Part shown: positions 1 to 64,000 of the stretch, in pieces
Numbering within the stretch: position 1 is the first letter of the stretch
Layout of the letters: each line of letters begins with the position of its first letter
Assembly: GCF_005405465.1 (NCBI RefSeq)
Contig: NZ_BJEC01000004.1
Span: forward strand, 1 to 64,000
Reading direction: 5' to 3'
DNA from: Weissella thailandensis
Lineage (GTDB): Bacteria > Bacillota > Bacilli > Lactobacillales > Lactobacillaceae
DNA length: 64,000 nucleotides
Translations under genes and position numbers: made by a program
The notes under the pieces: generated by a model
Told to the model about the DNA's origin: nothing
What the model saw: the letters and a program-made list of their open reading frames with translations, nothing else
Database searches by the model: none

Positions 1-364
1 AAATACTAGACCCAAATTAAATTACCGTTTAACAATCCACTCTGACCAGGGATTCCAGTATCAAAATTATGAATATGTCTCACGTTTGCAGAACAACCAA
101 GTGTTTCAAAGTATGAGTCGCAAAGCGACCTGTCTAGATAATGCTATGGCGGAGAGCTTCTTTCATCTCTTGAAGGTAGGAACTGTCCATAATAACCATT
201 ATCAAAACTATGACGAGCTGAAGTCTGCCGTCAATAATTATATCTATTACTACAACAATAAGCGGATTAAAACAAAGCTGGCCGGAAAAACTCTGGTTCA
301 ATACCGAAGTCTTTCCGACCAGCTAGTTGCTTAAACTTCTCTCCAATTTTTGGGGTTCAGTTCA
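1..364 (+). mobile_element. IS3-family insertion sequence, right end only
   Basis: The window opens inside an IS3-family element. The 3' part of its transposase runs to 334. The following 30 bases end in ggggttcagttca, which resembles the terminal inverted repeat of IS3/IS150-type elements finishing in TCA near 364. The left end lies outside the window, so whether the element is intact cannot be judged. Confidence 0.75.
2..334 (+). CDS. IS3-family transposase OrfB, C-terminal fragment (5' end outside window)
   Basis: The reading frame is open from base 2 and continues from outside the window. It encodes the end of an rve/DDE integrase core. HSDQGFQY carries the second catalytic Asp, and DNAMAESFF carries the catalytic Glu. 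A tail of KRIKTKL followed by LAGKTLVQYR matches the usual IS150/IS3 C-terminus. In IS3 elements OrfB is normally made as an OrfAB frameshift fusion that catalyses copy-out/paste-in transposition. A TTG at 86 could be mistaken for a start, but the catalytic region begins upstream of it. About 110 residues are visible. Confidence 0.85.
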   Translation, partial: NTRPKLNYRLTIHSDQGFQYQNYEYVSRLQNNQVFQSMSRKATCLDNAMAESFFHLLKVGTVHNNHYQNYDELKSAVNNYIYYYNNKRIKTKLAGKTLVQYRSLSDQLVA

Positions 365-450
365 AGGCAGAAATGTCTCGGCTTTTTTTGACTCGTTTTA
401 ATCGATTTTCCGAGTATTGTTAGTTATAATGCTAATACAAGGGGGAGATT

Positions 451-926
451 ATGAAAAAAATATTAATGTATATCTTAGTATTTGTTGTAGGTGTTGTCGT
501 AGGTGGAGTCGGTGTTCATTACGTTTCGGATTACCAAACTGATAAATCGGAGGATCAGTATGAATCAAGCTATAGTGAATCACGTGCTTCATCGCTAAAG
601 CAGAATTCAAGTAGTTCTTCTGTAAGCAGTCAAAGTAATGACACACAAAATAGTAGCTCTGTCGCATTGCCTTCACAAGAAGAAGTCACTAAGCGTGTAA
701 GCAATGATCTTGATAAATTTATTAAAGAGCAGAAGGGTGATTTGATTAAGACAGCGTCTGTTGAAGATGCAGTTGATGCCTTTGAGGATTCATATGTTGA
801 TACGTATGAAGAAGAGTTGCAAGCCAAGTATCCAGGGGGGATGCTAATGAAGATAATATTGAACGTTTGATTGATACAGCAGAAGCAACGGTTAATGTGC
901 AACAAAAGATTTCAGATAATAAGTAA
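451..926 (+). pseudogene. membrane-anchored Ser-rich protein, frameshifted at a G-run
   Basis: The start at 451 follows a good ribosome site (gggggaga). Residues 3-24 form one hydrophobic segment (signal anchor), followed by a Ser/Asp-rich stretch and an acidic helical part. The first frame stops at 870 after an implausible hydrophobic tail. The -1 frame instead continues from the run of six G at 835-840 with GDANEDNIERLIDTAEA and ends at 926. One extra G restores a protein of about 158 residues. The function is not recognised. The indel may be a real mutation, phase variation or a sequencing error in the homopolymer. Confidence 0.6.
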
Positions 927-1099
927 TTAAAATTGATCTATTTTAGACTGGTGCAAAGAAAAGTGTTCTAGTTTTTTATTTTATTATCGTTTGCGCTGCA
1001 TAATAAAGCTAGCGATAACCCTTGTAGCCGCTTTCGGCATGAAAATAGGGTATAGGCAAAGAACGACAAAGTTGTTATGCATGATCTTTAGACACAGAA

Positions 1100-1129
1100 A
1101 AAGGGAATGACCTAAAAGTCATTCCCTTT
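1100..1129 (-). terminator. intrinsic terminator of first tRNA-Lys
   Basis: A perfect 12-bp stem (aaagggaatgac / gtcattcccttt) has a 6-base loop. On the minus strand it is followed by a T-run, directly downstream of the tRNA at 1137-1209. Confidence 0.85.
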
Positions 1130-1136
1130 AAAGTAG

Positions 1137-1209
1137 TGGACAAGCAGGGGCTCGAACCCTGGACCCACGGATTAAGAGTCCGTTGCTCTACCAACTGAGC
1201 TACTTGTCC
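1137..1209 (-). tRNA. tRNA-Lys (anticodon CUU)
   Basis: This 73-base cloverleaf has the acceptor pair GGACAAG/CTTGTCC with discriminator A, a D-arm AGCTCAGTTGGTAGAGC, anticodon loop CTCTTAA (anticodon CTT, reads AAG) and T-arm GGTTCGAGCC. The 3' CCA is not encoded. The sequence is identical to the copies at 1320-1392 and 7836-7908. The gene has its own promoter and terminator. Confidence 0.97.
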
Positions 1210-1242
1210 AAATGAATCAATTGTCTCGCAACAACAAATAAT

Positions 1243-1271
1243 AATATATCATATAATAAGTATATGTGCAA
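1243..1271 (-). promoter_or_regulatory. promoter of first tRNA-Lys
   Basis: On the minus strand there is TTGCAC, a 17-base spacer and TATATT, about 35 bases before the tRNA. The same arrangement precedes all three tRNA-Lys copies. Confidence 0.7.
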
Positions 1272-1288
1272 GAGTTTTTTAAAATAAA

Positions 1289-1313
1289 AAAGACTGACTT
1301 TATATCAGTCTTT
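1289..1313 (-). terminator. intrinsic terminator of second tRNA-Lys
   Basis: The stem aaagactga/tcagtcttt is followed on the minus strand by a T-rich run, immediately after the tRNA at 1320-1392. Confidence 0.8.
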
Positions 1314-1319
1314 ACGTAG

Positions 1320-1392
1320 TGGACAAGCAGGGGCTCGAACCCTGGACCCACGGATTAAGAGTCCGTTGCTCTACCAACTGAGCTACTTGTCC
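1320..1392 (-). tRNA. tRNA-Lys (anticodon CUU), second copy
   Basis: This is identical in all 73 bases to the copy at 1137-1209, with anticodon CTT and no encoded CCA. Flanking bases upstream of the tRNA are also conserved, suggesting duplication of the whole transcription unit. Confidence 0.97.
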
Positions 1393-1425
1393 AAATGAAC
1401 TAATTGTCTCACAACAACAAAAATA

Positions 1426-1454
1426 ACTATATCATATAAAACGAATGTGTGCAA
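1426..1454 (-). promoter_or_regulatory. promoter of second tRNA-Lys
   Basis: On the minus strand there is TTGCAC, a 17-base spacer and TATAGT, matching the promoters of the other two tRNA-Lys genes. Confidence 0.7.
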
Positions 1455-1471
1455 GCTTTTTGTTTATCCAA

Positions 1472-2041
1472 TTAACTATGATTAAGAACCAATTGTACAG
1501 GGGACAACAGTTGTGACTTTTTAATTAAGTCTATGAATGTTTGTTTATCTGGTCTGTCATTATCACCAATCCATGTAATGACCAATTCTATTAAACCACG
1601 AGAAACAAAACGTTTGATATATATTGATAGATGATTATCTACTTCAGATACTAAAGTAATCTGGTTACTGATTGATTGGGTGATTTTATTTGCAAATTTC
1701 GGATCGCCATTTGGCGATAGCATTATCTTTAGGAAGTTAAAGTTGTCTGGTTCTAACGCAAAATCAATTATCTTTTGAATCGACAGAACGACCGCATCTT
1801 CAATTGAATTGTTCTTAAATGTTGTTGTAAGCGTAGTATCTATTTCATAAATGAAGTAAGCTTCTAAGTCAGCTATTAAATCAAACTTATCAGCGTAGTG
1901 ACTATAAAAAGTACTTCGATTCACCCGGGCTTTTTTAGTTAAATCGCTAACGGTGATCTTTTCGATTGATTTTTCCTGCAACATAGTTAGTAAGGCGTTT
2001 CTAATTTTATTTTTGGAATGTCTTATTTTAGCGTGTTCCAT
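1472..2041 (-). CDS. TetR/AcrR-family transcriptional regulator
   Basis: This 189-residue protein has an N-terminal TetR helix-turn-helix (residues about 10-55; core ITVSDLTKKARVNRSTFYSHY). A divergent, mostly helical ligand/dimer domain follows. The gene is divergent from the ABC exporter at 2160. The intergenic region holds a perfect 37-base palindrome and a further TTGTTGGTT half site, so control of the exporter and of itself is likely. By family precedent it would be a repressor released by a small molecule, which cannot be identified here. The ATG at 2041 was chosen; a purine-rich site precedes it. Confidence 0.85.
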   Translation of the reverse strand: MEHAKIRHSKNKIRNALLTMLQEKSIEKITVSDLTKKARVNRSTFYSHYADKFDLIADLEAYFIYEIDTTLTTTFKNNSIEDAVVLSIQKIIDFALEPDNFNFLKIMLSPNGDPKFANKITQSISNQITLVSEVDNHLSIYIKRFVSRGLIELVITWIGDNDRPDKQTFIDLIKKSQLLSPVQLVLNHS

Positions 2042-2105
2042 AATTAAACCTCTTAATTCAACATATTGAACGACTTTGTTGGTTGTCCAATTTCATTTGT
2101 CTTTG

Positions 2106-2142
2106 TAAAATTAAAACCAACAGGTTGTTGGTTTTAATTTTA
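2106..2142. promoter_or_regulatory. 37-base perfect palindrome, probable TetR operator
   Basis: Two 17-base arms centred on ggt (core aaaccaaca / tgttggttt) sit 17 bases before the ABC ATPase start and on its presumed promoter. No long T-run follows, which argues for a DNA operator rather than a terminator. A half site (ttgttggtt) lies just upstream, toward the tetR gene. Regulation by the divergent TetR protein is inferred from position. Confidence 0.65.
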
Positions 2143-2159
2143 AAAGGTGAGGAGCGTAA

Positions 2160-2876
2160 ATGCAAATGTCAGAGGAGCTTATCCGATTATCAAATGTTTC
2201 AAAAATATATAATGCACATCAGGATAATGAAGTACGCGCTAATGATGATTTAAGTTTTACTATTAAACGTGGTGAACTAACTATTATTGTTGGTTCGTCA
2301 GGGGCCGGGAAATCTACCTTACTCAATACTTTAGGGGGCATGGACAGTGTTTCAGAAGGTGAAGTATGGATTAATGGGTCGGATATTTCTGGCTTTTCTG
2401 AAAAGCAAAGGACAACTTATCGTCGCCAAGAGGTGGGTTTTGTATTTCAGTTTTATAACCTCATTCCCAACTTAACAGCTTTAGAGAATGTGGAATTAGC
2501 TAATGAAATTGCTCAAGATCCGATTGATGCAAAAGAAGCTATGAAATCTGTTGGGTTAGGAAAAAGAATGAATAATTTTCCGCCACAGATGAGTGGTGGC
2601 GAACAACAGCGAGTGGCAGTCGCTAGAGCAATTGCCAAAAACCCAGCTTTACTTTTAGCCGATGAACCTACAGGAGCATTAGACTATCACACTGGTAAGA
2701 AAATACTAAAGATATTTCAAGATTATGTAAATGATACTGGAAAAAACGTTATTATTGTCACGCATAATAGTTTGATCAAGCCGATGGCTGACCATGTTAT
2801 TGAAATTGTTGACGGTAAAATTAAACAAGATGTTTTTAACGACCATAAAATTCCGGTTGAAGATTTGGAGTGGTAG
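2160..2876 (+). CDS. ABC transporter ATP-binding protein, MacB/LolD type
   Basis: This 238-residue cytoplasmic ATPase powers the FtsX-type permease encoded 1 base downstream. Walker A is GSSGAGKST (about residues 46-54), the Q-loop is VFQFYNL, the signature is [14 protein letters not shown], and Walker B is [12 protein letters not shown] with the H-loop in IVTHN. The length and the PTGALD ending of Walker B are typical of the MacB/LolD/SalX group that exports peptides or antibiotics, or works mechanically on the envelope. The start ATG at 2160 follows ggtgagga; ATG 2166 is an alternative. It is probably controlled by the TetR protein encoded opposite. The substrate is unknown. Confidence 0.92.
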
Positions 2877-2877
2877 T

Positions 2878-5447
2878 ATGTCAAAAATAAATTTAAATAT
2901 GCTACGTGAGTTAAAAGCTTCTAAAGCTAGATTTTTTTCAATAACATTACTATTAGCATTAGCAGTGTTTGTTTTTGTTGGTTTAAAGGCAACGACACCT
3001 GATATGAATCAAACGATGCGTCATGAATATGCGCAGGCTAATTTAGCCGATGCACAGTTAAGTAATTCATTAGGTTTTTCTAGTTCTGAGATAACCGATA
3101 TTCAGAATGATAAAACCGTCAAAAGCATTTCTAAAGGGTTGCAGACGACTAGTTTAACTAGTGATGGTAAACATGTGATTGATATTATTTCTATACCAGA
3201 AAAAATATCAAAGTTAGTTATAACGCAAGGACATCAACCAAAGAAAAGTAATGAAATTGTTTTGGGTGAACAACTCAAAGATAGTTACAATATTGGTCAA
3301 AAAATTAACATTGAGCATAATGATGATTTAAAAAGCAAACAGTTTAAAATTGTTGGTTTTGCAACTAGTAGTGCTTATATGAAGAAGAATAACTTAGGTC
3401 AAACGAATCTGGGTGATGGTAAAATAGATGCCTTTGCAGGGGTTAAAAAATCTTCTTTTACGAATGCTGATCCCAATATTTTGCAAATTAAGTTTAAAAA
3501 TTTGTCAGGTAAGGCTTATCAGGATAAGTATGAGTATGCGCTTCGTCATAAAGTTACTCATTTACAAAATAAATTAAACAATTTGAGTGAGCAAAGAAGA
3601 AATAACCTAGTAAGTGATATTGATGATAAAATCAATCAGGCGCAAGCAACGCAAACGGTATTATCAAAACAAAAAGCCCTCACATCAAATGATACTGCTT
3701 TGCAGACGCTAAATAACAAGCAAGCAGAACTTGCTGATCAAATTAATCAGGCGGAAACTCAAAAAGATACGATTAGTCAATTAGAATATACAGCGCAATC
3801 ACGTGGTCAGTTTTCAGTTGGTTATAGTGACATGGGTAGTGATGCTAAGCGAATTACAGGATTATCAAATACATTTCCTATTTTCTTTTTTGCCGTTGCC
3901 TTAATGGTTAGTTTTACTGTTATGCGTCGTATGGTAGAAGAAAAAAGAGTCGAAATTGGTACACTCAAAGCATTGGGGTATAGTAATTATAAGATTGCCT
4001 CTGAATATTATTTATATGCTGGATTAACCAGTATCGTAGGGACTATTATTGGTGCTGGCCTTGGTTTGATTATTTTGCCTAAAGTGATATTTAATTCATT
4101 TGCAGCCAATTATGTTTTAAATGATGTTTATTTGACATGGCACATAACACCGGTACTTGTTGCGTTTGTGTTGACCTTGCTAAGTACAGTATTTGCTGTA
4201 TTTCTAGCAATAAAGCCTTTATTAGCACAGCAAACAACGGTGATTATGTTACCTAAGGCGCCAACTACGGGTAAAAAAATTCTCTTAGAACATCTAACTT
4301 GGTTATGGAATAAACTTTCCTTTTCACGTAAAGTGACTGCCAGAAATATTTTCCGATACAAAGGTCGAATGTGGATGACGATACTTGGTGTTGCAGGTAG
4401 TACTGCTATGCTGATTACGGGTTTTGGTATGCAACAGTCGTTGAACAAAATGGTTCCGGTTCAATACGGAGAAATTACGCATTACCAATTATTAGGTGTG
4501 TTTAATAATAAAGCAAAGAATGCAGATGATTATGGTAAAAAGTAAGCAGTGACAAAAATATTTCTGATTATAAGTCTGCTTATTTTGAGAATATCACAGT
4601 GGCAGTGCCGAATATTCAGGATTTACAGAGCGTGCCAATGATTGTTGCTGACAATGATAATCTTGCAAGATTTATTAGTTTGAAGTCGAAAAATAACCAA
4701 AGGATCGACTTGAAACAGGATGGTATCACCATTAGTAGCAAACTGGCTAAGATACAAAATCTTGTGGTTGGTGATCATTTTACTGTTAAGGATGCGCAAC
4801 AACATCAGTACCAAGTTAGGATTGCTAACATTACCCAAAATTATACTGGTCATGCCATCTATATGTCGCATTCGTATTATACAAAAATATTTAATCAAAA
4901 GTATCGTACCAATGCATACCTTATTAAGTTGAACAATAGTAAACGGGCTGATCAGGTAAGTAAAAAATTAAATAAGGTTTCGTCTTCGGTAACTGTTATT
5001 AATTCTGATGATACAAAAGAAACGATTGATAGTATTCTGAAGAGTTTGACTAAGGTTGTGTGGGTGATTGTTGTGGTCAGTGCAATTCTTGCATTTATTG
5101 TCCTCTATACACTAACCAATATTAATGTTTCTGAAAGAATTAGAGAGCTCTCAACTATCAAAGTTTTAGGATTTTATCCTAAGGAAGTTTTAGCGTATAT
5201 TTATCGAGAAACCATTATTTTAACATTTGCAGGCTTAATTGTTGGTTTTATGGGTGGTGTATTTGTACATGCCTATTTGATGACAATCATTACCCCTGAA
5301 AATGTGTTGTCAGTACCGGGTATTTCCTGGCAAATATTTGGTATTGCGGCGCTATTAATCATATTGTTTACTGGCTTAGTTGCGATATTGATGAAGAGAA
5401 AAATTGATGCAGTGGATATGTTAGACGCGTTAAAGAGTGTTAATTGA
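2878..5447 (+). pseudogene. FtsX-family ABC exporter permease, broken by a one-base frameshift
   Basis: Starting at ATG 2878, frame 1 gives 555 residues. It has an N-terminal membrane helix (about 17-37), a long extracytoplasmic region with coiled coil, and a first FtsX block (RRMVEEKRVEIGTLKALGYS). It stops at 4545. The adjacent frame continues without a break (SSDKNISDYKSAYFENI) to 5447 and contains the second FtsX block with RIRELSTIKVLGFYPKE. One extra A in the run of five at 4537-4541 restores a two-FtsX permease of about 856 residues. As written, the exporter would lose half of its membrane domain. It could be a real mutation or a homopolymer error. Confidence 0.85.
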
Positions 5448-5560
5448 TTATTATTTATCTAGCCATTCGTGTCACGTATCGGTAGATTTTTATTTAAAAT
5501 TAGCGCTTGCATTTTTGGAGAAGCCTAGTAGAATCAACTGATAAATAAATATGAACAACC

Positions 5561-5634
5561 TTGTAGATTTAATCGTTAGATAAATGGGCTAACAAGTTTC
5601 TACCGCCTACCCGATAATAGGCGACAATCCACAA
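5561..5634 (+). ncRNA. purine riboswitch aptamer, guanine type
   Basis: All parts of the purine aptamer are present. P1 is ttgtagatt/aatccacaa with one mismatch. J1/2 is TAATC. P2 is gttag/ctaac with a GG-containing loop. J2/3 is AAGTTTCTACC, identical to the B. subtilis xpt aptamer. P3 is gccta/taggc. The specificity base in J3/1 (GAC, position 5625) is C, which by family knowledge selects guanine or hypoxanthine over adenine. The usual U after it is A here. It lies in the guaB leader just ahead of a strong terminator. Confidence 0.88.
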
Positions 5635-5662
5635 TTGTTTAGTGAAACTATCTGGTTAACTA

Positions 5663-5703
5663 GCATTTGTAGGATTCTATAGAATCCTACAAATGCTTTT
5701 TTT
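5663..5703 (+). terminator. riboswitch expression platform terminator
   Basis: A perfect stem (gcatttgtaggattc / gaatcctacaaatgc) is followed by seven T, 20 bases before guaB. Together with the aptamer at 5561-5634 it predicts premature termination of guaB mRNA when guanine is abundant. Confidence 0.88.
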
Positions 5704-5723
5704 ATACAAAAACGGAGGAAATG

Positions 5724-6878
5724 ATGGCTAATTATAGTATTGCAAATAAATTTGTACCAATGGGCTTAACTTTTGAGGATGTCTCGCTACCAGAAAATAC
5801 ATTAGGAAATGAGCAAGATGAAATATCGATGCAAACTATACTTACGCCAACACTGACATTAAATCGACCGATTTTGTCGGCGGCGATGGATACAGTGACT
5901 GAGTCTCCCATGGCAATTGCCCTGGCGAAATTTGGTGGCTTGGGTGTTATTCACAAGAACATGTTGATTTCAGATCAGGCGGCAGAAATACGGGCTGTTA
6001 AAGATGAAAAAGTTGACTTGACGATGAATCCCAATGCGGCTGTCGATCAGAAAGGACGCTTAATCGTTGCTGGTGCAGTTGGTGTGACATCAAATACACT
6101 GGAGCGGGTACATGCTTTGGTAGCGGCGGGTGCTGATGCAATTGTTCTTGATTCGGCCCATGGTCATTCTGAAGGTGTCTTGCGTAAAGTTCGAGCGGTT
6201 CGTGATGCTTTTCCTCAAATCAATATTATTGCTGGCAATATTGCTACTAAGGCTGGTGCTAGTGCTTTGTATGATGCGGGTGCCGATGTCGCCAAGGTTG
6301 GCATTGGCCCTGGATTAATTTGTACAACACGGGTGGTTTCTGGGGTAGGGGTTCCCCAAATTTCAGCAATAGCCGCTGCAGCAGAAGCTGCCAAAGAATA
6401 TGGGAAAGCCATTATTGCTGATGGTGGTGTCAAAACATCAACAGATATGACGAAAGCTATTTTAGCTGGTGGTCACGCGATTATGTTAGGGTCAGTTCTT
6501 GCAGGTACTTTGGAAACTCCTGGTGAGGTATTTACGGATAAAAATAGTGGGTGCCGCTTCAAAGCCTATCGAGGCATGGGGTCAATTTCTGCCATGCAGA
6601 ATGGTTCAAAAGATCGTTATTTTCAAGGCGAAGTTAACGAGGCTAATAAGATGGTACCAGAAGGTATTGAAGGGCAGACGATGTACAAAGGGACGTTACT
6701 TGATGTGTTGCAGCCATTATTAGCAGTGGTAGCCAAAAATTTGATTAATGGTGGGTTTCACGCTATCTCACAAGCTGCTAAGAATGGTCGCCTGATAGCT
6801 ATGACAGATACACAAGATTATGCCAGAGTGCCACAGAATGTTCGAATCATACAAAATAATAAGGAGGAACTTGTATAA
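5724..6878 (+). CDS. guaB: IMP dehydrogenase, short form without CBS domains
   Basis: This cytoplasmic enzyme oxidises IMP to XMP with NAD, the first committed step to GMP. The protein is 384 residues, about 100 shorter than the classic 488. The sequence passes from HKNM straight to the barrel segment VAGAVGV, so the regulatory CBS pair is absent. The catalytic loop [11 protein letters not shown] has Cys200, and the flap/nucleotide motif KAYRGMGS is present. ATG 5724 was preferred to 5721 because ggagg is then 5 bases away. It overlaps the next gene by one base and is controlled by the guanine-type riboswitch. Confidence 0.93.
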
Positions 6879-7741
6879 TGTTTAGCCATAATAGACTAGG
6901 ACTTGATGAGGTCTTACTGGTACCGAGTGTATCAGATGTATTACCCAATGAGATTGATATTAGTGCCCAAGTTGCTAAAAATATTAAATTATCAATTCCA
7001 GTTATTGGGGCGACAAAATTTGCAACAGTACCAAGAGCCATCAAGTTTGCTGAAGCGGGTACTCTGGCGATATTACCAGAACACTTATCAACGCCCGGAA
7101 ACGTGGCAACCATTAAGCAGATAAACAACCATTATTTAGTTGGTACATCAGTAATGGCTGATGATCAATTAATGATAACGGTTAATGAACTGGTCCAAGC
7201 CGGGACGGACGTGATTCAAATTTTACCTACGGCCGATCAAAAACTTTTAGGAAATAATATTATTGATATTAAAAATAGGCATACAGCATTGCCGATATGG
7301 GTTGGCCCAATAAATGATTTGGAAATTGCAAAGCAATCATTATTAGCAGGTGCAGACACAATTATTATTGGTACAACAACTAGTCAGCCATTGCAGCATA
7401 CGGTTACCACCGTTATGAATTTTGCAGAACAAGCGGCCGAGTTTGATAAAAACGTTATTCTTGGTTCGGATATCCAATATACTGGTGATGTGGTTAAGGC
7501 GTTGGCTGCTGGTGCGGTGGCAACGATGATTGATGAAAAAATGATAACAGATAGTATTTCTGATAATCTTTTTCAAATTAGTGGTGGTTTGCGATCAGGT
7601 ATGGGTTATACAGGATCGGATAATGTTGAAACGTTACGTCAAAAAGCACAATTTGTGCAAATTACTTCAGCTGGTTTAACTGAAAGTCATCCGCATGATA
7701 TTGCATCAATTAAGGCTGCACCAAATTATCATCATGTCTAA
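6878..7741 (+). CDS. GuaB/GMP reductase-like paralogue lacking the catalytic Cys
   Basis: This 287-residue TIM-barrel protein is related to IMPDH/GMP reductase (start RLGLDEVLLVPS; SIPVIGATKFATVPRA aligns with [16 protein letters not shown]). The loop that should read GPGSICTTR is IIIGTTTSQP, with no Cys, and the protein ends soon after a reduced flap GGLRSGMGYTGS. As described families need that Cys for the covalent intermediate, activity as IMPDH or GMPR is doubtful. A structural or regulatory partner of GuaB is an inference from the one-base overlap (ATG inside TAATG) and the strong ribosome site aaggagg. The riboswitch controls both genes. Confidence 0.8.
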   Translation: MFSHNRLGLDEVLLVPSVSDVLPNEIDISAQVAKNIKLSIPVIGATKFATVPRAIKFAEAGTLAILPEHLSTPGNVATIKQINNHYLVGTSVMADDQLMITVNELVQAGTDVIQILPTADQKLLGNNIIDIKNRHTALPIWVGPINDLEIAKQSLLAGADTIIIGTTTSQPLQHTVTTVMNFAEQAAEFDKNVILGSDIQYTGDVVKALAAGAVATMIDEKMITDSISDNLFQISGGLRSGMGYTGSDNVETLRQKAQFVQITSAGLTESHPHDIASIKAAPNYHHV

Positions 7742-7794
7742 GTTTGAACTAATGATGGTAAATGATGGTAACGGTTAATAACAATAATTAGTAA

Positions 7795-7826
7795 AAAACC
7801 GTCGGAATAAAAATCCCGACGGTTTT
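7795..7826. terminator. bidirectional terminator between guaB operon and tRNA-Lys
   Basis: The stem aaaaccgtcgg/ccgacggtttt can serve the + strand operon and the minus-strand tRNA at 7836. Confidence 0.8.
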
Positions 7827-7835
7827 CTATATTAG

Positions 7836-7908
7836 TGGACAAGCAGGGGCTCGAACCCTGGACCCACGGATTAAGAGTCCGTTGCTCTACCAACTGAGCT
7901 ACTTGTCC
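7836..7908 (-). tRNA. tRNA-Lys (anticodon CUU), third copy
   Basis: The 73 bases are identical to the copies at 1137 and 1320, with the anticodon loop CTCTTAA and no encoded CCA. It stands alone between guaB and walR, with its own promoter. Confidence 0.97.
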
Positions 7909-7942
7909 AAATGAATGATGTTGTTTCGCCACAACGAATAAT

Positions 7943-7971
7943 AATATACCACCTGAGAAAAAATAATGCAA
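7943..7971 (-). promoter_or_regulatory. promoter of third tRNA-Lys
   Basis: On the minus strand there is TTGCAT, a 17-base spacer and TATATT, in the same position relative to the tRNA as in the other copies. Confidence 0.7.
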
Positions 7972-8118
7972 GTGATAAATAGGAAAATGCTATTATTTTT
8001 TGCACAGTCAGGAACTTTGACGATGGAATATAGGTTAAAAGTTAAGAATGGTCGGCCGTTTTTGTTAGTTTTTTAAATTTTTGATAAAGTTTTATTTTGG
8101 TAAAACCTACTTGCATGA

Positions 8119-8124
8119 TATAAT
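8119..8124 (+). promoter_or_regulatory. -10 box of walR
   Basis: A perfect TATAAT preceded by tgca sits 35 bases before walR. The -35 region is weak. Confidence 0.55.
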
Positions 8125-8159
8125 ATCAACCAGAGACCCACTCCTGGGAGGATATAGTG

Positions 8160-8864
8160 ATGAGTAAAATATTGGTCGTAGATGACGAAAAGCCTATCTC
8201 AGATATTATAAAATTTAATTTAACTAAAGAAGGTTATGATGTCGCTGTGGCGATGGATGGTCGTGAAGCTTTAGATTTATTTGAGAGTGAGGAACCGGAC
8301 TTGGTTTTGCTTGATCAAATGTTACCTGAAGTTGAAGGAACTGAAGTATTACGTCAAATTCGGACAAAATCTCAGACACCAGTTATCATGGTTACTGCTA
8401 AGGATTCGGAAATTGACAAAGTGCTTGGATTAGAAATGGGTGCAGATGATTACGTCACAAAGCCTTTTTCAAATCGAGAATTATTAGCGCGAATCAAGGC
8501 TAATTTACGTCGCCAATCACCAGTTTCTGGCCAATCAGGTCAAATCGATGATAGTAGTGATATTAAAATCGGTGCATTAACTATCCACCCCGATGCCTAT
8601 ATGGTTTCTAAAAACGGACAAGATATTGAATTGACCCACCGTGAGTTTGAATTGTTGCATCATTTGTCAAAACATATTGGACAAGTTATGACACGTGATG
8701 ATTTACTACAAACGGTATGGGGTTATGATTATTTTGGTGATGTACGTACAGTAGATGTTACCGTACGACGTATCCGTGAAAAAATTGAAGAAACCCCAAG
8801 TCATCCACAAATTTTGATGACACGTCGTGGTGTTGGTTATTATCTGAAAGCTTCAGAAGAATAG
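8160..8864 (+). CDS. walR: response regulator WalR (YycF), OmpR family
   Basis: This is the DNA-binding response regulator of the WalRK system, which controls peptidoglycan hydrolases and is essential in most Firmicutes. The receiver domain (1-118) has acidic residues VVDDE, phospho-acceptor Asp52 in [11 protein letters not shown], Thr in VTAKD and Lys in TKPF. The winged-helix domain (about 135-230) ends with [17 protein letters not shown] and [11 protein letters not shown] 8160 lies 8 bases from gggagg; GTG 8157 is possible. It is the first gene of a walR-walK-walH-walI-walJ series, but a hairpin separates it from walK. Confidence 0.97.
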
Positions 8865-8876
8865 ATCATTAAATTT

Positions 8877-8919
8877 AAAGGCTAGTGCCTTGCCGAGTGG
8901 CATGGGACTAGCCTTTTTC
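8877..8919 (+). terminator. hairpin between walR and walK (partial terminator)
   Basis: The arms aaaggctagt...actagcctttt are followed by T5. Lying between two genes that must be co-expressed, it probably lowers walK mRNA relative to walR rather than ending the operon. Confidence 0.65.
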
Positions 8920-8941
8920 GTAATTAAGGAAGGCAATATAT

Positions 8942-10825
8942 ATGCAAAGTAGTCGCAAATGGCGTCGCTTTTTTTCATCCATTCACTTTAAAATTGCACT
9001 AGTATTTACGCTAACATTAATTGTTACTTTGGAATTAGTTGGTGCCTTTTTTGTGCGCCAGTTGGAACAGCAAAGTTTAGCATCTTTTCGTGATCAAATT
9101 GCCTTGCCTGCGTATGTTGATGATTCTTTGACACAACAATTAGCTAGTAATAGCCAATCGAAAGTGAATCAGAATGTGCATACGATTCTGAACTCGACGA
9201 ACAATGCGGCAATTTCAGAAGTTCAGGTCTTTGATACGGCAGGGGTATTGCGTGGAACAGATGACGTTAATAACCAAGATAAAATTGGTCAGAAGACGAC
9301 TGATAAAAATATTAAAGCGGCTATTGACGGTAATAAATATCGGAAAAACCCCATTGTTACGAATAATGGGACACGTTATCAATTAGTTGTTAAACCACTA
9401 GTTAGTACAGTGAACGGAGAAAGTAATGTCGTTGGTGTCGTTATTGTCCGTGCCAGCTTAGAATCTGTTTATGATAATCTAACGAAGATATCATACATTT
9501 ATTTTGCTTCATTAGTTTTTGCAGTTGTTTTGGGAATTATTATGGCGATTTTTATTTCGCGTAGTATTACGCGACCAATTGCCGAAATTAGTGCTAGAAC
9601 GGCTAAAATTGCCCAAGGAGATTATTCTGGTGGTATTGTTGTTCGCACAAATGATGAAATTGGTAAGTTAGCGCAAGATGTGAATGTCTTAGCTGAACGA
9701 ATCGAAGAAACGACTAATTCGATGGACTTTGAACGTCGACGTCTGGACTCTGTTTTGGAACACATGACTGATGGGGTCATTGCCACGGATCGACGTGGTA
9801 ATATCAACATTATCAATATTGCTGCTTTACGGATGACAGGTATACCGGAAAATAAAGCGGCTAATGGACGTTCGATTTTGGATGTTTTACGTATTGCTAA
9901 TCAATATAGTTTACGTGATCTATTAGATAATCGACATGAGTTGTTACTAGATTTTAGTACGGATGAACATCCATTAATGATTCGCGCATACTTTAGTCTG
10001 ATTGAACGATCATCTGGATTCATTTCAGGATTAGTTATTGTACTGCATGACGTTACGGAACAACAACGTACTGAACGTGAGCGGCGTCAATTCGTTTCGA
10101 ATGTTTCGCATGAGTTGCGAACACCGTTGACTTCTGTTAAATCATATGTTGATGCCTTACAAGATGGTGCGGTGGATGATCCTGAGGTTGCCCATAGTTT
10201 CTTACATGTTGCTCAGGATGAAACAACTCGTATGATTCATATGATTAATGATTTACTAGAATTGTCGCGTATGGATTCAGGAACCATGAAGATTGAGGAA
10301 GAGTATATTAATATTGCCGAATTGTTTAATTATATTTTGGATCGTTTTGATATGATTATTGCCAATGATGATAAGCCTGAGAAATATTATACGATTAAGC
10401 GTATGATTCCTAAGCTGCAAATATGGGTAGAAATTGATACGTCGAAATTCACGCAGGTTATTGATAATATTATGAACAATGCGATTAAGTATTCACCTGA
10501 TGGTGGTGTTATTACTGCTCGCTTGGAAGATCGTGATAGTGAGGTTGTTTTGAGTATTACGGATCAAGGTCTAGGTATTCCAAAGGCAAACATGAAACAA
10601 ATTTTTGATCGCTTTTTCCGTGTTGATAAAGCGCGTTCTAGAGCGCAAGGTGGTACCGGACTTGGATTGGCTATCTCGAAGGAAATTATCGAGCGTTTTG
10701 GTGGTCGTGTATGGGTAGAATCAACTGAAGGTGAAGGTTCAACATTCTCAATTGCATTACCATATGAGCCATATGATGAACTAGATGATGAATGGGACGA
10801 TGGTGCTTGGGATGAAGAAGAATAA
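8942..10825 (+). CDS. walK: sensor histidine kinase WalK (YycG)
   Basis: This 627-residue membrane kinase phosphorylates WalR. Order: TM1 (about 13-33), an extracellular sensor loop of about 150 residues, TM2 (about 183-207), HAMP (ISRSITRPIAEIS), PAS (from about 265), the dimerisation/phospho-acceptor helix NVSHELRTPLTSV with His390, and the HATPase domain (NAIKYSPDGG, DQGLGIP, GTGLGLAIS). The C-terminus is an acidic tail (DELDDEWDDGAWDEEE), also seen in related lactobacilli. ATG 8942 follows aaggaaggc. The 3' end overlaps walH. Confidence 0.97.
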   Translation: MQSSRKWRRFFSSIHFKIALVFTLTLIVTLELVGAFFVRQLEQQSLASFRDQIALPAYVDDSLTQQLASNSQSKVNQNVHTILNSTNNAAISEVQVFDTAGVLRGTDDVNNQDKIGQKTTDKNIKAAIDGNKYRKNPIVTNNGTRYQLVVKPLVSTVNGESNVVGVVIVRASLESVYDNLTKISYIYFASLVFAVVLGIIMAIFISRSITRPIAEISARTAKIAQGDYSGGIVVRTNDEIGKLAQDVNVLAERIEETTNSMDFERRRLDSVLEHMTDGVIATDRRGNINIINIAALRMTGIPENKAANGRSILDVLRIANQYSLRDLLDNRHELLLDFSTDEHPLMIRAYFSLIERSSGFISGLVIVLHDVTEQQRTERERRQFVSNVSHELRTPLTSVKSYVDALQDGAVDDPEVAHSFLHVAQDETTRMIHMINDLLELSRMDSGTMKIEEEYINIAELFNYILDRFDMIIANDDKPEKYYTIKRMIPKLQIWVEIDTSKFTQVIDNIMNNAIKYSPDGGVITARLEDRDSEVVLSITDQGLGIPKANMKQIFDRFFRVDKARSRAQGGTGLGLAISKEIIERFGGRVWVESTEGEGSTFSIALPYEPYDELDDEWDDGAWDEEE

Positions 10826-12137
10826 GCAATGGCGAGTTAATATTAGATATTTTAGGCAACGCTATGGTGTGATTATTGCATTGGTTATTGCGATACTGAT
10901 CAGCATATTCCTGTCGATCCAATTATGGTACAGTCCTGGTCAGTCCACGAAACAACAAAGAGCTAATGAAACAGCTCAAGAAAATGCGACTGGTGAAAAT
11001 TTAACAAGTGTCTATAGCATTTCACAATTGGTTTTTAATCAATCGGACGAAAAAATCAGCGTGATTGATTATCGGACGTTATATGCAAAAATTGTTGACC
11101 GTGTAAAAGATTGGGATGCTGGCTATAAATCGAACGAGGTATTAAATAAACAAAATTATCTTGATTCACTTTCGCAAGAAAATTCAATTGTGATGACTTT
11201 TCCTGATGCGGTTTCTGGACATGTGATCAAGTCTATTTTTGGTAAGCGTATCAAGCTAGCTAATAATGCCACGATTAATCATGTGCAGGTACCGCAGGGT
11301 GATAGCAATAAATTCTATTTTTACGATGATCGACATCGTAAACGTTATACTTATCAAATTTCAAATGCACCAAAAAAGTTGCAACATCTAAAACCGGGCA
11401 AAAAGACGGCCGATGTTAGTTATCAGTGGGTTGGCAAACATGTGATGGCAGCCACGACAACGTCGGTTAACTTACAAAGTTACAGTTATTTGTTAGATGT
11501 CGATAGTACTGTGTCAAGATTGACCAAGCTGTTTTCAGATGGCGGGACGCGTGATGTTAACAATGGTCAAGAAATTTTAACGTATTCTAACGGTGATAAC
11601 AGGCGGATGCAACATAACGTAACAACGGGACTTATTAACTACGATGCTTATAATATTAATCGTGATGTAAATAGTCTTAGTCAGCGACAAAGTGAAGGCT
11701 ATCGCTGGTTGTTGCGTCTGCATCAAAATGCTGATAATTTGTATTACTTTGAAGAGCACGATCAAGGGCAAACTTTAACCTATCGTTTGTTTGTTAATGG
11801 TTTACCGATTTTTGGTCAGACGGCGTATGGGACTGTGCGTGTTAAACAATTACCTAATAACCATGAACGAATTGGTATGTCGCAATATTCGTTGCGAGTA
11901 CCCCTGCCAACGGATCAAAAAAATCAAGTTAATCTTGAACCGATGAACGATGCAATGGCTAAATTACAAAGTGTTGGTGTAGCTAGGGATGATATTGAGC
12001 AAATGACAATTGGCTATCGTTGGCAATTAGACACGGATAATCAGATCGTTACGTTGAACCCAGAATGGTGTTTTGAACAAGATCATGTTTGGCGGTCAGT
12101 CAATGAGCAAGTTAAAAGTGAGCAGGGAGGTCATTAA
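10812..12137 (+). CDS. walH: WalRK regulatory protein WalH (YycH)
   Basis: This 441-residue membrane-anchored accessory protein binds the WalK membrane region and tunes its kinase activity (known in B. subtilis and S. aureus). A single TM lies near residues 19-37 (GVIIALVIAILISIFL). The rest is extracytoplasmic with the YycH fold pattern (SISQLVFN, NGLPIFGQTAYG). Identification rests on position between walK and walI and on these segments. ATG 10812 overlaps the end of walK by 14 bases; an upstream in-frame ATG at 10785 is less likely because it would run deeper into walK. The stop abuts the ATG of walI. Confidence 0.88.
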   Translation: MKKNKQWRVNIRYFRQRYGVIIALVIAILISIFLSIQLWYSPGQSTKQQRANETAQENATGENLTSVYSISQLVFNQSDEKISVIDYRTLYAKIVDRVKDWDAGYKSNEVLNKQNYLDSLSQENSIVMTFPDAVSGHVIKSIFGKRIKLANNATINHVQVPQGDSNKFYFYDDRHRKRYTYQISNAPKKLQHLKPGKKTADVSYQWVGKHVMAATTTSVNLQSYSYLLDVDSTVSRLTKLFSDGGTRDVNNGQEILTYSNGDNRRMQHNVTTGLINYDAYNINRDVNSLSQRQSEGYRWLLRLHQNADNLYYFEEHDQGQTLTYRLFVNGLPIFGQTAYGTVRVKQLPNNHERIGMSQYSLRVPLPTDQKNQVNLEPMNDAMAKLQSVGVARDDIEQMTIGYRWQLDTDNQIVTLNPEWCFEQDHVWRSVNEQVKSEQGGH

Positions 12138-12956
12138 ATGGATTTTAAAAAAGTCTTAGCGGCCTTCTTGGTAGTGTTTGTTGCGGTAGATATTTTTTTA
12201 GGTGTGCAGTGGGTACAGGAATATCCATTTAGCGATAATCGTACGACTGATCAGCAAATACTAGATGAAATGAGTGATGATGGGATTTCCTATGGTAAAT
12301 TGTCACAGAATCGCCATACGGGTTCGTATTTGGCAGGTAAAAGTGGTAAACAAGAACTTGCTAATCAGAAAAAAGAGTTGAAGTCAGGTTGGCAATCATT
12401 ATTTTCAGATGACCAATTGGTAGTCATACCAGCCACAGATGTGCAATTAGGTACGGATGAAGATAGCGATCGTGTAGCTTTAGATAAATTAGTCGCCAAA
12501 GGTAATCGGGTTATTAAAGGTGATGAGTATCAATATAGTCAGAAGATGACCGAACTCGTGCGGGCTAAAGAAAATACATCTGCAAAACTTTATGCTTATG
12601 TAGAAAAAGTACCATCAGATAATCACACTCTTGTGACTGGCCAGGCGCAAATCGTTTTTGAAGTTGATAGTAAGCATCGTCTACAAAAATACGAGCAGCA
12701 ATATGTTAATCAATTGCAGTTCTTACGAGATGATATGCAATTGATTTCTGAGAAACAGGCTTTGATAAATCTCTATCAATACAATGAATTACCTAATAAT
12801 AGTACGGTTAAATTGTCAAAATTAGGTTATGCACCATTAACAACAGTCAAAGATGATATTATTTTTATACCTGTCTGGCAATTCCTAGTAGAAACCAGTA
12901 ATAAAGAAACGACCCTGATTACTGTTAATGCAATAAATGGGTCGATTATGAAATAA
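12138..12956 (+). CDS. walI: WalRK regulatory protein WalI (YycI)
   Basis: This 272-residue protein has one N-terminal TM (about 6-24) and an extracytoplasmic YycI/YycH-like domain ending in the pattern FIPVWQFLVET...NAINGSI. In B. subtilis WalI forms a complex with WalH and WalK at the membrane. It starts on the base after the walH stop, indicating translational coupling; cagggaggtcatta supplies the ribosome site. Confidence 0.88.
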   Translation: MDFKKVLAAFLVVFVAVDIFLGVQWVQEYPFSDNRTTDQQILDEMSDDGISYGKLSQNRHTGSYLAGKSGKQELANQKKELKSGWQSLFSDDQLVVIPATDVQLGTDEDSDRVALDKLVAKGNRVIKGDEYQYSQKMTELVRAKENTSAKLYAYVEKVPSDNHTLVTGQAQIVFEVDSKHRLQKYEQQYVNQLQFLRDDMQLISEKQALINLYQYNELPNNSTVKLSKLGYAPLTTVKDDIIFIPVWQFLVETSNKETTLITVNAINGSIMK

Positions 12957-13037
12957 ATATTCCATCACGTGTTAGAATATAACTTATAGTGGAATCATAG
13001 ATGAAAAGCGCGTTGACATCGTTGCCTTTTCTTGGTT

Positions 13038-13072
13038 GCCCGTAATCTCACAAAAATTAGTGGATTGCGGGC
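13038..13072 (+). terminator. hairpin after walI (weak)
   Basis: The arms gcccgtaatc/gattgcgggc form a stem followed by only ttct. It may be a weak terminator or processing site between walI and walJ. Confidence 0.35.
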
Positions 13073-13127
13073 TTCTAAGTATACTTTGACAGGAGACGTC
13101 GTATTTTCATTTAGTAAGGAGTTAGGA

Positions 13128-13928
13128 ATGGCGAACGATTTTAAAGTATCAATGTTAGCATCTGGTAGTAAAGGTAATGTGACGTTTATTGAAACGCCAC
13201 AGCATAATGTACTGGTGGACGCGGGATTATCTGGTAAGAAAATAGCTGGTTTAATGGCTCAGATAGGACGGTCCTTGACAGATGTGGATGCTTTGTTTGT
13301 GACCCATGAACATAGCGATCATATCGCAGGTGTTGGTGTTTTGGCCCGTAAATACGGGATGGATATCTATGCTAATCAAAAGACATGGGCGGCCATGCAA
13401 AATAAGATTGGTAAAATCAATCCAGATCAGATGCAATTATTTGAACCAGGTCGCACCAAGTTAATGGGAGACTTGGATATTGAGAGTTTCAGTGTATCTC
13501 ATGATGCAGCTGACCCACAGTTTTACGCCTTCCACCATGATAATAAAACCTTTGCTATGTTAACGGATACCGGGTACGTGAATGACCGGACGATTGGTGT
13601 CATTAAAAATTCGGATGCTATTCTAATGGAAGCTAACCATGATTATGAAATGTTACGCATGGGCAGTTATGCTTGGCCGTTGAAGCAACGTATTTTGAGT
13701 GATCAAGGTCATTTGTCTAATGAGGATGGTGCATTGGCCTTGACACAAATTCTTGGTAATCGTACAAAACATGTCTATTTAGGACACTTAAGTCAAGAAA
13801 ATAACCAAAAACCACTAGCGCACTTAACCGTACAATCAGTATTGGAGGAACACGATTTTGGTGTTGATCATGATTTCGGTTTATTAGATACGGATCCGTC
13901 TGTTGCAACGCAATTGATTCAAATATAG
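13128..13928 (+). CDS. walJ: WalJ (YycJ) metallo-beta-lactamase-fold hydrolase
   Basis: This 266-residue MBL-fold enzyme is probably an exonuclease-like phosphoesterase, as proposed for YycJ. Metal ligands are seen in VTHEHSDHIAG (HxHxDH, about residues 59-64), TDTGY and GHLS. The start at ATG 13128 follows taaggag. A frame extends upstream to 13032, but that part has no ribosome site and crosses a hairpin. It is the fifth gene of the wal series, with htrA next. Confidence 0.92.
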   Translation: MANDFKVSMLASGSKGNVTFIETPQHNVLVDAGLSGKKIAGLMAQIGRSLTDVDALFVTHEHSDHIAGVGVLARKYGMDIYANQKTWAAMQNKIGKINPDQMQLFEPGRTKLMGDLDIESFSVSHDAADPQFYAFHHDNKTFAMLTDTGYVNDRTIGVIKNSDAILMEANHDYEMLRMGSYAWPLKQRILSDQGHLSNEDGALALTQILGNRTKHVYLGHLSQENNQKPLAHLTVQSVLEEHDFGVDHDFGLLDTDPSVATQLIQI

Positions 13929-14035
13929 GATAAATCACCATGAGTTAAGGCGATTTAAAGGGGAATGTCTTAAAATCGTGGTTACATAGACAAACAAAAA
14001 TTAAAACAGGGAAACATAAGATACGGGGCATAAAT

Positions 14036-15253
14036 ATGAAATTATCATCAGGAACAAAAATTGTGGTAATGAGTGTCGTCGCTGGATTGATTGGTGGGGG
14101 AGCTGCTGCCGGGGGTGTGACATATTTTTCACAGGACAACCAGGCAGCCGAAACGTCTAGTAAGACGACCGCTGTCAAAGTGAACGACAATAATGTTAAA
14201 GGAACTTCAAGTGCGACTAAGGCATTTAAGAATGTGTCTGGTGCGGTCGTTTCAGTTATTAACCTACAAAAACAACAGTCGCTACAGTCAGGCATGTATG
14301 GTGGTATAACTGGTGATTCGTCTGATAGCGATTCGTCTGATCTTGAGACGGCCTCAGAAGGTTCAGGTGTTATTTATAAAAAGAATAATAACACGGCCTA
14401 TATTGTGACGAATAACCATGTTGTTTCGGATTCAAATGCTATCCAAGTCTTGTTGAGTGATGGTACAAAGTTAACGGCTAAATTAGTTGGTACTGATGAG
14501 CAAACCGATTTGGCAGTATTAAAGGTGTCAGCAAATAAAATTAAGGAAGTTGCCGATTTTGCCGATTCGTCTAAGGCCGAGGCTGGACAATCAGTGCTGG
14601 CTATTGGTTCACCACTAGGTTCTGACTATGCAACGTCAGTGACAGAGGGAATCGTTTCAGCGACAAAACGACAAGTTGATGCAACTGATGAGAGTGGTAA
14701 TTCATTAGGGAAAGCAACCGTTTTGCAAACTGATGCAGCTATTAATCCTGGAAATTCAGGTGGTCCGCTAGTTAACTTGGCTGGCCAAGTAGTTGGTATT
14801 AATTCAATGAAATTAGCATCCTCAGAAGATGGGACATCTGTCGAAGGGATGGGCTTTGCAATTCCTTCAAATACGGTCGTAAGCATTATTAATGAGCTAG
14901 AGAAGAATGGTAAGATTGAGCGGCCGGCCTTAGGAGTGTCAATGGTTGATTTGAGTAATGTTTCTACGAGTGATCAAAGCGATGTTTTGCATTTGCCTGC
15001 TAGTGTATCAGGTGGTGTTGTCGTGGTTGACACTGAGAGAGATTATCCAGCAGCAAATGGTGGCTTGACGCAATACGATGTGATTACCAAGGTTGATGGT
15101 AAGAGTGTCGATAATTCAGGTGAGCTCCGTGATGTACTGTATAAACACAAAATTGGTGATTCCGTTAAGTTAACTTACTACCACAGTGGTAAGGAAAAGA
15201 CGGTGACGGTGAAGTTGAATAAATCAACGAGCTCGCTAAGTAACGCCCAATAG
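14036..15253 (+). CDS. htrA: HtrA-like surface serine protease
   Basis: This 405-residue protein has an N-terminal anchor (about 8-30), a trypsin-like domain and one PDZ domain (about 290-390). The triad is His128 (TNNHVVS), Asp158 (QTDLAVL) and Ser241 (INPGNSGGPL). It degrades misfolded exported proteins and supports envelope stress tolerance. It follows walJ, as in other Lactobacillales. The rlmH gene that often comes next is absent from the following stretch. The ribosome site is weak (gatacggggc). Confidence 0.95.
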   Translation: MKLSSGTKIVVMSVVAGLIGGGAAAGGVTYFSQDNQAAETSSKTTAVKVNDNNVKGTSSATKAFKNVSGAVVSVINLQKQQSLQSGMYGGITGDSSDSDSSDLETASEGSGVIYKKNNNTAYIVTNNHVVSDSNAIQVLLSDGTKLTAKLVGTDEQTDLAVLKVSANKIKEVADFADSSKAEAGQSVLAIGSPLGSDYATSVTEGIVSATKRQVDATDESGNSLGKATVLQTDAAINPGNSGGPLVNLAGQVVGINSMKLASSEDGTSVEGMGFAIPSNTVVSIINELEKNGKIERPALGVSMVDLSNVSTSDQSDVLHLPASVSGGVVVVDTERDYPAANGGLTQYDVITKVDGKSVDNSGELRDVLYKHKIGDSVKLTYYHSGKEKTVTVKLNKSTSSLSNAQ

Positions 15254-15271
15254 ATAACAATAAAATGTGAG

Positions 15272-15301
15272 AAAGGTATGAATAAATTCGTACCTTTTTA
15301 T
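15272..15301 (+). terminator. htrA terminator
   Basis: The stem aaaggtatgaat/attcgtaccttt with T5 lies 19 bases after the htrA stop. Confidence 0.8.
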
Positions 15302-15323
15302 TTTGTAAAACAAAATGAAATAT

Positions 15324-15359
15324 TTACGTAACGTAAGTGAAACAGTGATTGTTTATACT
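15324..15359 (+). promoter_or_regulatory. promoter and short palindrome ahead of candidate sRNA
   Basis: TATACT at 15354-15359 is a good -10 box. The palindrome TTACGT-a-ACGTAA (15324-15336) occupies the -35 region and could be an operator. Confidence 0.45.
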
Positions 15360-15365
15360 ATAAAT

Positions 15366-15516
15366 ATCCGCTTTTGTTAGTGGAATTCATTACTCCCCAA
15401 AGTATATGAAAAATTACATAGTTCTCCAAACTATGTATCCCCCCTTCGCTGGTTGCGATAGTAGCCGGCGGTGGACCATCGCTGCGTTCCCCCTCTTGCA
15501 CGATGGTCTTTTTTTT
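15366..15516 (+). ncRNA. candidate small RNA with C-rich loops
   Basis: There is no coding frame here. About 150 bases lie between a -10 box and a terminator with eight T. Four hairpins can be drawn: tccgc/gtgga; acatagtt/aactatgt with loop ctcca; gctgg/ccggc; and gaccatcg/cgatggtc, whose loop holds ttccccctctt. Unpaired or loop segments carry CTCCCC, CTCC, TCCCCCC and TCCCCC, which are complementary to Shine-Dalgarno GGAGG. This is the architecture of translation-repressing RNAs such as RsaE/RoxS, though the sequence itself is not recognised. The + strand is favoured by the T-run. Confidence 0.55.
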
Positions 15517-15522
15517 ATCCAA

Positions 15523-15580
15523 AAAAGTCGTTTACAAAAGATAATTTGACTAGATGTCAATTTTTTTGTAAACGACTTTT
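15523..15580. terminator. bidirectional terminator
   Basis: Seventeen-base arms (aaaagtcgtttacaaaa / ttttgtaaacgactttt) enclose an inner ttgac/gtcaa stem. It separates the sRNA candidate from the minus-strand gene at 15585. Confidence 0.8.
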
Positions 15581-15584
15581 CTTT

Positions 15585-16022
15585 TTATGATTGTATGTTT
15601 AATGTTAGTTGGTATTGGCCAATGACTGCATGGTTATTTAACAAAGTGTATGCGACGACTAATTCGCCATAAGGGTGATCGGACGTGATTTCGTTGCTTA
15701 ATTGGTCAGTTCTAACTGCAATGGGGATATTTCCCTGTGATGTTACGTAATGTGATGGGAATTCTTGATCAGGAACAAAGTGTAGTTGCACATCCGTGAA
15801 ATCATTATGCCGATGTAGCGATATATCGTCGCTTTGTGCTATTTTAAAAGTGACAGGTGTTGCGACACCTTGCTGATGCTCAGTATAGCGTAAGTACAGG
15901 GCATTCATCGTTAAGGTTAATTTACCAGCTTCCTCAAAGTTAAAAGTTTCAACTTGGTCATCTTGTGTGATTTTGGTTGATAGGGAAATGGTTGTTGACC
16001 ATGTTTTTCTCATAGGTTGCAT
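15585..16022 (-). CDS. DUF1934 (YwiB-like) beta-barrel protein
   Basis: This 145-residue soluble protein has the DUF1934 pattern: alternating beta strands, central LYLRYTEHQQGVATPVTFKI, and a C-terminal ELVVAYTLLNNHAVIGQYQLTLNI. Members are calycin-like barrels of unknown role that often lie near argS, rpoE or HD-hydrolase genes. ATG 16022 follows aaggag at 7 bases; a second Met three codons on is possible. It is divergent from the HD hydrolase at 16126. Confidence 0.85.
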   Translation of the reverse strand: MQPMRKTWSTTISLSTKITQDDQVETFNFEEAGKLTLTMNALYLRYTEHQQGVATPVTFKIAQSDDISLHRHNDFTDVQLHFVPDQEFPSHYVTSQGNIPIAVRTDQLSNEITSDHPYGELVVAYTLLNNHAVIGQYQLTLNIQS

Positions 16023-16125
16023 ATAAAACTCCTTAGAATATGATTGTTTCAGTCCATTATACAGGCTTTAATAGGGTATAATGTAATAAAAATACGTATT
16101 ATTCGTCAGAATTAGAAAGGAAATC

Positions 16126-17508
16126 ATGACGCAATTTATTAAAACAGGTTCAGAAAAGGTTTTTAGGGATCCCGTACTGAATTCAATTCGGGTAAAAGAT
16201 CAAGTCATTCTTGAGTTAATTGGGACGTCTGAATTTCAACGTCTGCGCCGAATAAAACAATTAGGGGTCGCTGGTGCTGTTTTTCATGGTGCCGAACATT
16301 CACGCTTTTCACACTCGCTTGGCGTTTATGAAATAGCAAGAAGGTTTTCGGATCATTTAGAACGCTTTTATCCTTCACAAGAACCGGGGGATGGTTTATG
16401 GGATGTTAATGAACGGTTAGTTTTGTTGTGTGCCGCATTATTACATGATGTTGGTCATGGACCGTATTCGCATACATTTGAACATATTTTTAATACAGAT
16501 CATGAAGCCTATACGCAAGCAATTATTTTATCACCTAGTACTGAAATTAATCAGGTGTTAGTTCAAGTGGCACCTGATTTTCCTGAAAAGGTTGCCAGCG
16601 TGATTGCCAAAACTTATCCTAATCCACAAGTTGTGCAATTGATTTCTAGTCAAATTGATGCTGACCGGATGGATTATTTGTTGCGTGATGCTTATTATTC
16701 TGGGGCAACTTATGGACAATTTGATTTGTCACGGATTATTCATGTCATGCGCCCATATGCAGGAGGCATTGCCTTTGATGAAAAGGGCTCTTATGCCATT
16801 GAAGATTATGTGGTTTCACGTTATCAAATGTATGTACAAGTTTATTTTCATCCAGTATCGCGTTCCTTTGAAGTGTTATTACAACACTTATTAGAACGTG
16901 CAAAATTTGTCTTTGATGAGGGTCAAAAAGATTCACGCGTTAATACGGATTTTATTTCTCCAACCCTACAACCATTATTTGCTGGCAACTTAACCTTGCA
17001 ACAGTATGTGATGTTAGATGATTCCTTGATGTTAGCAAACATCAGTGCTTGGCGATATGCGGAAGATGCTATCTTGGCTGACTTAGCTATTCGATTTATT
17101 GATCGGAAACCATTGAAATCCATTGTTATTACTGATGAATCGAAAAAATTATTACCACCAATTAAGCAGTTAATTGACTCGGCTGGGTTTGACACCAGGT
17201 ACTATACAGCTGAGAATGATAGCTTCGATTTACCGTATGATGCTTATAATCCAAAAGACAAAAAGCCGCGGACACAAATCGAACTCATGCAATTAGATGG
17301 TTCTTTAACTGAATTATCAACGCAAAGTGCATTGGTTGAAGCAATGACCGGGCGAATTTTTGGCAATGCACGCTTCTTTTTCCCACGAGAAATGCTCGTG
17401 CAACATGCTGTGGATGATATTATGGCGCCAATCTATGCGGATTTTCAACGTTATGTACATAGTGAGACGTTAGTTGATCCATTAAATGCTGAATTAAAAG
17501 AGGAGTAG
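16126..17508 (+). CDS. HD-domain phosphohydrolase (YwfO-like)
   Basis: This 460-residue cytoplasmic protein is of the dGTPase-like HD family. The metal site is His in AEHSRFSHSLG, HD in LLHDVGHGPYSH, and a later Asp in IDADRMDYLLRDA. YwfO relatives act on dNTPs or other nucleotides; the substrate is not determined here. It is followed 9 bases later by a HAD phosphatase gene, so the two are probably co-transcribed. The ribosome site is gaaagga. Confidence 0.9.
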   Translation: MTQFIKTGSEKVFRDPVLNSIRVKDQVILELIGTSEFQRLRRIKQLGVAGAVFHGAEHSRFSHSLGVYEIARRFSDHLERFYPSQEPGDGLWDVNERLVLLCAALLHDVGHGPYSHTFEHIFNTDHEAYTQAIILSPSTEINQVLVQVAPDFPEKVASVIAKTYPNPQVVQLISSQIDADRMDYLLRDAYYSGATYGQFDLSRIIHVMRPYAGGIAFDEKGSYAIEDYVVSRYQMYVQVYFHPVSRSFEVLLQHLLERAKFVFDEGQKDSRVNTDFISPTLQPLFAGNLTLQQYVMLDDSLMLANISAWRYAEDAILADLAIRFIDRKPLKSIVITDESKKLLPPIKQLIDSAGFDTRYYTAENDSFDLPYDAYNPKDKKPRTQIELMQLDGSLTELSTQSALVEAMTGRIFGNARFFFPREMLVQHAVDDIMAPIYADFQRYVHSETLVDPLNAELKEE

Positions 17509-17517
17509 TTTTGAATC

Positions 17518-18354
17518 ATGGGGATTAAGTTAATTACGATCGATATTGATGACACGTTAGTGAACTCTGATAAGCAGATTACAGCACGTGTCAAACATGC
17601 ACTGCAAAAAGCTTCGAATCAAGGAATTAAAGTCGTATTGGCGACAGGTCGCCCACTTTCGGGAGTACAAGATTATTTAACAGAGCTGGCACTAGCTAAT
17701 CAGTCAGATCAATTTGCAATTACCTATAATGGTAGTGTTGTTCAAACAACAGCTGGTGAACAAATTGGCGGTCATGAACTATCTTTGGCTGACTATAAGA
17801 AATTTAAAGGCATTGCTGATAAATTTCACTCTTATATTCAAGTAGAATCATTATCTTATGCCATCACGGCTAACACGATGGTCAATCGTTTTGCTAATGG
17901 TGAAAATAATATGGTACGTATGCCGTTAAAATTTCAACCAATGGCGGAAATGACAAGCAATGAACATTATGTTAAATTTATGTTCATCGATACGGCAGAA
18001 AAAATTGATGAAATTGCTGATAATATGCCGCAAGATTTAAAAAATGAGTATTATATTGTCAAATCAACACCGGATTTTTTAGAAGTGATGCATAAAGAAT
18101 CAACAAAAGGAAATGGCTTACAATTGTTGGCGGATAAATTAGGTATTGATATAAGTGATACGATGGCATTAGGTGATCAGTATAATGATTTAACAATGAT
18201 TGCAGCAGCTGGTACAGGTGTGGCAATGGCAAATGCCGTACCAGAAGTGAAAGCAACGGCGGATGTGATGACGACTTCACAAAATGAGGATGGGGTCGGA
18301 TTAGCCGTAGAAAAATGGGCTTTGAACCAATCTGTCCCAGAATTAGAAAATTAA
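17518..18354 (+). CDS. Cof-type HAD-IIB sugar-phosphatase
   Basis: This 278-residue HAD hydrolase has motif I DIDDTLVNSD (nucleophile Asp10), motif II in LATGRP, a Lys in the third motif region, and motif IV GDQYNDLTMI. The large C2 cap between motifs II and III is typical of the YidA/Cof subfamily, which dephosphorylates sugar phosphates and related metabolites. It sits behind the HD hydrolase in a likely two-gene unit. Confidence 0.92.
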   Translation: MGIKLITIDIDDTLVNSDKQITARVKHALQKASNQGIKVVLATGRPLSGVQDYLTELALANQSDQFAITYNGSVVQTTAGEQIGGHELSLADYKKFKGIADKFHSYIQVESLSYAITANTMVNRFANGENNMVRMPLKFQPMAEMTSNEHYVKFMFIDTAEKIDEIADNMPQDLKNEYYIVKSTPDFLEVMHKESTKGNGLQLLADKLGIDISDTMALGDQYNDLTMIAAAGTGVAMANAVPEVKATADVMTTSQNEDGVGLAVEKWALNQSVPELEN

Positions 18355-18433
18355 AAGTAAAAGCATTTGCCGAAATGACAGAAATATTGTAATATTAGAC
18401 ATTGAGTAAGACCGCGAAAGGACGTGCAGTGAT

Positions 18434-19021
18434 TTGGCATTAACACAATTTGACGACCAAAATAAGAATGAGCTTTCAATGATTGAAGTTGCTCGTGCAA
18501 TTTTGTCTGACCGTCATGAAACCATGGGATTTAATGACTTGTTGAATGAAGTACAAGCATTTACAGGTAAGTCGGATGAAGAAATTCGGACGCGCTTATC
18601 ACAATTTTATACTGATTTGAATATTGATGGTTCATTCATTTCATTGGGTGATACAATGTGGGGACTGCGTTCGTGGTACCCAATTGACTCAATTGATGAG
18701 GCTGTTCATTTGGATCTAGAAGAAGAAGTTGAAGGCAAGCCTAAGAAAAAGAAGAAGCGTAAGAAGATTAACGCATTCTTGGCTGATGCGGATGACGACG
18801 ATGACGTTATTGATTACAATGACGATGATCCTGAAGATGACGACTTCGATGTTGCAGATACTGATGATGATGATAGTACTGACGATGACGATGATGATGA
18901 CAAGAAAGATACCGATGGTGATTTTAATCATGATGAGGTTTCTGGTGGACTTGGTGACGAAATTAGTGGCATCAAGACAAACGTAGATGATGACTACGGT
19001 TCAGGTGATATTGAACATTAA
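18434..19021 (+). CDS. rpoE: DNA-directed RNA polymerase delta subunit
   Basis: This 195-residue protein has an N-terminal HARE-HTH domain (about 10-85), a short basic stretch (PKKKKKRKK), and a strongly acidic tail rich in Asp. The delta subunit speeds RNA polymerase recycling and raises sensitivity to the initiating NTP. This fits its neighbour pyrG, whose promoter is regulated at initiation. The start is TTG 18434, with aaagga about 12 bases upstream. Asp-rich repeats can vary in length. Confidence 0.95.
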
Positions 19022-19036
19022 TCATCAATTAATTAA

Positions 19037-19065
19037 TTGACAAACATGGAATTTTCATGTATTAT
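19037..19065 (+). promoter_or_regulatory. pyrG promoter
   Basis: TTGACA, a 17-base spacer and TATTAT, followed 8 bases later by the initially transcribed GGGCTC at 19074. Confidence 0.85.
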
Positions 19066-19073
19066 TAAATTCC

Positions 19074-20806
<1,733 letters not shown>

Positions 20807-20816
20807 TTTTAAAAAT

Positions 20817-20849
20817 GATTGATAATTTTAATTATCAGTCGTTTTTTTT
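20817..20849 (+). terminator. pyrG terminator
   Basis: The stem gattgataatt/aattatcagtc is followed by T8. Confidence 0.85.
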
Positions 20850-20999
20850 AGGTTATTATAGTATTCAGTTGTTATAATAGTTTAAGTAGTTGTTCTTAAA
20901 GGGGCTTATTTCTCTATTTATGCTTTTTTCAAGTAAAAAGATAAATAAGCGACATATTCTTGTAATTTAATTGTAACTACTGTAAACTTGTTTAAGTGT

Positions 21000-21059
21000 A
21001 TTGTTAGCAATGGTGACCGACCATTATCGTTCGGCGATAGTCGAATGGTTAATAACAAT
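21000..21059 (+). promoter_or_regulatory. structured leader hairpin before murA
   Basis: Nested stems attgtta/taacaat, accatt/aatggt and tatcg/cgata form one long hairpin 55 bases before the murA ribosome site. Another stem (gcttattt/aaataagc) lies at about 20907-20950. No T-run follows, so it is not a simple terminator. The role is unknown. The rest of the 320-base gap holds only AT-rich promoter-like sequence. Confidence 0.45.
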
Positions 21060-21127
21060 GAAAAAATTTTGAATGAATGGACCTTAATAAAGGATGATAG
21101 AGTAAAAACTCTAAAAGGATTGATAAA

Positions 21128-22390
21128 ATGAAGAAGTTGGTAATCCATGGTGGACGACGGCTCAGTGGTGAAGTAACCATTGGTGGGGCAAAAAACTCAA
21201 CTGTTGCACTAATTCCAGCAGCAATTTTAGCTGAAACACCTGTAAAATTTGATAGTGTACCTGATATTTTAGACGTTTATAATTTACAAGCTATTTTGAA
21301 TTCAATGAACGTCACATCTACATTTGAAGGTGGTGAATTAATGATCGACCCAACTGATATTGTTGAGTCTGAATTGCCATCAACAGCAATTAAGTCATTA
21401 AGAGCATCTTATTACTTTATGGGATCTTTATTGGGTCGTTTTGGACGAGCAACCGTAACATTCCCAGGTGGTGATAATATTGGACCACGTCCGATTGATC
21501 AGCATATCAAGGGCTTTGAAGCCTTAGGGGCAACAGTTCATGAAGAAAACGATACTGTGTTTATTAATGCAGAGAACGGTTTAAAAGCCGCTCGTATTTT
21601 CTTGGACGTTGTTTCAGTAGGTGCCACAATGAATATTATTATGGCAGCCGTACACGCTGAAGGAACAACAGTACTAGAAAATGCTGCTCGTGAACCAGAG
21701 ATCATTGATCTGGCTACTTTTTTGAATAATATGGGTGCGCAAATTCGTGGTGCCGGAACTGACGTTATTCGCATTACAGGTGTTGAACACTTAGAGTCTA
21801 AGAACACACATACGATTATTCCAGATCGTATTGAAGCTGGTACATATCTTGCTTTGGCGGCCGCTCAAGGAGATGGTGTGCTAGTTAAAAATGTTATTCC
21901 TGAACACTTAGAGTCATTTACAGCAAAATTGTTGGAAATGGGTGTTAAACTGGATGTTCGTGAAGATAGTATTTATGTTCCAAAATCAGTTGATTTACAG
22001 CCAATCCATGTTAAAACGGCACCTTTCCCAGGGTTTGCGACTGATTTACAACAACCAGTTACGCCACTATTGACGTTGGCTGGTGGAACAAGTGTGATTC
22101 AAGAAACAATTTATCCAGAACGCACACGTCATATACCAGAATTGCAGAAGCTAGGTGTTGATATTTCAAACAATACCTATGGACAAATTGAAGTGACACA
22201 ATCAAGTGATTTTCATGGTGCTCGGGTATCTGCTGCCGAAATTCGTGCGGGTGCTTCATTAGTTGCAACGGGATTAATGGCTGATGGTGTTACTGAGGTG
22301 GTTAATGCAGAGCACGTTTTGCGTGGTTATGATCATATTATCCATAAGCTAACAATGTTGAATGCAGACATTCAAATTGCAGAAGAATAA
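21128..22390 (+). CDS. murA: UDP-GlcNAc 1-carboxyvinyltransferase (MurA) with Asp at the Cys115 position
   Basis: This 420-residue enzyme transfers enolpyruvate from PEP to UDP-GlcNAc, the first peptidoglycan step. Family marks are [42 protein letters not shown] and DRIEAGTYL. The catalytic loop reads [10 protein letters not shown]; the Cys that attacks PEP and is alkylated by fosfomycin is replaced by Asp116. Mycobacterial and chlamydial MurA with the same change are active and fosfomycin-resistant, so this one is probably functional and resistant. ATG 21128 follows aaaagga. Confidence 0.95.
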
Positions 22391-22399
22391 AGAACATTT

Positions 22400-22488
22400 A
22401 AAAATGTAAAAAATGAGATGTTGTGCAGAAAGTTAGACATTGTTCTAGTGAAAGCGTACACATTTTGTTTTTTACATTTTTTTTAACA
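22400..22488 (+). terminator. possible murA terminator (long loop)
   Basis: The segment aaaatgtaaaaaa can pair with ttttttacatttt, followed by T8, but the loop is about 45 bases. Confidence 0.4.
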
Positions 22489-22537
22489 AATAATTCAAAA
22501 AAATAGGCTTAATGGTTGCTAATTACCTATTATCAGG

Positions 22538-22669
22538 ATAAACTAGATAAGTTACAAAAATAGAGGACGATTACTAATAGTAAACGCAGTATGGACGCCG
22601 GATTGTGTCTAGTTTATTGTTATGTTGATAAGTTCACGATATTGAAGAACGATTGTTGCGGCAATCGTT
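22538..22669 (+). promoter_or_regulatory. structured 5' leader of cshA
   Basis: A 10-base pairing (ataaactaga at 22538 with tctagtttat at 22608) closes a domain of 80 bases. A second stem (aacgattg/caatcgtt, 22648-22669) ends 3 bases before ggagga of cshA and could affect ribosome access. Long leaders are common on cold-induced helicase genes; regulation here is inferred. Confidence 0.45.
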
Positions 22670-22684
22670 ACCGGAGGAAAAATT

Positions 22685-24202
22685 TTGAAGTTTTCAGAGT
22701 TAGGTCTTACGAAAGACCTGTTAACGGCCATTGAAAAGCATGGCTATGTAGAAGCAACGCCAATCCAGGAAAAAACAATTCCCTTGACTATGGCTGGTAA
22801 AGACGTTATTGGTCAAGCACAAACGGGAACTGGAAAAACAGCAGCGTTTGGGTTGCCAATCTTAGAGATGATTGACAGTGAAAATAAAGATGTGCAAGCA
22901 TTGGTTGTCTCACCAACCCGTGAATTAGCCATCCAAACACAAGAAGAATTATTTAAATTAGGTCGTGATAAGCACGTCCGTGTACAGGCCGTCTTTGGTG
23001 GTTCAGATATTCGTCGCCAAATTAATGGTTTGAAACATGGTGCTCAAATTGTTGTTGGAACACCTGGCCGTTTAATTGACCACATCCGTCGTGGCACAAT
23101 TAATTTATCACATGTTAAGACATTGGTTTTGGATGAAGCTGATGAAATGTTGAACATGGGATTCTTAGAAGATATTGAATCAATTTTGAAGGCCGTTCCT
23201 GATGAGCGTCAAACATTGTTGTTCTCAGCAACAATGCCTGCAGCAATCAAGCGCATTGGTGTGCAGTTTATGACTGATCCTGAGCACATTCAAATTGCTG
23301 CTAAGGAATTGACAACTGACTTAGTTGACCAGTATTACGTACGTGTACGTGATTTTGAAAAGTTCGATGTACTAACTCGTATTTTGGATGTACAACAACC
23401 AAAACTAGCAATTATGTTTGGTCGTACAAAGCGCCGTGTCGATGAATTGACACGTGGTTTGGAACTACGTGGCTTTAATGCTGCTGGTATCCATGGTGAC
23501 TTAACACAACAAAAGCGTACCCAAGTTTTGAAGCAATTCAAGCATGGTGAAATTCAAATCTTGGTTGCAACTGATGTTGCTGCTCGTGGACTAGATGTTT
23601 CAGGTGTTGATTACGTTTACAACTTTGATATTCCTCAGGATTCAGAATCATATGTCCACCGTATTGGTCGTACTGGTCGTGCCGGTGCTCATGGTAATTC
23701 TGTAACCTTTGTAAGTAACTCAGAGATGGATTACCTAAAGGATATCGAAAAGCTAACTAAGAAGCGTATGCAACCATTAAAGCCTTATACTCGTGAAGAG
23801 GCTTTGGCTGGTCGTATGAACGTAGCAGCTGATTCAGTAGCCGACATTGTTAAGTCAACTGCTGGTGTTGCTGATTCAGAACAAGTTGACAAGTTAGTTG
23901 AACAATATGATGCCCAAGAATTAGCTGCTGCCTTGTTAGGTGCTGTTGCTAATGTTGAGCAAATGGATGCTGACTTTAAGTTGTCACATGAACGTCCATT
24001 GCCACACAAGCACGGTAACTTCCGTGGTGGACGTCGTGGTGGCGGACGCCGTGGTGGTGGTTATCGTGGTAACCGTGGACAACGCGAGCGTCGTTCATAT
24101 GATCGTGGTTCACGTAATGGTTCAGGTGATCGCTCACAACGTGGTCGTTCAGGATCTTCACGTCGCCAATCACGTAATTTTGTGATTAAAAATAACGACT
24201 AA
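22685..24202 (+). CDS. cshA: DEAD-box RNA helicase CshA
   Basis: This 505-residue ATP-dependent RNA helicase acts in mRNA turnover and cold adaptation. Motifs: Q motif (PIQEKTIP), I AQTGTGKTA, Ia PTRELAIQ, II DEAD (LVLDEADEML), III SAT, V ARGLDVSGVD, VI HRIGRTGRAG. The C-terminal 70 residues are rich in RGG/RRGGG and Ser-Arg, an RNA-binding tail. The start is TTG 22685 behind ggaggaaaaatt. Codon use favours optimal codons, suggesting high expression. Confidence 0.96.
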   Translation: MKFSELGLTKDLLTAIEKHGYVEATPIQEKTIPLTMAGKDVIGQAQTGTGKTAAFGLPILEMIDSENKDVQALVVSPTRELAIQTQEELFKLGRDKHVRVQAVFGGSDIRRQINGLKHGAQIVVGTPGRLIDHIRRGTINLSHVKTLVLDEADEMLNMGFLEDIESILKAVPDERQTLLFSATMPAAIKRIGVQFMTDPEHIQIAAKELTTDLVDQYYVRVRDFEKFDVLTRILDVQQPKLAIMFGRTKRRVDELTRGLELRGFNAAGIHGDLTQQKRTQVLKQFKHGEIQILVATDVAARGLDVSGVDYVYNFDIPQDSESYVHRIGRTGRAGAHGNSVTFVSNSEMDYLKDIEKLTKKRMQPLKPYTREEALAGRMNVAADSVADIVKSTAGVADSEQVDKLVEQYDAQELAAALLGAVANVEQMDADFKLSHERPLPHKHGNFRGGRRGGGRRGGGYRGNRGQRERRSYDRGSRNGSGDRSQRGRSGSSRRQSRNFVIKNND

Positions 24203-24223
24203 TTAATATACTTTAAGTATAAA

Positions 24224-24254
24224 AGGTTGAGACAAAAAGTGTCTCAACCTTTTT
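24224..24254 (+). terminator. cshA terminator
   Basis: The perfect stem aggttgagac/gtctcaacct is followed by a T-run. Similar GGTTGRGAC hairpins recur through the window. Confidence 0.9.
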
Positions 24255-24348
24255 TGCTGTCTTTTTTATGTTTATTAAATAAAAAAATAGTCAAACATTG
24301 ATGGGCTATAGAGGGTATAATGAATATAATATTTTCGGAGGTATGTAC

Positions 24349-25869
24349 ATGATTGTTGGACATGGAATTGATGCGCAGATTATTAGTCAGGTTAGTGCCG
24401 TTGCTGAACGACGCCCCGGATTTGTTGATGTTATTCTGACGCCAGCAGAACGTGCGGTTTATGATGCAAGAAAAGGCAAGCACCGTCAAGAATTTTTAGC
24501 TGGCCGATTCTCAATCAAAGAAGCCTATAGCAAAGCAATTGGGACTGGTATTGGTTCACAAGCACATTGGCAGGATATTGAAATTTTACCTAATGAAGCT
24601 GGGCAACCTGTCATGGTCAAACACCCTAGACAAAATCAAGTTGTTGTACATATTTCAATTTCACATACTGGTGACACTGTCCATAGTTCGGTTATTCTAG
24701 AGAAGGCGGTTACGTCATCAGTAGCAGGGGAGAATCACGAGAAAGTTGCGAATCAAGCCGTTATTAGTACCAGACGCCCTGCTTGGATAGAAATTTCGGC
24801 AAGCGCGATTGCACAAAACATTGCTACGGTACGTGAGTTAACTGGTACGCATCATTTTATCGCAATTGTGAAAGCAAATGCTTACGGTCATGGCTTGGCA
24901 CAGGTCGTGACGGCTGCCAAGCAAGCTAACGTAGATGGTTTTGGTGTGGCAACTATTGATGAAGGCATTTGGCTACGTCAGTATGGTGTGATGGAACCAA
25001 TCTTTATCTTAGGCGTAACACCAGCTGACTATGTTGATGACCTTGTGGCACACCAATTAATACCAGTCGTTACGAGTGAAGCATGGTTGGATGCTGTAAG
25101 CTGTAAATTATCTCGTCAGGCAACCCTAGTATTATCAATTGGTGTTGATACAGGAATGGGTAGAATTGGTATTCGGCATCAGGAAGAACTACAACGAGTC
25201 GTTGAGAAAATTAATCAAAATGATCAATTAATTCTGAAAGGTATAGGGATGCATTTTGCAACAGCTGATGAAAAAGACCAGACATACTATCAACAACAGG
25301 TGAAAACTTGGCATAAATTGGTTGATAATTTACCATTACCTAGTAATATCTGGTATCATTTAGCAAATTCAGCAACATCACTGTGGCATGAGCAACCAAG
25401 TCACGATGCAATACGTGTGGGTGCTGCTATGTATGGCTTCAATCCTTCTGGTAAAGAAATAACAACAGATAAATTGACGCCAGCATTGTCCCTAAAAGCT
25501 GAGCTTGTTCATGTTAAAAAAGTCGCGGCTGGTACTGCGATTTCCTATGGTGCAACGTATACAACCACGCAACCAGAATGGATTGGTACGCTACCACTCG
25601 GTTATGCTGACGGTTACGCACGTCAATTGCAGGGAATGTATGGCTTATTGCCAGATGGTCGACATGTTGAAATGATTGGGCGTATTGCTATGGATCAAAT
25701 GATGGTACGTTTACCTGAGGACATGCCAATTGGTACCGTTATTACGCTAGTTGGTAAAGTAGGCCAAGAAGAGATTACATTGGCAGGTTTGGCGGATCAT
25801 TTAAATACGATTCCGTATGAAGTTGCAACTAGTTTATCAACACGCTTGCCACGAAAGTTAGTAAAGTAA
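24349..25869 (+). CDS. fused holo-ACP synthase (AcpS) - alanine racemase (Alr)
   Basis: One open frame of 506 residues. Residues 1-118 are AcpS: GHGIDAQII with Asp8, FLAGRFSIKEAYSKA with Glu58 (the Mg pair), and HISISHT. After a linker of about 25 residues, residues 143-506 are a full alanine racemase: PLP lysine K175 in IVKANAYGHG, GVDTGMGRIG, and catalytic Tyr400 in AISYGATY; the end is NTIPYEVATSLSTRLPRKL. AcpS loads phosphopantetheine on acyl carrier protein; Alr makes D-Ala for the wall. ATG 24349 is 7 bases from ggagg (ATG 24343 possible). The genes are normally separate neighbours. Confidence 0.9.
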   Translation: MIVGHGIDAQIISQVSAVAERRPGFVDVILTPAERAVYDARKGKHRQEFLAGRFSIKEAYSKAIGTGIGSQAHWQDIEILPNEAGQPVMVKHPRQNQVVVHISISHTGDTVHSSVILEKAVTSSVAGENHEKVANQAVISTRRPAWIEISASAIAQNIATVRELTGTHHFIAIVKANAYGHGLAQVVTAAKQANVDGFGVATIDEGIWLRQYGVMEPIFILGVTPADYVDDLVAHQLIPVVTSEAWLDAVSCKLSRQATLVLSIGVDTGMGRIGIRHQEELQRVVEKINQNDQLILKGIGMHFATADEKDQTYYQQQVKTWHKLVDNLPLPSNIWYHLANSATSLWHEQPSHDAIRVGAAMYGFNPSGKEITTDKLTPALSLKAELVHVKKVAAGTAISYGATYTTTQPEWIGTLPLGYADGYARQLQGMYGLLPDGRHVEMIGRIAMDQMMVRLPEDMPIGTVITLVGKVGQEEITLAGLADHLNTIPYEVATSLSTRLPRKLVK

Positions 25870-25879
25870 AGAGAGATAT

Positions 25880-26242
25880 ATGGCTAATAAAAATGAGATG
25901 AAACGTGGTGATATTTTTTTTGCTGATTTATCACCTGTAGTTGGATCGGAGCAAGGTGGTCAACGTCCGGTCGTGGTTGTTCAAAATAATGTCGGAAATC
26001 AGCATTCCCCAACTGTAATTGTGGCACCAATTACAGCTAAAATAGCTAAACCCAAGTTGCCGACACATGTTGGTTTACCGGCAGAATCGGCGAATACAGG
26101 TATTGGAAAAGATTCTGTTATTTTATTGGAGCAAGTTCGAACGCTTGATAAGCGTCGTCTACAAGATAAAATTGGCGTTGTACCGGCAGAATTGATTGTT
26201 AAAATTGATCAAGCCCTATTTATCAGTCTTGGCTTAGTATAA
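25880..26242 (+). CDS. mazF: MazF/NdoA-type endoribonuclease toxin, no MazE gene beside it
   Basis: This 120-residue protein of the PemK/MazF family has KRGDIFFADLSPVVGSEQGGQRPVVVVQN at its start, VAPITAK in the middle and LLEQVRTLDKRRL. These hold the conserved Arg and Thr of the active site of B. subtilis NdoA (EndoA), which cuts mRNA at UACAU. It begins 10 bases after alr. In B. subtilis the antitoxin gene ndoAI sits between alr and ndoA; here there is no room for it. The antitoxin may be elsewhere or absent. Confidence 0.9.
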   Translation: MANKNEMKRGDIFFADLSPVVGSEQGGQRPVVVVQNNVGNQHSPTVIVAPITAKIAKPKLPTHVGLPAESANTGIGKDSVILLEQVRTLDKRRLQDKIGVVPAELIVKIDQALFISLGLV

Positions 26243-26261
26243 TGAAATAATCTGTGAATGG

Positions 26262-26294
26262 GGTTGGGACAAAAAAAGTGTCCCAACCTCTTTA
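26262..26294 (+). terminator. acpS/alr-mazF operon terminator
   Basis: The stem ggttgggaca/tgtcccaacc is followed by ctcttta. The T-run is short. Confidence 0.75.
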
Positions 26295-26324
26295 TGCTTA
26301 AAATATATCAAAGGGGGGGTAGAT

Positions 26325-28627
26325 ATGCATCAAGAACAGGCAACTGAACAAAAAAGATTAGATACTGTCGTACAAAAAATAGATCAGCAATTGTTGGAAG
26401 CAAAAGACGCCTATGCAAAGGCTCATTCAGAAACACGGGCCGTTGAAAGTAACTACATTGCTAACACATCAATTAACACGGCTGAAGTTGATGATTCGAT
26501 GGAGACTAATGCTGAAATTCAACAACAACGTAATATTGTTGCTCGTGTCACAGAGACCGAGAATATTATGGCTAAATCCGTGGATACGCTAACCATGTTA
26601 CGTCCAAATCCATATTTTGGTCGGGTAGATATTGTTGAAGATAACTGGCCGGAAACACTCTATATCGGGTTGGCATCCCTTCAAGATGATGAAGGTGAGT
26701 TTTTAATTTATGATTGGCGGGCACCGATTAGCGGTGTTTATTATAATGGGACTTTAGGACAAGTTAGCTATCCAACTCCTAATGGTGAGCAGACTGTTGA
26801 TTTACAAAAGAAAAGACAATTTGTTATTAGTGATGCCAAGATTACGAACATGTTTGACACGAATGAAACTGTTGGTGATGAAATGTTGCAATTTGCACTG
26901 GGACAGCAAAATGATGAAGTGATGCGGAACATTGTTGCAACGATTCAAAAGGAACAAAATCAAATCATTCGCGATACAACGAGTGATTTATTAGTCGTCC
27001 AAGGAGTGGCTGGTTCTGGAAAAACATCAGCTATCTTACAGCGAATTGCATTTTTACTTTTTCATGCGCGTGAAGCCCTTAATTCTGATCAAATCGTCCT
27101 TTTTTCGCCAAATCGGTTATTTTCGAGCTATATTGCTGATGTCTTACCATCATTGGGTGAACGGAACATGCGCCAGGTCACATTAGCTGAATTTTTCAGT
27201 GCGCGTTTGCAGGGATTGACAGTGCAAACCTTATTTGATCGTTATGAACAGGAGCAACAAGTGATTGGATCGGCTAGTCGACGTATTCGTGAAGTGCTCG
27301 AAAGTGCTGATATTGTGACATTTATTCAGCAATATGTTGCACAATTATCGACGAAGGACTTACATTTTGTTGATATTTATTATGAAGATAAGATGTTCTT
27401 TAGCGCGACAGAGTTAGCTAGTTATATGGCATCACTATCTGATAACTATTCGGTTCGCGAACGTATTGATAAAGTTCAAAAACATTTTATGCAGGTATTA
27501 ATGGACCGTATCGATAGTTTACAAGATGCTGATTGGGTATTAGAAGAATTAGACAATTTGACAGATCAGGAATATCAAAACTTACTGGGTGACGAAGATA
27601 TTGAAGAAACATTGGTATCCGAAAATGTTGATGATGTTATTTCATTGGTGGCTAAGCGGTATCTAATGAAACATTGGCAGGTTATTGATGATGCTTTGTA
27701 TAATAATTTCTATCTTGATATTTATGAGCAATATGCGGCCTTCTTGACATATATGGGTACGCAAGATGAGGCACATGCCGACTGGTGGGAAGCTAAACAA
27801 GAGCGCTTTGCAAGGCAATTAGAGTACCATCGCATTGACTTAGAGGATGCAGCACCATTGCTATTTTTGCGAGATGCTTTGACTGGTGGTGGTACAAATC
27901 AGGCCATGTCATACGTGTTTGTGGATGAAATGCAAGATTATGCGTTATCACAACTGTTGTACTTAAAACACGCATTTCCCAAAGCAAAATTCACGGTATT
28001 AGGCGATTCTGAGCAAGCTTTGTTTCGGGCTGTTGAAACTCCACAAGCTCGCCTAAACAAATACGCCCAAGCCTTCGCCGCTAAACAGCCAACCTTGATT
28101 AAGTTGAATAAGGCTTATCGTTCAACACAGGAGATTATGAATTTTGCTAAGGCATTGCTACCGGATGGTGAAGATATTATCACCTTCACGAGACATGGAG
28201 ATAAGCCGTTATTGATTCAAACGGAAGCAACGCAGGTTGATGATGTGTTAACAGATGAAGTGGCACGACTACGTCAAGAGTTTCAAACGGTGGCTATTTT
28301 GACTAAAACTGCTGATGAATCAACTGCGGTAATGGATGCTTTATGCAATTATCCAGAAACAGTACAATTGCTACATGCAACGGATCGTTCACGTGTGGCT
28401 AATGTACTAGTAATGCCCATTTATTTAGCAAAGGGATTGGAATTTGATGCCGTTATTGGCTATAACGTTTCACAAGAAAATTACCCGGATGGTAAAGCAA
28501 CTGGCTTACTATACACTTTGGCATCACGTGCGATGCATGCGCTTAGTTTGATTAGTATTGGGCAAGTATCTGGACTGATTACACACGTGCATGAGACGAT
28601 TGAAAATAAACAATTACATAATAACTG

Positions 28628-28628
<1 letters not shown>
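26325..28628 (+). CDS. helD: RNA polymerase recycling helicase HelD
   Basis: This 767-residue UvrD/Rep-like SF1 ATPase removes stalled RNA polymerase from DNA in Gram-positives. The N-terminal coiled-coil arm (about 1-70) probes the secondary channel. RPNPYFGRVD and LIYDWRAPISGVYYN are HelD family marks. Walker A is GVAGSGKTSA (about 227-236), motif II is VFVDEMQDY, motif IV is the GDSEQALFR region, and YRST and KGLEFDAVI lie near the end. The start follows a G7 ribosome site. Functionally it complements RpoE (delta) encoded in the same window. Confidence 0.93.
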
Positions 28629-29738
<1,110 letters not shown>

Positions 29739-29768
29739 TGATTAATTGATACCTTGAAGGAGCATGAA

Positions 29769-30698
29769 ATGAGTTATTTGGCAGTCATTGACTTGGGTTC
29801 AAATTCAACCAGAATGGTGGTTGAGGAACTACAAGATGATGGAAATTTTGTTGAATTACGTCGACGCAAATTAGATACGCGTTTGGCAGAAGGCATGGAT
29901 GAAAATGATGGTGAATTGACGGATGCGGCAATGACGCGGGTCGTTGATGCACTATTAGAATTCCAGCAAGATTACATGATGTTTGATGATGTGACGGTGG
30001 TTGGCATTGCAACAGCGGCCGTTCGTGAAGCAGAAAATCAAGCTGAATTCTTGGACAAGGTTTTTCGAGCAGTCGGTGTCGAAATTCGTGTGTTAACGGG
30101 TGACCAAGAAGCTTATTATGATTATTTGGGTGCAGCTTCAGCATTGGATATACCAGATGCTTGGTTACTAGATACAGGTGGTGCTAGTGTTGAACTAGTT
30201 GGTATTGAAGATCGCATGGCCACAAATATGATGAGCCTACCTTTTGGCGCGGTCAACTTATCTGAAAAGTTTAAGTTGAATGTTGCCGGGGTGGTGTCAC
30301 CAGAAGTACTTGCTAAGGCCACTAAGTATGTGAATAATCAATATGCTAAATTGCCTTGGTTGGACGATACGGTTACATTACCAATCATTTTATTAGGTGG
30401 TGCTAACCGATCACTAGCTAGGTTAGACCGGGTACAACATGGTTTGGCCGCTGATTCTGATTTTCATGGTTATGAAATGACGACGGCAGCAGTCATGGCT
30501 ATTTATGAAAAGTTGATTAAGATGACTAGATCAGAACGAGAAGAACTATTAGGATTAGAGGCTAATCGTGCGGATATTATGATCAGTGGGTTGTTACCAT
30601 TGGTTGAATTGATTAAACGTACAGGTTCTAATAAAGTTGTCTTTTCATCTTCAGGAGTACGCGAAGGGCTCTTACAAGAGTATCGTATGAATAATTAA
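29769..30698 (+). CDS. Ppx/GppA-family phosphatase
   Basis: This 309-residue ASKHA-fold protein hydrolyses polyphosphate or pppGpp. The phosphate-1 loop is AVIDLGSNSTRMVV at the N-terminus, phosphate-2 is LLDTGGASVELVG, and IATAAVREA and GGANRSLARL are typical. It lacks the C-terminal HD domain of E. coli Ppx, as in many Lactobacillales short forms. ATG 29769 is 8 bases from aagga; the upstream TTG 29754 overlaps the ribosome site. It probably shares a transcript with trpS. Confidence 0.9.
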   Translation: MSYLAVIDLGSNSTRMVVEELQDDGNFVELRRRKLDTRLAEGMDENDGELTDAAMTRVVDALLEFQQDYMMFDDVTVVGIATAAVREAENQAEFLDKVFRAVGVEIRVLTGDQEAYYDYLGAASALDIPDAWLLDTGGASVELVGIEDRMATNMMSLPFGAVNLSEKFKLNVAGVVSPEVLAKATKYVNNQYAKLPWLDDTVTLPIILLGGANRSLARLDRVQHGLAADSDFHGYEMTTAAVMAIYEKLIKMTRSEREELLGLEANRADIMISGLLPLVELIKRTGSNKVVFSSSGVREGLLQEYRMNN

Positions 30699-30702
30699 AA
30701 AA

Positions 30703-30753
30703 TAAAAGAAGTCGAAGCTTTCCGGTTCAAATCGGAAAATTTCGACTTCTTTT
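30703..30753 (+). terminator. ppx terminator
   Basis: The stem aaaagaagtcgaa/ttcgacttctttt has an inner ttccg/cggaa stem. Confidence 0.85.
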
Positions 30754-30806
30754 GTGTAAAACAGTCCTTATAGCAGAATGCTAAGCGCTGGGTGTCACGC
30801 TCTCAT

Positions 30807-30940
30807 AAACGCGATAAATTTTCAATCCAGCCAATATAACACCAACAATGCCTGCATGCCTACGTAGTCGCTGCGGCGAAGCAGTCACTGTTAGCGTTAT
30901 ATTGACTGTCAAAACGAAAATTTATCAGCTCTGCATTAAA
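30807..30940. repeat. 134-base hairpin repeat, copy 1
   Basis: This unit begins aaacgcgataa and ends ttatcagctctgcattaaa, the same ends as copy 2. Its arms pair with each other (gataaatttt/aaaatttatc, caatataac/gttatattg). The apex carries cctacgtagtcgctgcggcg. There is no coding frame. Confidence 0.75.
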
Positions 30941-31071
30941 CGCGATAAGCTGCCAGTCCGTCAAAAATAAGCAATAAATATGTCACACACCTACGCAGTC
31001 GCTCCGGCGGTGCGCCAAGTTTATCACTTATTTTGGACTCCAAAACAGCAACTTATCAGCTCTGCATTAAA
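30938..31071. repeat. 134-base hairpin repeat, copy 2
   Basis: The length and ends are the same as copy 1, with which it shares three bases. The arm sequences differ but still pair (gataag-c-tgc/gca-a-cttatc; gtcc/ggac; aaaataag/cttatttt). The apex cctacgcagtcgctccggcg is nearly the same. The secondary structure, rather than the sequence, is conserved between the copies. Confidence 0.75.
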
Positions 31072-31100
31072 AAACCGCCGGTACGTTGACCCGCGGTTAC
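31072..31100 (-). terminator. minus-strand terminator
   Basis: On the minus strand, aaccgcgggt and acc-ggcggtt pair and are followed by T6. It ends the remnant region 31100-31560. Confidence 0.65.
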
Positions 31101-31560
31101 TTTTGTTATATCTATGAAAAGTATAACAAGGAGAGCACTTGAGTTTGCTACCCTATATTCAATTGTAGTGGCAATGTCTAGAGGCTTAATCTGCAGATTT
31201 AAACGACTGTCGCTAGCACCACCGAAACCAAATACATCTTGCTCGCAACTACTACTCATCCACATTTATTCGTTTAAAAAGCGAACCGTGTCGGGAGCAG
31301 CCTTCAAATCAACATACATGTTTTCACCCTCAATTATAAGAGCTATCGTATATTGTTGAAGTAACCGATGCTAATGTCTGCAAGACTGTCAATTCATGAC
31401 TTAATGTTTATCATTCAAAATGTGATACGAAGGTATATCTTGCATCATTACTGTGACACGCCCATATGGATTTTAGTAGCTAAAGCGATGTTTGAGGTTG
31501 AAAAGAAATCAATTTTCAAATCATCTACCTACCTTTCCTTTGGTACATCATTATAGTAAC
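31100..31560 (-). pseudogene. decayed minus-strand gene, identity not recognised
   Basis: Between a catabolite-type operator and a terminator lie about 450 bases with only short open frames on the minus strand. They include KIDFFSTSNIALATKIHMG and, from 31265, a 69-residue frame with FGGASDSRLNLQIKPLD. The pieces lie in different frames with stops between them. A purine-rich site (aaaggaaaggtagg) precedes the first. This looks like a gene inactivated by several mutations; the family cannot be named. Nothing convincing lies on the + strand. Confidence 0.4.
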
Positions 31561-31565
31561 ACGCA

Positions 31566-31581
31566 TTGGAAGCGGTTACAA
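31566..31581. promoter_or_regulatory. cre-like catabolite control site
   Basis: On the minus strand the 16 bases TTGTAACCGCTTCCAA match the CcpA-site consensus WTGNAANCGNWNNCAW at every position. It lies just downstream of the oxidoreductase stop and upstream of the decayed gene, with TATAAT 10 bases further on. Confidence 0.55.
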
Positions 31582-31596
31582 ATATAAAGCCTCGGC

Positions 31597-32652
31597 TTAA
31601 CGATCAAAATTTACAATATGTGGGTTAGCGCCTGTTACACCAGCCTCTAACATACGCATGGTCGTTAATAATTGATCATCAGATACTAATTTTGGTTGTT
31701 CGTTAACAAGTGTGTCAAAAATGGTATCGTAAACAGAACCATAGTCACCTTGAATAGAAGGGATGAACTTTTCTAAACGATCGTTATTTTGATTGTAGTA
31801 AGTAACTTTGCCATAATCTTGTGGTGCATCTTGACCGAAGCCAGGATCACCTGGCATAATACCAGTTTTCAAATCATATTCTTGTTGGTCAATATTGTGC
31901 TTGATATAAGATCCCTTAGTACCGTGCAAAATCCACTTAGGATAGTGATTAACAATTGTTTCGCTTGACTGTACAGTTGCCTTAAAAGCATCTTGGTAAA
32001 AATAGTTCACCTCAAATTGGTCGGATAATGTTGCTGATAAATCACGCGTTGACCTTAAATCATAGGCAACGGTTTGTGGTGCACCAAATAGTGAAACAAT
32101 TTGGTCAACTAGGTGAGCGCCATGGTCAAACCAGGTTGTTTCCATGGGGTTACCAGTCAATTTGGCATCATTTGGTCGATAATGATCCATATGTAATTCA
32201 AGTTCAACGGGTCGACCAACATAGCCAGCGTTTAAGACATGTTTTAATGTTAAAAAGTCACTATCAAAGCGGCGATTTTGGAACGGCATGAAAAATAAGC
32301 CTTTTTGGTTGGCTAAGTCAACTAGTTCTGAAGCTTCTTGGGTTGTTGCCACCAATGGTTTGTCGACTAAGATGTTTTTACCAGCTAGCAGTAATTGGCG
32401 AGCAACTGTAAAGTGAGTTGGTGCTGGAGTTACGACGATAACTAAATCAAGCGTTTTGTCAGTTATGATATCTTGGATATTTGTTGAAAAAATTGTCCCT
32501 GTTTTTTCAAGAGCCGCCCGTTCTTCAGGGCGTTTATCAATGTGCGGTGCAACAACGCGACTAATATGAAACTTATCAGGTCGTTGACGTACATATGGAA
32601 TGTGATAGCGGTTGGTACTTTTTCCAAATCCAACATAAGCAATGTTAAGCAT
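31597..32652 (-). CDS. Gfo/Idh/MocA-family NAD(P)-dependent oxidoreductase
   Basis: This 351-residue protein has an N-terminal Rossmann domain (AYVGFGKSTNRYHIPY) with the DKPLV motif (EKP equivalent, catalytic Lys at about 97). The C-terminal Gfo/Idh sheet has MDHYRP and WFDHGAHLVDQ. It resembles the YvaA/YhhX scyllo-inositol or sugar dehydrogenase group; the substrate cannot be fixed. It starts at 32652 with ggagga at 6 bases. It is transcribed alone, against its neighbours. Confidence 0.9.
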   Translation of the reverse strand: MLNIAYVGFGKSTNRYHIPYVRQRPDKFHISRVVAPHIDKRPEERAALEKTGTIFSTNIQDIITDKTLDLVIVVTPAPTHFTVARQLLLAGKNILVDKPLVATTQEASELVDLANQKGLFFMPFQNRRFDSDFLTLKHVLNAGYVGRPVELELHMDHYRPNDAKLTGNPMETTWFDHGAHLVDQIVSLFGAPQTVAYDLRSTRDLSATLSDQFEVNYFYQDAFKATVQSSETIVNHYPKWILHGTKGSYIKHNIDQQEYDLKTGIMPGDPGFGQDAPQDYGKVTYYNQNNDRLEKFIPSIQGDYGSVYDTIFDTLVNEQPKLVSDDQLLTTMRMLEAGVTGANPHIVNFDR

Positions 32653-32801
32653 AAGTATCCTCCAAAGTGTGTTTTGATACTATTTTCACTTAATTCATGT
32701 ATTTGTGCAATAGATGTTAGAATAGTAATATGAAATAGAATGATAAGTGAGTTTTTATACAAAGGTATAAGCGATATTTTAGGAAAAACTGGAGAATCAC
32801 C

Positions 32802-33647
32802 ATGGTTAGTGAACTAAAATCAGATATTTTACATGAAGTTATTTTAAGGCGACCTGATCAAAGTCATAAAGGGGACTATGGTCATGTGCTGCTGATTGGG
32901 GGAAGTTTACAATTTGGTGGCGCTATTTTAATGGCCAGTCAAGCAAGTGTTGGTGCTGGAGCAGGGTTAACTTCAGTAGCAACTGATAAAGTGAATTTAA
33001 CGGCTTTGCATGCCCGAACACCAGAAGCAATGTTTATCGACTGGGAAGATAGTGACCAGGTGGTAGAAAATATAAAAAAGAATGATGTGATTGTGATTGG
33101 ACCAGGTTTAGGCACAGATCAAAAAGCGGTTGATTTGGTCAAACAAGTATTTGCAACCGTCAAGCAAAACCAAATTTTGGTAGTTGATGGGTCAGCACTG
33201 ACGATTATGGCGGAGTATCATTTGATGTTTCCTCGCCAGCCATATACGATTGCTACACCACATCAAATGGAATGGGAACGTTTGAGTGGTGTGCAATTAA
33301 ATTATCAAACAGAGCATCAGTTAAATGAAGTCCAACGTCAAATTTTGAATTTGGATGTGTTGGTATTAAAGCAACATCACACGTTGATCTATGCTCAGGA
33401 TGAGCTTCGCCAGTTATTAATTGGTGGTGCTTACCAAGCAACTGGTGGTATGGGAGATGTCTTGGCTGGTACGATTGGGGGCTTTGTTGGTCAATTCAAA
33501 AAGAACCACTTAAAGGCGGTTGAAGCAGCTGTTTATGCGCATTCGATGATTGCCCAGGAAATGGCCAGACATAGTTACGTTGTAAAACCATCTTTCATAG
33601 CAGATGCTTTACCAAACTATATGGCACGTATTCAATCCAACTTATAA
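32802..33647 (+). CDS. nnrD: ADP-dependent NAD(P)H-hydrate dehydratase
   Basis: This 281-residue ribokinase-like repair enzyme converts damaged NAD(P)HX hydrates back to NAD(P)H. Marks are KGDYGHVLLIGGS, GAILMASQASVGAGAGLTSV, VIGPGLGTD, ATPHQMEWERL and GGMGDVLAGTIGG (phosphate loop and catalytic Asp). The epimerase partner domain (NnrE) is not fused. The ribosome site is weak (ctggagaatcacc). Confidence 0.92.
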   Translation: MVSELKSDILHEVILRRPDQSHKGDYGHVLLIGGSLQFGGAILMASQASVGAGAGLTSVATDKVNLTALHARTPEAMFIDWEDSDQVVENIKKNDVIVIGPGLGTDQKAVDLVKQVFATVKQNQILVVDGSALTIMAEYHLMFPRQPYTIATPHQMEWERLSGVQLNYQTEHQLNEVQRQILNLDVLVLKQHHTLIYAQDELRQLLIGGAYQATGGMGDVLAGTIGGFVGQFKKNHLKAVEAAVYAHSMIAQEMARHSYVVKPSFIADALPNYMARIQSNL

Positions 33648-33724
33648 AGCATACATGGGTCGGTGCGAATTTCCATAAAGAAGTGTATAATTGAAAAGAA
33701 TGTTAATCGTGGAGGAGTTAAATA

Positions 33725-35143
33725 ATGACAAAACAATGGCGTGCTGAAGCGTTGAAATATGAAGATGATTTACTAAAAGATTTAAAAGAAATGTTAGCAA
33801 TCAAGTCGGTTCGTGATGATGAAGCGGCAACAACTGATGCACCTTTGGGACCAGGTCCTAAAGAAGCATTGTTGAAGTTTGAAGAGTTTGCTAAGCGTGA
33901 TGGTTTCCGTGTGGGTAACTATAAGGATTTGGTTGCTTATGCTGAGTTAGGGCCTGAAGATGCTGAGGAAACAGTTGCTATTATTGGTCACTTGGATGTT
34001 ATGCCAGAAGGTGATGGCTGGACAAAAGACCCTTGGACACCAGTTGTTGAAGATGGTCGCCTATATGCCCGTGGTGCATCTGATGATAAAGGACCAACAT
34101 TCGCAGCTTATTATGCGTTGAAGATGATCAAGGAACTTGGACTAAAGTTGAACCGTAAATTAGTCTTGGTAGTTGGAATTGATGAAGAATCTGACTGGAC
34201 TGGTATGGATGAATTCTTCGCTGAGTATGGTGAACCAACGATGGGATTCTCACCAGATGCTGAGTTCCCAATTATTAACGGTGAAAAAGGAAATGTCTCA
34301 GTTGTAACACGTTTTGATGGTACCCAAGGTGGTTCATTGAAGCTACTTTCATTTACTGCTGGTCAACGACCAAACATGGTACCTGGTGTAGCGAAAGCAA
34401 CGGTCGAAACAGCCGATGCCGACGCTTTAGTAGCTGCTATGCAAGCTTACTTAGATGCTGAAACTCGAGTTAAGGGTGGAGCAACAGTTGATGGGAACCA
34501 GGTAGCTGTTACCTTCTATGGTAAGCAAGTTCATGGTGCGATGCCTGAAACAGGTGAAAATGCCGGAACTTACTTGGCTAATTTCCTACAAGACCAAGAC
34601 TTTGGTGGTAATGCACAAGGCTTCTTGACATTCTTGGGGACTAAATTACACGATGACACGGTTGCTGAAAAGATTGGTGCTAAGAAACATGATGAATTAA
34701 TGCATGATTTGTCGATGAATGTGGGAATCCAACGCTTTACTGATGGGCAAGATGGTTTTGTTAACGCAAACTTCCGTTACCCACAAAATACAACGGCCGA
34801 TGAAATTGAAAAGCATGTTGCACAGTCATTACCTGTTGGATTTGATGCAGTCGCTAAGCAAGAAGGTCATGCACAAGTGCCACATTATGTACCTGGTAAT
34901 GATCCACTTGTACAAACGTTGTTACAAGTTTATCGTGAGCATACTGGCTTGCCAGCTGATGAACAAGTTATCGGTGGTGGTACATTTGGTCGCTTACTAA
35001 AGCGTGGTGTCGCCTTTGGTGCGATGTTTGAAGGTACGCCTGATACAATGCATCAAGCTGATGAGTTCTATCCAGTTGCTGATTTGACACGTGCCATGGC
35101 TATTTTTGGTCAAGCAATGTACGAATTATCAAATGTGGAATAG
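33725..35143 (+). CDS. pepV: dipeptidase PepV (M20 family)
   Basis: This 472-residue zinc dipeptidase releases amino acids from dipeptides such as carnosine or Xaa-Ala. Metal and catalytic motifs: HLDVMPEGDGW, GRLYARGASDDKGP, GIDEESDWTGM and SPDAEFP; GGTFGR and MHQADEF lie near the C-terminus. The length matches lactobacillar PepV. It provides the last step after uptake by the Opp system encoded at 40.8-46.9 kb. ATG 33725 follows ggagg. Confidence 0.95.
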   Translation: MTKQWRAEALKYEDDLLKDLKEMLAIKSVRDDEAATTDAPLGPGPKEALLKFEEFAKRDGFRVGNYKDLVAYAELGPEDAEETVAIIGHLDVMPEGDGWTKDPWTPVVEDGRLYARGASDDKGPTFAAYYALKMIKELGLKLNRKLVLVVGIDEESDWTGMDEFFAEYGEPTMGFSPDAEFPIINGEKGNVSVVTRFDGTQGGSLKLLSFTAGQRPNMVPGVAKATVETADADALVAAMQAYLDAETRVKGGATVDGNQVAVTFYGKQVHGAMPETGENAGTYLANFLQDQDFGGNAQGFLTFLGTKLHDDTVAEKIGAKKHDELMHDLSMNVGIQRFTDGQDGFVNANFRYPQNTTADEIEKHVAQSLPVGFDAVAKQEGHAQVPHYVPGNDPLVQTLLQVYREHTGLPADEQVIGGGTFGRLLKRGVAFGAMFEGTPDTMHQADEFYPVADLTRAMAIFGQAMYELSNVE

Positions 35144-35164
35144 TTTTAAAATCAAATAATTGTT

Positions 35165-35200
35165 AAAAGTTAGCGAAGAGATATCGCTAACTTTTTTTCA
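35165..35200 (+). terminator. pepV terminator
   Basis: The stem aaaagttagcga/tcgctaactttt is followed by a T-run. Confidence 0.88.
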
Positions 35201-35239
35201 TTTTCAATAAAAACGTGTTACAATTACGTAACATAGACG

Positions 35240-35326
35240 CTAAAAACACTGCCATGACAATCAGGTAGTGTGGTGCAGGACAGGGATGGTGTTACTAACG
35301 TCACACCATCCCTGTCCTCTGTTTTT
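35240..35326 (+). ncRNA. candidate small structured RNA
   Basis: It lies in the 353-base gap before 35497. A first hairpin acactgcc/ggtagtgt (35246-35271) is followed by a perfect 15-bp stem ggacagggatggtgt/acaccatccctgtcc (35278-35317) and tctgttttt. TACAAT within a ttac-gtaa palindrome just upstream may be its promoter. The pepV terminator already lies before it, so it is probably a separate transcript or a leader attenuator of the 35497 gene. The remaining 170 bases to that gene show nothing. Confidence 0.45.
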
Positions 35327-35496
35327 CCATAGTTAAAAATAACGCAAAGAACGCTATATTTTGCGACCTTTACTATGACTGATTAACGAAACTATAGTAA
35401 CCTAATATTGAAAACAAGTTATTATTAAAATGTTAGGGAACCTTAAGGATTAGGCAGTATACTAATAACAGTAAAAAAAAGAGAGTAGAAAGAGTT

Positions 35497-36072
35497 ATGA
35501 ATCGAAAAGTTTTCGTTCTGACAGGTAATACGGGAACTGGTAAAACGACCGTTGCCAATTATTTAAATGAGTTTTATGAAATGCCCAAGGTGATCACACA
35601 CACAACGAGACCACCCCGAGAAGGTGAAATTGACCAAATTGACTACTATTTTGAAACCGAACAGTCTTTTGAGAATAATCATTATTTAGAAAGTGTTGCG
35701 TATGCCAATTATCGTTATGGGTCATCATATGAAGGCCTTGAACGTGCTTGGGAAAAGAGTCCATTAATTAGTATTGTTCTCGATACCGCTGGTGCAAAAA
35801 CCTATTCAGAAAAATTGGGGGATGCGGCAGTCGTTATCTTTTTGACCGTCACAAAAACTGATGAACTTTTGGGTAGACTATCAAAACGAGGCGATAATTT
35901 AGAAGAAACTCGTCGACGGATGGCAAGTGAAGAATACCAACGTGATGTGCAATTACCCGAACCTTTACAAGGAATTGCGCACGTTGTTGTTAATGATGAT
36001 TGGTTAAGTACAAAAGAAAAAATTGACAATATTGTTAAGCAGGCCTTAGTTTTTGACCTGGAGGAGGAGTAA
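35497..36072 (+). CDS. guanylate kinase-like P-loop protein
   Basis: This 191-residue protein has Walker A GNTGTGKTT at the N-terminus, then ITHTTRPPREGEIDQIDYYFE, which matches the GMP-binding segment of guanylate kinase (TTRxPRxGExxGxDYxF). The lid region RLSKRGDNLEETRRRM is also present. It may be a second GMP kinase or a diverged nucleotide-binding paralogue; the housekeeping gmk usually sits near rpoZ. It is followed by two envelope-type genes. The ribosome site is weak (gagagtagaaagag). Confidence 0.8.
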   Translation: MNRKVFVLTGNTGTGKTTVANYLNEFYEMPKVITHTTRPPREGEIDQIDYYFETEQSFENNHYLESVAYANYRYGSSYEGLERAWEKSPLISIVLDTAGAKTYSEKLGDAAVVIFLTVTKTDELLGRLSKRGDNLEETRRRMASEEYQRDVQLPEPLQGIAHVVVNDDWLSTKEKIDNIVKQALVFDLEEE

Positions 36073-36078
36073 CATCTT

Positions 36079-36552
36079 ATGGCATATCGAACACCACCAT
36101 TTATGACACCAGTTGCGTTAGTATCAATTATTTTAGCAGTTAGTGCTGGTAATGCAGTCGTTAATGTTTCTACAAATTCTTCCAATGGTGCCGCAAAGTC
36201 ATCATCAGTATCTAGTAGTATGGTTTCATCATCAAGTGTTAAGTCTTCGGTTAGCTCGTCAGATGATTCCGCTAGTGTTTCAAATGAATCGGATGTGACT
36301 GATGAAGATTCAGTTGCCGATGATACATCGGTTAGTTCGGCATCGAAATCATCAGCAAGCAACTCAAGTCAATCAACTGATGAGGCGTCTACGGATACCA
36401 CAACGGATGGGACAACTGATGATGCAACCAATAATGATACCGATACAAATAATACGACTGGCAATACTACTGATGATAATACAGCTGGGACAAATAATAA
36501 TACGACCGGAAATGCAACCAATGACAATGCGGCACAAGGAGGAACTAATTAA
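36079..36552 (+). CDS. exported Ser/Thr/Asp/Asn-rich protein
   Basis: This 157-residue protein has an N-terminal hydrophobic segment (about 10-30: VALVSIILAVSAGNAVV). The remainder is low-complexity: first Ser/Val-rich, then Asp/Ser-rich, then Thr/Asn/Asp-rich. There is no LPXTG or second membrane segment. This composition suggests a surface-exposed, unstructured and perhaps glycosylated stalk held by an uncleaved signal. It starts 7 bases after the kinase-like gene behind ggaggagg and overlaps the next gene by one base. It is not a recognised family. Confidence 0.7.
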   Translation: MAYRTPPFMTPVALVSIILAVSAGNAVVNVSTNSSNGAAKSSSVSSSMVSSSSVKSSVSSSDDSASVSNESDVTDEDSVADDTSVSSASKSSASNSSQSTDEASTDTTTDGTTDDATNNDTDTNNTTGNTTDDNTAGTNNNTTGNATNDNAAQGGTN

Positions 36553-37346
36553 TGTTATCGATATTAGATTTACTTAATCATTATCTTGGTTTCTTCAACG
36601 TCAATGCTCGTTGGAAGGGGCAGATGTATACGATCCTAGCCGGTGTTGGTAATTTTTATATTTTATATCTAGCGGTACGGCATATTCAAAACGGTGCCTA
36701 CTTACGGGGTGTGTTACTAGCGTTAGGATTTTTGTTTATTCTTTATTGTGTCGTTTTAAATATCGTTTACTATTACACGCAGAAAACAGTGAAGTGGGAT
36801 ATTTCGCCAAAACTTGAGAAAGTTTTGGGTGGCCCACAAGCAGCGAAAACAACGGACAGTCAGGCAATGCCTTATGTGCCAGCCAGTGGTCTTTATGACA
36901 AACAACAAGTTTTACCAGCAACTGCCGTTTCAGATGATGATATGGCTGCCGAGCTAAATAAAGTTGTTGATCAATTACGTGAAGGTGGCCTGATTAGTGA
37001 AAATTATGGTGGCTTATCAGAGAAAGAACAGTTAGCTTTTCTAGCTACTGGTCAACAAACTATTTTTGCTAACCATCCAGGTACGCCATTACCTTACTTC
37101 CGATTGGAAGAAGAACGTGGTGGTTTGTCGATTTATGGTGGGATGAATGAAATGTTGGCGTCACGTTTGGCGCGGATTCAAACAGTTGGTTTGCAACCAG
37201 TTGACTTAGCATTAGAATCATACAATTTATATATTGCATCTGTTGTCGTGACTGGTGGACCAGGGAAGTCCCGTGGTCGTCATGATTTAATGCCTGTCGA
37301 AAAACCTTACGAGTTAGCAGTTGAGTTAGCATATACAAAAAAATAG
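36552..37346 (+). CDS. membrane protein of unknown function (DUF6681-like)
   Basis: This 264-residue protein has two TM segments near the N-terminus (about 25-43 and 50-74), then a cytoplasmic or surface domain with GGLSIYGGMNEM and LESYNLYIASVVVTGGPGKSRGRHD. It resembles an uncharacterised family found in lactobacilli (DUF6681, tentative). The start ATG overlaps the upstream stop (TAATG), so the two are translationally coupled, with aaggaggaac as ribosome site. Confidence 0.65.
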   Translation: MLSILDLLNHYLGFFNVNARWKGQMYTILAGVGNFYILYLAVRHIQNGAYLRGVLLALGFLFILYCVVLNIVYYYTQKTVKWDISPKLEKVLGGPQAAKTTDSQAMPYVPASGLYDKQQVLPATAVSDDDMAAELNKVVDQLREGGLISENYGGLSEKEQLAFLATGQQTIFANHPGTPLPYFRLEEERGGLSIYGGMNEMLASRLARIQTVGLQPVDLALESYNLYIASVVVTGGPGKSRGRHDLMPVEKPYELAVELAYTKK

Positions 37347-37398
37347 ATAATCGCACATAATTGATTATTTCTTCATGTCAACAAACTTAACAATATGT

Positions 37399-37428
37399 TT
37401 GACAATTAAGATAAACTCAGATTATTAT
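37399..37428 (+). promoter_or_regulatory. promoter of the glutamine-type ABC operon
   Basis: TTGACA, a 17-18 base spacer and TTATTA/TATTAT. Transcription would start about 10 bases later, directly before the hairpin at 37439. Confidence 0.65.
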
Positions 37429-37438
37429 TAAATTAGCG

Positions 37439-37472
37439 ACCCGTCACGAATAAAATCGCGGCGGGTTATTTT
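37439..37472 (+). terminator. leader terminator/attenuator ahead of glnQ
   Basis: The stem acccgtcacga/tcgcggcgggt (two mismatches) is followed by tatttttat. It lies downstream of a good promoter and 50 bases before glnQ, so it may attenuate the operon rather than end the upstream gene. Confidence 0.6.
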
Positions 37473-37522
37473 TATATACGGGATAATTTTTTAAGGTAAA
37501 TTATCCATAAGGAGGAACCACT

Positions 37523-38257
37523 ATGTCGATGATCGAATTCAAAGATGTCAACAAGTTTTATGGTGATTTTCATGCGTTGACGGATATCAATTTAAAGGTA
37601 GAAGCTGGGGAAACGGTTGTTTTGATTGGACCTTCAGGTTCAGGAAAATCAACATTGATTCGTACGATTAATGGTTTGGAACCAGTTCAGGGCGGACAAT
37701 TAATTGTAAATGGGCAGGATTTAGCTAATCCTAAGACAGATATGAACCGTACGAGAAAGAATGTGGGGATGGTTTTCCAACATTTTAATTTGTATGCAAA
37801 CAAATCAGTTTTAGAAAATATCATGTTAGCACCACGGTTAGTGTTGCATCGTGATGAAGAAGAAAATAAGAAAGTTGCCATGGAGTTGCTTGACCGTGTT
37901 GGCTTAGCTGACCAAGCTGAAAAGTCACCATCAGCTCTGTCTGGTGGACAACAACAACGTATTGCAATTGCGCGTTCATTAGCAATGAAGCCAAAAGCAT
38001 TGCTATTTGATGAGCCAACATCGGCTTTGGATCCTGAGATGATTACTGGTGTCTTGCAAATTATTCAAGATATTGTGGGTGATTCATCAATGACGACTTT
38101 AGTTGTGACTCACGAAATGGGCTTCGCTAAGGAAGTTGCCGACCGTGTTATTTTCATGGATAAAGGGAAAATCCTTGAAGATTCACCAACTAAAGAGTTT
38201 TTCTCTAACCCAAAGGAGCCACGTGCACGGGAATTCCTATCGCAAATTATTCGTTAA
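37523..38257 (+). CDS. glnQ: amino-acid ABC transporter ATPase (GlnQ type)
   Basis: This 244-residue ATPase of the polar amino acid uptake family has Walker A GPSGSGKST, Q-loop FQHFNLY, signature LSGGQQQRIAIARSLA and Walker B LLFDEPTSALDPEM; TLVVTHEMGFAKEVADRV is the GlnQ-type H-loop. It is the first gene of a four-gene operon (ATPase, binding protein, two permeases) for glutamine/glutamate-like substrates. Strong ribosome site aaggagg. Confidence 0.95.
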   Translation: MSMIEFKDVNKFYGDFHALTDINLKVEAGETVVLIGPSGSGKSTLIRTINGLEPVQGGQLIVNGQDLANPKTDMNRTRKNVGMVFQHFNLYANKSVLENIMLAPRLVLHRDEEENKKVAMELLDRVGLADQAEKSPSALSGGQQQRIAIARSLAMKPKALLFDEPTSALDPEMITGVLQIIQDIVGDSSMTTLVVTHEMGFAKEVADRVIFMDKGKILEDSPTKEFFSNPKEPRAREFLSQIIR

Positions 38258-38268
38258 GGAGGCGCAAC

Positions 38269-39114
38269 ATGAAAAGTAGATTTCAAGTTGTTATGAAGAC
38301 AGTTCTTGCAGCTGCTGCAGTCGCCTTGTTTGCTGGGGCAACCGGAGAAACAGTCATTCACGCAGACAACGTTAAAAATGAGACATATGATCGGGTGATG
38401 AAAACTGATCGTATGAACTGGGGTGTCAAGGGCGATACGAAATTGATGGGGCTAATGAATATCAAGTCGGGTAAGCTTGAAGGATTTGATGTTGATATGG
38501 CCAAGGAAGTTACGAAGCGTATCAATCCTGATGCAAAAGTCGAGTATACGCAGATTACTTCTGGTACGCGTGTACCTATGCTGCTAAACGGTAACATCGA
38601 TGCTATTATTGCGACGATGTCTGTTACACCAGACCGACAAAAAGTTGTTGATTTTTCAGACCCTTATTTTGATGCTGGGCAGTCAATTATGGTTAAAAGT
38701 TCAAGCAAGTACCATAATGTGAAGGAATTGAATACACCTAAGGCCCGTGTGTTGGCTGTGCAAGGTTCGACTTCAATTGATGAAATTAAAGACTTTGCGC
38801 CAAAGGCTAAAGTTGTTGGGTTGCAAGATTACGCAACGGCATTAACTGCTTTAAAGGCAGGTCAAGGTGATGCGTTAACGACTGATAATGGTATTTTATA
38901 TGGTATGGTTGCTGGTTCTAAAAACTTAGAAGTTCGTGGTGGTACCTTCACTAATGAGCCTTACGGTGTGGCGATGCAAAAGAAAAATCCTAAGTTAGTC
39001 AAAGCCGTGAATAAGGCAATTAAGGATATTAAGTCAGACGGTACTTATGCTAAGATGGTCCAGAAATGGTTCGGTAACATTAAGGGAATGGATTGGAAGG
39101 AGTTGGCTAAATAA
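38269..39114 (+). CDS. amino-acid ABC transporter solute-binding protein, no lipobox
   Basis: This 281-residue SBP family 3 protein has a signal peptide (1 to about 33, hydrophobic AAAAVALFAGATG). The binding fold has GFDVDMAKEV, MLLNGNIDAIIATMSVTPDRQKVVDFSDPYF and VQGSTS. There is no Cys at the signal end, so it is not a lipoprotein; an A-x-A-like site before DN (VIHADN) suggests release or anchoring by the uncleaved helix. The substrate is probably Gln/Glu/Asp from operon type. Its stop overlaps the next ATG by one base. Confidence 0.9.
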   Translation: MKSRFQVVMKTVLAAAAVALFAGATGETVIHADNVKNETYDRVMKTDRMNWGVKGDTKLMGLMNIKSGKLEGFDVDMAKEVTKRINPDAKVEYTQITSGTRVPMLLNGNIDAIIATMSVTPDRQKVVDFSDPYFDAGQSIMVKSSSKYHNVKELNTPKARVLAVQGSTSIDEIKDFAPKAKVVGLQDYATALTALKAGQGDALTTDNGILYGMVAGSKNLEVRGGTFTNEPYGVAMQKKNPKLVKAVNKAIKDIKSDGTYAKMVQKWFGNIKGMDWKELAK

Positions 39115-39767
39115 TGATCTCACTATTTCAATCACATGCTAGTGAATTTTTGACGGGATTCGGCTGGACAATTGCTTCATCAGTTCTAGCGCTGATTGGT
39201 TCGCTTATTTTAGGAACAGCTTTCGCACTACTAGAAGTTATTCCGAACAAGCTAGCTAATATTATCGGTCGTATCTATATTGAAGTTGTTAGAAATATTC
39301 CATTGTTGGTTATTACGATGTTTTTCTACGTTGTTATTGCTAACATTATTAAAATTAGTGGTTTTGCGGCCGGAACGTTTGGTTTAACGTTATATACTTC
39401 AGCTTTTATTGCTGAAACGGTTCGAGCAGGTATTAATGCAGTGCCAAAGGGCCAACTAGAAGGGGCGATGTCAAACGGTCTTTCTTGGTGGCAAGCAATG
39501 CGTTACATTGTTCTACCACAGGCTTTTAAGTTGGTTATTCCACCACTAGGTAATCAATTTATTAATTTGATTAAAAACTCATCAGTGCTTGCATTCGTTG
39601 CCGGGCTGGATTTGATGTACCAAGCAAATCAGATTTCACAAACGACATTTGATACATTTGGTCCATTTATCATTGTTGGTATATTCTATCTTATCCTAAC
39701 AATGCCAATGAGTTATTATATGCGTTATTTGGAAAACAGACTTGAAAAGAATGGAGGTCGCGCATGA
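39114..39767 (+). CDS. amino-acid ABC transporter permease
   Basis: This 217-residue HisM/GlnP-type permease has about five TM helices and the EAA loop (TVRAGINAVPKGQLEGAMSNGLS), which docks on the ATPase. It overlaps the binding-protein gene by one base and the following permease by four (ATGA), so translation is coupled. It forms a heterodimer with the next gene product. Confidence 0.93.
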   Translation: MISLFQSHASEFLTGFGWTIASSVLALIGSLILGTAFALLEVIPNKLANIIGRIYIEVVRNIPLLVITMFFYVVIANIIKISGFAAGTFGLTLYTSAFIAETVRAGINAVPKGQLEGAMSNGLSWWQAMRYIVLPQAFKLVIPPLGNQFINLIKNSSVLAFVAGLDLMYQANQISQTTFDTFGPFIIVGIFYLILTMPMSYYMRYLENRLEKNGGRA

Positions 39768-40420
39768 GTGGATTCTTTTCAGCATTTTCGTGGGTGAATA
39801 TGCGCTTCTTGATGATGGGGCTAGGTGTGACTATCCAAGTTGCGGTAGTCTCAATTGTCTTGAGTTTCATTATTGGATCAGTGTTGGGTGTGATTAGATA
39901 TGTAAAAATTCCTTACTTTTCACAAATTGTGGGATTTATTATCGACTTAATTCGTAATTTACCATTACTATTAATTATCTTTTTCACCTATTTTGCTTTG
40001 CCAAAGGTTGGTATTCACTTTGGTGTTGTCACGTCAACTATCTTCGCCTTGACGATTTTTGAGTCAGCAATGTTGGCTGAGATTATTCGTTCAGGTATTT
40101 TGGCAGTTCCTAAGGGACAGCTCGAAGGTGCCTTGTCAAATGGATTAAACTTCAAACAAGCTTTGTGGCACATTATTTTGCCACAAGCATATAAGAAGAT
40201 GATTCCACCGATCGTTTCACAATTTGTTTCTTTGATTAAGGATACATCACTAGCAACCATTATTATGTTGCCGGAGGTTACTTATCGTGCCCAAATTGTG
40301 TACGCACAAGAACCAAGTGCAATCATTTCAATGTTCTGTGCATTGGCAGTGATTTACTTTATCTTGAACTTTATTATTTCAAAGATTGGTGACCTATTAG
40401 ATCGTCGTATGACGGCCTAG
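39764..40420 (+). CDS. amino-acid ABC transporter permease, second subunit
   Basis: This 218-residue paralogue of the preceding permease has the same topology and an EAA loop (IIRSGILAVPKGQLEGALSNGLN). It is the last gene of the operon; ribosome site tggagg. The order ATPase-SBP-permease-permease matches GlnQHMP-type systems. Confidence 0.93.
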   Translation: MSGFFSAFSWVNMRFLMMGLGVTIQVAVVSIVLSFIIGSVLGVIRYVKIPYFSQIVGFIIDLIRNLPLLLIIFFTYFALPKVGIHFGVVTSTIFALTIFESAMLAEIIRSGILAVPKGQLEGALSNGLNFKQALWHIILPQAYKKMIPPIVSQFVSLIKDTSLATIIMLPEVTYRAQIVYAQEPSAIISMFCALAVIYFILNFIISKIGDLLDRRMTA

Positions 40421-40438
40421 AGTTGTCATTAATACAAA

Positions 40439-40546
40439 GAGAGCGAGACAAAAGTCGCTTTGAAGTCGGTGTGTAACGTTGTTCGCGTTACATTGAGGCT
40501 TCAGACTTTTGGAACGCGTTTATGCTATAAAATTTATAGCCTTGTA
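40439..40546 (+). repeat. dispersed imperfect-palindrome repeat, short copy
   Basis: It begins gagcgagacaaaagtcgc and ends near ggaacgcgtttatgct-ataaaatttat. The segment aaaagtc..ttgaag pairs with cttca..gactttt, and gtaac with gttac. A longer copy lies inverted at 52490-52636. Confidence 0.75.
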
Positions 40547-40565
40547 ATTAAAACATTTTTAGCAC

Positions 40566-40605
40566 AAAGTGATTGAGACATTCATTTGTCCCAATCACTT
40601 TTTTT
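40566..40605 (+). terminator. terminator of amino-acid ABC operon
   Basis: The stem aaagtgattgagaca/tgtcccaatcacttt is followed by T7. Confidence 0.85.
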
Positions 40606-40759
40606 ATTGAAAAAATGAGAAAACGATGACCTGATAAAATGAACGGATTATGAGAGTACGTTGTAGCCATCCGAACGTCATGATGTTGTCATATCAGTGA
40701 TGAAATTAACAACAATGATGAAAATCCAAAGCTTCATTAAAATGAACTTAAAAAAATCG

Positions 40760-40788
40760 TTGACTATAAAATCGGTTTATTATATGAT
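40760..40788 (+). promoter_or_regulatory. oppA promoter
   Basis: TTGACT, a 17-base spacer and TATGAT, 50 bases before the oppA start. The stretch 40606-40759 shows nothing else. Confidence 0.75.
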
Positions 40789-40838
40789 TATGAAAAAGTT
40801 ATCACGTAATATGAATGTGGTTAAGGAATGGGGAAAAT

Positions 40839-42455
40839 ATGAATAAGACATTAAAGATTAGTGCATTGTTGTCGGGTGCAGTTATTCTAGGATCGACGGT
40901 CGTGCCGGTTACAGCTAGTGCTGCAAAGTATAAGACGATTAATTGGACTGAAAGTGCCAATGTTGGAACGATGGACCCTTCAAAGACAACGGCAGCGATT
41001 GATTTTAACTATTTACAAGCAATCGGTGAAGGTTTGTATCGTATGGATAAGACGGGTGAACCAAAATTAGCCGGTGCAACATCTGTTGATAAGTCAGACG
41101 ATGGGTTAACTTTAACGTACCATTTGCGTGATATGAAGTGGTCTAATGGTGATGATGTGACTGCTGACGATTATGTTTATGGTTGGCAACGTACCAATGA
41201 TCCAAAGACAGCTTCACAATACGCTTACTTGTACTCAGGTATTAAAAATGCTGATGCTGTGCAAGATGGTGACAAGCCAGTTACAGATCTAGGGGTTAAA
41301 GCAGTTGATGATCATACGTTGGAAGTAACGCTTGATCGTCCAATGCCACAACTTGAGTCAGTATTGACGATGGCTACTTTTGAACCACAAAACAAGAAGT
41401 TTGTGGACAAGGTTGGTAAGAAGTATGGTACTGCTGCTAAGTACACGATTTCTAACGGACCTTATACAATGAAGGGCTGGACTGGTTCAAATAATAAGTT
41501 CTCTTTGGTTAAGAATTCAAAGTATTGGGATGCTAAGACTGTAAAGTCACCAAAGATCAACATTCAAACTATCAAGGACCAAAATACTGGTTACAACCTC
41601 TATAAGTCAAAGAAGGCTGACTATACAGCGCTTTCTCCTGACCAATATAAGGCCTCAAAGAACAAGAAGGACTACACTGTTATCGCTCAAGCTTCAACAG
41701 CATACATCGAATTCAACGAGCATAAGAAACCGTTGGATAATAAGAATATCCGTAAGGCTTTGTCAAAGTCAATTGATCGTAAGACGATGGCTTCAAAGGT
41801 TTTGGGTGGTACAGGAACACCTGCAACTTCATTTACTTCAACCAAGTTAGCTAAGTATCCTGACATTGGCAAGGACTTTGCCAAGGTTGCTAGTGATAAA
41901 AAGGCTGTTGGTTATGACTTGAAGGAAGCTAAGAAGCTTTGGAAGCAAGGCCTAAAGGAGTCTGGTAAGAAAAAGGTTACGCTACAATACTTGACTGATG
42001 ATACTGATGGTGCCAAGCGTGCCGCTCAATTTATCCAATCACAAATGGAGAAACTACCAGGTTTGAAGGTAACGATTAAGACAGTCCCATTCAAGCAACG
42101 TATTTCATTATCAGATGATAAGAAGTTCGATATGGTTAACACGATTTGGGGTGCAGATTATGCTGATCCATCAACCTTCTTAGACTTGTATACTTCAGAT
42201 TCATCATTTAATAATGGTAGCTGGAAGAATGCCGATTATGATAATACAATGAAGGCTGCTAAGACGACTGATGTTAACGATGAATCAAAGCGTTATGCAG
42301 ATTACGCCAAGGCTGAAAAGCTTCTACAGGAAGATGCTGCTGTTGCACCTACTTACTATCAAGCGAAGCCATCACTATTAAACACAAAGGTTAAGGGTGT
42401 TGTTTCAAATACTGTTGGTGCACCATTTGACTGGAAGTGGGCATACAAGAAGTAA
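40839..42455 (+). CDS. oppA: oligopeptide-binding protein OppA, no lipobox
   Basis: This 538-residue SBP family 5 protein has a signal peptide (1 to about 30) ending VTASAAK, a signal peptidase I site, with no Cys anywhere in the protein. Family marks are MDPSKTTAAIDFNYLQAIGEGLYR, LRDMKWSNGDDVTADDYVYGWQR and ADYADPSTFLDLY. It captures peptides for the Opp permease. Gram-positive OppA is normally a lipoprotein, so attachment here must differ. ATG 40839 follows aaggaatgggg; an in-frame ATG at 40815 lacks a site. Lys codons are strongly AAG-biased, fitting high expression and the three tRNA-Lys(CUU) genes. Confidence 0.94.
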   Translation: MNKTLKISALLSGAVILGSTVVPVTASAAKYKTINWTESANVGTMDPSKTTAAIDFNYLQAIGEGLYRMDKTGEPKLAGATSVDKSDDGLTLTYHLRDMKWSNGDDVTADDYVYGWQRTNDPKTASQYAYLYSGIKNADAVQDGDKPVTDLGVKAVDDHTLEVTLDRPMPQLESVLTMATFEPQNKKFVDKVGKKYGTAAKYTISNGPYTMKGWTGSNNKFSLVKNSKYWDAKTVKSPKINIQTIKDQNTGYNLYKSKKADYTALSPDQYKASKNKKDYTVIAQASTAYIEFNEHKKPLDNKNIRKALSKSIDRKTMASKVLGGTGTPATSFTSTKLAKYPDIGKDFAKVASDKKAVGYDLKEAKKLWKQGLKESGKKKVTLQYLTDDTDGAKRAAQFIQSQMEKLPGLKVTIKTVPFKQRISLSDDKKFDMVNTIWGADYADPSTFLDLYTSDSSFNNGSWKNADYDNTMKAAKTTDVNDESKRYADYAKAEKLLQEDAAVAPTYYQAKPSLLNTKVKGVVSNTVGAPFDWKWAYKK

Positions 42456-42491
42456 TTTGATTTTTAATTAATCAAACAACGTTAAAGAATT

Positions 42492-42534
42492 GAGAGAGTG
42501 TGGCAAAGGTATTTGTCTGGCTCTCTCATTTTTT
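42492..42534 (+). terminator. oppA terminator
   Basis: The imperfect stem gagagagtgtggcaaa/tttgtctggctctctc is followed by T6. It would leave oppA as a separate, more abundant transcript than oppBCDF. Confidence 0.8.
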
Positions 42535-42691
42535 ATCACTAAATTTGTGAAAAAGTAAATTTAAATAAAAAAACTTTCATTTTTTGATAGGTATTTACTA
42601 AAGTCGATTAAATTTAGGTAAATAGCAGATACTTGCGAATATTCTCGTAATGTAAGCAGTTGCATTTTATGACAAGATTAAATGTTTATGT

Positions 42692-42730
42692 GAGGTTTTA
42701 TAACAAACTCTTTAACATTTATGAAACCTC
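42692..42730 (+). promoter_or_regulatory. inverted repeat in the oppB upstream region
   Basis: Twelve-base arms gaggttttataa/ttatgaaacctc (one G-T) are separated by 15 bases and lie just before a possible -10 (taaaat). It may be an operator for oppBCDF. Nothing else is seen in the 386-base gap besides the oppA terminator. Confidence 0.4.
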
Positions 42731-42841
42731 TGGTAAAATTAAAAACATCTAATTAATAGCTATGAGATATGAGAGTATGGTTGTTTACGCAATGACTTTC
42801 TAGCATATTATGAGTAGAACTAAAATAGGGAAGGCATGGCC

Positions 42842-43762
42842 ATGTTCAAATATATTATTAAACGGTTAGCAATTATTGTGTTAACTTTGGTCTTGATTAT
42901 TTCAGCGACATTTTTCTTAATGAAACTGATGCCAGGATCACCGCTGGCAAACGCAGAGCGTTTATCTGCTAGCCAACAAAAAATGATTGAATCACAGTAT
43001 GGATTGGATAAACCAGTTATCGTACAATATGTGACCTATCTATGGGACGCATTGCACTTTGATTTTGGGGTTTCATTCCAGTTTGCAAATCAAGAAGTGT
43101 CAACTTTGGTAGGGCAACGTCTTGGCCCATCTGCACAACTTGGATTACAAGCATTAGTCTTTGGTTTGATCGCAGGTACTGGTTTGGGAGCTGCTGCAGC
43201 AGTTCGTCGTAACACGAAAACTGATACGTTCCTTTCAGTTCTAGCAGTGTTGGGTATCTCAATCCCTTCATTCGTGTTTGCGGCTTTGTTGCAATACTGG
43301 ATTGGTTTGAAGTTAGGTTGGTTACCAATCGCTGGCTGGAAAGGCTTTGCAGCGACGATACTACCAACGATTGCCTTGGGAATGAGTCCTTTGGCAACCT
43401 CAGCACGTTTCATTCGTACCGAAATGGTCGATGTGTTGGGCTCGGATTACATTGAATTAGCACGTGCAAAGGGATTGTCAAAGAACGAGATCATTTGGAA
43501 GCACGCTTTGCGTAATTCATTGATTCCATTAGTTACATTGATTGGACCAATGGCAGTTAATCTGTTAACTGGATCAATTGTTGTCGAGAACATCTTCTCG
43601 ATTCCTGGAATTGGTAGCCAATTCGTTGATTCAATTTTGACTAATGATTACCAAATCATCATGGGAACGACAATTGTCTACTCAATGATGTTGATGGTTG
43701 TGTTGCTATTAACTGATATCTTGTACGGTATCATTGATCCACGAATTCGTTTGGCTGAATAA
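42842..43762 (+). CDS. oppB: oligopeptide ABC permease OppB
   Basis: This 306-residue permease starts MFKYIIKRLAIIVLTL (TM1), has six TM helices and the EAA loop (DYIELARAKGLSKNEIIWKHALRNSLIPL), and ends DPRIRL. It forms the peptide channel with OppC. ATG 42842 is 7 bases after agggaagg; ATG 42836 would be too close to it. It is first in oppBCDF, with 14 bases to oppC. Confidence 0.95.
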   Translation: MFKYIIKRLAIIVLTLVLIISATFFLMKLMPGSPLANAERLSASQQKMIESQYGLDKPVIVQYVTYLWDALHFDFGVSFQFANQEVSTLVGQRLGPSAQLGLQALVFGLIAGTGLGAAAAVRRNTKTDTFLSVLAVLGISIPSFVFAALLQYWIGLKLGWLPIAGWKGFAATILPTIALGMSPLATSARFIRTEMVDVLGSDYIELARAKGLSKNEIIWKHALRNSLIPLVTLIGPMAVNLLTGSIVVENIFSIPGIGSQFVDSILTNDYQIIMGTTIVYSMMLMVVLLLTDILYGIIDPRIRLAE

Positions 43763-43776
43763 GGAAGGAGTAGCTA

Positions 43777-44808
43777 ATGTCTGAAAAAGTAAAATTAACA
43801 GCAGATGATTTTCAATTGCTTCCCGCAGATCGTCAAACTGATAGTGATAAAATTCTAAAACCTTCAGTTAGTTTTTTGAAAGATGCTTGGCGTCGCTTAA
43901 AGAAAAACAAAGGTGCTTTTATTTCACTTTGGGTGCTAGCTTTTGTATTCGTCGTTGCCTTTGCCTCGACACCAATTGCTAATTCAAAAGTGACTGCTCG
44001 ACAAGACGTCACAGTACAAAATCTACCAGCTCGTCTCCCCGGTGTGTTAGGTGAAGTCCCTGGTTTCACTGGTGAAGGTAAGTTAGACGGCACAAAAATT
44101 GACCAATATGAATCTGCAGGTGTTTCTGACAAGAAAAACTATTGGTTCGGTACTGATCAATTTGGTCGTGATATTTTCAAGCGTGTGTTGTACGGTACAC
44201 GTATTTCATTAGAAGTTGCGCTAATTGCCACCTTAATGGATTTGGTGTTTGGTGTGACGTATGGAATCATCTCCGGTTGGCGTGGGGGTAAAACCGATAT
44301 CGTCATGCAACGTATTATTGAAATTGTTTCTTCTATTCCTAACTTAGTTGTGTTCGTGCTTTTGATTTTGATTATGAAGCCAGGAATGTTGTCAATTTCA
44401 TTAGGAATTGCCTTAACTTCATGGACGTCGATGGCCCGACTCGTACGTGCCCAAGTATTGACGGCCAAGGAGCAAGATTACATTTTGGCAGCACGAACAC
44501 TTGGTTCTTCAACGTGGCGGATTGGATTACGACACTTGGTACCAAACCTTAGTTCAACAATTATTGTGCAACTAATGTTTACGATTCCATCAGCAATCTT
44601 CTTTGAGGCATTGCTTTCATTTATTGGACTAGGAATTCCAGTGCCAATGGCCTCATTGGGTACGTTGTTAAACGATGGACAAAAAGCAATGCAATTCTAT
44701 CCATACCAGTTAGTTATTCCAGCTGTAATTTTGGGTATTATTATGATTGCGTTTAACTTATTAGGTGATGGATTACGTGATGCGTTTGATCCACGTACAA
44801 AGGATTAA
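43777..44808 (+). CDS. oppC: oligopeptide ABC permease OppC
   Basis: This 343-residue protein has an N-terminal OppC_N segment (FLKDAWRRLKKNKGAFISL), a large extracytoplasmic loop with WFGTDQFGRDIFKR, and the EAA loop (DYILAARTLGSSTWRIGLRH). It ends GDGLRDAFDPRTKD, as usual for the family. Ribosome site aaggaagga. The stop overlaps an ATG of the oppD frame (TAATG). Confidence 0.95.
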   Translation: MSEKVKLTADDFQLLPADRQTDSDKILKPSVSFLKDAWRRLKKNKGAFISLWVLAFVFVVAFASTPIANSKVTARQDVTVQNLPARLPGVLGEVPGFTGEGKLDGTKIDQYESAGVSDKKNYWFGTDQFGRDIFKRVLYGTRISLEVALIATLMDLVFGVTYGIISGWRGGKTDIVMQRIIEIVSSIPNLVVFVLLILIMKPGMLSISLGIALTSWTSMARLVRAQVLTAKEQDYILAARTLGSSTWRIGLRHLVPNLSSTIIVQLMFTIPSAIFFEALLSFIGLGIPVPMASLGTLLNDGQKAMQFYPYQLVIPAVILGIIMIAFNLLGDGLRDAFDPRTKD

Positions 44809-44825
44809 TGGAAGTGAGTAGAGAT

Positions 44826-45929
44826 ATGGCAGAGAAAATTCTTGAGGTTGATGACCTTAAAATTAATTTCAATACTTATAATGGAAGTGTTCAAGCCATT
44901 CGCGACGTTTCATTTGATTTGTACAAAGGTGAAACATTAGCGATAGTGGGTGAGTCTGGATCTGGTAAATCAGTGACGACTCGTTCTTTAATGGGCTTGT
45001 TAGCTAAAAATGCACGTGTTGAAAAAGGATCAATTACATTTAAAGGCGAGGAAATTATTGGTAAGTCTGAAGCACAAATGCAAAAAATTCGTGGTTCAGA
45101 GATTGCAATGATTTTCCAAGACCCAATGACGTCGTTGGACCCCACCATGAAGATTGGTCAACAAATTGCTGAACCATTAATCAAGCATCAACATTATAGT
45201 AAGAAAAAGGCTTGGGATAAGGCCTTGGAAATGATGAAACTGGTTGGTATTCCAAATGCCGCCGCTCATATTAATGATTATCCACACCAGTTTTCTGGTG
45301 GAATGCGTCAGCGTATTGTGATTGCGATTGCTCTAATTGACAATCCAGAAATTCTGATTGCCGATGAGCCAACAACTGCATTGGATGTAACGATTCAAGC
45401 CCAAATTTTGCGTTTGATGAAGGACATTCAAGAACAATCAGACAGTTCAATTATCTTTATTACCCACGACTTGGGTGTGGTTGCCGGCATGGCTGATCGT
45501 GTTGCGGTTATGTACGCTGGTGAAATAATTGAAATTGGTAAAGTTGATGAAGTGTTCAACTTCCCACAACATCCTTATACTTGGGGCTTGTTGAATTCAA
45601 TGCCAACGACTAAGACAGAACGTGGTAAGTTGGAGGCTATTCCAGGTACGCCACCAGATTTGTTGAATCCACCAGTTGGGGATGCCTTTGCTGCACGTAA
45701 CCGTTATGCAATTGCTGCTGATGAAAAGGTTAAACCACCATTCTTTAAGTTATCACAGACGCATTACGCTGCGACATGGCTATTAGACGAACGTGCACCT
45801 GAAGTTGAACCACCTCTAGAGGTGCAAAAACGTTGGGCACGCTTCCAAGCTGAGCATCCAGAAGCGGATCGTTCAAAGGCCGTTGCTGTCGACAATGCTG
45901 CTGTTCTTGGAAATGGAGGTGGCAAGTAA
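44826..45929 (+). CDS. oppD: oligopeptide ABC ATPase OppD
   Basis: This 367-residue ATPase has Walker A GESGSGKSV, Q-loop IFQDPMTSLDPTMKIGQQI, signature FSGGMRQRIVIAIAL and Walker B ILIADEPTTALDVT. The C-terminal oligo_HPY region (GLLNSMPTTKTERGKLEAIPGTPPDLLNPP) has no Cys of the usual iron-sulfur motif. The family start is MAEKILEVDDLKI at 44826 with ggaagtga upstream. The ATG at 44808, coupled to oppC, would add six residues. Confidence 0.94.
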   Translation: MAEKILEVDDLKINFNTYNGSVQAIRDVSFDLYKGETLAIVGESGSGKSVTTRSLMGLLAKNARVEKGSITFKGEEIIGKSEAQMQKIRGSEIAMIFQDPMTSLDPTMKIGQQIAEPLIKHQHYSKKKAWDKALEMMKLVGIPNAAAHINDYPHQFSGGMRQRIVIAIALIDNPEILIADEPTTALDVTIQAQILRLMKDIQEQSDSSIIFITHDLGVVAGMADRVAVMYAGEIIEIGKVDEVFNFPQHPYTWGLLNSMPTTKTERGKLEAIPGTPPDLLNPPVGDAFAARNRYAIAADEKVKPPFFKLSQTHYAATWLLDERAPEVEPPLEVQKRWARFQAEHPEADRSKAVAVDNAAVLGNGGGK

Positions 45930-46882
45930 TGGCCGATGAACGTAAAAAATTAGTTGAACTGCAAGGATTAGATATTACTTTTAATGAAGGTAAGTCTAAT
46001 GAAACTAAAGCGGTTCAAAATGCTTCATTTGATATTTATGAAGGTGAAACATTTGGCTTGGTTGGTGAATCAGGTTCAGGAAAGACAACTATTGGTCGGG
46101 CAATTATGAAATTGTATGAACCAACTAATGGTAAAATCTTGTTTGAAGGTGAAGACCTGGCCAAATTAAAAAAGCGCGGTAAGTTAAGCAAGTTCCATCA
46201 AGCCGTTCAGATGATTTTCCAAGATCCGCAAGCATCACTTGATTTGCGTATGAAGGTGAAGGATATTGTTGCGGAAGGCATTGATGTTAACCACTTGGCT
46301 AAGAACGATGCTGATCGTTCAAAGCAGGTTGAAGACTTATTGGAAACAGTTGGCTTGAATCGTGATCATTCTAGTCGTTATCCACATGAGTTCTCTGGTG
46401 GACAGCGTCAACGTATTGGTATTGCGCGTGCATTAGCTGTGCGTCCTAAGTTTATTATTGCTGATGAACCTATTTCGGCATTGGATGTTTCTATTCAAGC
46501 TCAAGTGGTTAATTTGTTGAAAGAATTACAACAAAAGCAGGGATTGACTTACTTATTCATTGCCCACGATTTGTCGATGGTGAAATACATTTCTGACCGA
46601 ATCGGTGTTATGCACTGGGGAAAAATGGTCGAAATCGGTAGTGCTGATGAAGTATATAATCATCCATTACATGACTATACGCGCTCATTACTAAGTTCGA
46701 TTCCGGTACCAGATCCAAGTGTTGAAGAGCAACGTGTGCCAATCGAGTATGATCCAACCGATGAATTAGATGGTCGTGATCGTCAGATGGTCGAAATTGC
46801 ACCACAGCATTTTGTTTGGGCTGGTGAAGATGAAATTGCCGGTTATCAAGAATGTGCCCGTGAATTTGGTTTAATTGATTAA
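45929..46882 (+). CDS. oppF: oligopeptide ABC ATPase OppF
   Basis: This 317-residue ATPase partner of OppD has Walker [11 protein letters not shown]-loop [15 protein letters not shown], signature [15 protein letters not shown] and Walker [31 protein letters not shown] opens the C-terminal family region. It overlaps oppD by one base (TAATG) with ggaggtgg as ribosome site. It is the last gene of oppBCDF. Confidence 0.95.
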
Positions 46883-46890
46883 AAATGTAA

Positions 46891-46930
46891 AAAAACGTAC
46901 ATTGAGTTTTAACTTGATGTACGTTTTTCT
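46891..46930 (+). terminator. opp operon terminator
   Basis: The stem aaaaacgtacat/atgtacgttttt. Confidence 0.85.
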
Positions 46931-47015
46931 GTATACAAAGGGGCTGATTTTATGGATATGTGTGTTTATGGTATAATGATACGATACAAATAAAAGAATA
47001 GGCTAGGTGAGACGG

Positions 47016-49022
47016 GTGAGAAAATTTACGGCGTTACCGACATTCTTTAAAAATCAACGCCTTGGTGGCTTGGCAGCCTTAGTATCATTTATTGCAATCG
47101 TGGGGACAATTTTAGCTTGGTTCGTTAATTGGATTGTAGGTATTATTTGGTTGATACTAGTCATCATTGCATTAATCGTTATTTTTAAAACACTTCAAGG
47201 ATTAAGTGAACAGACAACGCATTATATTGAAAATTTATCTTATCGTATTAATCGTGGTGAACAAGAATCAATTATTCAAATGCCTTTAGGGGTTATCCTT
47301 TGTACTGACGAAGGTGAAATTGAATGGGTCAACCCATATATTCAGCAATTATTAGGTAATGAAGCAATTGTTGGTAGTGACTTGCAACAAGTTTCTGAAC
47401 AATTGGCTGAGATCGTTAGTCTTTGGCCGGATGAGGAAAAGCGTGTGACTGAATTAGAGTGGTTAGGGCACGTATTTCAATTACAAGTACAACCAGAATT
47501 GAATGCGGTCTATTTAATGGATCGCACGACTGCGGCACAAGTAACAGCAGATTTTGAAGATCATAAATTGTTTTTAGGAATTGTCTCACTAGACAATTAT
47601 GATGAGGTGACTGAGGGAATGAGTGATGCCGAGGCATCGACTTTACGTACTTATGTCACGAAAACTTTATCGGACTGGATGACAGATCACGAGATTTACG
47701 CACGGCGTTTGTCGGTTGATCGGTACTTACTGATTGGTTATCGCTCGGCTTTAGAAAAAGCTGAAAATGATAAATTCAATTTATTAAAAGTGATTCGTGA
47801 ATCAACATCTGTGCAAAATGCTCAGATTACGTTGAGTATTGGTATTGCTTATAATGAAATGGCAATTGATACATTAGCTGAAAATGCGCAAGCAAACTTA
47901 GACTTGGCATTAGGTCGTGGTGGTGACCAGGTCGTTGTTAAATCATCGACCGGTTCCGCAAGATTCTATGGTGGTAATACAAATCCAATGGCTAAAAGAA
48001 CGCGTGTTCGTGCGCGTGTTATTTCACAAGCATTGGCTGATTTGTTTGATCAAGCCGATCAAGTCTTTGTGATGGGTCACAAGCGTCCGGACATGGATTC
48101 ATTTGGTGGTGCACTAGGTGTTCGCAGATTAGCCGAAATGTTGGGAAAACCAGCGTGGGTAGTTTACGAAGAGACCGGTCGAGAACATTCAGATATTGGT
48201 TTGTTGCTTGAACAAATGTCTGAAGATGTTGCTGATGAGAATGCACTATTAACACCAAATGAAGTTTTGACACAAATGACCGATCAAAGTTTGTTAGTAC
48301 TTGTTGATCATTCAAAGCCATCGTTGTCAGAGTCGCAAGAGGTCTATGAAGCCTTAAAAGATCGGGTAGTAATTATTGACCATCATCGACGTGGTGAAGA
48401 ATTCCCAGAGGAACCACAATTGGTTTATGTGGAATCGTATGCTTCATCAACTTCTGAGTTAGTGACTGAATTATTTGAATATCAACCAAGACGCGCACAA
48501 GGATTGCGTAGGTTGGAAGCAACAGCAATGTTGGCCGGTATTCAAATTGATACGAAGTCATTTACACTACGTTCTGGTACTCGTACATTTGATGCAGCCA
48601 GTTACTTGCGTGCCGTCGGTGCTGATGGTAATTTGTTGCAGGACTTTATGAAAGAAACAGTCGATTCATATCGTAATCGAGCCCATCTCATTGAGCGGGC
48701 CAAAATTCATGGTTCAGTAGCAATTGCGGTTGGTGAAGATGATATACAATACGATTCAGTTGTCGCTGCACAAGCGGCAGATTCATTGCTACAAATGATT
48801 GGGGTGACGTCATCATATGTTATTACCAGACGTGACAATGACACTGTGGCTGTCTCAGCCCGTTCAACCGGAATCGTTAGTGTCCAACTAGTTATGGAAG
48901 CCATGGGTGGTGGTGGTCATCTAAGTAATGCGGCAACTCAGGTTAAAGATACGTCTACTGAGGAAGTTTATGAGTTACTGTTAGCCGAAATCAACAAAGA
49001 TGATGATGAGCAAGAAAATTAG
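47016..49022 (+). CDS. gdpP: cyclic-di-AMP phosphodiesterase GdpP
   Basis: This 668-residue membrane protein lowers c-di-AMP, which controls potassium, osmolyte uptake and wall tension. Order: two TM helices (about 15-60), a PAS-like domain (85-150), a degenerate GGDEF domain (170-300), DHH with [20 protein letters not shown] and IIDHHRRG (Mn site), and DHHA1 ending in [13 protein letters not shown] 47016 was preferred as aggtga lies 5 bases away; GTG 47007 adds three residues. rplI and dnaB follow, the standard Firmicute order. Confidence 0.95.
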
Positions 49023-49042
49023 TAAGAAGAGGGTATGAAACA

Positions 49043-49495
49043 ATGAAAGTTATTTTCTTAGAAGATGTAAAAGGTCGCGGTAAAAAAGGTGAAGTAAAGA
49101 ATGTTCCTGATGGTTATGCCAATAACTTTTTGATTAAAAATAAAAAGGCTAAGCCAGCAACGAATACGAATGTTTCTGCCTTACGTGGTAAAAAGAAAGC
49201 CGCTGACCGTGAAGCTGCCGAAGAGAAAGCTGAAGCCATTGCCCTGAAGAATAAGTTAGAGGATGACAAGACGGTCGTTGAGCTAAAAGCAAAAGCAGGT
49301 ACCGATGGTCGTTTGTTTGGAGCGGTTTCTTCAAAGCAAATTGTCGCAGCTTTACTTGATCAATTTGGGATTAAGATCGATAAGCGTAAGATGGATATGA
49401 AAGAGCCTATTCGTGCGCTAGGTTATCGTAATGTGAAGGTCAAGTTACATCGCGATGTTGAAGCAAACATTCGCGTGCATACTGATGAACAATAA
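49043..49495 (+). CDS. rplI: 50S ribosomal protein L9
   Basis: This 150-residue protein has the L9 N-terminal motif [29 protein letters not shown], a long connecting helix and the C-terminal RNA-binding domain ([13 protein letters not shown]). It lies 20 bases after gdpP and is probably co-transcribed. Confidence 0.97.
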
Positions 49496-49508
49496 TTAAA
49501 TAGGCATT

Positions 49509-49556
49509 AAATAGAGATTTAACGGTAAAATGATACGGTTATGTCTCTATTTTTTA
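49509..49556 (+). terminator. gdpP-rplI terminator
   Basis: The stem aaatagaga/tctctattt is followed by T-run, with a 26-base loop. Confidence 0.6.
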
Positions 49557-49614
49557 ATTGTTAGTTATTTGGTACAATGAACAGTAGACTATTTTGGAAG
49601 GAGGTTATGTTCAC

Positions 49615-51030
49615 ATGGCTGATCAAAATGAAGGTGCACCATTACGTGTGCCACAAGATGCTGAAGCAGAGCAAGCTGTGCTGGGTTCAATTCTGTTGGC
49701 AACAGATCCCCAAGATTTATTGGCGGATATTATGACAATTCTTGAGCCTAATGATTTTTATCGGACAGCGCATCGTTTAATTTATTCAGCTATCTTAGCG
49801 CTGGATGAGACACAGAGAGCAATCGATATCTTAACCATCACTGATGAATTAGATAAAGATAATCAGGTTGAGAATGTGGGTGGCATGGCCTACCTAACTG
49901 AGTTAGCATCAAGTGTGCCGGTTGCTGGTAATGCTTTGTATTATGCTAGAATCGTGCGTGAGCGTTCAGTACGGCGTAATATGATCGATACCCTACAGGA
50001 CAGTTTGACCCAAACTTATGAGGGTAGTGATTCGGTCGATGATGCAGTTGCGGACTTGTCAACAAAGTTGGATTTAATTAATGGTGGTGAAAAGAGTGCT
50101 GACTTTAAGAATATCGCCGACGTTGTTAATAAGTCTTTTGAACAAATTGAACAAAATTCACGTACTGATGAAACTGTTACGGGGTTAGCTTCAGGTTTTC
50201 CGGCACTCGATAATTTAACGACTGGTTTTCATGATGGTGAAATGGTCATTATTGCTGCCCGTCCTGCCGTTGGTAAAACGGCATTTGTATTGAACATTGC
50301 TCAAAAGGTAGCGGTTGCTGACCCGACACTACCAGTTGTTATATTTTCGTTGGAAATGCCAGATACGTCTTTAGTTAATCGTATGTTAGCGGCGGAGGGA
50401 AATATTAATTCGCAGCATATGCGAACTGGACAGTTGGAACCTGAGGAATGGAATTCATTAGCGGTGGCAACAGGGTCACTGGCGCGAACAAATATTTATA
50501 TTGATGATACACCTGGTATTAAGGTAACAGAAATCAGGTCGAAGTTACGGCGCCTGTATAAACGTGAAGGTCGCTTAGGTTTAGTGATTATTGATTATTT
50601 GCAACTAATTGAAGGTACAAGTAATGAAGGACGTCAGCAGGAGGTCTCAGCAATTTCACGTGCGATTAAGATGATGGCGATGGAGATGAACGTACCAATC
50701 ATTGCATTATCACAACTTTCGCGTAGTGTTGAGCAGCGTCAAGACAAGCGACCAATGTTGTCGGATATTCGTGAATCTGGATCAATTGAGCAAGATGCGG
50801 ATATTGTTGCTTTCTTGTATCGTGAAGATTATTATGAAAAGTCTAACGATGATACAGATAATCAAAACGATCCTCGTGATGAAGAACAACAAGACATTGG
50901 TGAAATTGAAGTCATTTTAGAAAAGAATCGTTCGGGAGCTCGTGGAACTGCCCGGTTATTATTTGTTAAGTCATATAATAAGTTTTCGAATATTGATTTT
51001 CATAATGAAGAGCCGGGTGGATTCGGCTAA
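49615..51030 (+). CDS. dnaB: replicative DNA helicase DnaB
   Basis: This 471-residue hexameric helicase of the replication fork has the N-terminal DnaB domain (LRVPQDAEAEQAVLGSILL) and a RecA-like domain with Walker A ARPAVGKTAF, LEMPDTSLVNRML, Walker B LVIIDYLQLI and RSGARGT near the end. An acidic insert (NDDTDNQNDPRDEEQQ) precedes the last strand. ATG 49615 lies 10 bases after aaggagg. Confidence 0.96.
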   Translation: MADQNEGAPLRVPQDAEAEQAVLGSILLATDPQDLLADIMTILEPNDFYRTAHRLIYSAILALDETQRAIDILTITDELDKDNQVENVGGMAYLTELASSVPVAGNALYYARIVRERSVRRNMIDTLQDSLTQTYEGSDSVDDAVADLSTKLDLINGGEKSADFKNIADVVNKSFEQIEQNSRTDETVTGLASGFPALDNLTTGFHDGEMVIIAARPAVGKTAFVLNIAQKVAVADPTLPVVIFSLEMPDTSLVNRMLAAEGNINSQHMRTGQLEPEEWNSLAVATGSLARTNIYIDDTPGIKVTEIRSKLRRLYKREGRLGLVIIDYLQLIEGTSNEGRQQEVSAISRAIKMMAMEMNVPIIALSQLSRSVEQRQDKRPMLSDIRESGSIEQDADIVAFLYREDYYEKSNDDTDNQNDPRDEEQQDIGEIEVILEKNRSGARGTARLLFVKSYNKFSNIDFHNEEPGGFG

Positions 51031-51143
51031 AGAAAAAGAAACAAAAAGCTCAGGTATATTGTAAAGTTCGTTACGATGTAGGAAGAGTTTTTTAACATAG
51101 ATTGCAGCTTAAAATTAATCAAATAATAATGAGATTTAAGCAA

Positions 51144-51180
51144 AGCGAGGCTAGGACATTTTGTCCCAGTCTCGCTATTT
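51144..51180 (+). terminator. dnaB terminator
   Basis: The stem agcgaggctaggaca/tgtcccagtctcgct is followed by a T-rich tail. Confidence 0.8.
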
Positions 51181-51207
51181 ATGTGAGTAGGTAAAAAGAG
51201 GTTTATG

Positions 51208-52404
51208 ATGCAAAGTGTTGGAAAAGGAATGTCGTTACGCTGGTTATTAGCAGCGAGTTTTATTAATAGTTTTGCGTTTGGTTTTATTTGGCCATTAACG
51301 TCCGTTTATTTATATAATGAACTTTATCAAACGTTGGTAACGATTGGTTGGGTCATGATGGCTAATGCTGTTGGGCAAGCGATTGGTTCGATCATTAGTG
51401 GGCGACTGTTTGATCAGTTTAAACCTTATCGACTCATTCAGTTTGGTGTGATCACGATGATTATTCTACAAATTGCGTTTATTCTTTGGCATGGTTGGCC
51501 AACATATGCAATCATTTTGACGTTAGTCGGTTTTTTTGGTGGCTGGTTAACAGCTTCCATTAACGCCTACGGTACACAAGTCCGTTCGCATGATGGGCGC
51601 TTTGTGTTTAATATGCTTTACTTTATGAGTAATTTCGGAATGGTCTTCTCAACAGCGTTAGTTGGGCCAATTTATCCGTTTGGTATTACATGGCTGTTTG
51701 TATTAGCACTCATACTTTACGTTGTATTATTTTTTATTGTACATAGCAAGTTTCGCATTAATTTGGGCAGTTATAAACGCGAGCAGCAGACGAGCAAGGT
51801 TACTTTACCAAAATGGAACTTACTCCTTGTTTACTCTAGTATCTTGGGACTTGTTGTTTTGTGGATTTCATATGCCCAGTGGCAGGGAAATCTATCAGTG
51901 TATATGAATAGTGTGTTGAAATTACCACTTTGGCAATATTCAATGCTTTGGACGATCAACGGGGCTTTGATTGCGGTAATTCAATTAGGTATGAATGCAC
52001 TGAACTTATCAGCTAATCGACGCTCGATGTTTGTTCAAATATTTGTGGGAATTATCATGTTTGGTTTGTCATTTCTAGTATTGCCATTTAGTCGTCACTT
52101 TACTGGTTTTGCGCTAGTAATGGTGATTACGACTATTGGTGAAGCGACAGCCTTTCCGATGATTCCGGCATTAGTTAATGAACTAACACCGTTATCTTTG
52201 AAAGGACGTTATCAAGGGTTATCGGCGGCTGCTCCCTCTGTAGGTAGGGCAGTTGGTCCCTTAGCAGGTGGTTTTATTATTCAACAACAGGGCTATAGTA
52301 CTTTGTTTTATGCAGCTGCTGCATTGACCTTTGTGGCATTTGTTGGTGTTTTGCTAAGTATTGTATTGGGTTATCGTCATACGGTTCGATATGAGGAAAG
52401 TTAA
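51208..52404 (+). CDS. MFS transporter, 12 TM
   Basis: This 398-residue major facilitator has motif A-like SIISGRLFDQFKPYRLIQFG between TM2 and TM3 and ELTPLSLKGRYQGLSAAAPSVGRAVGPLAGG in the second half (motif C-like GxxxGPxxGG). The latter is common in drug-proton antiporters (YttB/MDR type). The substrate is unknown. ATG 51208 fits aagagg at 6 bases; ATG 51205 is also possible. It is a single-gene unit with its own terminator. Confidence 0.85.
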   Translation: MQSVGKGMSLRWLLAASFINSFAFGFIWPLTSVYLYNELYQTLVTIGWVMMANAVGQAIGSIISGRLFDQFKPYRLIQFGVITMIILQIAFILWHGWPTYAIILTLVGFFGGWLTASINAYGTQVRSHDGRFVFNMLYFMSNFGMVFSTALVGPIYPFGITWLFVLALILYVVLFFIVHSKFRINLGSYKREQQTSKVTLPKWNLLLVYSSILGLVVLWISYAQWQGNLSVYMNSVLKLPLWQYSMLWTINGALIAVIQLGMNALNLSANRRSMFVQIFVGIIMFGLSFLVLPFSRHFTGFALVMVITTIGEATAFPMIPALVNELTPLSLKGRYQGLSAAAPSVGRAVGPLAGGFIIQQQGYSTLFYAAAALTFVAFVGVLLSIVLGYRHTVRYEES

Positions 52405-52428
52405 AATTAATCCATTTTAATCATAAAG

Positions 52429-52461
52429 AGGTTGGAACAAAATAACGGTTCCAACCTTTTC
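52429..52461 (+). terminator. MFS gene terminator
   Basis: The stem aggttggaac/gttccaacct is followed by tttt. Confidence 0.8.
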
Positions 52462-52489
52462 GTGTTAAAAATGCATTGATTATAAGGGC

Positions 52490-52636
52490 ATAAATTTTAC
52501 AGTATAAACGCGTTCCAAAAGTCTGAAGCCTCAATGTAACGTGATTTGTGTCATTCTGGTCCTTCGCTTTGCTCTGGCCAAGAATGACGCAAATCAAGTT
52601 ACAAACCGGCTTCAAAGCGACTTTTGTCTCGCTCTC
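52490..52636 (-). repeat. dispersed imperfect-palindrome repeat, long inverted copy
   Basis: The minus strand reads gagagcgagacaaaagtcgctttgaag..., matching the repeat at 40439. It has an extra inner palindrome (gcgtcattcttgg / ccagaatgac) inserted between the gtaac and gttac segments. It lies between a terminator and ispE. Confidence 0.75.
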
Positions 52637-52732
52637 TTTTTTTAATCCAATGATTATTATTTAACTAACTTTGTTTCGCAATTAATGTCAACTTGCTATA
52701 ATTAGAATAATCTATGAAAGGACTTGGCCACG

Positions 52733-53590
52733 ATGGAAGTATTAGAGCAAGCCTATGCAAAGTTAAATATTAGCCTTGATACCCCGTTTATTCATAAAAA
52801 TGGTGAACAAGAATGGGACATGTTAATGGTGGCCATCGACCTAGCTGATACGGTGACAATTCGTACCACGACTGATCATCAGAATATTGTTGTTGAATCA
52901 ACGAGTGGTTTATTACCACTTAATGAAAAAAATTTAGCGTACCAAGCAGCGCGTTTGATGCGCACGATAGCCGGTAAAGATGAGGGAATCGAAATACATA
53001 TCATGAAGCGTGTACCGGTCGCTGCAGGACTGGGTGGTGGCTCTTCGGATGCCGCGGCGGTTTTGCGGGGATTAAATCGTATTTGGCAACTTAATTACAC
53101 TGAAGATAAGTTAGCAGTGTTGGGATTGCAGATTGATGCCGATGTACCTTTCTGTGTCTATTCTCGTCCGGCTCGTGTTCGCGGACGTGGTGAGGTTGTT
53201 GAACCCCTGACTCAGGCGTTGCCACCTTTATGGGTGATCGTTTCTAAACCAGGTATTAGCGTTTCGACGCCTAAAATTTTAAAGCTGGTAGACTATGCTA
53301 ATATGCAGCATGGGGATATGATTGGGCTAATGTCAGCAGTCAATGCTGGTGATTTCCAGTCGGCATATTGCAAAATGTTTAATGTCCTTGAATCTATTAC
53401 TGGTACAAAATATCCAGAAATACTACGTTTGAAACAAAAGATGTATGATTTTGGTGCTGATGCAGCACAAATGTCAGGAACGGGGCCAACCGTATTTGCA
53501 ATTTCTGAAAAGGCATCACGTGCAAAACGCATCTATAATGCCGTCAGAGGTTTTGTGTCGGAAACCTATTTGGTTCGGTTAGTAAATTAA
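52733..53590 (+). CDS. ispE: 4-diphosphocytidyl-2-C-methyl-D-erythritol kinase
   Basis: This 285-residue GHMP kinase of the MEP isoprenoid route has AYAKLNISLD (N-terminal lysine motif), the ATP loop PVAAGLGGGSSDAAAVLRGLN and the C-terminal motif AAQMSGTGPTVFA. ATG 52733 has aaagga 10 bases upstream; TTG 52724 is in frame but too close. Most lactobacilli use mevalonate, and ispE often remains alone in them, so the role needs the genomic context. Confidence 0.92.
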   Translation: MEVLEQAYAKLNISLDTPFIHKNGEQEWDMLMVAIDLADTVTIRTTTDHQNIVVESTSGLLPLNEKNLAYQAARLMRTIAGKDEGIEIHIMKRVPVAAGLGGGSSDAAAVLRGLNRIWQLNYTEDKLAVLGLQIDADVPFCVYSRPARVRGRGEVVEPLTQALPPLWVIVSKPGISVSTPKILKLVDYANMQHGDMIGLMSAVNAGDFQSAYCKMFNVLESITGTKYPEILRLKQKMYDFGADAAQMSGTGPTVFAISEKASRAKRIYNAVRGFVSETYLVRLVN

Positions 53591-53600
53591 GATTTTTAAT

Positions 53601-53656
53601 AGCAAAGAAGTAAAGTTCGTGTTTTAATCATTTTAACTTGTTTCTTTGCTTTTATT
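53601..53656 (+). terminator. ispE terminator
   Basis: The stem agcaaagaa/ttctttgct has a 37-base loop and a T-rich tail. The loop contains ttcgtgtttt, discussed as a PurR-like box. Confidence 0.5.
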
Positions 53657-53717
53657 TGTATTAAAAACGAACAAAACTATTTACTTTTTGAACATTACCC
53701 ATTATATTTAATATGTA

Positions 53718-53734
53718 GTTCGTGATTGACGAAC
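53718..53734. promoter_or_regulatory. inverted repeat at the bmp promoter
   Basis: The palindrome gttcgt-gattg-acgaac lies 36 bases before the bmp start, just after a TTGAAC / TTTAATAT promoter. The CGAAC cores resemble PurR boxes. It is a likely operator. Confidence 0.45.
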
Positions 53735-53770
53735 GATATGAGTAAGCTTTTATAAAAAGGGGATAGAAAA

Positions 53771-54826
53771 ATGGCTTCAAACGCAAAGATGTGGGTGGCA
53801 GGTGCCGCGGTTGTAATTATTGCAGGTGGTGCATATGCTGCTTGGTCTGGAAACAAGTCAAGTGATGATAAGAGTGATAAGACGTCAGTTGCGCTGGTGA
53901 CCGATGGTGGTGGTGTCGATGATAAATCATTCAACCAGTCAGCATGGGAAGGTATGAAGTCGTGGGCAAAGGATAACGATGTGAAGCAAGGCAAGGGCGG
54001 TTATGCTTATTATCCTTCAAAGACTAATGCAGATTTTACAACGAATATGGATCAAGCACGTTCAGACGGCTTTAAGAATGTTTACGGTATTGGCTTTCAA
54101 TTGGTTTCAACAATTAATGAGCAATCAAAGAAACATCCAGATACAAATTATATGATTATTGATGATGTTGCCAAGGCTCGTAAGAATACAGTGTCGGTTA
54201 CTTTTAAGTCTGAACAGTCATCTTACTTGTCTGGTGTTGCGGCTGCTAAAATGACAAAGACAGATAAACTTGGTTTCGTTGGTGGCTTGCAATCATCTGT
54301 TGTTAAGACGTTTGAGGCCGGCTTTATTGCGGGAGCAAAGTCAGTTAATCCTGATATTCAAGTTGATGCGCAATATGTAGGTAGCTTTACCGATGCTGGT
54401 AAGGGAAAGACGATTGCTTCGTCGATGTATCAAAACGGTGCTGATGTTATCTTTACGGCAGCCGGTGGTTCAGGAGCCGGTGTCTTTACTGAGGCAAAGG
54501 ATTTGAATGAGGAAAAGAACGCGGCAGACAAGGTTTGGGTCGTTGGTGTCGATCGTAATCAAAATGATGATGGCGCCTACAAAGCTAAGGATGGTAAATC
54601 TAACTTTACATTGACTTCTGCTGTTAAGAAGGTTGGTAAGGCTGTGATTGATGTGACTGACAAGACGGCTAAAGGTAATTTCCCTGGTGGTAAGCACTTA
54701 GTATATGGATTGAGTGATAAGGGGGTTGCAATTACACGTGGTCATATGACAAGCGACGCCTGGCAAGCTGTGCAAGATGCTCGCAAGGATATTGTCAGTG
54801 GGGATGTTAAAGTTCCTGCTAAATAA
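53771..54826 (+). CDS. BMP-family nucleoside-binding protein, no lipobox
   Basis: This 351-residue protein resembles BmpA/PnrA/Med, which bind purine nucleosides for ABC import. An N-terminal TM segment (8-26, WVAGAAVVIIAGGAYAAW) is followed by VALVTDGGGVDDKSFNQSAWEGM, FVGGLQSSVVKTFEAGFIAGA and VVGVDRNQND. There is no Cys after the helix, so it is membrane-anchored by the helix or secreted rather than a lipoprotein. No permease or ATPase gene is adjacent. The CGAAC palindrome in the promoter suggests purine control. Confidence 0.9.
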   Translation: MASNAKMWVAGAAVVIIAGGAYAAWSGNKSSDDKSDKTSVALVTDGGGVDDKSFNQSAWEGMKSWAKDNDVKQGKGGYAYYPSKTNADFTTNMDQARSDGFKNVYGIGFQLVSTINEQSKKHPDTNYMIIDDVAKARKNTVSVTFKSEQSSYLSGVAAAKMTKTDKLGFVGGLQSSVVKTFEAGFIAGAKSVNPDIQVDAQYVGSFTDAGKGKTIASSMYQNGADVIFTAAGGSGAGVFTEAKDLNEEKNAADKVWVVGVDRNQNDDGAYKAKDGKSNFTLTSAVKKVGKAVIDVTDKTAKGNFPGGKHLVYGLSDKGVAITRGHMTSDAWQAVQDARKDIVSGDVKVPAK

Positions 54827-54885
54827 TTAACAAAATATTGTCATTACAATGTATTTCATAGCGCATTTTATGCTATTCCTGGTTA

Positions 54886-54918
54886 AACAAGTATTGTTTT
54901 TATGATACTTGTTTTTTT
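54886..54918 (+). terminator. bmp terminator
   Basis: The stem aacaagtat/atacttgtt is followed by T-run. Confidence 0.85.
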
Positions 54919-55104
54919 ATTGTCCTGAAAATAGGTAAAACTTAAAACCGTTGACCACATTAATGAATTTAAGCGTTTTCATTTTTTATATTTTAAATAC
55001 TAACAGATTTATATTTTATTTATATTAACTTGACTGTACATGGTTAAAAGTATTAATTTAGTAAGGTAGGTTTTATTTAATTTTTATTATTAAGGAGAGG
55101 TCTG

Positions 55105-56280
55105 TTGGAAGGTAAGGAGAAGTTATTCAATAAGGGATTTATCAGTATTACACTGGTTAATTTCTTAGTTTTTTTGGTTTACTATTTATTAATGGTAATC
55201 ATTGCTGTTGTTGCTCAAGAAAATTTGGGCGCAACGTTGAGTCAAGCGGGATTAGCATCAGGTATTTACGTTATTGGGACACTATTAGCTCGGCTTTATG
55301 TGGGAAAGAAGCTAGAGGTTCTGGGACGTAGACAAACATTACGTGTTGGTATTGTTTTGTACTTCATTACAACATTGATGTACTTGTATATGCCATCACT
55401 AATGGTTCTTTATATCGTCCGTTTATTAAATGGATTTTTCTATGGAACCGTTTCGACGGCAACGAATGCGATTGTGACAGAATATATTCCATTATCACGG
55501 CGTGGCGAAGGAATTAATTATTACGGTTTGAGTACAAGTTTGGCAGCGGCCATTGGTCCGTTTTTAGGTATGCTATTGTTACAAGCAACTAGTATTGACT
55601 TCATTGTTATGATGTCGAGTGTTATTTTGGCATTCACCGTTGTCGGTTGCTTGATGTTGAAGGTCAATAACTTGGACTTGACGAAGGATCAACGTGCATT
55701 AGCTGACAGTTGGAAAATTAATACCTTTATTGATTCAAAAGTCGTCTTTATTGCGACAATTGCTTTTGTTATGGGACTTGCTTATTCAAGTGTGTTATCA
55801 TTTCTGGCATCGTACGTTGAGACGATTGATTTAGTATCAGTTAGCTCATTTTTCTTTGTGGTGTACGCCTTAGTTATTACAGTGACCCGTCCAATGGCAG
55901 GCCGTATTTTTGATCGATATGGTGAGAACTCAGTGATGTATCCTAGTTACTTGTTCTTAGCAATTGGGTTGTTTGTGTTAAGTATAACGACCTCTGATTG
56001 GGAATTGCTATTTTCTGGTGCTTTGATTGGTTTGGGATATGGAACGTTTATGTCAAACGGTCAGGCGGTTGCTTTGCATTTGGAGAAGGATGTCAGCCGA
56101 GTTGGTGTTGCTTTATCAACGTATTTCGTTGGCTTGGACTTAGGAATCGGTGTTGGGCCTTACGTGTTAGGTGCCTTGCGTAATTTTGTTGATTTCAAAC
56201 AAATGTATTTGATTGCAGCAGTGCTACCAATTATATGTGCTATTTTGTATAAATTATTCTATAAAGGTGCCAAAGATTAA
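55105..56280 (+). CDS. MFS transporter
   Basis: This 391-residue, 12-TM carrier begins KEKLFNKGFISITLVNFLVFLVYYLLMV. Motif A-like LLARLYVGKKLEVLGRRQTL lies between TM2 and TM3, and AMA-like repeats occur in the second half (TRPMAGRIFDRYGENSVM). It resembles YfkF/AraJ-type efflux permeases; the substrate is unknown. The start is TTG 55105, 8 bases from aaggagagg. The upstream gap has only AT-rich promoter-like sequence. Confidence 0.85.
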   Translation: MEGKEKLFNKGFISITLVNFLVFLVYYLLMVIIAVVAQENLGATLSQAGLASGIYVIGTLLARLYVGKKLEVLGRRQTLRVGIVLYFITTLMYLYMPSLMVLYIVRLLNGFFYGTVSTATNAIVTEYIPLSRRGEGINYYGLSTSLAAAIGPFLGMLLLQATSIDFIVMMSSVILAFTVVGCLMLKVNNLDLTKDQRALADSWKINTFIDSKVVFIATIAFVMGLAYSSVLSFLASYVETIDLVSVSSFFFVVYALVITVTRPMAGRIFDRYGENSVMYPSYLFLAIGLFVLSITTSDWELLFSGALIGLGYGTFMSNGQAVALHLEKDVSRVGVALSTYFVGLDLGIGVGPYVLGALRNFVDFKQMYLIAAVLPIICAILYKLFYKGAKD

Positions 56281-56305
56281 AAAATATGCGACATATTAAT
56301 AAATG

Positions 56306-56402
56306 TTCGTGTTTTGCTTAAAATAATCTTTTATATTAATATTATTAGGCAATAAACACAATATTATTGACTATCCGCTATGGTAAATCAATAAAACACG
56401 AA
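56306..56402. promoter_or_regulatory. pair of inverted PurR-like boxes
   Basis: The segments ttcgtgtttt (56306-56315) and aaaacacgaa (56393-56402) are exact inverted copies 77 bases apart. The first read on the minus strand is aaaacacgaacattta, close to the B. subtilis PurBox. The rest of the 447-base gap has an AT-rich stretch, tagcttgaggggaaacg of unknown meaning near 56450, and a terminator; no gene is seen. Confidence 0.35.
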
Positions 56403-56553
56403 GTATGTATTTACTTTAAGCGACTTTTAAGCTATGATGAATTAGTAGCTTGAGGGGAAACGCAGAGCACATTAAAATACATATAGTGGATACAATTATT
56501 TGGCATTGATTTAATGGCCAGATATTGACCTTGATTTGTCATAATGTGAAACA

Positions 56554-56588
56554 AGAGGTTGGGATAAAAATTTCCCAGCCTCTTTTTG
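56554..56588 (+). terminator. terminator of the GGTTGGGA family
   Basis: The stem aagaggttggga/tcccagcctctt is followed by T5. It lies 270 bases after the MFS gene, hinting at a separate short transcript upstream. Confidence 0.7.
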
Positions 56589-56727
56589 TGTTTAGCATAC
56601 ATTGATCATCATTTTTGAGAGCTAGGATTGTCCTTTGTATGATGGCAAGGTGAGCCCCTGACAAACATAGGCTTTTCCGTTATACTTGTTAAAAAGAGAT
56701 GAGAAATTATAAGGAGAATGATTACGC

Positions 56728-57537
56728 ATGGATAATGATGAAGAACTACGTAACGATAAATTGCTTGATGCGATAGCAGTTTTTCGTGAGGAACAAAATG
56801 AGGTCACGGAGCATAACTTTATCCAAGCATTAATTGATGCTGTATTTATTGCGCCAGTTAATTTTTCAGAACCACCCATTGTTAAGGATGATGGTGGTGT
56901 TGAAATTCCAGATAATGCGCAAATGCAGCTGGTAACGTTTGAACTAGAAAATGGTAACGGCGTTTTCCCTGTGTTTACTGATTTGGAAGCCTATAATACA
57001 CAAACTATTGAAGCTGATTTACCTGTTTATCCTTGGGCAATGGCGTTATCAGATTACTTACCAATCTTGCAAGACGATGATACACAGAATATCGAAGGAT
57101 TAGCCTTAAATCCGTTTACTAATGGTATGCCAATCACGCGTGATAACATCGCTTATATAGCACAACAAATTGCTGAACAACAGCGAGCGGATGAACATGA
57201 TGAAGCAGGCGACAATGAAATGGAAATTATGTCAGCTGAAGAGTTGATTCCAACGCCACTGCGTTATGAATTGATTGGAATTGCTGACGATGCAATGGGA
57301 ACCATTGAAAGCATGTATCTTCTTTGGTTGACTAATAATGATGCCAATACATCAAACTATCTATTAGTAGTGGATGGTCCAGATCGGGATGCAGTGCAAG
57401 CTCTTTATCAACAAATAGCAACAGCATTTGAAGAAAAAGCAGGTGATGAAGGCAGCGCAGTTGACATTGTTTATGCAGCTGACTTTCAAGTCGATCTGTC
57501 AGAGTTTGATAGTTTATACAATCGAACTTTAGGTTAA
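56728..57537 (+). CDS. SseB-like protein
   Basis: This 269-residue soluble acidic protein has an SseB N-terminal domain pattern (FIQALIDAVFIAPVN, LVTFELENGNGVFPVFTDLEAY, PWAMALSDYLPIL, GLALNPFTNGMPITRDNI). An acidic linker and a C-terminal domain resembling SseB_C follow. SseB was named for enhanced serine sensitivity in E. coli; its function is unclear. ATG 56728 lies 9 bases after aaggagaa. It is followed closely by the FNR gene. Confidence 0.75.
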   Translation: MDNDEELRNDKLLDAIAVFREEQNEVTEHNFIQALIDAVFIAPVNFSEPPIVKDDGGVEIPDNAQMQLVTFELENGNGVFPVFTDLEAYNTQTIEADLPVYPWAMALSDYLPILQDDDTQNIEGLALNPFTNGMPITRDNIAYIAQQIAEQQRADEHDEAGDNEMEIMSAEELIPTPLRYELIGIADDAMGTIESMYLLWLTNNDANTSNYLLVVDGPDRDAVQALYQQIATAFEEKAGDEGSAVDIVYAADFQVDLSEFDSLYNRTLG

Positions 57538-57582
57538 GTGAGTCGTTCTCAATAAAATAGTAATAGGAAGTTTTCTATAATA

Positions 57583-58596
57583 ATGAATGAAGAAGTAGAT
57601 TTAACAATTATTGGTGCTGGTCCAGTGGGTATGTTCGCGGGCTTCTACGCTGGTTTACGAGAATTAAAAGTGGCCATTGTTGAAAGCTTGCCCGATGTGG
57701 GTGGACAAGTTACGAATTTTTACCCCAAAAAAACCATCTTAGACGTGGCGGGATTTACGAATGTTTCTGGTCAAGCATTGATTGATGATTTAACTGAACA
57801 ACTGTCTCAATTTGATCAAACAATCTTATCAGGCGCAACTGTTACGGACATTATCCCGGATGAGGATGGTTATCAAATTAAGATGGATCAACAGGCAGGG
57901 TTCCATACAAAAGGTATTGTACTAGCCACTGGGGCAGGTGCCTTTGAACCACGCCGCATTTCAGCAGATTTGTTAGGGGATGATGTTGCCGATAATATTC
58001 ATTACTCTATTCATGAACAAGAGTTATTCGCTGGTAAACGTGTTTTAGTAGCTGGTGGCGGTGATTCAGCAGTCGACATGGCATTACAACTAGAATCAAT
58101 TGCTGCCGAAGTTAGCCTTACGCATCGTCGTGATAAGTTTCGTGCATTAGAACACAATTTGACACAACTTGAGCACTCATCAGTAAGTATCGAGACACCG
58201 TATACAATTAAAAACATTACGCGTGATGTATCTGGCGCTTTATCAGTGACCTTGCAAGTTGCTCGCGCTGAGGAAACGAAAGTTATTACGGTAGATGAAG
58301 TTGTGGTTAGTTACGGCTTCCAAACCGAGAACAAAGTGATGGCTGGTTGGACGATTAAGCCGGCATTAAACGATCAAAATCGGGTTTTGGTGGCGCAAAA
58401 CATGGCGACGTCAGTCAAAAATGTGTATGCAATTGGGGATGTCGCTGCTTATGATGGCAAATATGATGTGATTGCGACTGGTTTTGGTGAAGCGCCAACT
58501 GCTATTAATGATTTGATGACACATATTCTACCTGAAAAGCAAGGACCAGCACATTCTACGGCATTGACGGTTGAAAATGGGACTGTTAAACGTTAG
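57583..58596 (+). CDS. ferredoxin/flavodoxin--NADP+ reductase (TrxR-like, YumC type)
   Basis: This 337-residue FAD enzyme of the thioredoxin-reductase-like fold lacks the CxxC redox pair. The FAD site is IIGAGPVGMFAGFYAGL, the NADP site is VAGGGDSAVDMALQL, and the second FAD motif is VYAIGDVAAYDGK. YumC-type enzymes reduce ferredoxin or flavodoxin with NADPH. The ribosome site is modest (aggaag). Confidence 0.93.
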   Translation: MNEEVDLTIIGAGPVGMFAGFYAGLRELKVAIVESLPDVGGQVTNFYPKKTILDVAGFTNVSGQALIDDLTEQLSQFDQTILSGATVTDIIPDEDGYQIKMDQQAGFHTKGIVLATGAGAFEPRRISADLLGDDVADNIHYSIHEQELFAGKRVLVAGGGDSAVDMALQLESIAAEVSLTHRRDKFRALEHNLTQLEHSSVSIETPYTIKNITRDVSGALSVTLQVARAEETKVITVDEVVVSYGFQTENKVMAGWTIKPALNDQNRVLVAQNMATSVKNVYAIGDVAAYDGKYDVIATGFGEAPTAINDLMTHILPEKQGPAHSTALTVENGTVKR

Positions 58597-58690
58597 TGAT
58601 TATTTTGTGAAAAGATTACCAATTACTACTAAATATCTTGAAAATTTGTTACAATAATAACGAACAAAATTAGAAAAAAGAGGTGTACCA

Positions 58691-59410
58691 ATGGCAAAGT
58701 TGGTTTTAATTCGTCACGGTCAAAGTGAATGGAATGCATTGAACTTATTCAATGGATGGGTTGATACAAAGTTGAGTGACAAAGGTGTCGCTCAAGCTAA
58801 GACAGCTGGACAATTGTTGGCTAAAGAAGGTATTCAATTCGACCAAGCTTATACGTCAGTTTTGACACGTGCCATCACGACATTGCACTTGGCTTTGGAA
58901 GAAACAGATCAAATGTGGATTCCAGAAGTTAAGTCATGGCGTTTGAACGAACGTCATTACGGTGCTTTGCAAGGTTTGAACAAAGCTGATGCAGCGAAGA
59001 AGTGGGGTGATGACCAAGTTCATCAATGGCGTCGTTCATATGACGTTTTGCCTCCATTGCTAGAAGAGCAATCAGAAACAATGACAATTGATGGTAAGAC
59101 TTATCCTGCATTGGATCGTCGTTACCAAGATGTGCCAGCAGGTGAAATGCCAAAGGGTGAGAACTTGAAGGTAACTTTGGATCGTGTCTTGCCATTCTGG
59201 GATTCAGATATCTCAAAGGCCTTGAAGGCTGGTAAGAACGTTATTATCGGTGCCCACGGAAATTCATTGCGTGCCTTAGTAAAGCACATTGAGCAAATCT
59301 CTGATGATGACATCATGGGTGTTGAAATTGCTAATGGTGAGCCATGGGTTTACGACTTGGATGAAGATTTGAACGTTGTTTCAAAGAATATCTTGAAGCC
59401 TGAAGCTTAA
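58691..59410 (+). CDS. gpmA: 2,3-bisphosphoglycerate-dependent phosphoglycerate mutase
   Basis: This 239-residue glycolytic enzyme interconverts 3- and 2-phosphoglycerate. The phosphohistidine is in [10 protein letters not shown] (His9), with further active-site residues in [24 protein letters not shown] and [13 protein letters not shown]. Codon use is strongly biased, fitting high expression. It follows aaaagagg and ends at a short T-run region before tetR. Confidence 0.97.
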
Positions 59411-59502
59411 TTAGAAATATGAGATAGAGACTACTGACAGTGATGTTGGTAGTCTTTTAATATGCTCAAATAATAAATGTACAAGATTTTTCATTTGACT
59501 AT

Positions 59503-59518
59503 AACTAACTGATTAGTT
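59503..59518. promoter_or_regulatory. operator 1 of the right-end TetR regulator
   Basis: The palindromic sequence aactaactgattagtt overlaps the region 6-21 bases before the tetR start. It shares aactaact and the AGTT end with operator 2 at 60113. Confidence 0.65.
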
Positions 59519-59523
59519 ATTAT

Positions 59524-60090
59524 ATGCGTATGAGAACAACAGATATTAACAAAATTAAAGCAATTAAAGAATCAGTCTTGAATTTAAGTCAAGATGTTGG
59601 ATTGTCAAATATGACCACTGCGAAGATTGCTAAAGAAGCTAGTGTTAGTCCAGCAACAATTTATTTGCACTATCACGATAAAACTGATCTGCTAAGTCGT
59701 CTATATGAGGAGGTTAAAGTAAAATTACATGAAGGATTAGATCAAGCCATTGATCAGACACAGAATCTTGAAGTACAGATTGGACAAGCAATTCGTTTTT
59801 CCGTGGCACAATATCGTAAATTTCCAAAGCAGGCCTATTTTATGGGTACTCTTTGGAGCAACCAGGAATTATTAGATCAGCATGCTATCGAGTTTGGTAA
59901 TACTATGGAAAGTCCTTTAGCGGATCTTTTTGTAAGAATTCAGCAATCACCTGAGTATTCGCCTCTTTCTCATGATGTTTTGGAAATATTTTTTACTGTA
60001 CCGACTTTGGTTTTAGAACGAGAGCCAAAGATGGATGAAAAAGAACTCAATCAAATTATTAATATGGTAACAAAAGCTATCAAGAAATAG
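59524..60090 (+). CDS. TetR-family regulator of the dehydrogenase cassette
   Basis: This 188-residue protein has an N-terminal HTH (residues about 12-55: MTTAKIAKEASVSPATIYLHYHDKTDLL) and a helical ligand-binding domain. There is no Shine-Dalgarno site; the operator abuts the start, so the mRNA may be leaderless or weakly translated. Two matching operators, one here and one before the SDR gene at 60147, indicate autoregulation and control of the downstream reductases. ATG 59530 is an alternative start. The ligand is probably a small hydrophobic aldehyde or ketone (inference). Confidence 0.88.
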   Translation: MRMRTTDINKIKAIKESVLNLSQDVGLSNMTTAKIAKEASVSPATIYLHYHDKTDLLSRLYEEVKVKLHEGLDQAIDQTQNLEVQIGQAIRFSVAQYRKFPKQAYFMGTLWSNQELLDQHAIEFGNTMESPLADLFVRIQQSPEYSPLSHDVLEIFFTVPTLVLEREPKMDEKELNQIINMVTKAIKK

Positions 60091-60100
60091 CTTTTGTTAT
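60069..60100 (+). terminator. tetR terminator
   Basis: The perfect stem aacaaaagctat/atagcttttgtt overlaps the tetR stop codon. The T-run is short. Confidence 0.7.
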
Positions 60101-60112
60101 TTATCTATAAAA

Positions 60113-60128
60113 AACTAACTATTCAGTT
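60113..60128. promoter_or_regulatory. operator 2 of the right-end TetR regulator
   Basis: aactaactattcagtt lies 18 bases before the SDR start, upstream of aaaggagg. Eleven of 16 bases are the same as operator 1. Confidence 0.6.
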
Positions 60129-60146
60129 TTAAAGGAGGAACAATTC

Positions 60147-61022
60147 ATGAATAAAATTATTTTAGTAACTGGTGCCACTGATGGTATTGGAAAAATTACG
60201 GCAACAGAATTAGCCAAGAAAGGAAATCATGTCATTATTCATGGTCGTAATGAACAAAAAGCTCAAAAAACTGTGGCAGAAATTAAACAGCAGGTTCCAA
60301 ATGCGGAAGCAGAATACTTAATTGCGGATCTTTTCTCATTACCAACGGTTAAACAAATGGCTGAACAGTTCCAGGAAAAATATGATCATCTTGATGTTTT
60401 GATTAATAATGCTGGTGCTGTGTTAGATGATACGCGTAGGGAAACAGACGGCATCGAAAATACAATGGCCCTTAATGTCTTAGCACCATTGTTGTTAAAT
60501 CAACTATTGTTGCCTAGTCTAGAAAAAAGTTCAGACGGCAGAATTATTAACATGTCATCTGGCACTCATCGTCAAGCCAAACCAGATATGGACGACCTAA
60601 ATTTGAAAAATGAGCCTTCTGGGCAAAAACGCTATGGCATCAGTAAATTATTTGTTATTTGGAATTCGCAACATTTGGCAGCTGAATTACAAAAACGAGG
60701 TATAACAAATGTAACGGTCAACTGCTCTCATCCAGGTGCAGTCGGGACTAATTTTGGTCAAGATAGTGATAATGGATTTATCAATAACATGATTTATAAA
60801 GTTGCCTTGCATTTAATGCCAGCACCAGAAAAAGGAGCTATTACAAACATTTATCTAGCTTCATCGGATGAAGTAAAGGGGGTGACTGGCAAATTCTTTA
60901 ATAATAAGAAACAACTTGAAAAACCACAAATGAAGGAGCATACCCCTGAAAGGGAACAACAACTGTGGGATTATTGCATGAGGGTCATTGCCCCATATCT
61001 TAAAGAAACAACACATGCCTAA
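60147..61022 (+). CDS. short-chain dehydrogenase/reductase
   Basis: This 291-residue SDR of the retinol-dehydrogenase-like type has the cofactor loop VTGATDGIGK, HGRN after strand 2 (NADP preference likely), NNAG, and catalytic Ser in MSSGTH with Tyr-x-x-x-Lys as YGISK. It ends with RERQQ-like LWDYCMRVIAP. It is a close paralogue of the SDR at 62044. It is the first gene after operator 2, with a strong aaaggagg site. Confidence 0.93.
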   Translation: MNKIILVTGATDGIGKITATELAKKGNHVIIHGRNEQKAQKTVAEIKQQVPNAEAEYLIADLFSLPTVKQMAEQFQEKYDHLDVLINNAGAVLDDTRRETDGIENTMALNVLAPLLLNQLLLPSLEKSSDGRIINMSSGTHRQAKPDMDDLNLKNEPSGQKRYGISKLFVIWNSQHLAAELQKRGITNVTVNCSHPGAVGTNFGQDSDNGFINNMIYKVALHLMPAPEKGAITNIYLASSDEVKGVTGKFFNNKKQLEKPQMKEHTPEREQQLWDYCMRVIAPYLKETTHA

Positions 61023-61066
61023 ATTTATTTATTGCAAATCATTTTTAAACCAAAGGAGAGAACATT

Positions 61067-61826
61067 ATGTTTACTTCAATTAGTGGAAATGTTGCAATCG
61101 TTACCGGTGCAGCTTCAGGTGCTGGACTAGGGGTTGCAAAAGTCTATGCTAAAAATGGTATCTCAGTCGTTATTACTGGTCGCACAGAATCAAGGTTATT
61201 AAGCGCCAAAAAAGAAATTGAAGAACAAACACTTAGTTGTTGTTGCAGATAATACTGATCATGATGCTGCAGAAAAAGTAGTTTCTAAAACAATTGAAAC
61301 TTTTGGAAAGTTAAATATTTTGGTTAATTGTGCACAAACTTTTCGTGCAAATATCAAAGTAGAGGATGTTAGTTGGGATGATATTACCGCAGTTTATGAA
61401 TCAGGGGTTTTTGGAGCTTGGCGCTTAATGCAAGCGGCATTTCCATATTTGAAAGAAAGCCAAGGAACGGTAATCAACTTTGCTTCTGGTGCAGATACAA
61501 CTAACGTACCACACTATGCTGTCTATGCCTCAAATAAAGCTGCTCTACGGTCGATTACCCGAATAGCTGCTAAAGAATGGGGACCATACAACATCAATTT
61601 AAATAATGTTAACCCACTCAATCCTTCCAGAGAAAGTGACAATATCAATGAGGATCCGGCCGCTGCTGCCTCTACAGAAGCGGTGGTTAACGCAATTCCA
61701 ATGCGCCGCTGGGGAGATATCGAAAAAGATGTCGGTAGTGTTTGCTTATTTCTTGCCCTACCAGAAGGACATTATCTAACTGGTATGACATTTGATGTGG
61801 ATGGTGGCACGACAATTAGAAGTTAA
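61067..61826 (+). pseudogene. second SDR gene, broken by a one-base frameshift
   Basis: The first frame (from 61067) gives FTSISGNVAIVTGAASGAG and then stops at 61252. The +1 frame continues from about 61229 with HLVVVADNTDHDAAEKVV to 61826. It includes NFASGAD, catalytic Tyr and Lys in YAVYASNKAA, and the C-terminal GMTFDVDGGT. Removing one A from the caaac at 61226-61230 joins both into a 252-residue classical SDR. If real, the enzyme is lost: the cofactor site and the catalytic site are on different frames. Confidence 0.85.
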
Positions 61827-61856
61827 AAAGGCTACGAAAAGGAGAAATTAACTATT

Positions 61857-62003
61857 ATGAAAAAGCTTATTTTGGCAACAAGTTTAGTTTGTAACGCAGT
61901 TTTATTGTATCGATTGAACGAAGATAAAAAAGATATTTACGATTTGACAGAACGTGCACACTTTTATAAACAAAAGTTTGATGAAAACTTAGAAGATCAT
62001 TAA
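61857..62003 (+). CDS. 48-residue single-TM peptide
   Basis: ATG 61857 lies behind aaaggagaaattaact, a clear ribosome site, and the frame ends at 62003. The peptide has one hydrophobic segment (KKLILATSLVCNAVLLYRL) and a charged tail (EDKKDIYDLTERAHFYKQ). It lies between two SDR genes in the same operon, 30 bases after one and 40 before the next. No known family is recognised; it may be a small membrane partner or toxin-like peptide. Confidence 0.65.
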   Translation: MKKLILATSLVCNAVLLYRLNEDKKDIYDLTERAHFYKQKFDENLEDH

Positions 62004-62043
62004 ATTGAATAGGTGATTTTTTGTAAGGAAGGAGTAATAATCG

Positions 62044-62937
62044 ATGAAACCCAAAACGATATTAGTTACAGGTGCCAACAGTGGTATTGGTTATCAAACA
62101 GCTTTAGCACTGGCACGACAAGGTTATCATGTCATTATGCATGGTAGAAATGAGCAAAAAGTTAAAAAAGCCCTTGAAGAAATTAAAGAACAATCAGGTA
62201 ACGAAAATATTGATAGTGTCATTGCGGACCTGTCTTTGATGGCAGAAGTAAAAAAATTAGCAGAAAAAATCAAGGACAGGTATGATCATTTAGACGGACT
62301 GATTAATAATGCTGGTACACAGATGGGAAATGTCAGAGTTGAAACTGCGGAAGGACATGAAAAAACAATGGCAACGAATGTTTTTTCACCGTTGTTACTA
62401 ACTACTTTATTGATACCATTACTGTCAAAAAGTGCTGACGGCAGGATTATCACGGTTTCTTCTGCTTCATATAATCAAGGAACAAGTGACAGATATTTAG
62501 ATGATATTGAACTTAAAAACAATTATGAATTTAGTCGTGCGTATGGTTTATCAAAGCTCTATGTATTATGGACTATGTGGCATTTAGAAAATCAGTTACG
62601 ACAAAAAGGAATTAATAACGTTACGATCAATTGTATGGAGCCAGGTAGTGCTTACTCTAATTTAGGTAGTGAGTCACTCAATCAACGTCCAATTTGGATG
62701 AAAGCGCTAGTTGCTGTATGGGAAAAACTTCCCTTGACTAAGGATCCTAAAATACCCGGTACAACAAATGCTTTGCTTGCCACTTCCAATGAATTTAGAG
62801 GGTTAACTGGTAAATTCTTTGACTTTGAAGGCCGAATCGAAAAAGAAAATCGGGAGTATTATTCTCCACAAAACGACCAACGCTTATGGGATTATTGTAT
62901 GACAATTTGTGAACCATTCTTAAGTGAAGCTTTGTAA
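62044..62937 (+). CDS. short-chain dehydrogenase/reductase, paralogue
   Basis: This 297-residue SDR has VTGANSGIGYQT, MHGRNEQK, NNAG, Ser in VSSASY and YGLSK as the catalytic Tyr/Lys. It shares the MHGRNEQKxxKALEEIKEQ region and the C-terminal LWDYCM with the SDR at 60147, indicating tandem duplication and divergence. Ribosome site aaggaagga. It is followed 19 bases later by the aldo/keto reductase. Confidence 0.92.
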   Translation: MKPKTILVTGANSGIGYQTALALARQGYHVIMHGRNEQKVKKALEEIKEQSGNENIDSVIADLSLMAEVKKLAEKIKDRYDHLDGLINNAGTQMGNVRVETAEGHEKTMATNVFSPLLLTTLLIPLLSKSADGRIITVSSASYNQGTSDRYLDDIELKNNYEFSRAYGLSKLYVLWTMWHLENQLRQKGINNVTINCMEPGSAYSNLGSESLNQRPIWMKALVAVWEKLPLTKDPKIPGTTNALLATSNEFRGLTGKFFDFEGRIEKENREYYSPQNDQRLWDYCMTICEPFLSEAL

Positions 62938-62956
62938 TGAAAAGGGGGGAATTGGA

Positions 62957-63808
62957 TTGGAGACTGTTACACTCAATAATGGCATTGAAATGCCCGTAGA
63001 AGGATTTGGTGGCTGGTTTGGTACTGGAAAAGAAAAACAACAAAGGTGTGAAGAGGCGGTTACAACTGCGTTGGAGTTAGGATTTCGTTTGATTGACACT
63101 GCTCAAGCTTATGGTACAGAAAAGACAATTGGTAAAGTTATAGCTCAAAGTGGCATACCACGAGAAGAATTGTTTGTCACTTCAAAATTATGGATTACTA
63201 ATACTGGCTATCGCAAATCAAAAAGGGCTTTCTTTGATTCTTTGGCTAATTTAGGATTAGATTATTTAGACCTGTATATTATTCATGAACCCTTGGGAGA
63301 TTACATGGGTTCTTGGCGTGCTTTGGAAGATTTATATAAAGAAGGTAGGATTCGGGCAATTGGGGTTTCCAATTTTTATGAACGCCATTTAACGGATTTG
63401 ATTGCTAAAAGTGAGATTAAGCCCGCAGTAGACCAAATTGAAATCAATCCGTTCAAACAACAACAGAAGATGCGACAGGTTTTATTGGCTAATAATATTG
63501 AAGTTGAAGCGTGGGGACCCTTGACTCAAGGTAAACAAGATTTGTTTCATGATCCGACTTTGACAATGATTGCCCAGGAACATGACAGAAGTGTGGTACA
63601 AATTATTTTACGATGGCTGGCTCAAAATTCAATTGTTTCGATTCCTAAATCGACATCAAAAAAACATATTCAAGCAAATCTCGATATTTTTGACTTTGAA
63701 TTAACAACTGACGAATTAGTGCAAATTAGTAGCTTAGATCAGCAAAAAGAACTTGCTGATAAAAACAAGCTTTCGCAATTGATCAGTACAATTTTCAACC
63801 AAACGTAA
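62957..63808 (+). CDS. aldo/keto reductase
   Basis: This 283-residue NADPH-dependent (alpha/beta)8 reductase has the catalytic tetrad Asp and Tyr in LIDTAQAYGTEK, Lys in VTSKLW, and His in YIIHEPLG. GVSNFYERHL and SIPKSTSKKHIQANLDIFDFEL are typical of the 2,5-diketo-gluconate reductase/YvgN group. The start is TTG 62957 with aaggggg upstream; METVTLNNGIEMP is the normal AKR beginning. It completes a reductase set likely to detoxify aldehydes or ketones. Confidence 0.93.
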   Translation: METVTLNNGIEMPVEGFGGWFGTGKEKQQRCEEAVTTALELGFRLIDTAQAYGTEKTIGKVIAQSGIPREELFVTSKLWITNTGYRKSKRAFFDSLANLGLDYLDLYIIHEPLGDYMGSWRALEDLYKEGRIRAIGVSNFYERHLTDLIAKSEIKPAVDQIEINPFKQQQKMRQVLLANNIEVEAWGPLTQGKQDLFHDPTLTMIAQEHDRSVVQIILRWLAQNSIVSIPKSTSKKHIQANLDIFDFELTTDELVQISSLDQQKELADKNKLSQLISTIFNQT

Positions 63809-63832
63809 AAAATTTGAAAGGGTCCAATTTTT

Positions 63833-64000
63833 ATGACTAAAAGAAGCAAGTGGGGAATTTCTTTATTGATAGCTGCGCCACTGATTTATATACTAGGCGA
63901 ATTCATTAGCTCTCTAGCATGGGAAAATCCGGATTATCATTATTTGACAAATTGGATTAGTGACTTAGGCGTACCAATCGTGACTAAAACAATCAATTCT
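63833..64000 (+). CDS. DUF998-type membrane protein, 5' part (runs off the window)
   Basis: The first 56 residues are visible. There is a hydrophobic helix (about 9-30), then WENPDYHYLTNWISDLGVP, which matches the first loop of DUF998 membrane proteins (ISDLG motif). Ribosome site gaaaggg. It continues the TetR-controlled cassette. Confidence 0.75.
   Translation, partial: MTKRSKWGISLLIAAPLIYILGEFISSLAWENPDYHYLTNWISDLGVPIVTKTINS

Follow-up and report, generated by a model that had tools for sequence, protein, structure and literature searches.

A conserved five-hairpin RNA gene beside walRK-htrA in Weissella, a probable anti-Shine-Dalgarno regulator

RsaE/RoxS and FsrA are small RNAs with metabolic targets, and their architecture and locus are unlike those of the Weissella RNA described here. 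In LhrC, RsaE and FsrA, UCCC motifs are described as binding Shine-Dalgarno (SD) sites (PMC4132741). The LhrC1-5 RNAs of Listeria carry UCCC motifs that bind mRNA in two loops, one of them the terminator loop, and in a linker; they depend on LisR, whose two-component system answers envelope stress (PMC4132741). The streptococcal csRNAs, which occur in several copies, contain anti-SD and often also CAU anti-start segments. CiaR controls their promoters by way of a direct repeat with an N5 spacer and regulates htrA as well in those bacteria, and 13 predicted csRNAs have structures more complex than two stem-loops (PMC3091779). Weissella itself is described as having a transcribed, non-canonical 6S RNA candidate downstream of rarA (PMC8414754).

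We analyzed 64,000 nucleotides of a Weissella thailandensis contig (NZ_BJEC01000004.1; hereafter, the window). Computation on the window and its relatives finds an RNA gene, its structure, conserved loops, a syntenic position and phased repeats in the promoter (Table 1). The original prediction had placed a candidate anti-SD RNA after htrA, and the walRK operon, the phased repeats and the relatives in other genera were all absent from it. LhrC is the closest analogy, with the CiaR-dependent csRNAs second. As in LhrC, UCCC-type motifs are redundant (hairpins 2, 3 and 5, terminator loop included), and control by an envelope-stress two-component system, proposed here for the Weissella RNA, would be a further likeness. 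The Weissella RNA differs from LhrC in having no Rfam match, five hairpins and a single match in each of 28 genomes, and in adjoining walRK-htrA. Putative anti-SD segments, an N5-type direct repeat at the promoter and a link to htrA recall the csRNAs. However, these segments lie in loops of a five-hairpin RNA and not in an unpaired region between two stem-loops, a plan from which 13 predicted csRNAs also depart, and by eye no CiaR box (TTTAAG-N5-TTTAAG) was seen in 15300-15366. C-rich stretches predicted to pair with SD sites are shared with RsaE/RoxS and FsrA (for RsaE and FsrA, PMC4132741), but the RNA matches no such Rfam family. The 6S candidate comes from the same genus, but lies at rarA and not at htrA.

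At the gathering score, Rfam (release 15, 4227 families) gave nothing at the RNA locus. None of the 15 weak matches obtained at E up to 10 was credible and LhrC was not among them, in keeping with the earlier remark that the sequence belongs to no recognized family. Plasmid records searched with the RNA gave no match, and the RNA was not found reported in the titles and abstract openings of the literature searched. It is a new RNA family of a known kind, placed in neither the LhrC nor the csRNA family.

Table 1. Features of the walRK-htrA-RNA region (positions in the window).
Feature	Position	Strand	Basis or remark
walR (yycF) response regulator gene, operon head	8157..8864	+	NCBIfam resp_reg_YycF 392 bits, cut-off 340
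walK sensor kinase gene	8942..10825	+	NCBIfam HK_WalK 780 bits, cut-off 725
htrA-type serine protease gene	14036..15253	+	last gene of walRK operon, upstream of RNA
Terminator-like hairpin	15270..15299	+	after htrA; separates htrA from RNA gene
11-bp-phased half-sites GAAATA, GTAACG, GAAACA	15317..15344	+	putative WalR/PhoP-like response-regulator site
-10 box TATACT	15354..15359	+	chosen by eye from alignment
Small RNA gene, ~150 nt, five hairpins	15366..15516	+	fold; covariance model 172.9 bits at 15362-15523
Hairpin 1	15367..15384	+	co-varying stem; loop not C-rich
Hairpin 2	15386..15410	+	UCAUU(A/G)CUCCCCAAAGUA in 20/20 aligned sequences
Hairpin 3	15415..15437	+	co-varying stem; loop CUCCA in window
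C-rich unpaired linker	15438..15445	+	varies among relatives
Hairpin 4	15446..15471	+	stem strongly co-varying; loop not C-rich
Terminator hairpin 5 and T run	15473..15516	+	loop UUCCCCCUCU; CCCCUCUU in 20/20 aligned sequences

The genes in 8157-15253 are, in order, walR, walK, those at the yycH and yycI places, a yycJ-like metallohydrolase gene and htrA. The yycH and yycI names come from position alone, NCBIfam matching neither gene, and the metallohydrolase was named by position and generic matches. On the 3' side of the RNA gene lie a convergent DUF1934 gene and then an HD-domain gene. An AT-rich long inverted repeat between the RNA and the DUF1934 gene (15522-15590) is probably a bidirectional terminator. 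In 27 of 28 genomes of the genus, the RNA has htrA immediately upstream and in the same orientation; in the exception (genome G004, locus L043) htrA is present in scrambled pieces and was counted as lacking upstream. With htrA on one side, the convergent gene on the other and a terminator at its end, the RNA could be read as the htrA 3' untranslated region, or as a compound terminator serving both convergent genes, and would then have no function in trans. This is very improbable, given that a terminator-like hairpin already follows htrA, that the RNA has a -10 box and phased repeats in front of it, that five hairpins with fixed loops are more than a terminator needs, and that in other genera its relatives are not found next to htrA. 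Elsewhere in the window, three tRNA-Lys (CTT) genes with equal scores occur within 7 kb (1136-1209, 1319-1392, 7835-7908 (-)), and a purine riboswitch scores above its gathering score at 5545-5647 (+).

The RNA start was inferred at about 7 nt past the -10 box, and the eight-T run occupies 15509-15516; a -10 box and an eight-T terminator of its own had both been predicted. The plus strand folds at -55.1 kcal/mol against a shuffled mean of -29.2 (z -6.5; 0/200 shuffles as good), and the minus strand folds more weakly (z -3.7). In the alignment fitted to the covariance model, G-U cells number 131 and A-C cells 11. This preponderance of G-U cells, together with the weaker fold of the minus strand, makes the plus strand the likely transcript. 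Four hairpins had been drawn originally, whereas the predicted fold has five. All four C-rich segments described as unpaired or looped were located: CTCCCC (15393-15398), CTCC (15424-15427) and TTCCCCCTCT (15487-15496) in or at the loops of hairpins 2, 3 and 5, respectively, and CCCCCC (15439-15444) in the linker. The hairpin 3 loop reads CCCCA in 12 and CCCCC in four of the 20 aligned sequences.

When 60 genomes were searched with blastn, 55 had matches at E up to 1, many of these no better than chance. Twenty-four loci, the window's own included, align as homologs, all within the genus; the match in genome G024 has 95% identity over the 221 bases queried. A covariance model built from 20 sequences, after four near-identical to L007 had been dropped from the 24, matches all 28 genomes examined in the genus, at one place each. 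E-values are 2e-15 or better in 26 of these, and 0.002 and 0.09 in the other two, at the same locus. Outside the training sequences, L054 reaches 85 bits and L056 78.5 bits, both at the locus beside htrA; two further genomes reach 27 and 20 bits only, yet at that locus too. In a structure-blind alignment, 30 of 48 pairs show two-sided changes, with 107 double-change cells against 30.5 in shuffles. Paired cells amount to 89.7% compared with 78.6% when shuffled and drop to 36-47% for slid structures, and the covariation score is 0.414 compared with at most 0.149 for slid structures. Since all 28 genomes match and 30 of 48 pairs change on both sides, the structure is beyond chance. Hairpins 1, 3, 4 and 5 co-vary; hairpin 2, which hardly varies in its upper stem and loop, shows no two-sided changes, and its structure is that given by folding. 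The RNA gene is thus solid as a conserved structured gene.

At the loops, CUCCCCAAAGUA and CCCCUCUU are invariant across the 20 aligned sequences, an invariance that is partly selected because the sequences were found by blastn and excised by the hairpin 2 motif. Among genomes outside the alignment, L054, L056, L057 and L058 all differ within the CUCCCCAAAGUA motif, and L057 and L058 are without CCCCUCUU. The T run after hairpin 5 is missing in two of the 20 sequences (W. halotolerans and W. uvarum). In the alignment of relatives, loops are kept while stems change, and the flanks do not align. The pattern named at the outset as speaking against the RNA, unconserved C-rich loops between aligning flanks, is the reverse of this: loops are the most conserved part and the flanks diverge. 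Conserved loops on changing stems throughout a genus make this RNA a convenient system in which to test whether lactic acid bacteria regulate genes by SD blocking. An 18-base hairpin 2 pattern was also run over 84,980 named species. It occurs in 29 stretches, 18 in Weissella/Lactobacillaceae bins and 11 elsewhere, against an estimated 15 or so expected by chance. The covariance model matched 18/18 of the former with 82-175 bits, one of these being truncated by the edge; on the other 11 it reached at most 24.3 bits, one being without match. The 18/18 is a consistency check and not an independent test, because these are training sequences or near-identical to them.

A nearly fixed upper stem and loop in hairpin 2 is what a protein-binding site might also look like. 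The RNA could then act via a protein, or serve as a scaffold or a 6S-like or sponge-type decoy, with C-rich loops as protein-binding sites. In favor of this reading, efforts to confirm a canonical 6S RNA in Weissella are reported to have failed (PMC8414754). We consider this improbable, since the C-rich theme is repeated in three separate loops and, in low-GC bacteria, SD pairing is the role described for UCCC motifs (PMC4132741). The proposed Weissella 6S lies downstream of rarA, and Rfam found no match at the RNA locus. Neither does the RNA resemble 6S RNA: no Rfam 6S match was obtained, and the fold consists of separate hairpins and not of a long rod with a central bulge.

The description of the roughly 150-base segment as non-coding holds up, as its reading frame is not conserved. 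From the ATG in hairpin 2, a 47-codon frame opens in the window and frames of 38-53 codons open in six other species, which could be taken to mean that the locus encodes a small peptide. However, the frame has only 3-10 codons in 8 of 22 sequences, the ATG is missing in 3 of 22, the longer frames of other lineages read different sequence after indels, and an SD is absent before this ATG. Peptide coding was rejected on account of this unconserved frame, and its probability is negligible.

Relatives extend beyond the genus. In a 151-genome sample of the family (own genus included, stricter filters), an E of up to 1 was reached by 44 genomes, many of them weak matches, from 17 of 40 genera. The better matches recur within genera, in five genomes of g33, five of g34 and four of g36. 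These relatives carry CUCCCC or CUUCCCC loops and are located away from htrA; their neighbors, identified by eye from translations of some loci, are rplS-like, CBS-domain-transporter-like and MarR-like genes. Rfam matched none of the 11 relative loci scanned. In the order sample, 6 of 198 genomes have matches with E no higher than 0.01, and five of the six belong to the same family. The sixth (L074), from another family, has an E-value of 0.008, which is chance level for 198 genomes; its hairpin also shows ACUCCCCCAAAGU. Five genomes of one genus (L069-L073) have, at about 1520-1640, an RNA with TTTTACTCCCCCAAAGTA and AATCCCCCAATT hairpin loops, and by eye a MarR-like gene is nearby in both loci read (L069 and L072).

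Relatives have TATATT, TATGAT and similar hexamers at the -10 place, and the phased half-sites of the window end 9 nt before its box. The direct repeat TGTWAH-N5-TGTWAH is described as the consensus bound by WalR/VicR (PMC4168254). When 20 promoters were lined up on -10 boxes picked from the alignment, WalR-type half-sites scored high about 15, 26 and 37 bases before the box, and in the opposite orientation 16, 27, 38 and 49 bases before it. Across 14 lineages, the best signal among all periods from 8 to 14 and all phases tried is a period of 11 (phase 15 or 16), and in either orientation 0/300 shuffles are as high, relatedness among the lineages not being controlled. Matches to the WalR consensus are 12/12 in L044, L050, L052, L053 and L054, and imperfect in the window. 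The signal is clear only with promoters lined up on the -10 box: tested singly, the best match reaches p <0.05 in only 8 of 38 promoters, and the window's own is no better than shuffles (p 0.62). The proximal half-site is poor in L050 and L053-L056, and the pattern is missing in L049 and L051 (7/20 in all). A palindrome, TTACGTAACGTAA, had originally been noted at the -35 region; it is present at 15324-15336 and was not seen in aligned relatives. We rejected it as an operator, as it is unconserved and the relatives keep 11-bp-phased direct repeats.

Genome-wide, perfect WalR boxes show no excess (31 compared with 30 for a reversed control). Among 30 loci read, five boxes precede three LysM-protein genes, a lectin-domain secreted-protein gene and a murA-like gene, as expected of WalR; eight are inside reading frames and others precede unrelated genes. 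It is possible that the boxes at LysM and lectin genes represent a WalR regulon in Weissella. A weight matrix from 13 Weissella promoters, run over 864 kb, ranks the window's own promoter first, but this promoter was in the training set. Its second match precedes a secreted-protein gene, and 13 of 17 held-out loci score under 7. In the window's own genome, perfect WalR-type boxes stand before secreted-protein genes at L115 (LysM-CHAP), L125 (LysM and aggregation-factor domain), L126 (LysM and KxYKxGKxW signal) and L122 (lectin domain).

Whether WalR is the regulator is about an even call. The same anti-SD RNA might instead be driven by another OmpR-family regulator of PhoP type, answering phosphate or some other signal and not cell-wall status. 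In genus g36, all four loci read have two to four TTCACA-type half-sites in 11-bp phase, with a 9-nt gap to a hand-picked -10 hexamer. These TTCACA/TTCATA half-sites fit a PhoP-like site as well or better, in agreement with the PhoP consensus. In 26 of 28 genomes of the genus, a second kinase near PnpS scores 321-365 bits, the cut-off of 400 being reached in 0/28, and in the window genome a PnpS-like kinase lies beside a YycF/PhoB-like regulator that reaches neither cut-off. Nevertheless, the phased signal in Weissella comes from the WalR half-site consensus, and the RNA gene follows htrA of the walRK operon in 27 of 28 genomes. A crude motif search of sampled genes, covering 44% of the genome and therefore weak, recognized no pst genes. 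PhoP-type control is thus a minority possibility, though a serious one.

From these features we infer that the gene is transcribed and activated, which regulator acts on it, and with which targets it pairs. The operon upstream supplies the most likely regulator, WalR; this or another response regulator of the OmpR family would bind the 11-bp-phased half-sites over the -35 region and activate transcription of a trans-acting RNA of about 150 nt. Of its five hairpins, numbers 2, 3 and 5 would expose C-rich loop stretches that pair with G-rich SD regions and so prevent translation; the best candidate targets are mRNAs for sugar uptake and sugar hydrolases. We regard this explanation as a whole, a trans-acting anti-SD RNA activated by an OmpR-family regulator, as likely, and the RNA as probably an anti-SD regulator. 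If WalR drives the RNA, an essential cell-wall system gains a post-transcriptional arm in food-relevant bacteria. A bolder version, which we find doubtful, has the WalR-activated RNA silencing sugar-uptake and hydrolase mRNAs and thereby coupling wall growth to carbon intake. In that version, hairpin 2 and C-rich loops under a phased OmpR-type promoter would define a Lactobacillaceae-wide family that moved between loci with promoter and loops kept.

The search for targets took in 791 genes, predicted from a sample amounting to 44% of the genome. Complementarity of at least 8 nt to a C-rich segment was found for 35 of them, against about 15 for shuffled segments. The excess of G-rich start sites over controls is no greater than that of AGGAGG, so it may only reflect SD sequences. 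The C-rich loops fit GGGGAG, UUGGGGA and AGAGGGG sites better than the GGAGG type, and pairing of the loops with such ribosome sites would repress translation. The longest complementarities, 10 nt each, are at the start sites of neighboring genes for a LacY-type permease and an arabinofuranosidase, predicted to pair with the hairpin 2 and hairpin 5 segments, respectively. The 10-nt permease match was found again in W. fangxianensis only. In W. bombi, W. cibaria and two genomes resembling W. confusa, the orthologs of the permease have a run of five or six Gs without the 10-nt match, and six more distant ones have ordinary start sites without a G run.

When 72 genes with at least 7 nt of complementarity were compared with 72 controls, sugar-transport or glycosidase proteins numbered at least six against at least one control among the Pfam matches listed (for each gene set, the first member and 25 of 122 families). 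A PTS transporter, below the family cut-off, is also in the target set, and NCBIfam counts for the first gene set were uninformative. This lean toward sugar genes is only a lead, because the comparison is small and based on the matches listed, and SD strength is a confounder. The best predicted targets, weakly indicated, are mRNAs for sugar uptake and sugar hydrolases. In W. fangxianensis the LacY-type permease gene is interrupted (L196 and L206, genome G024), its start site being equal to that of the window species. Four permease paralogs (L203, L204, L207 and L208) have GGGGG or GGGGGG ribosome sites and are followed, by eye, by a sucrose-type hydrolase-like gene.
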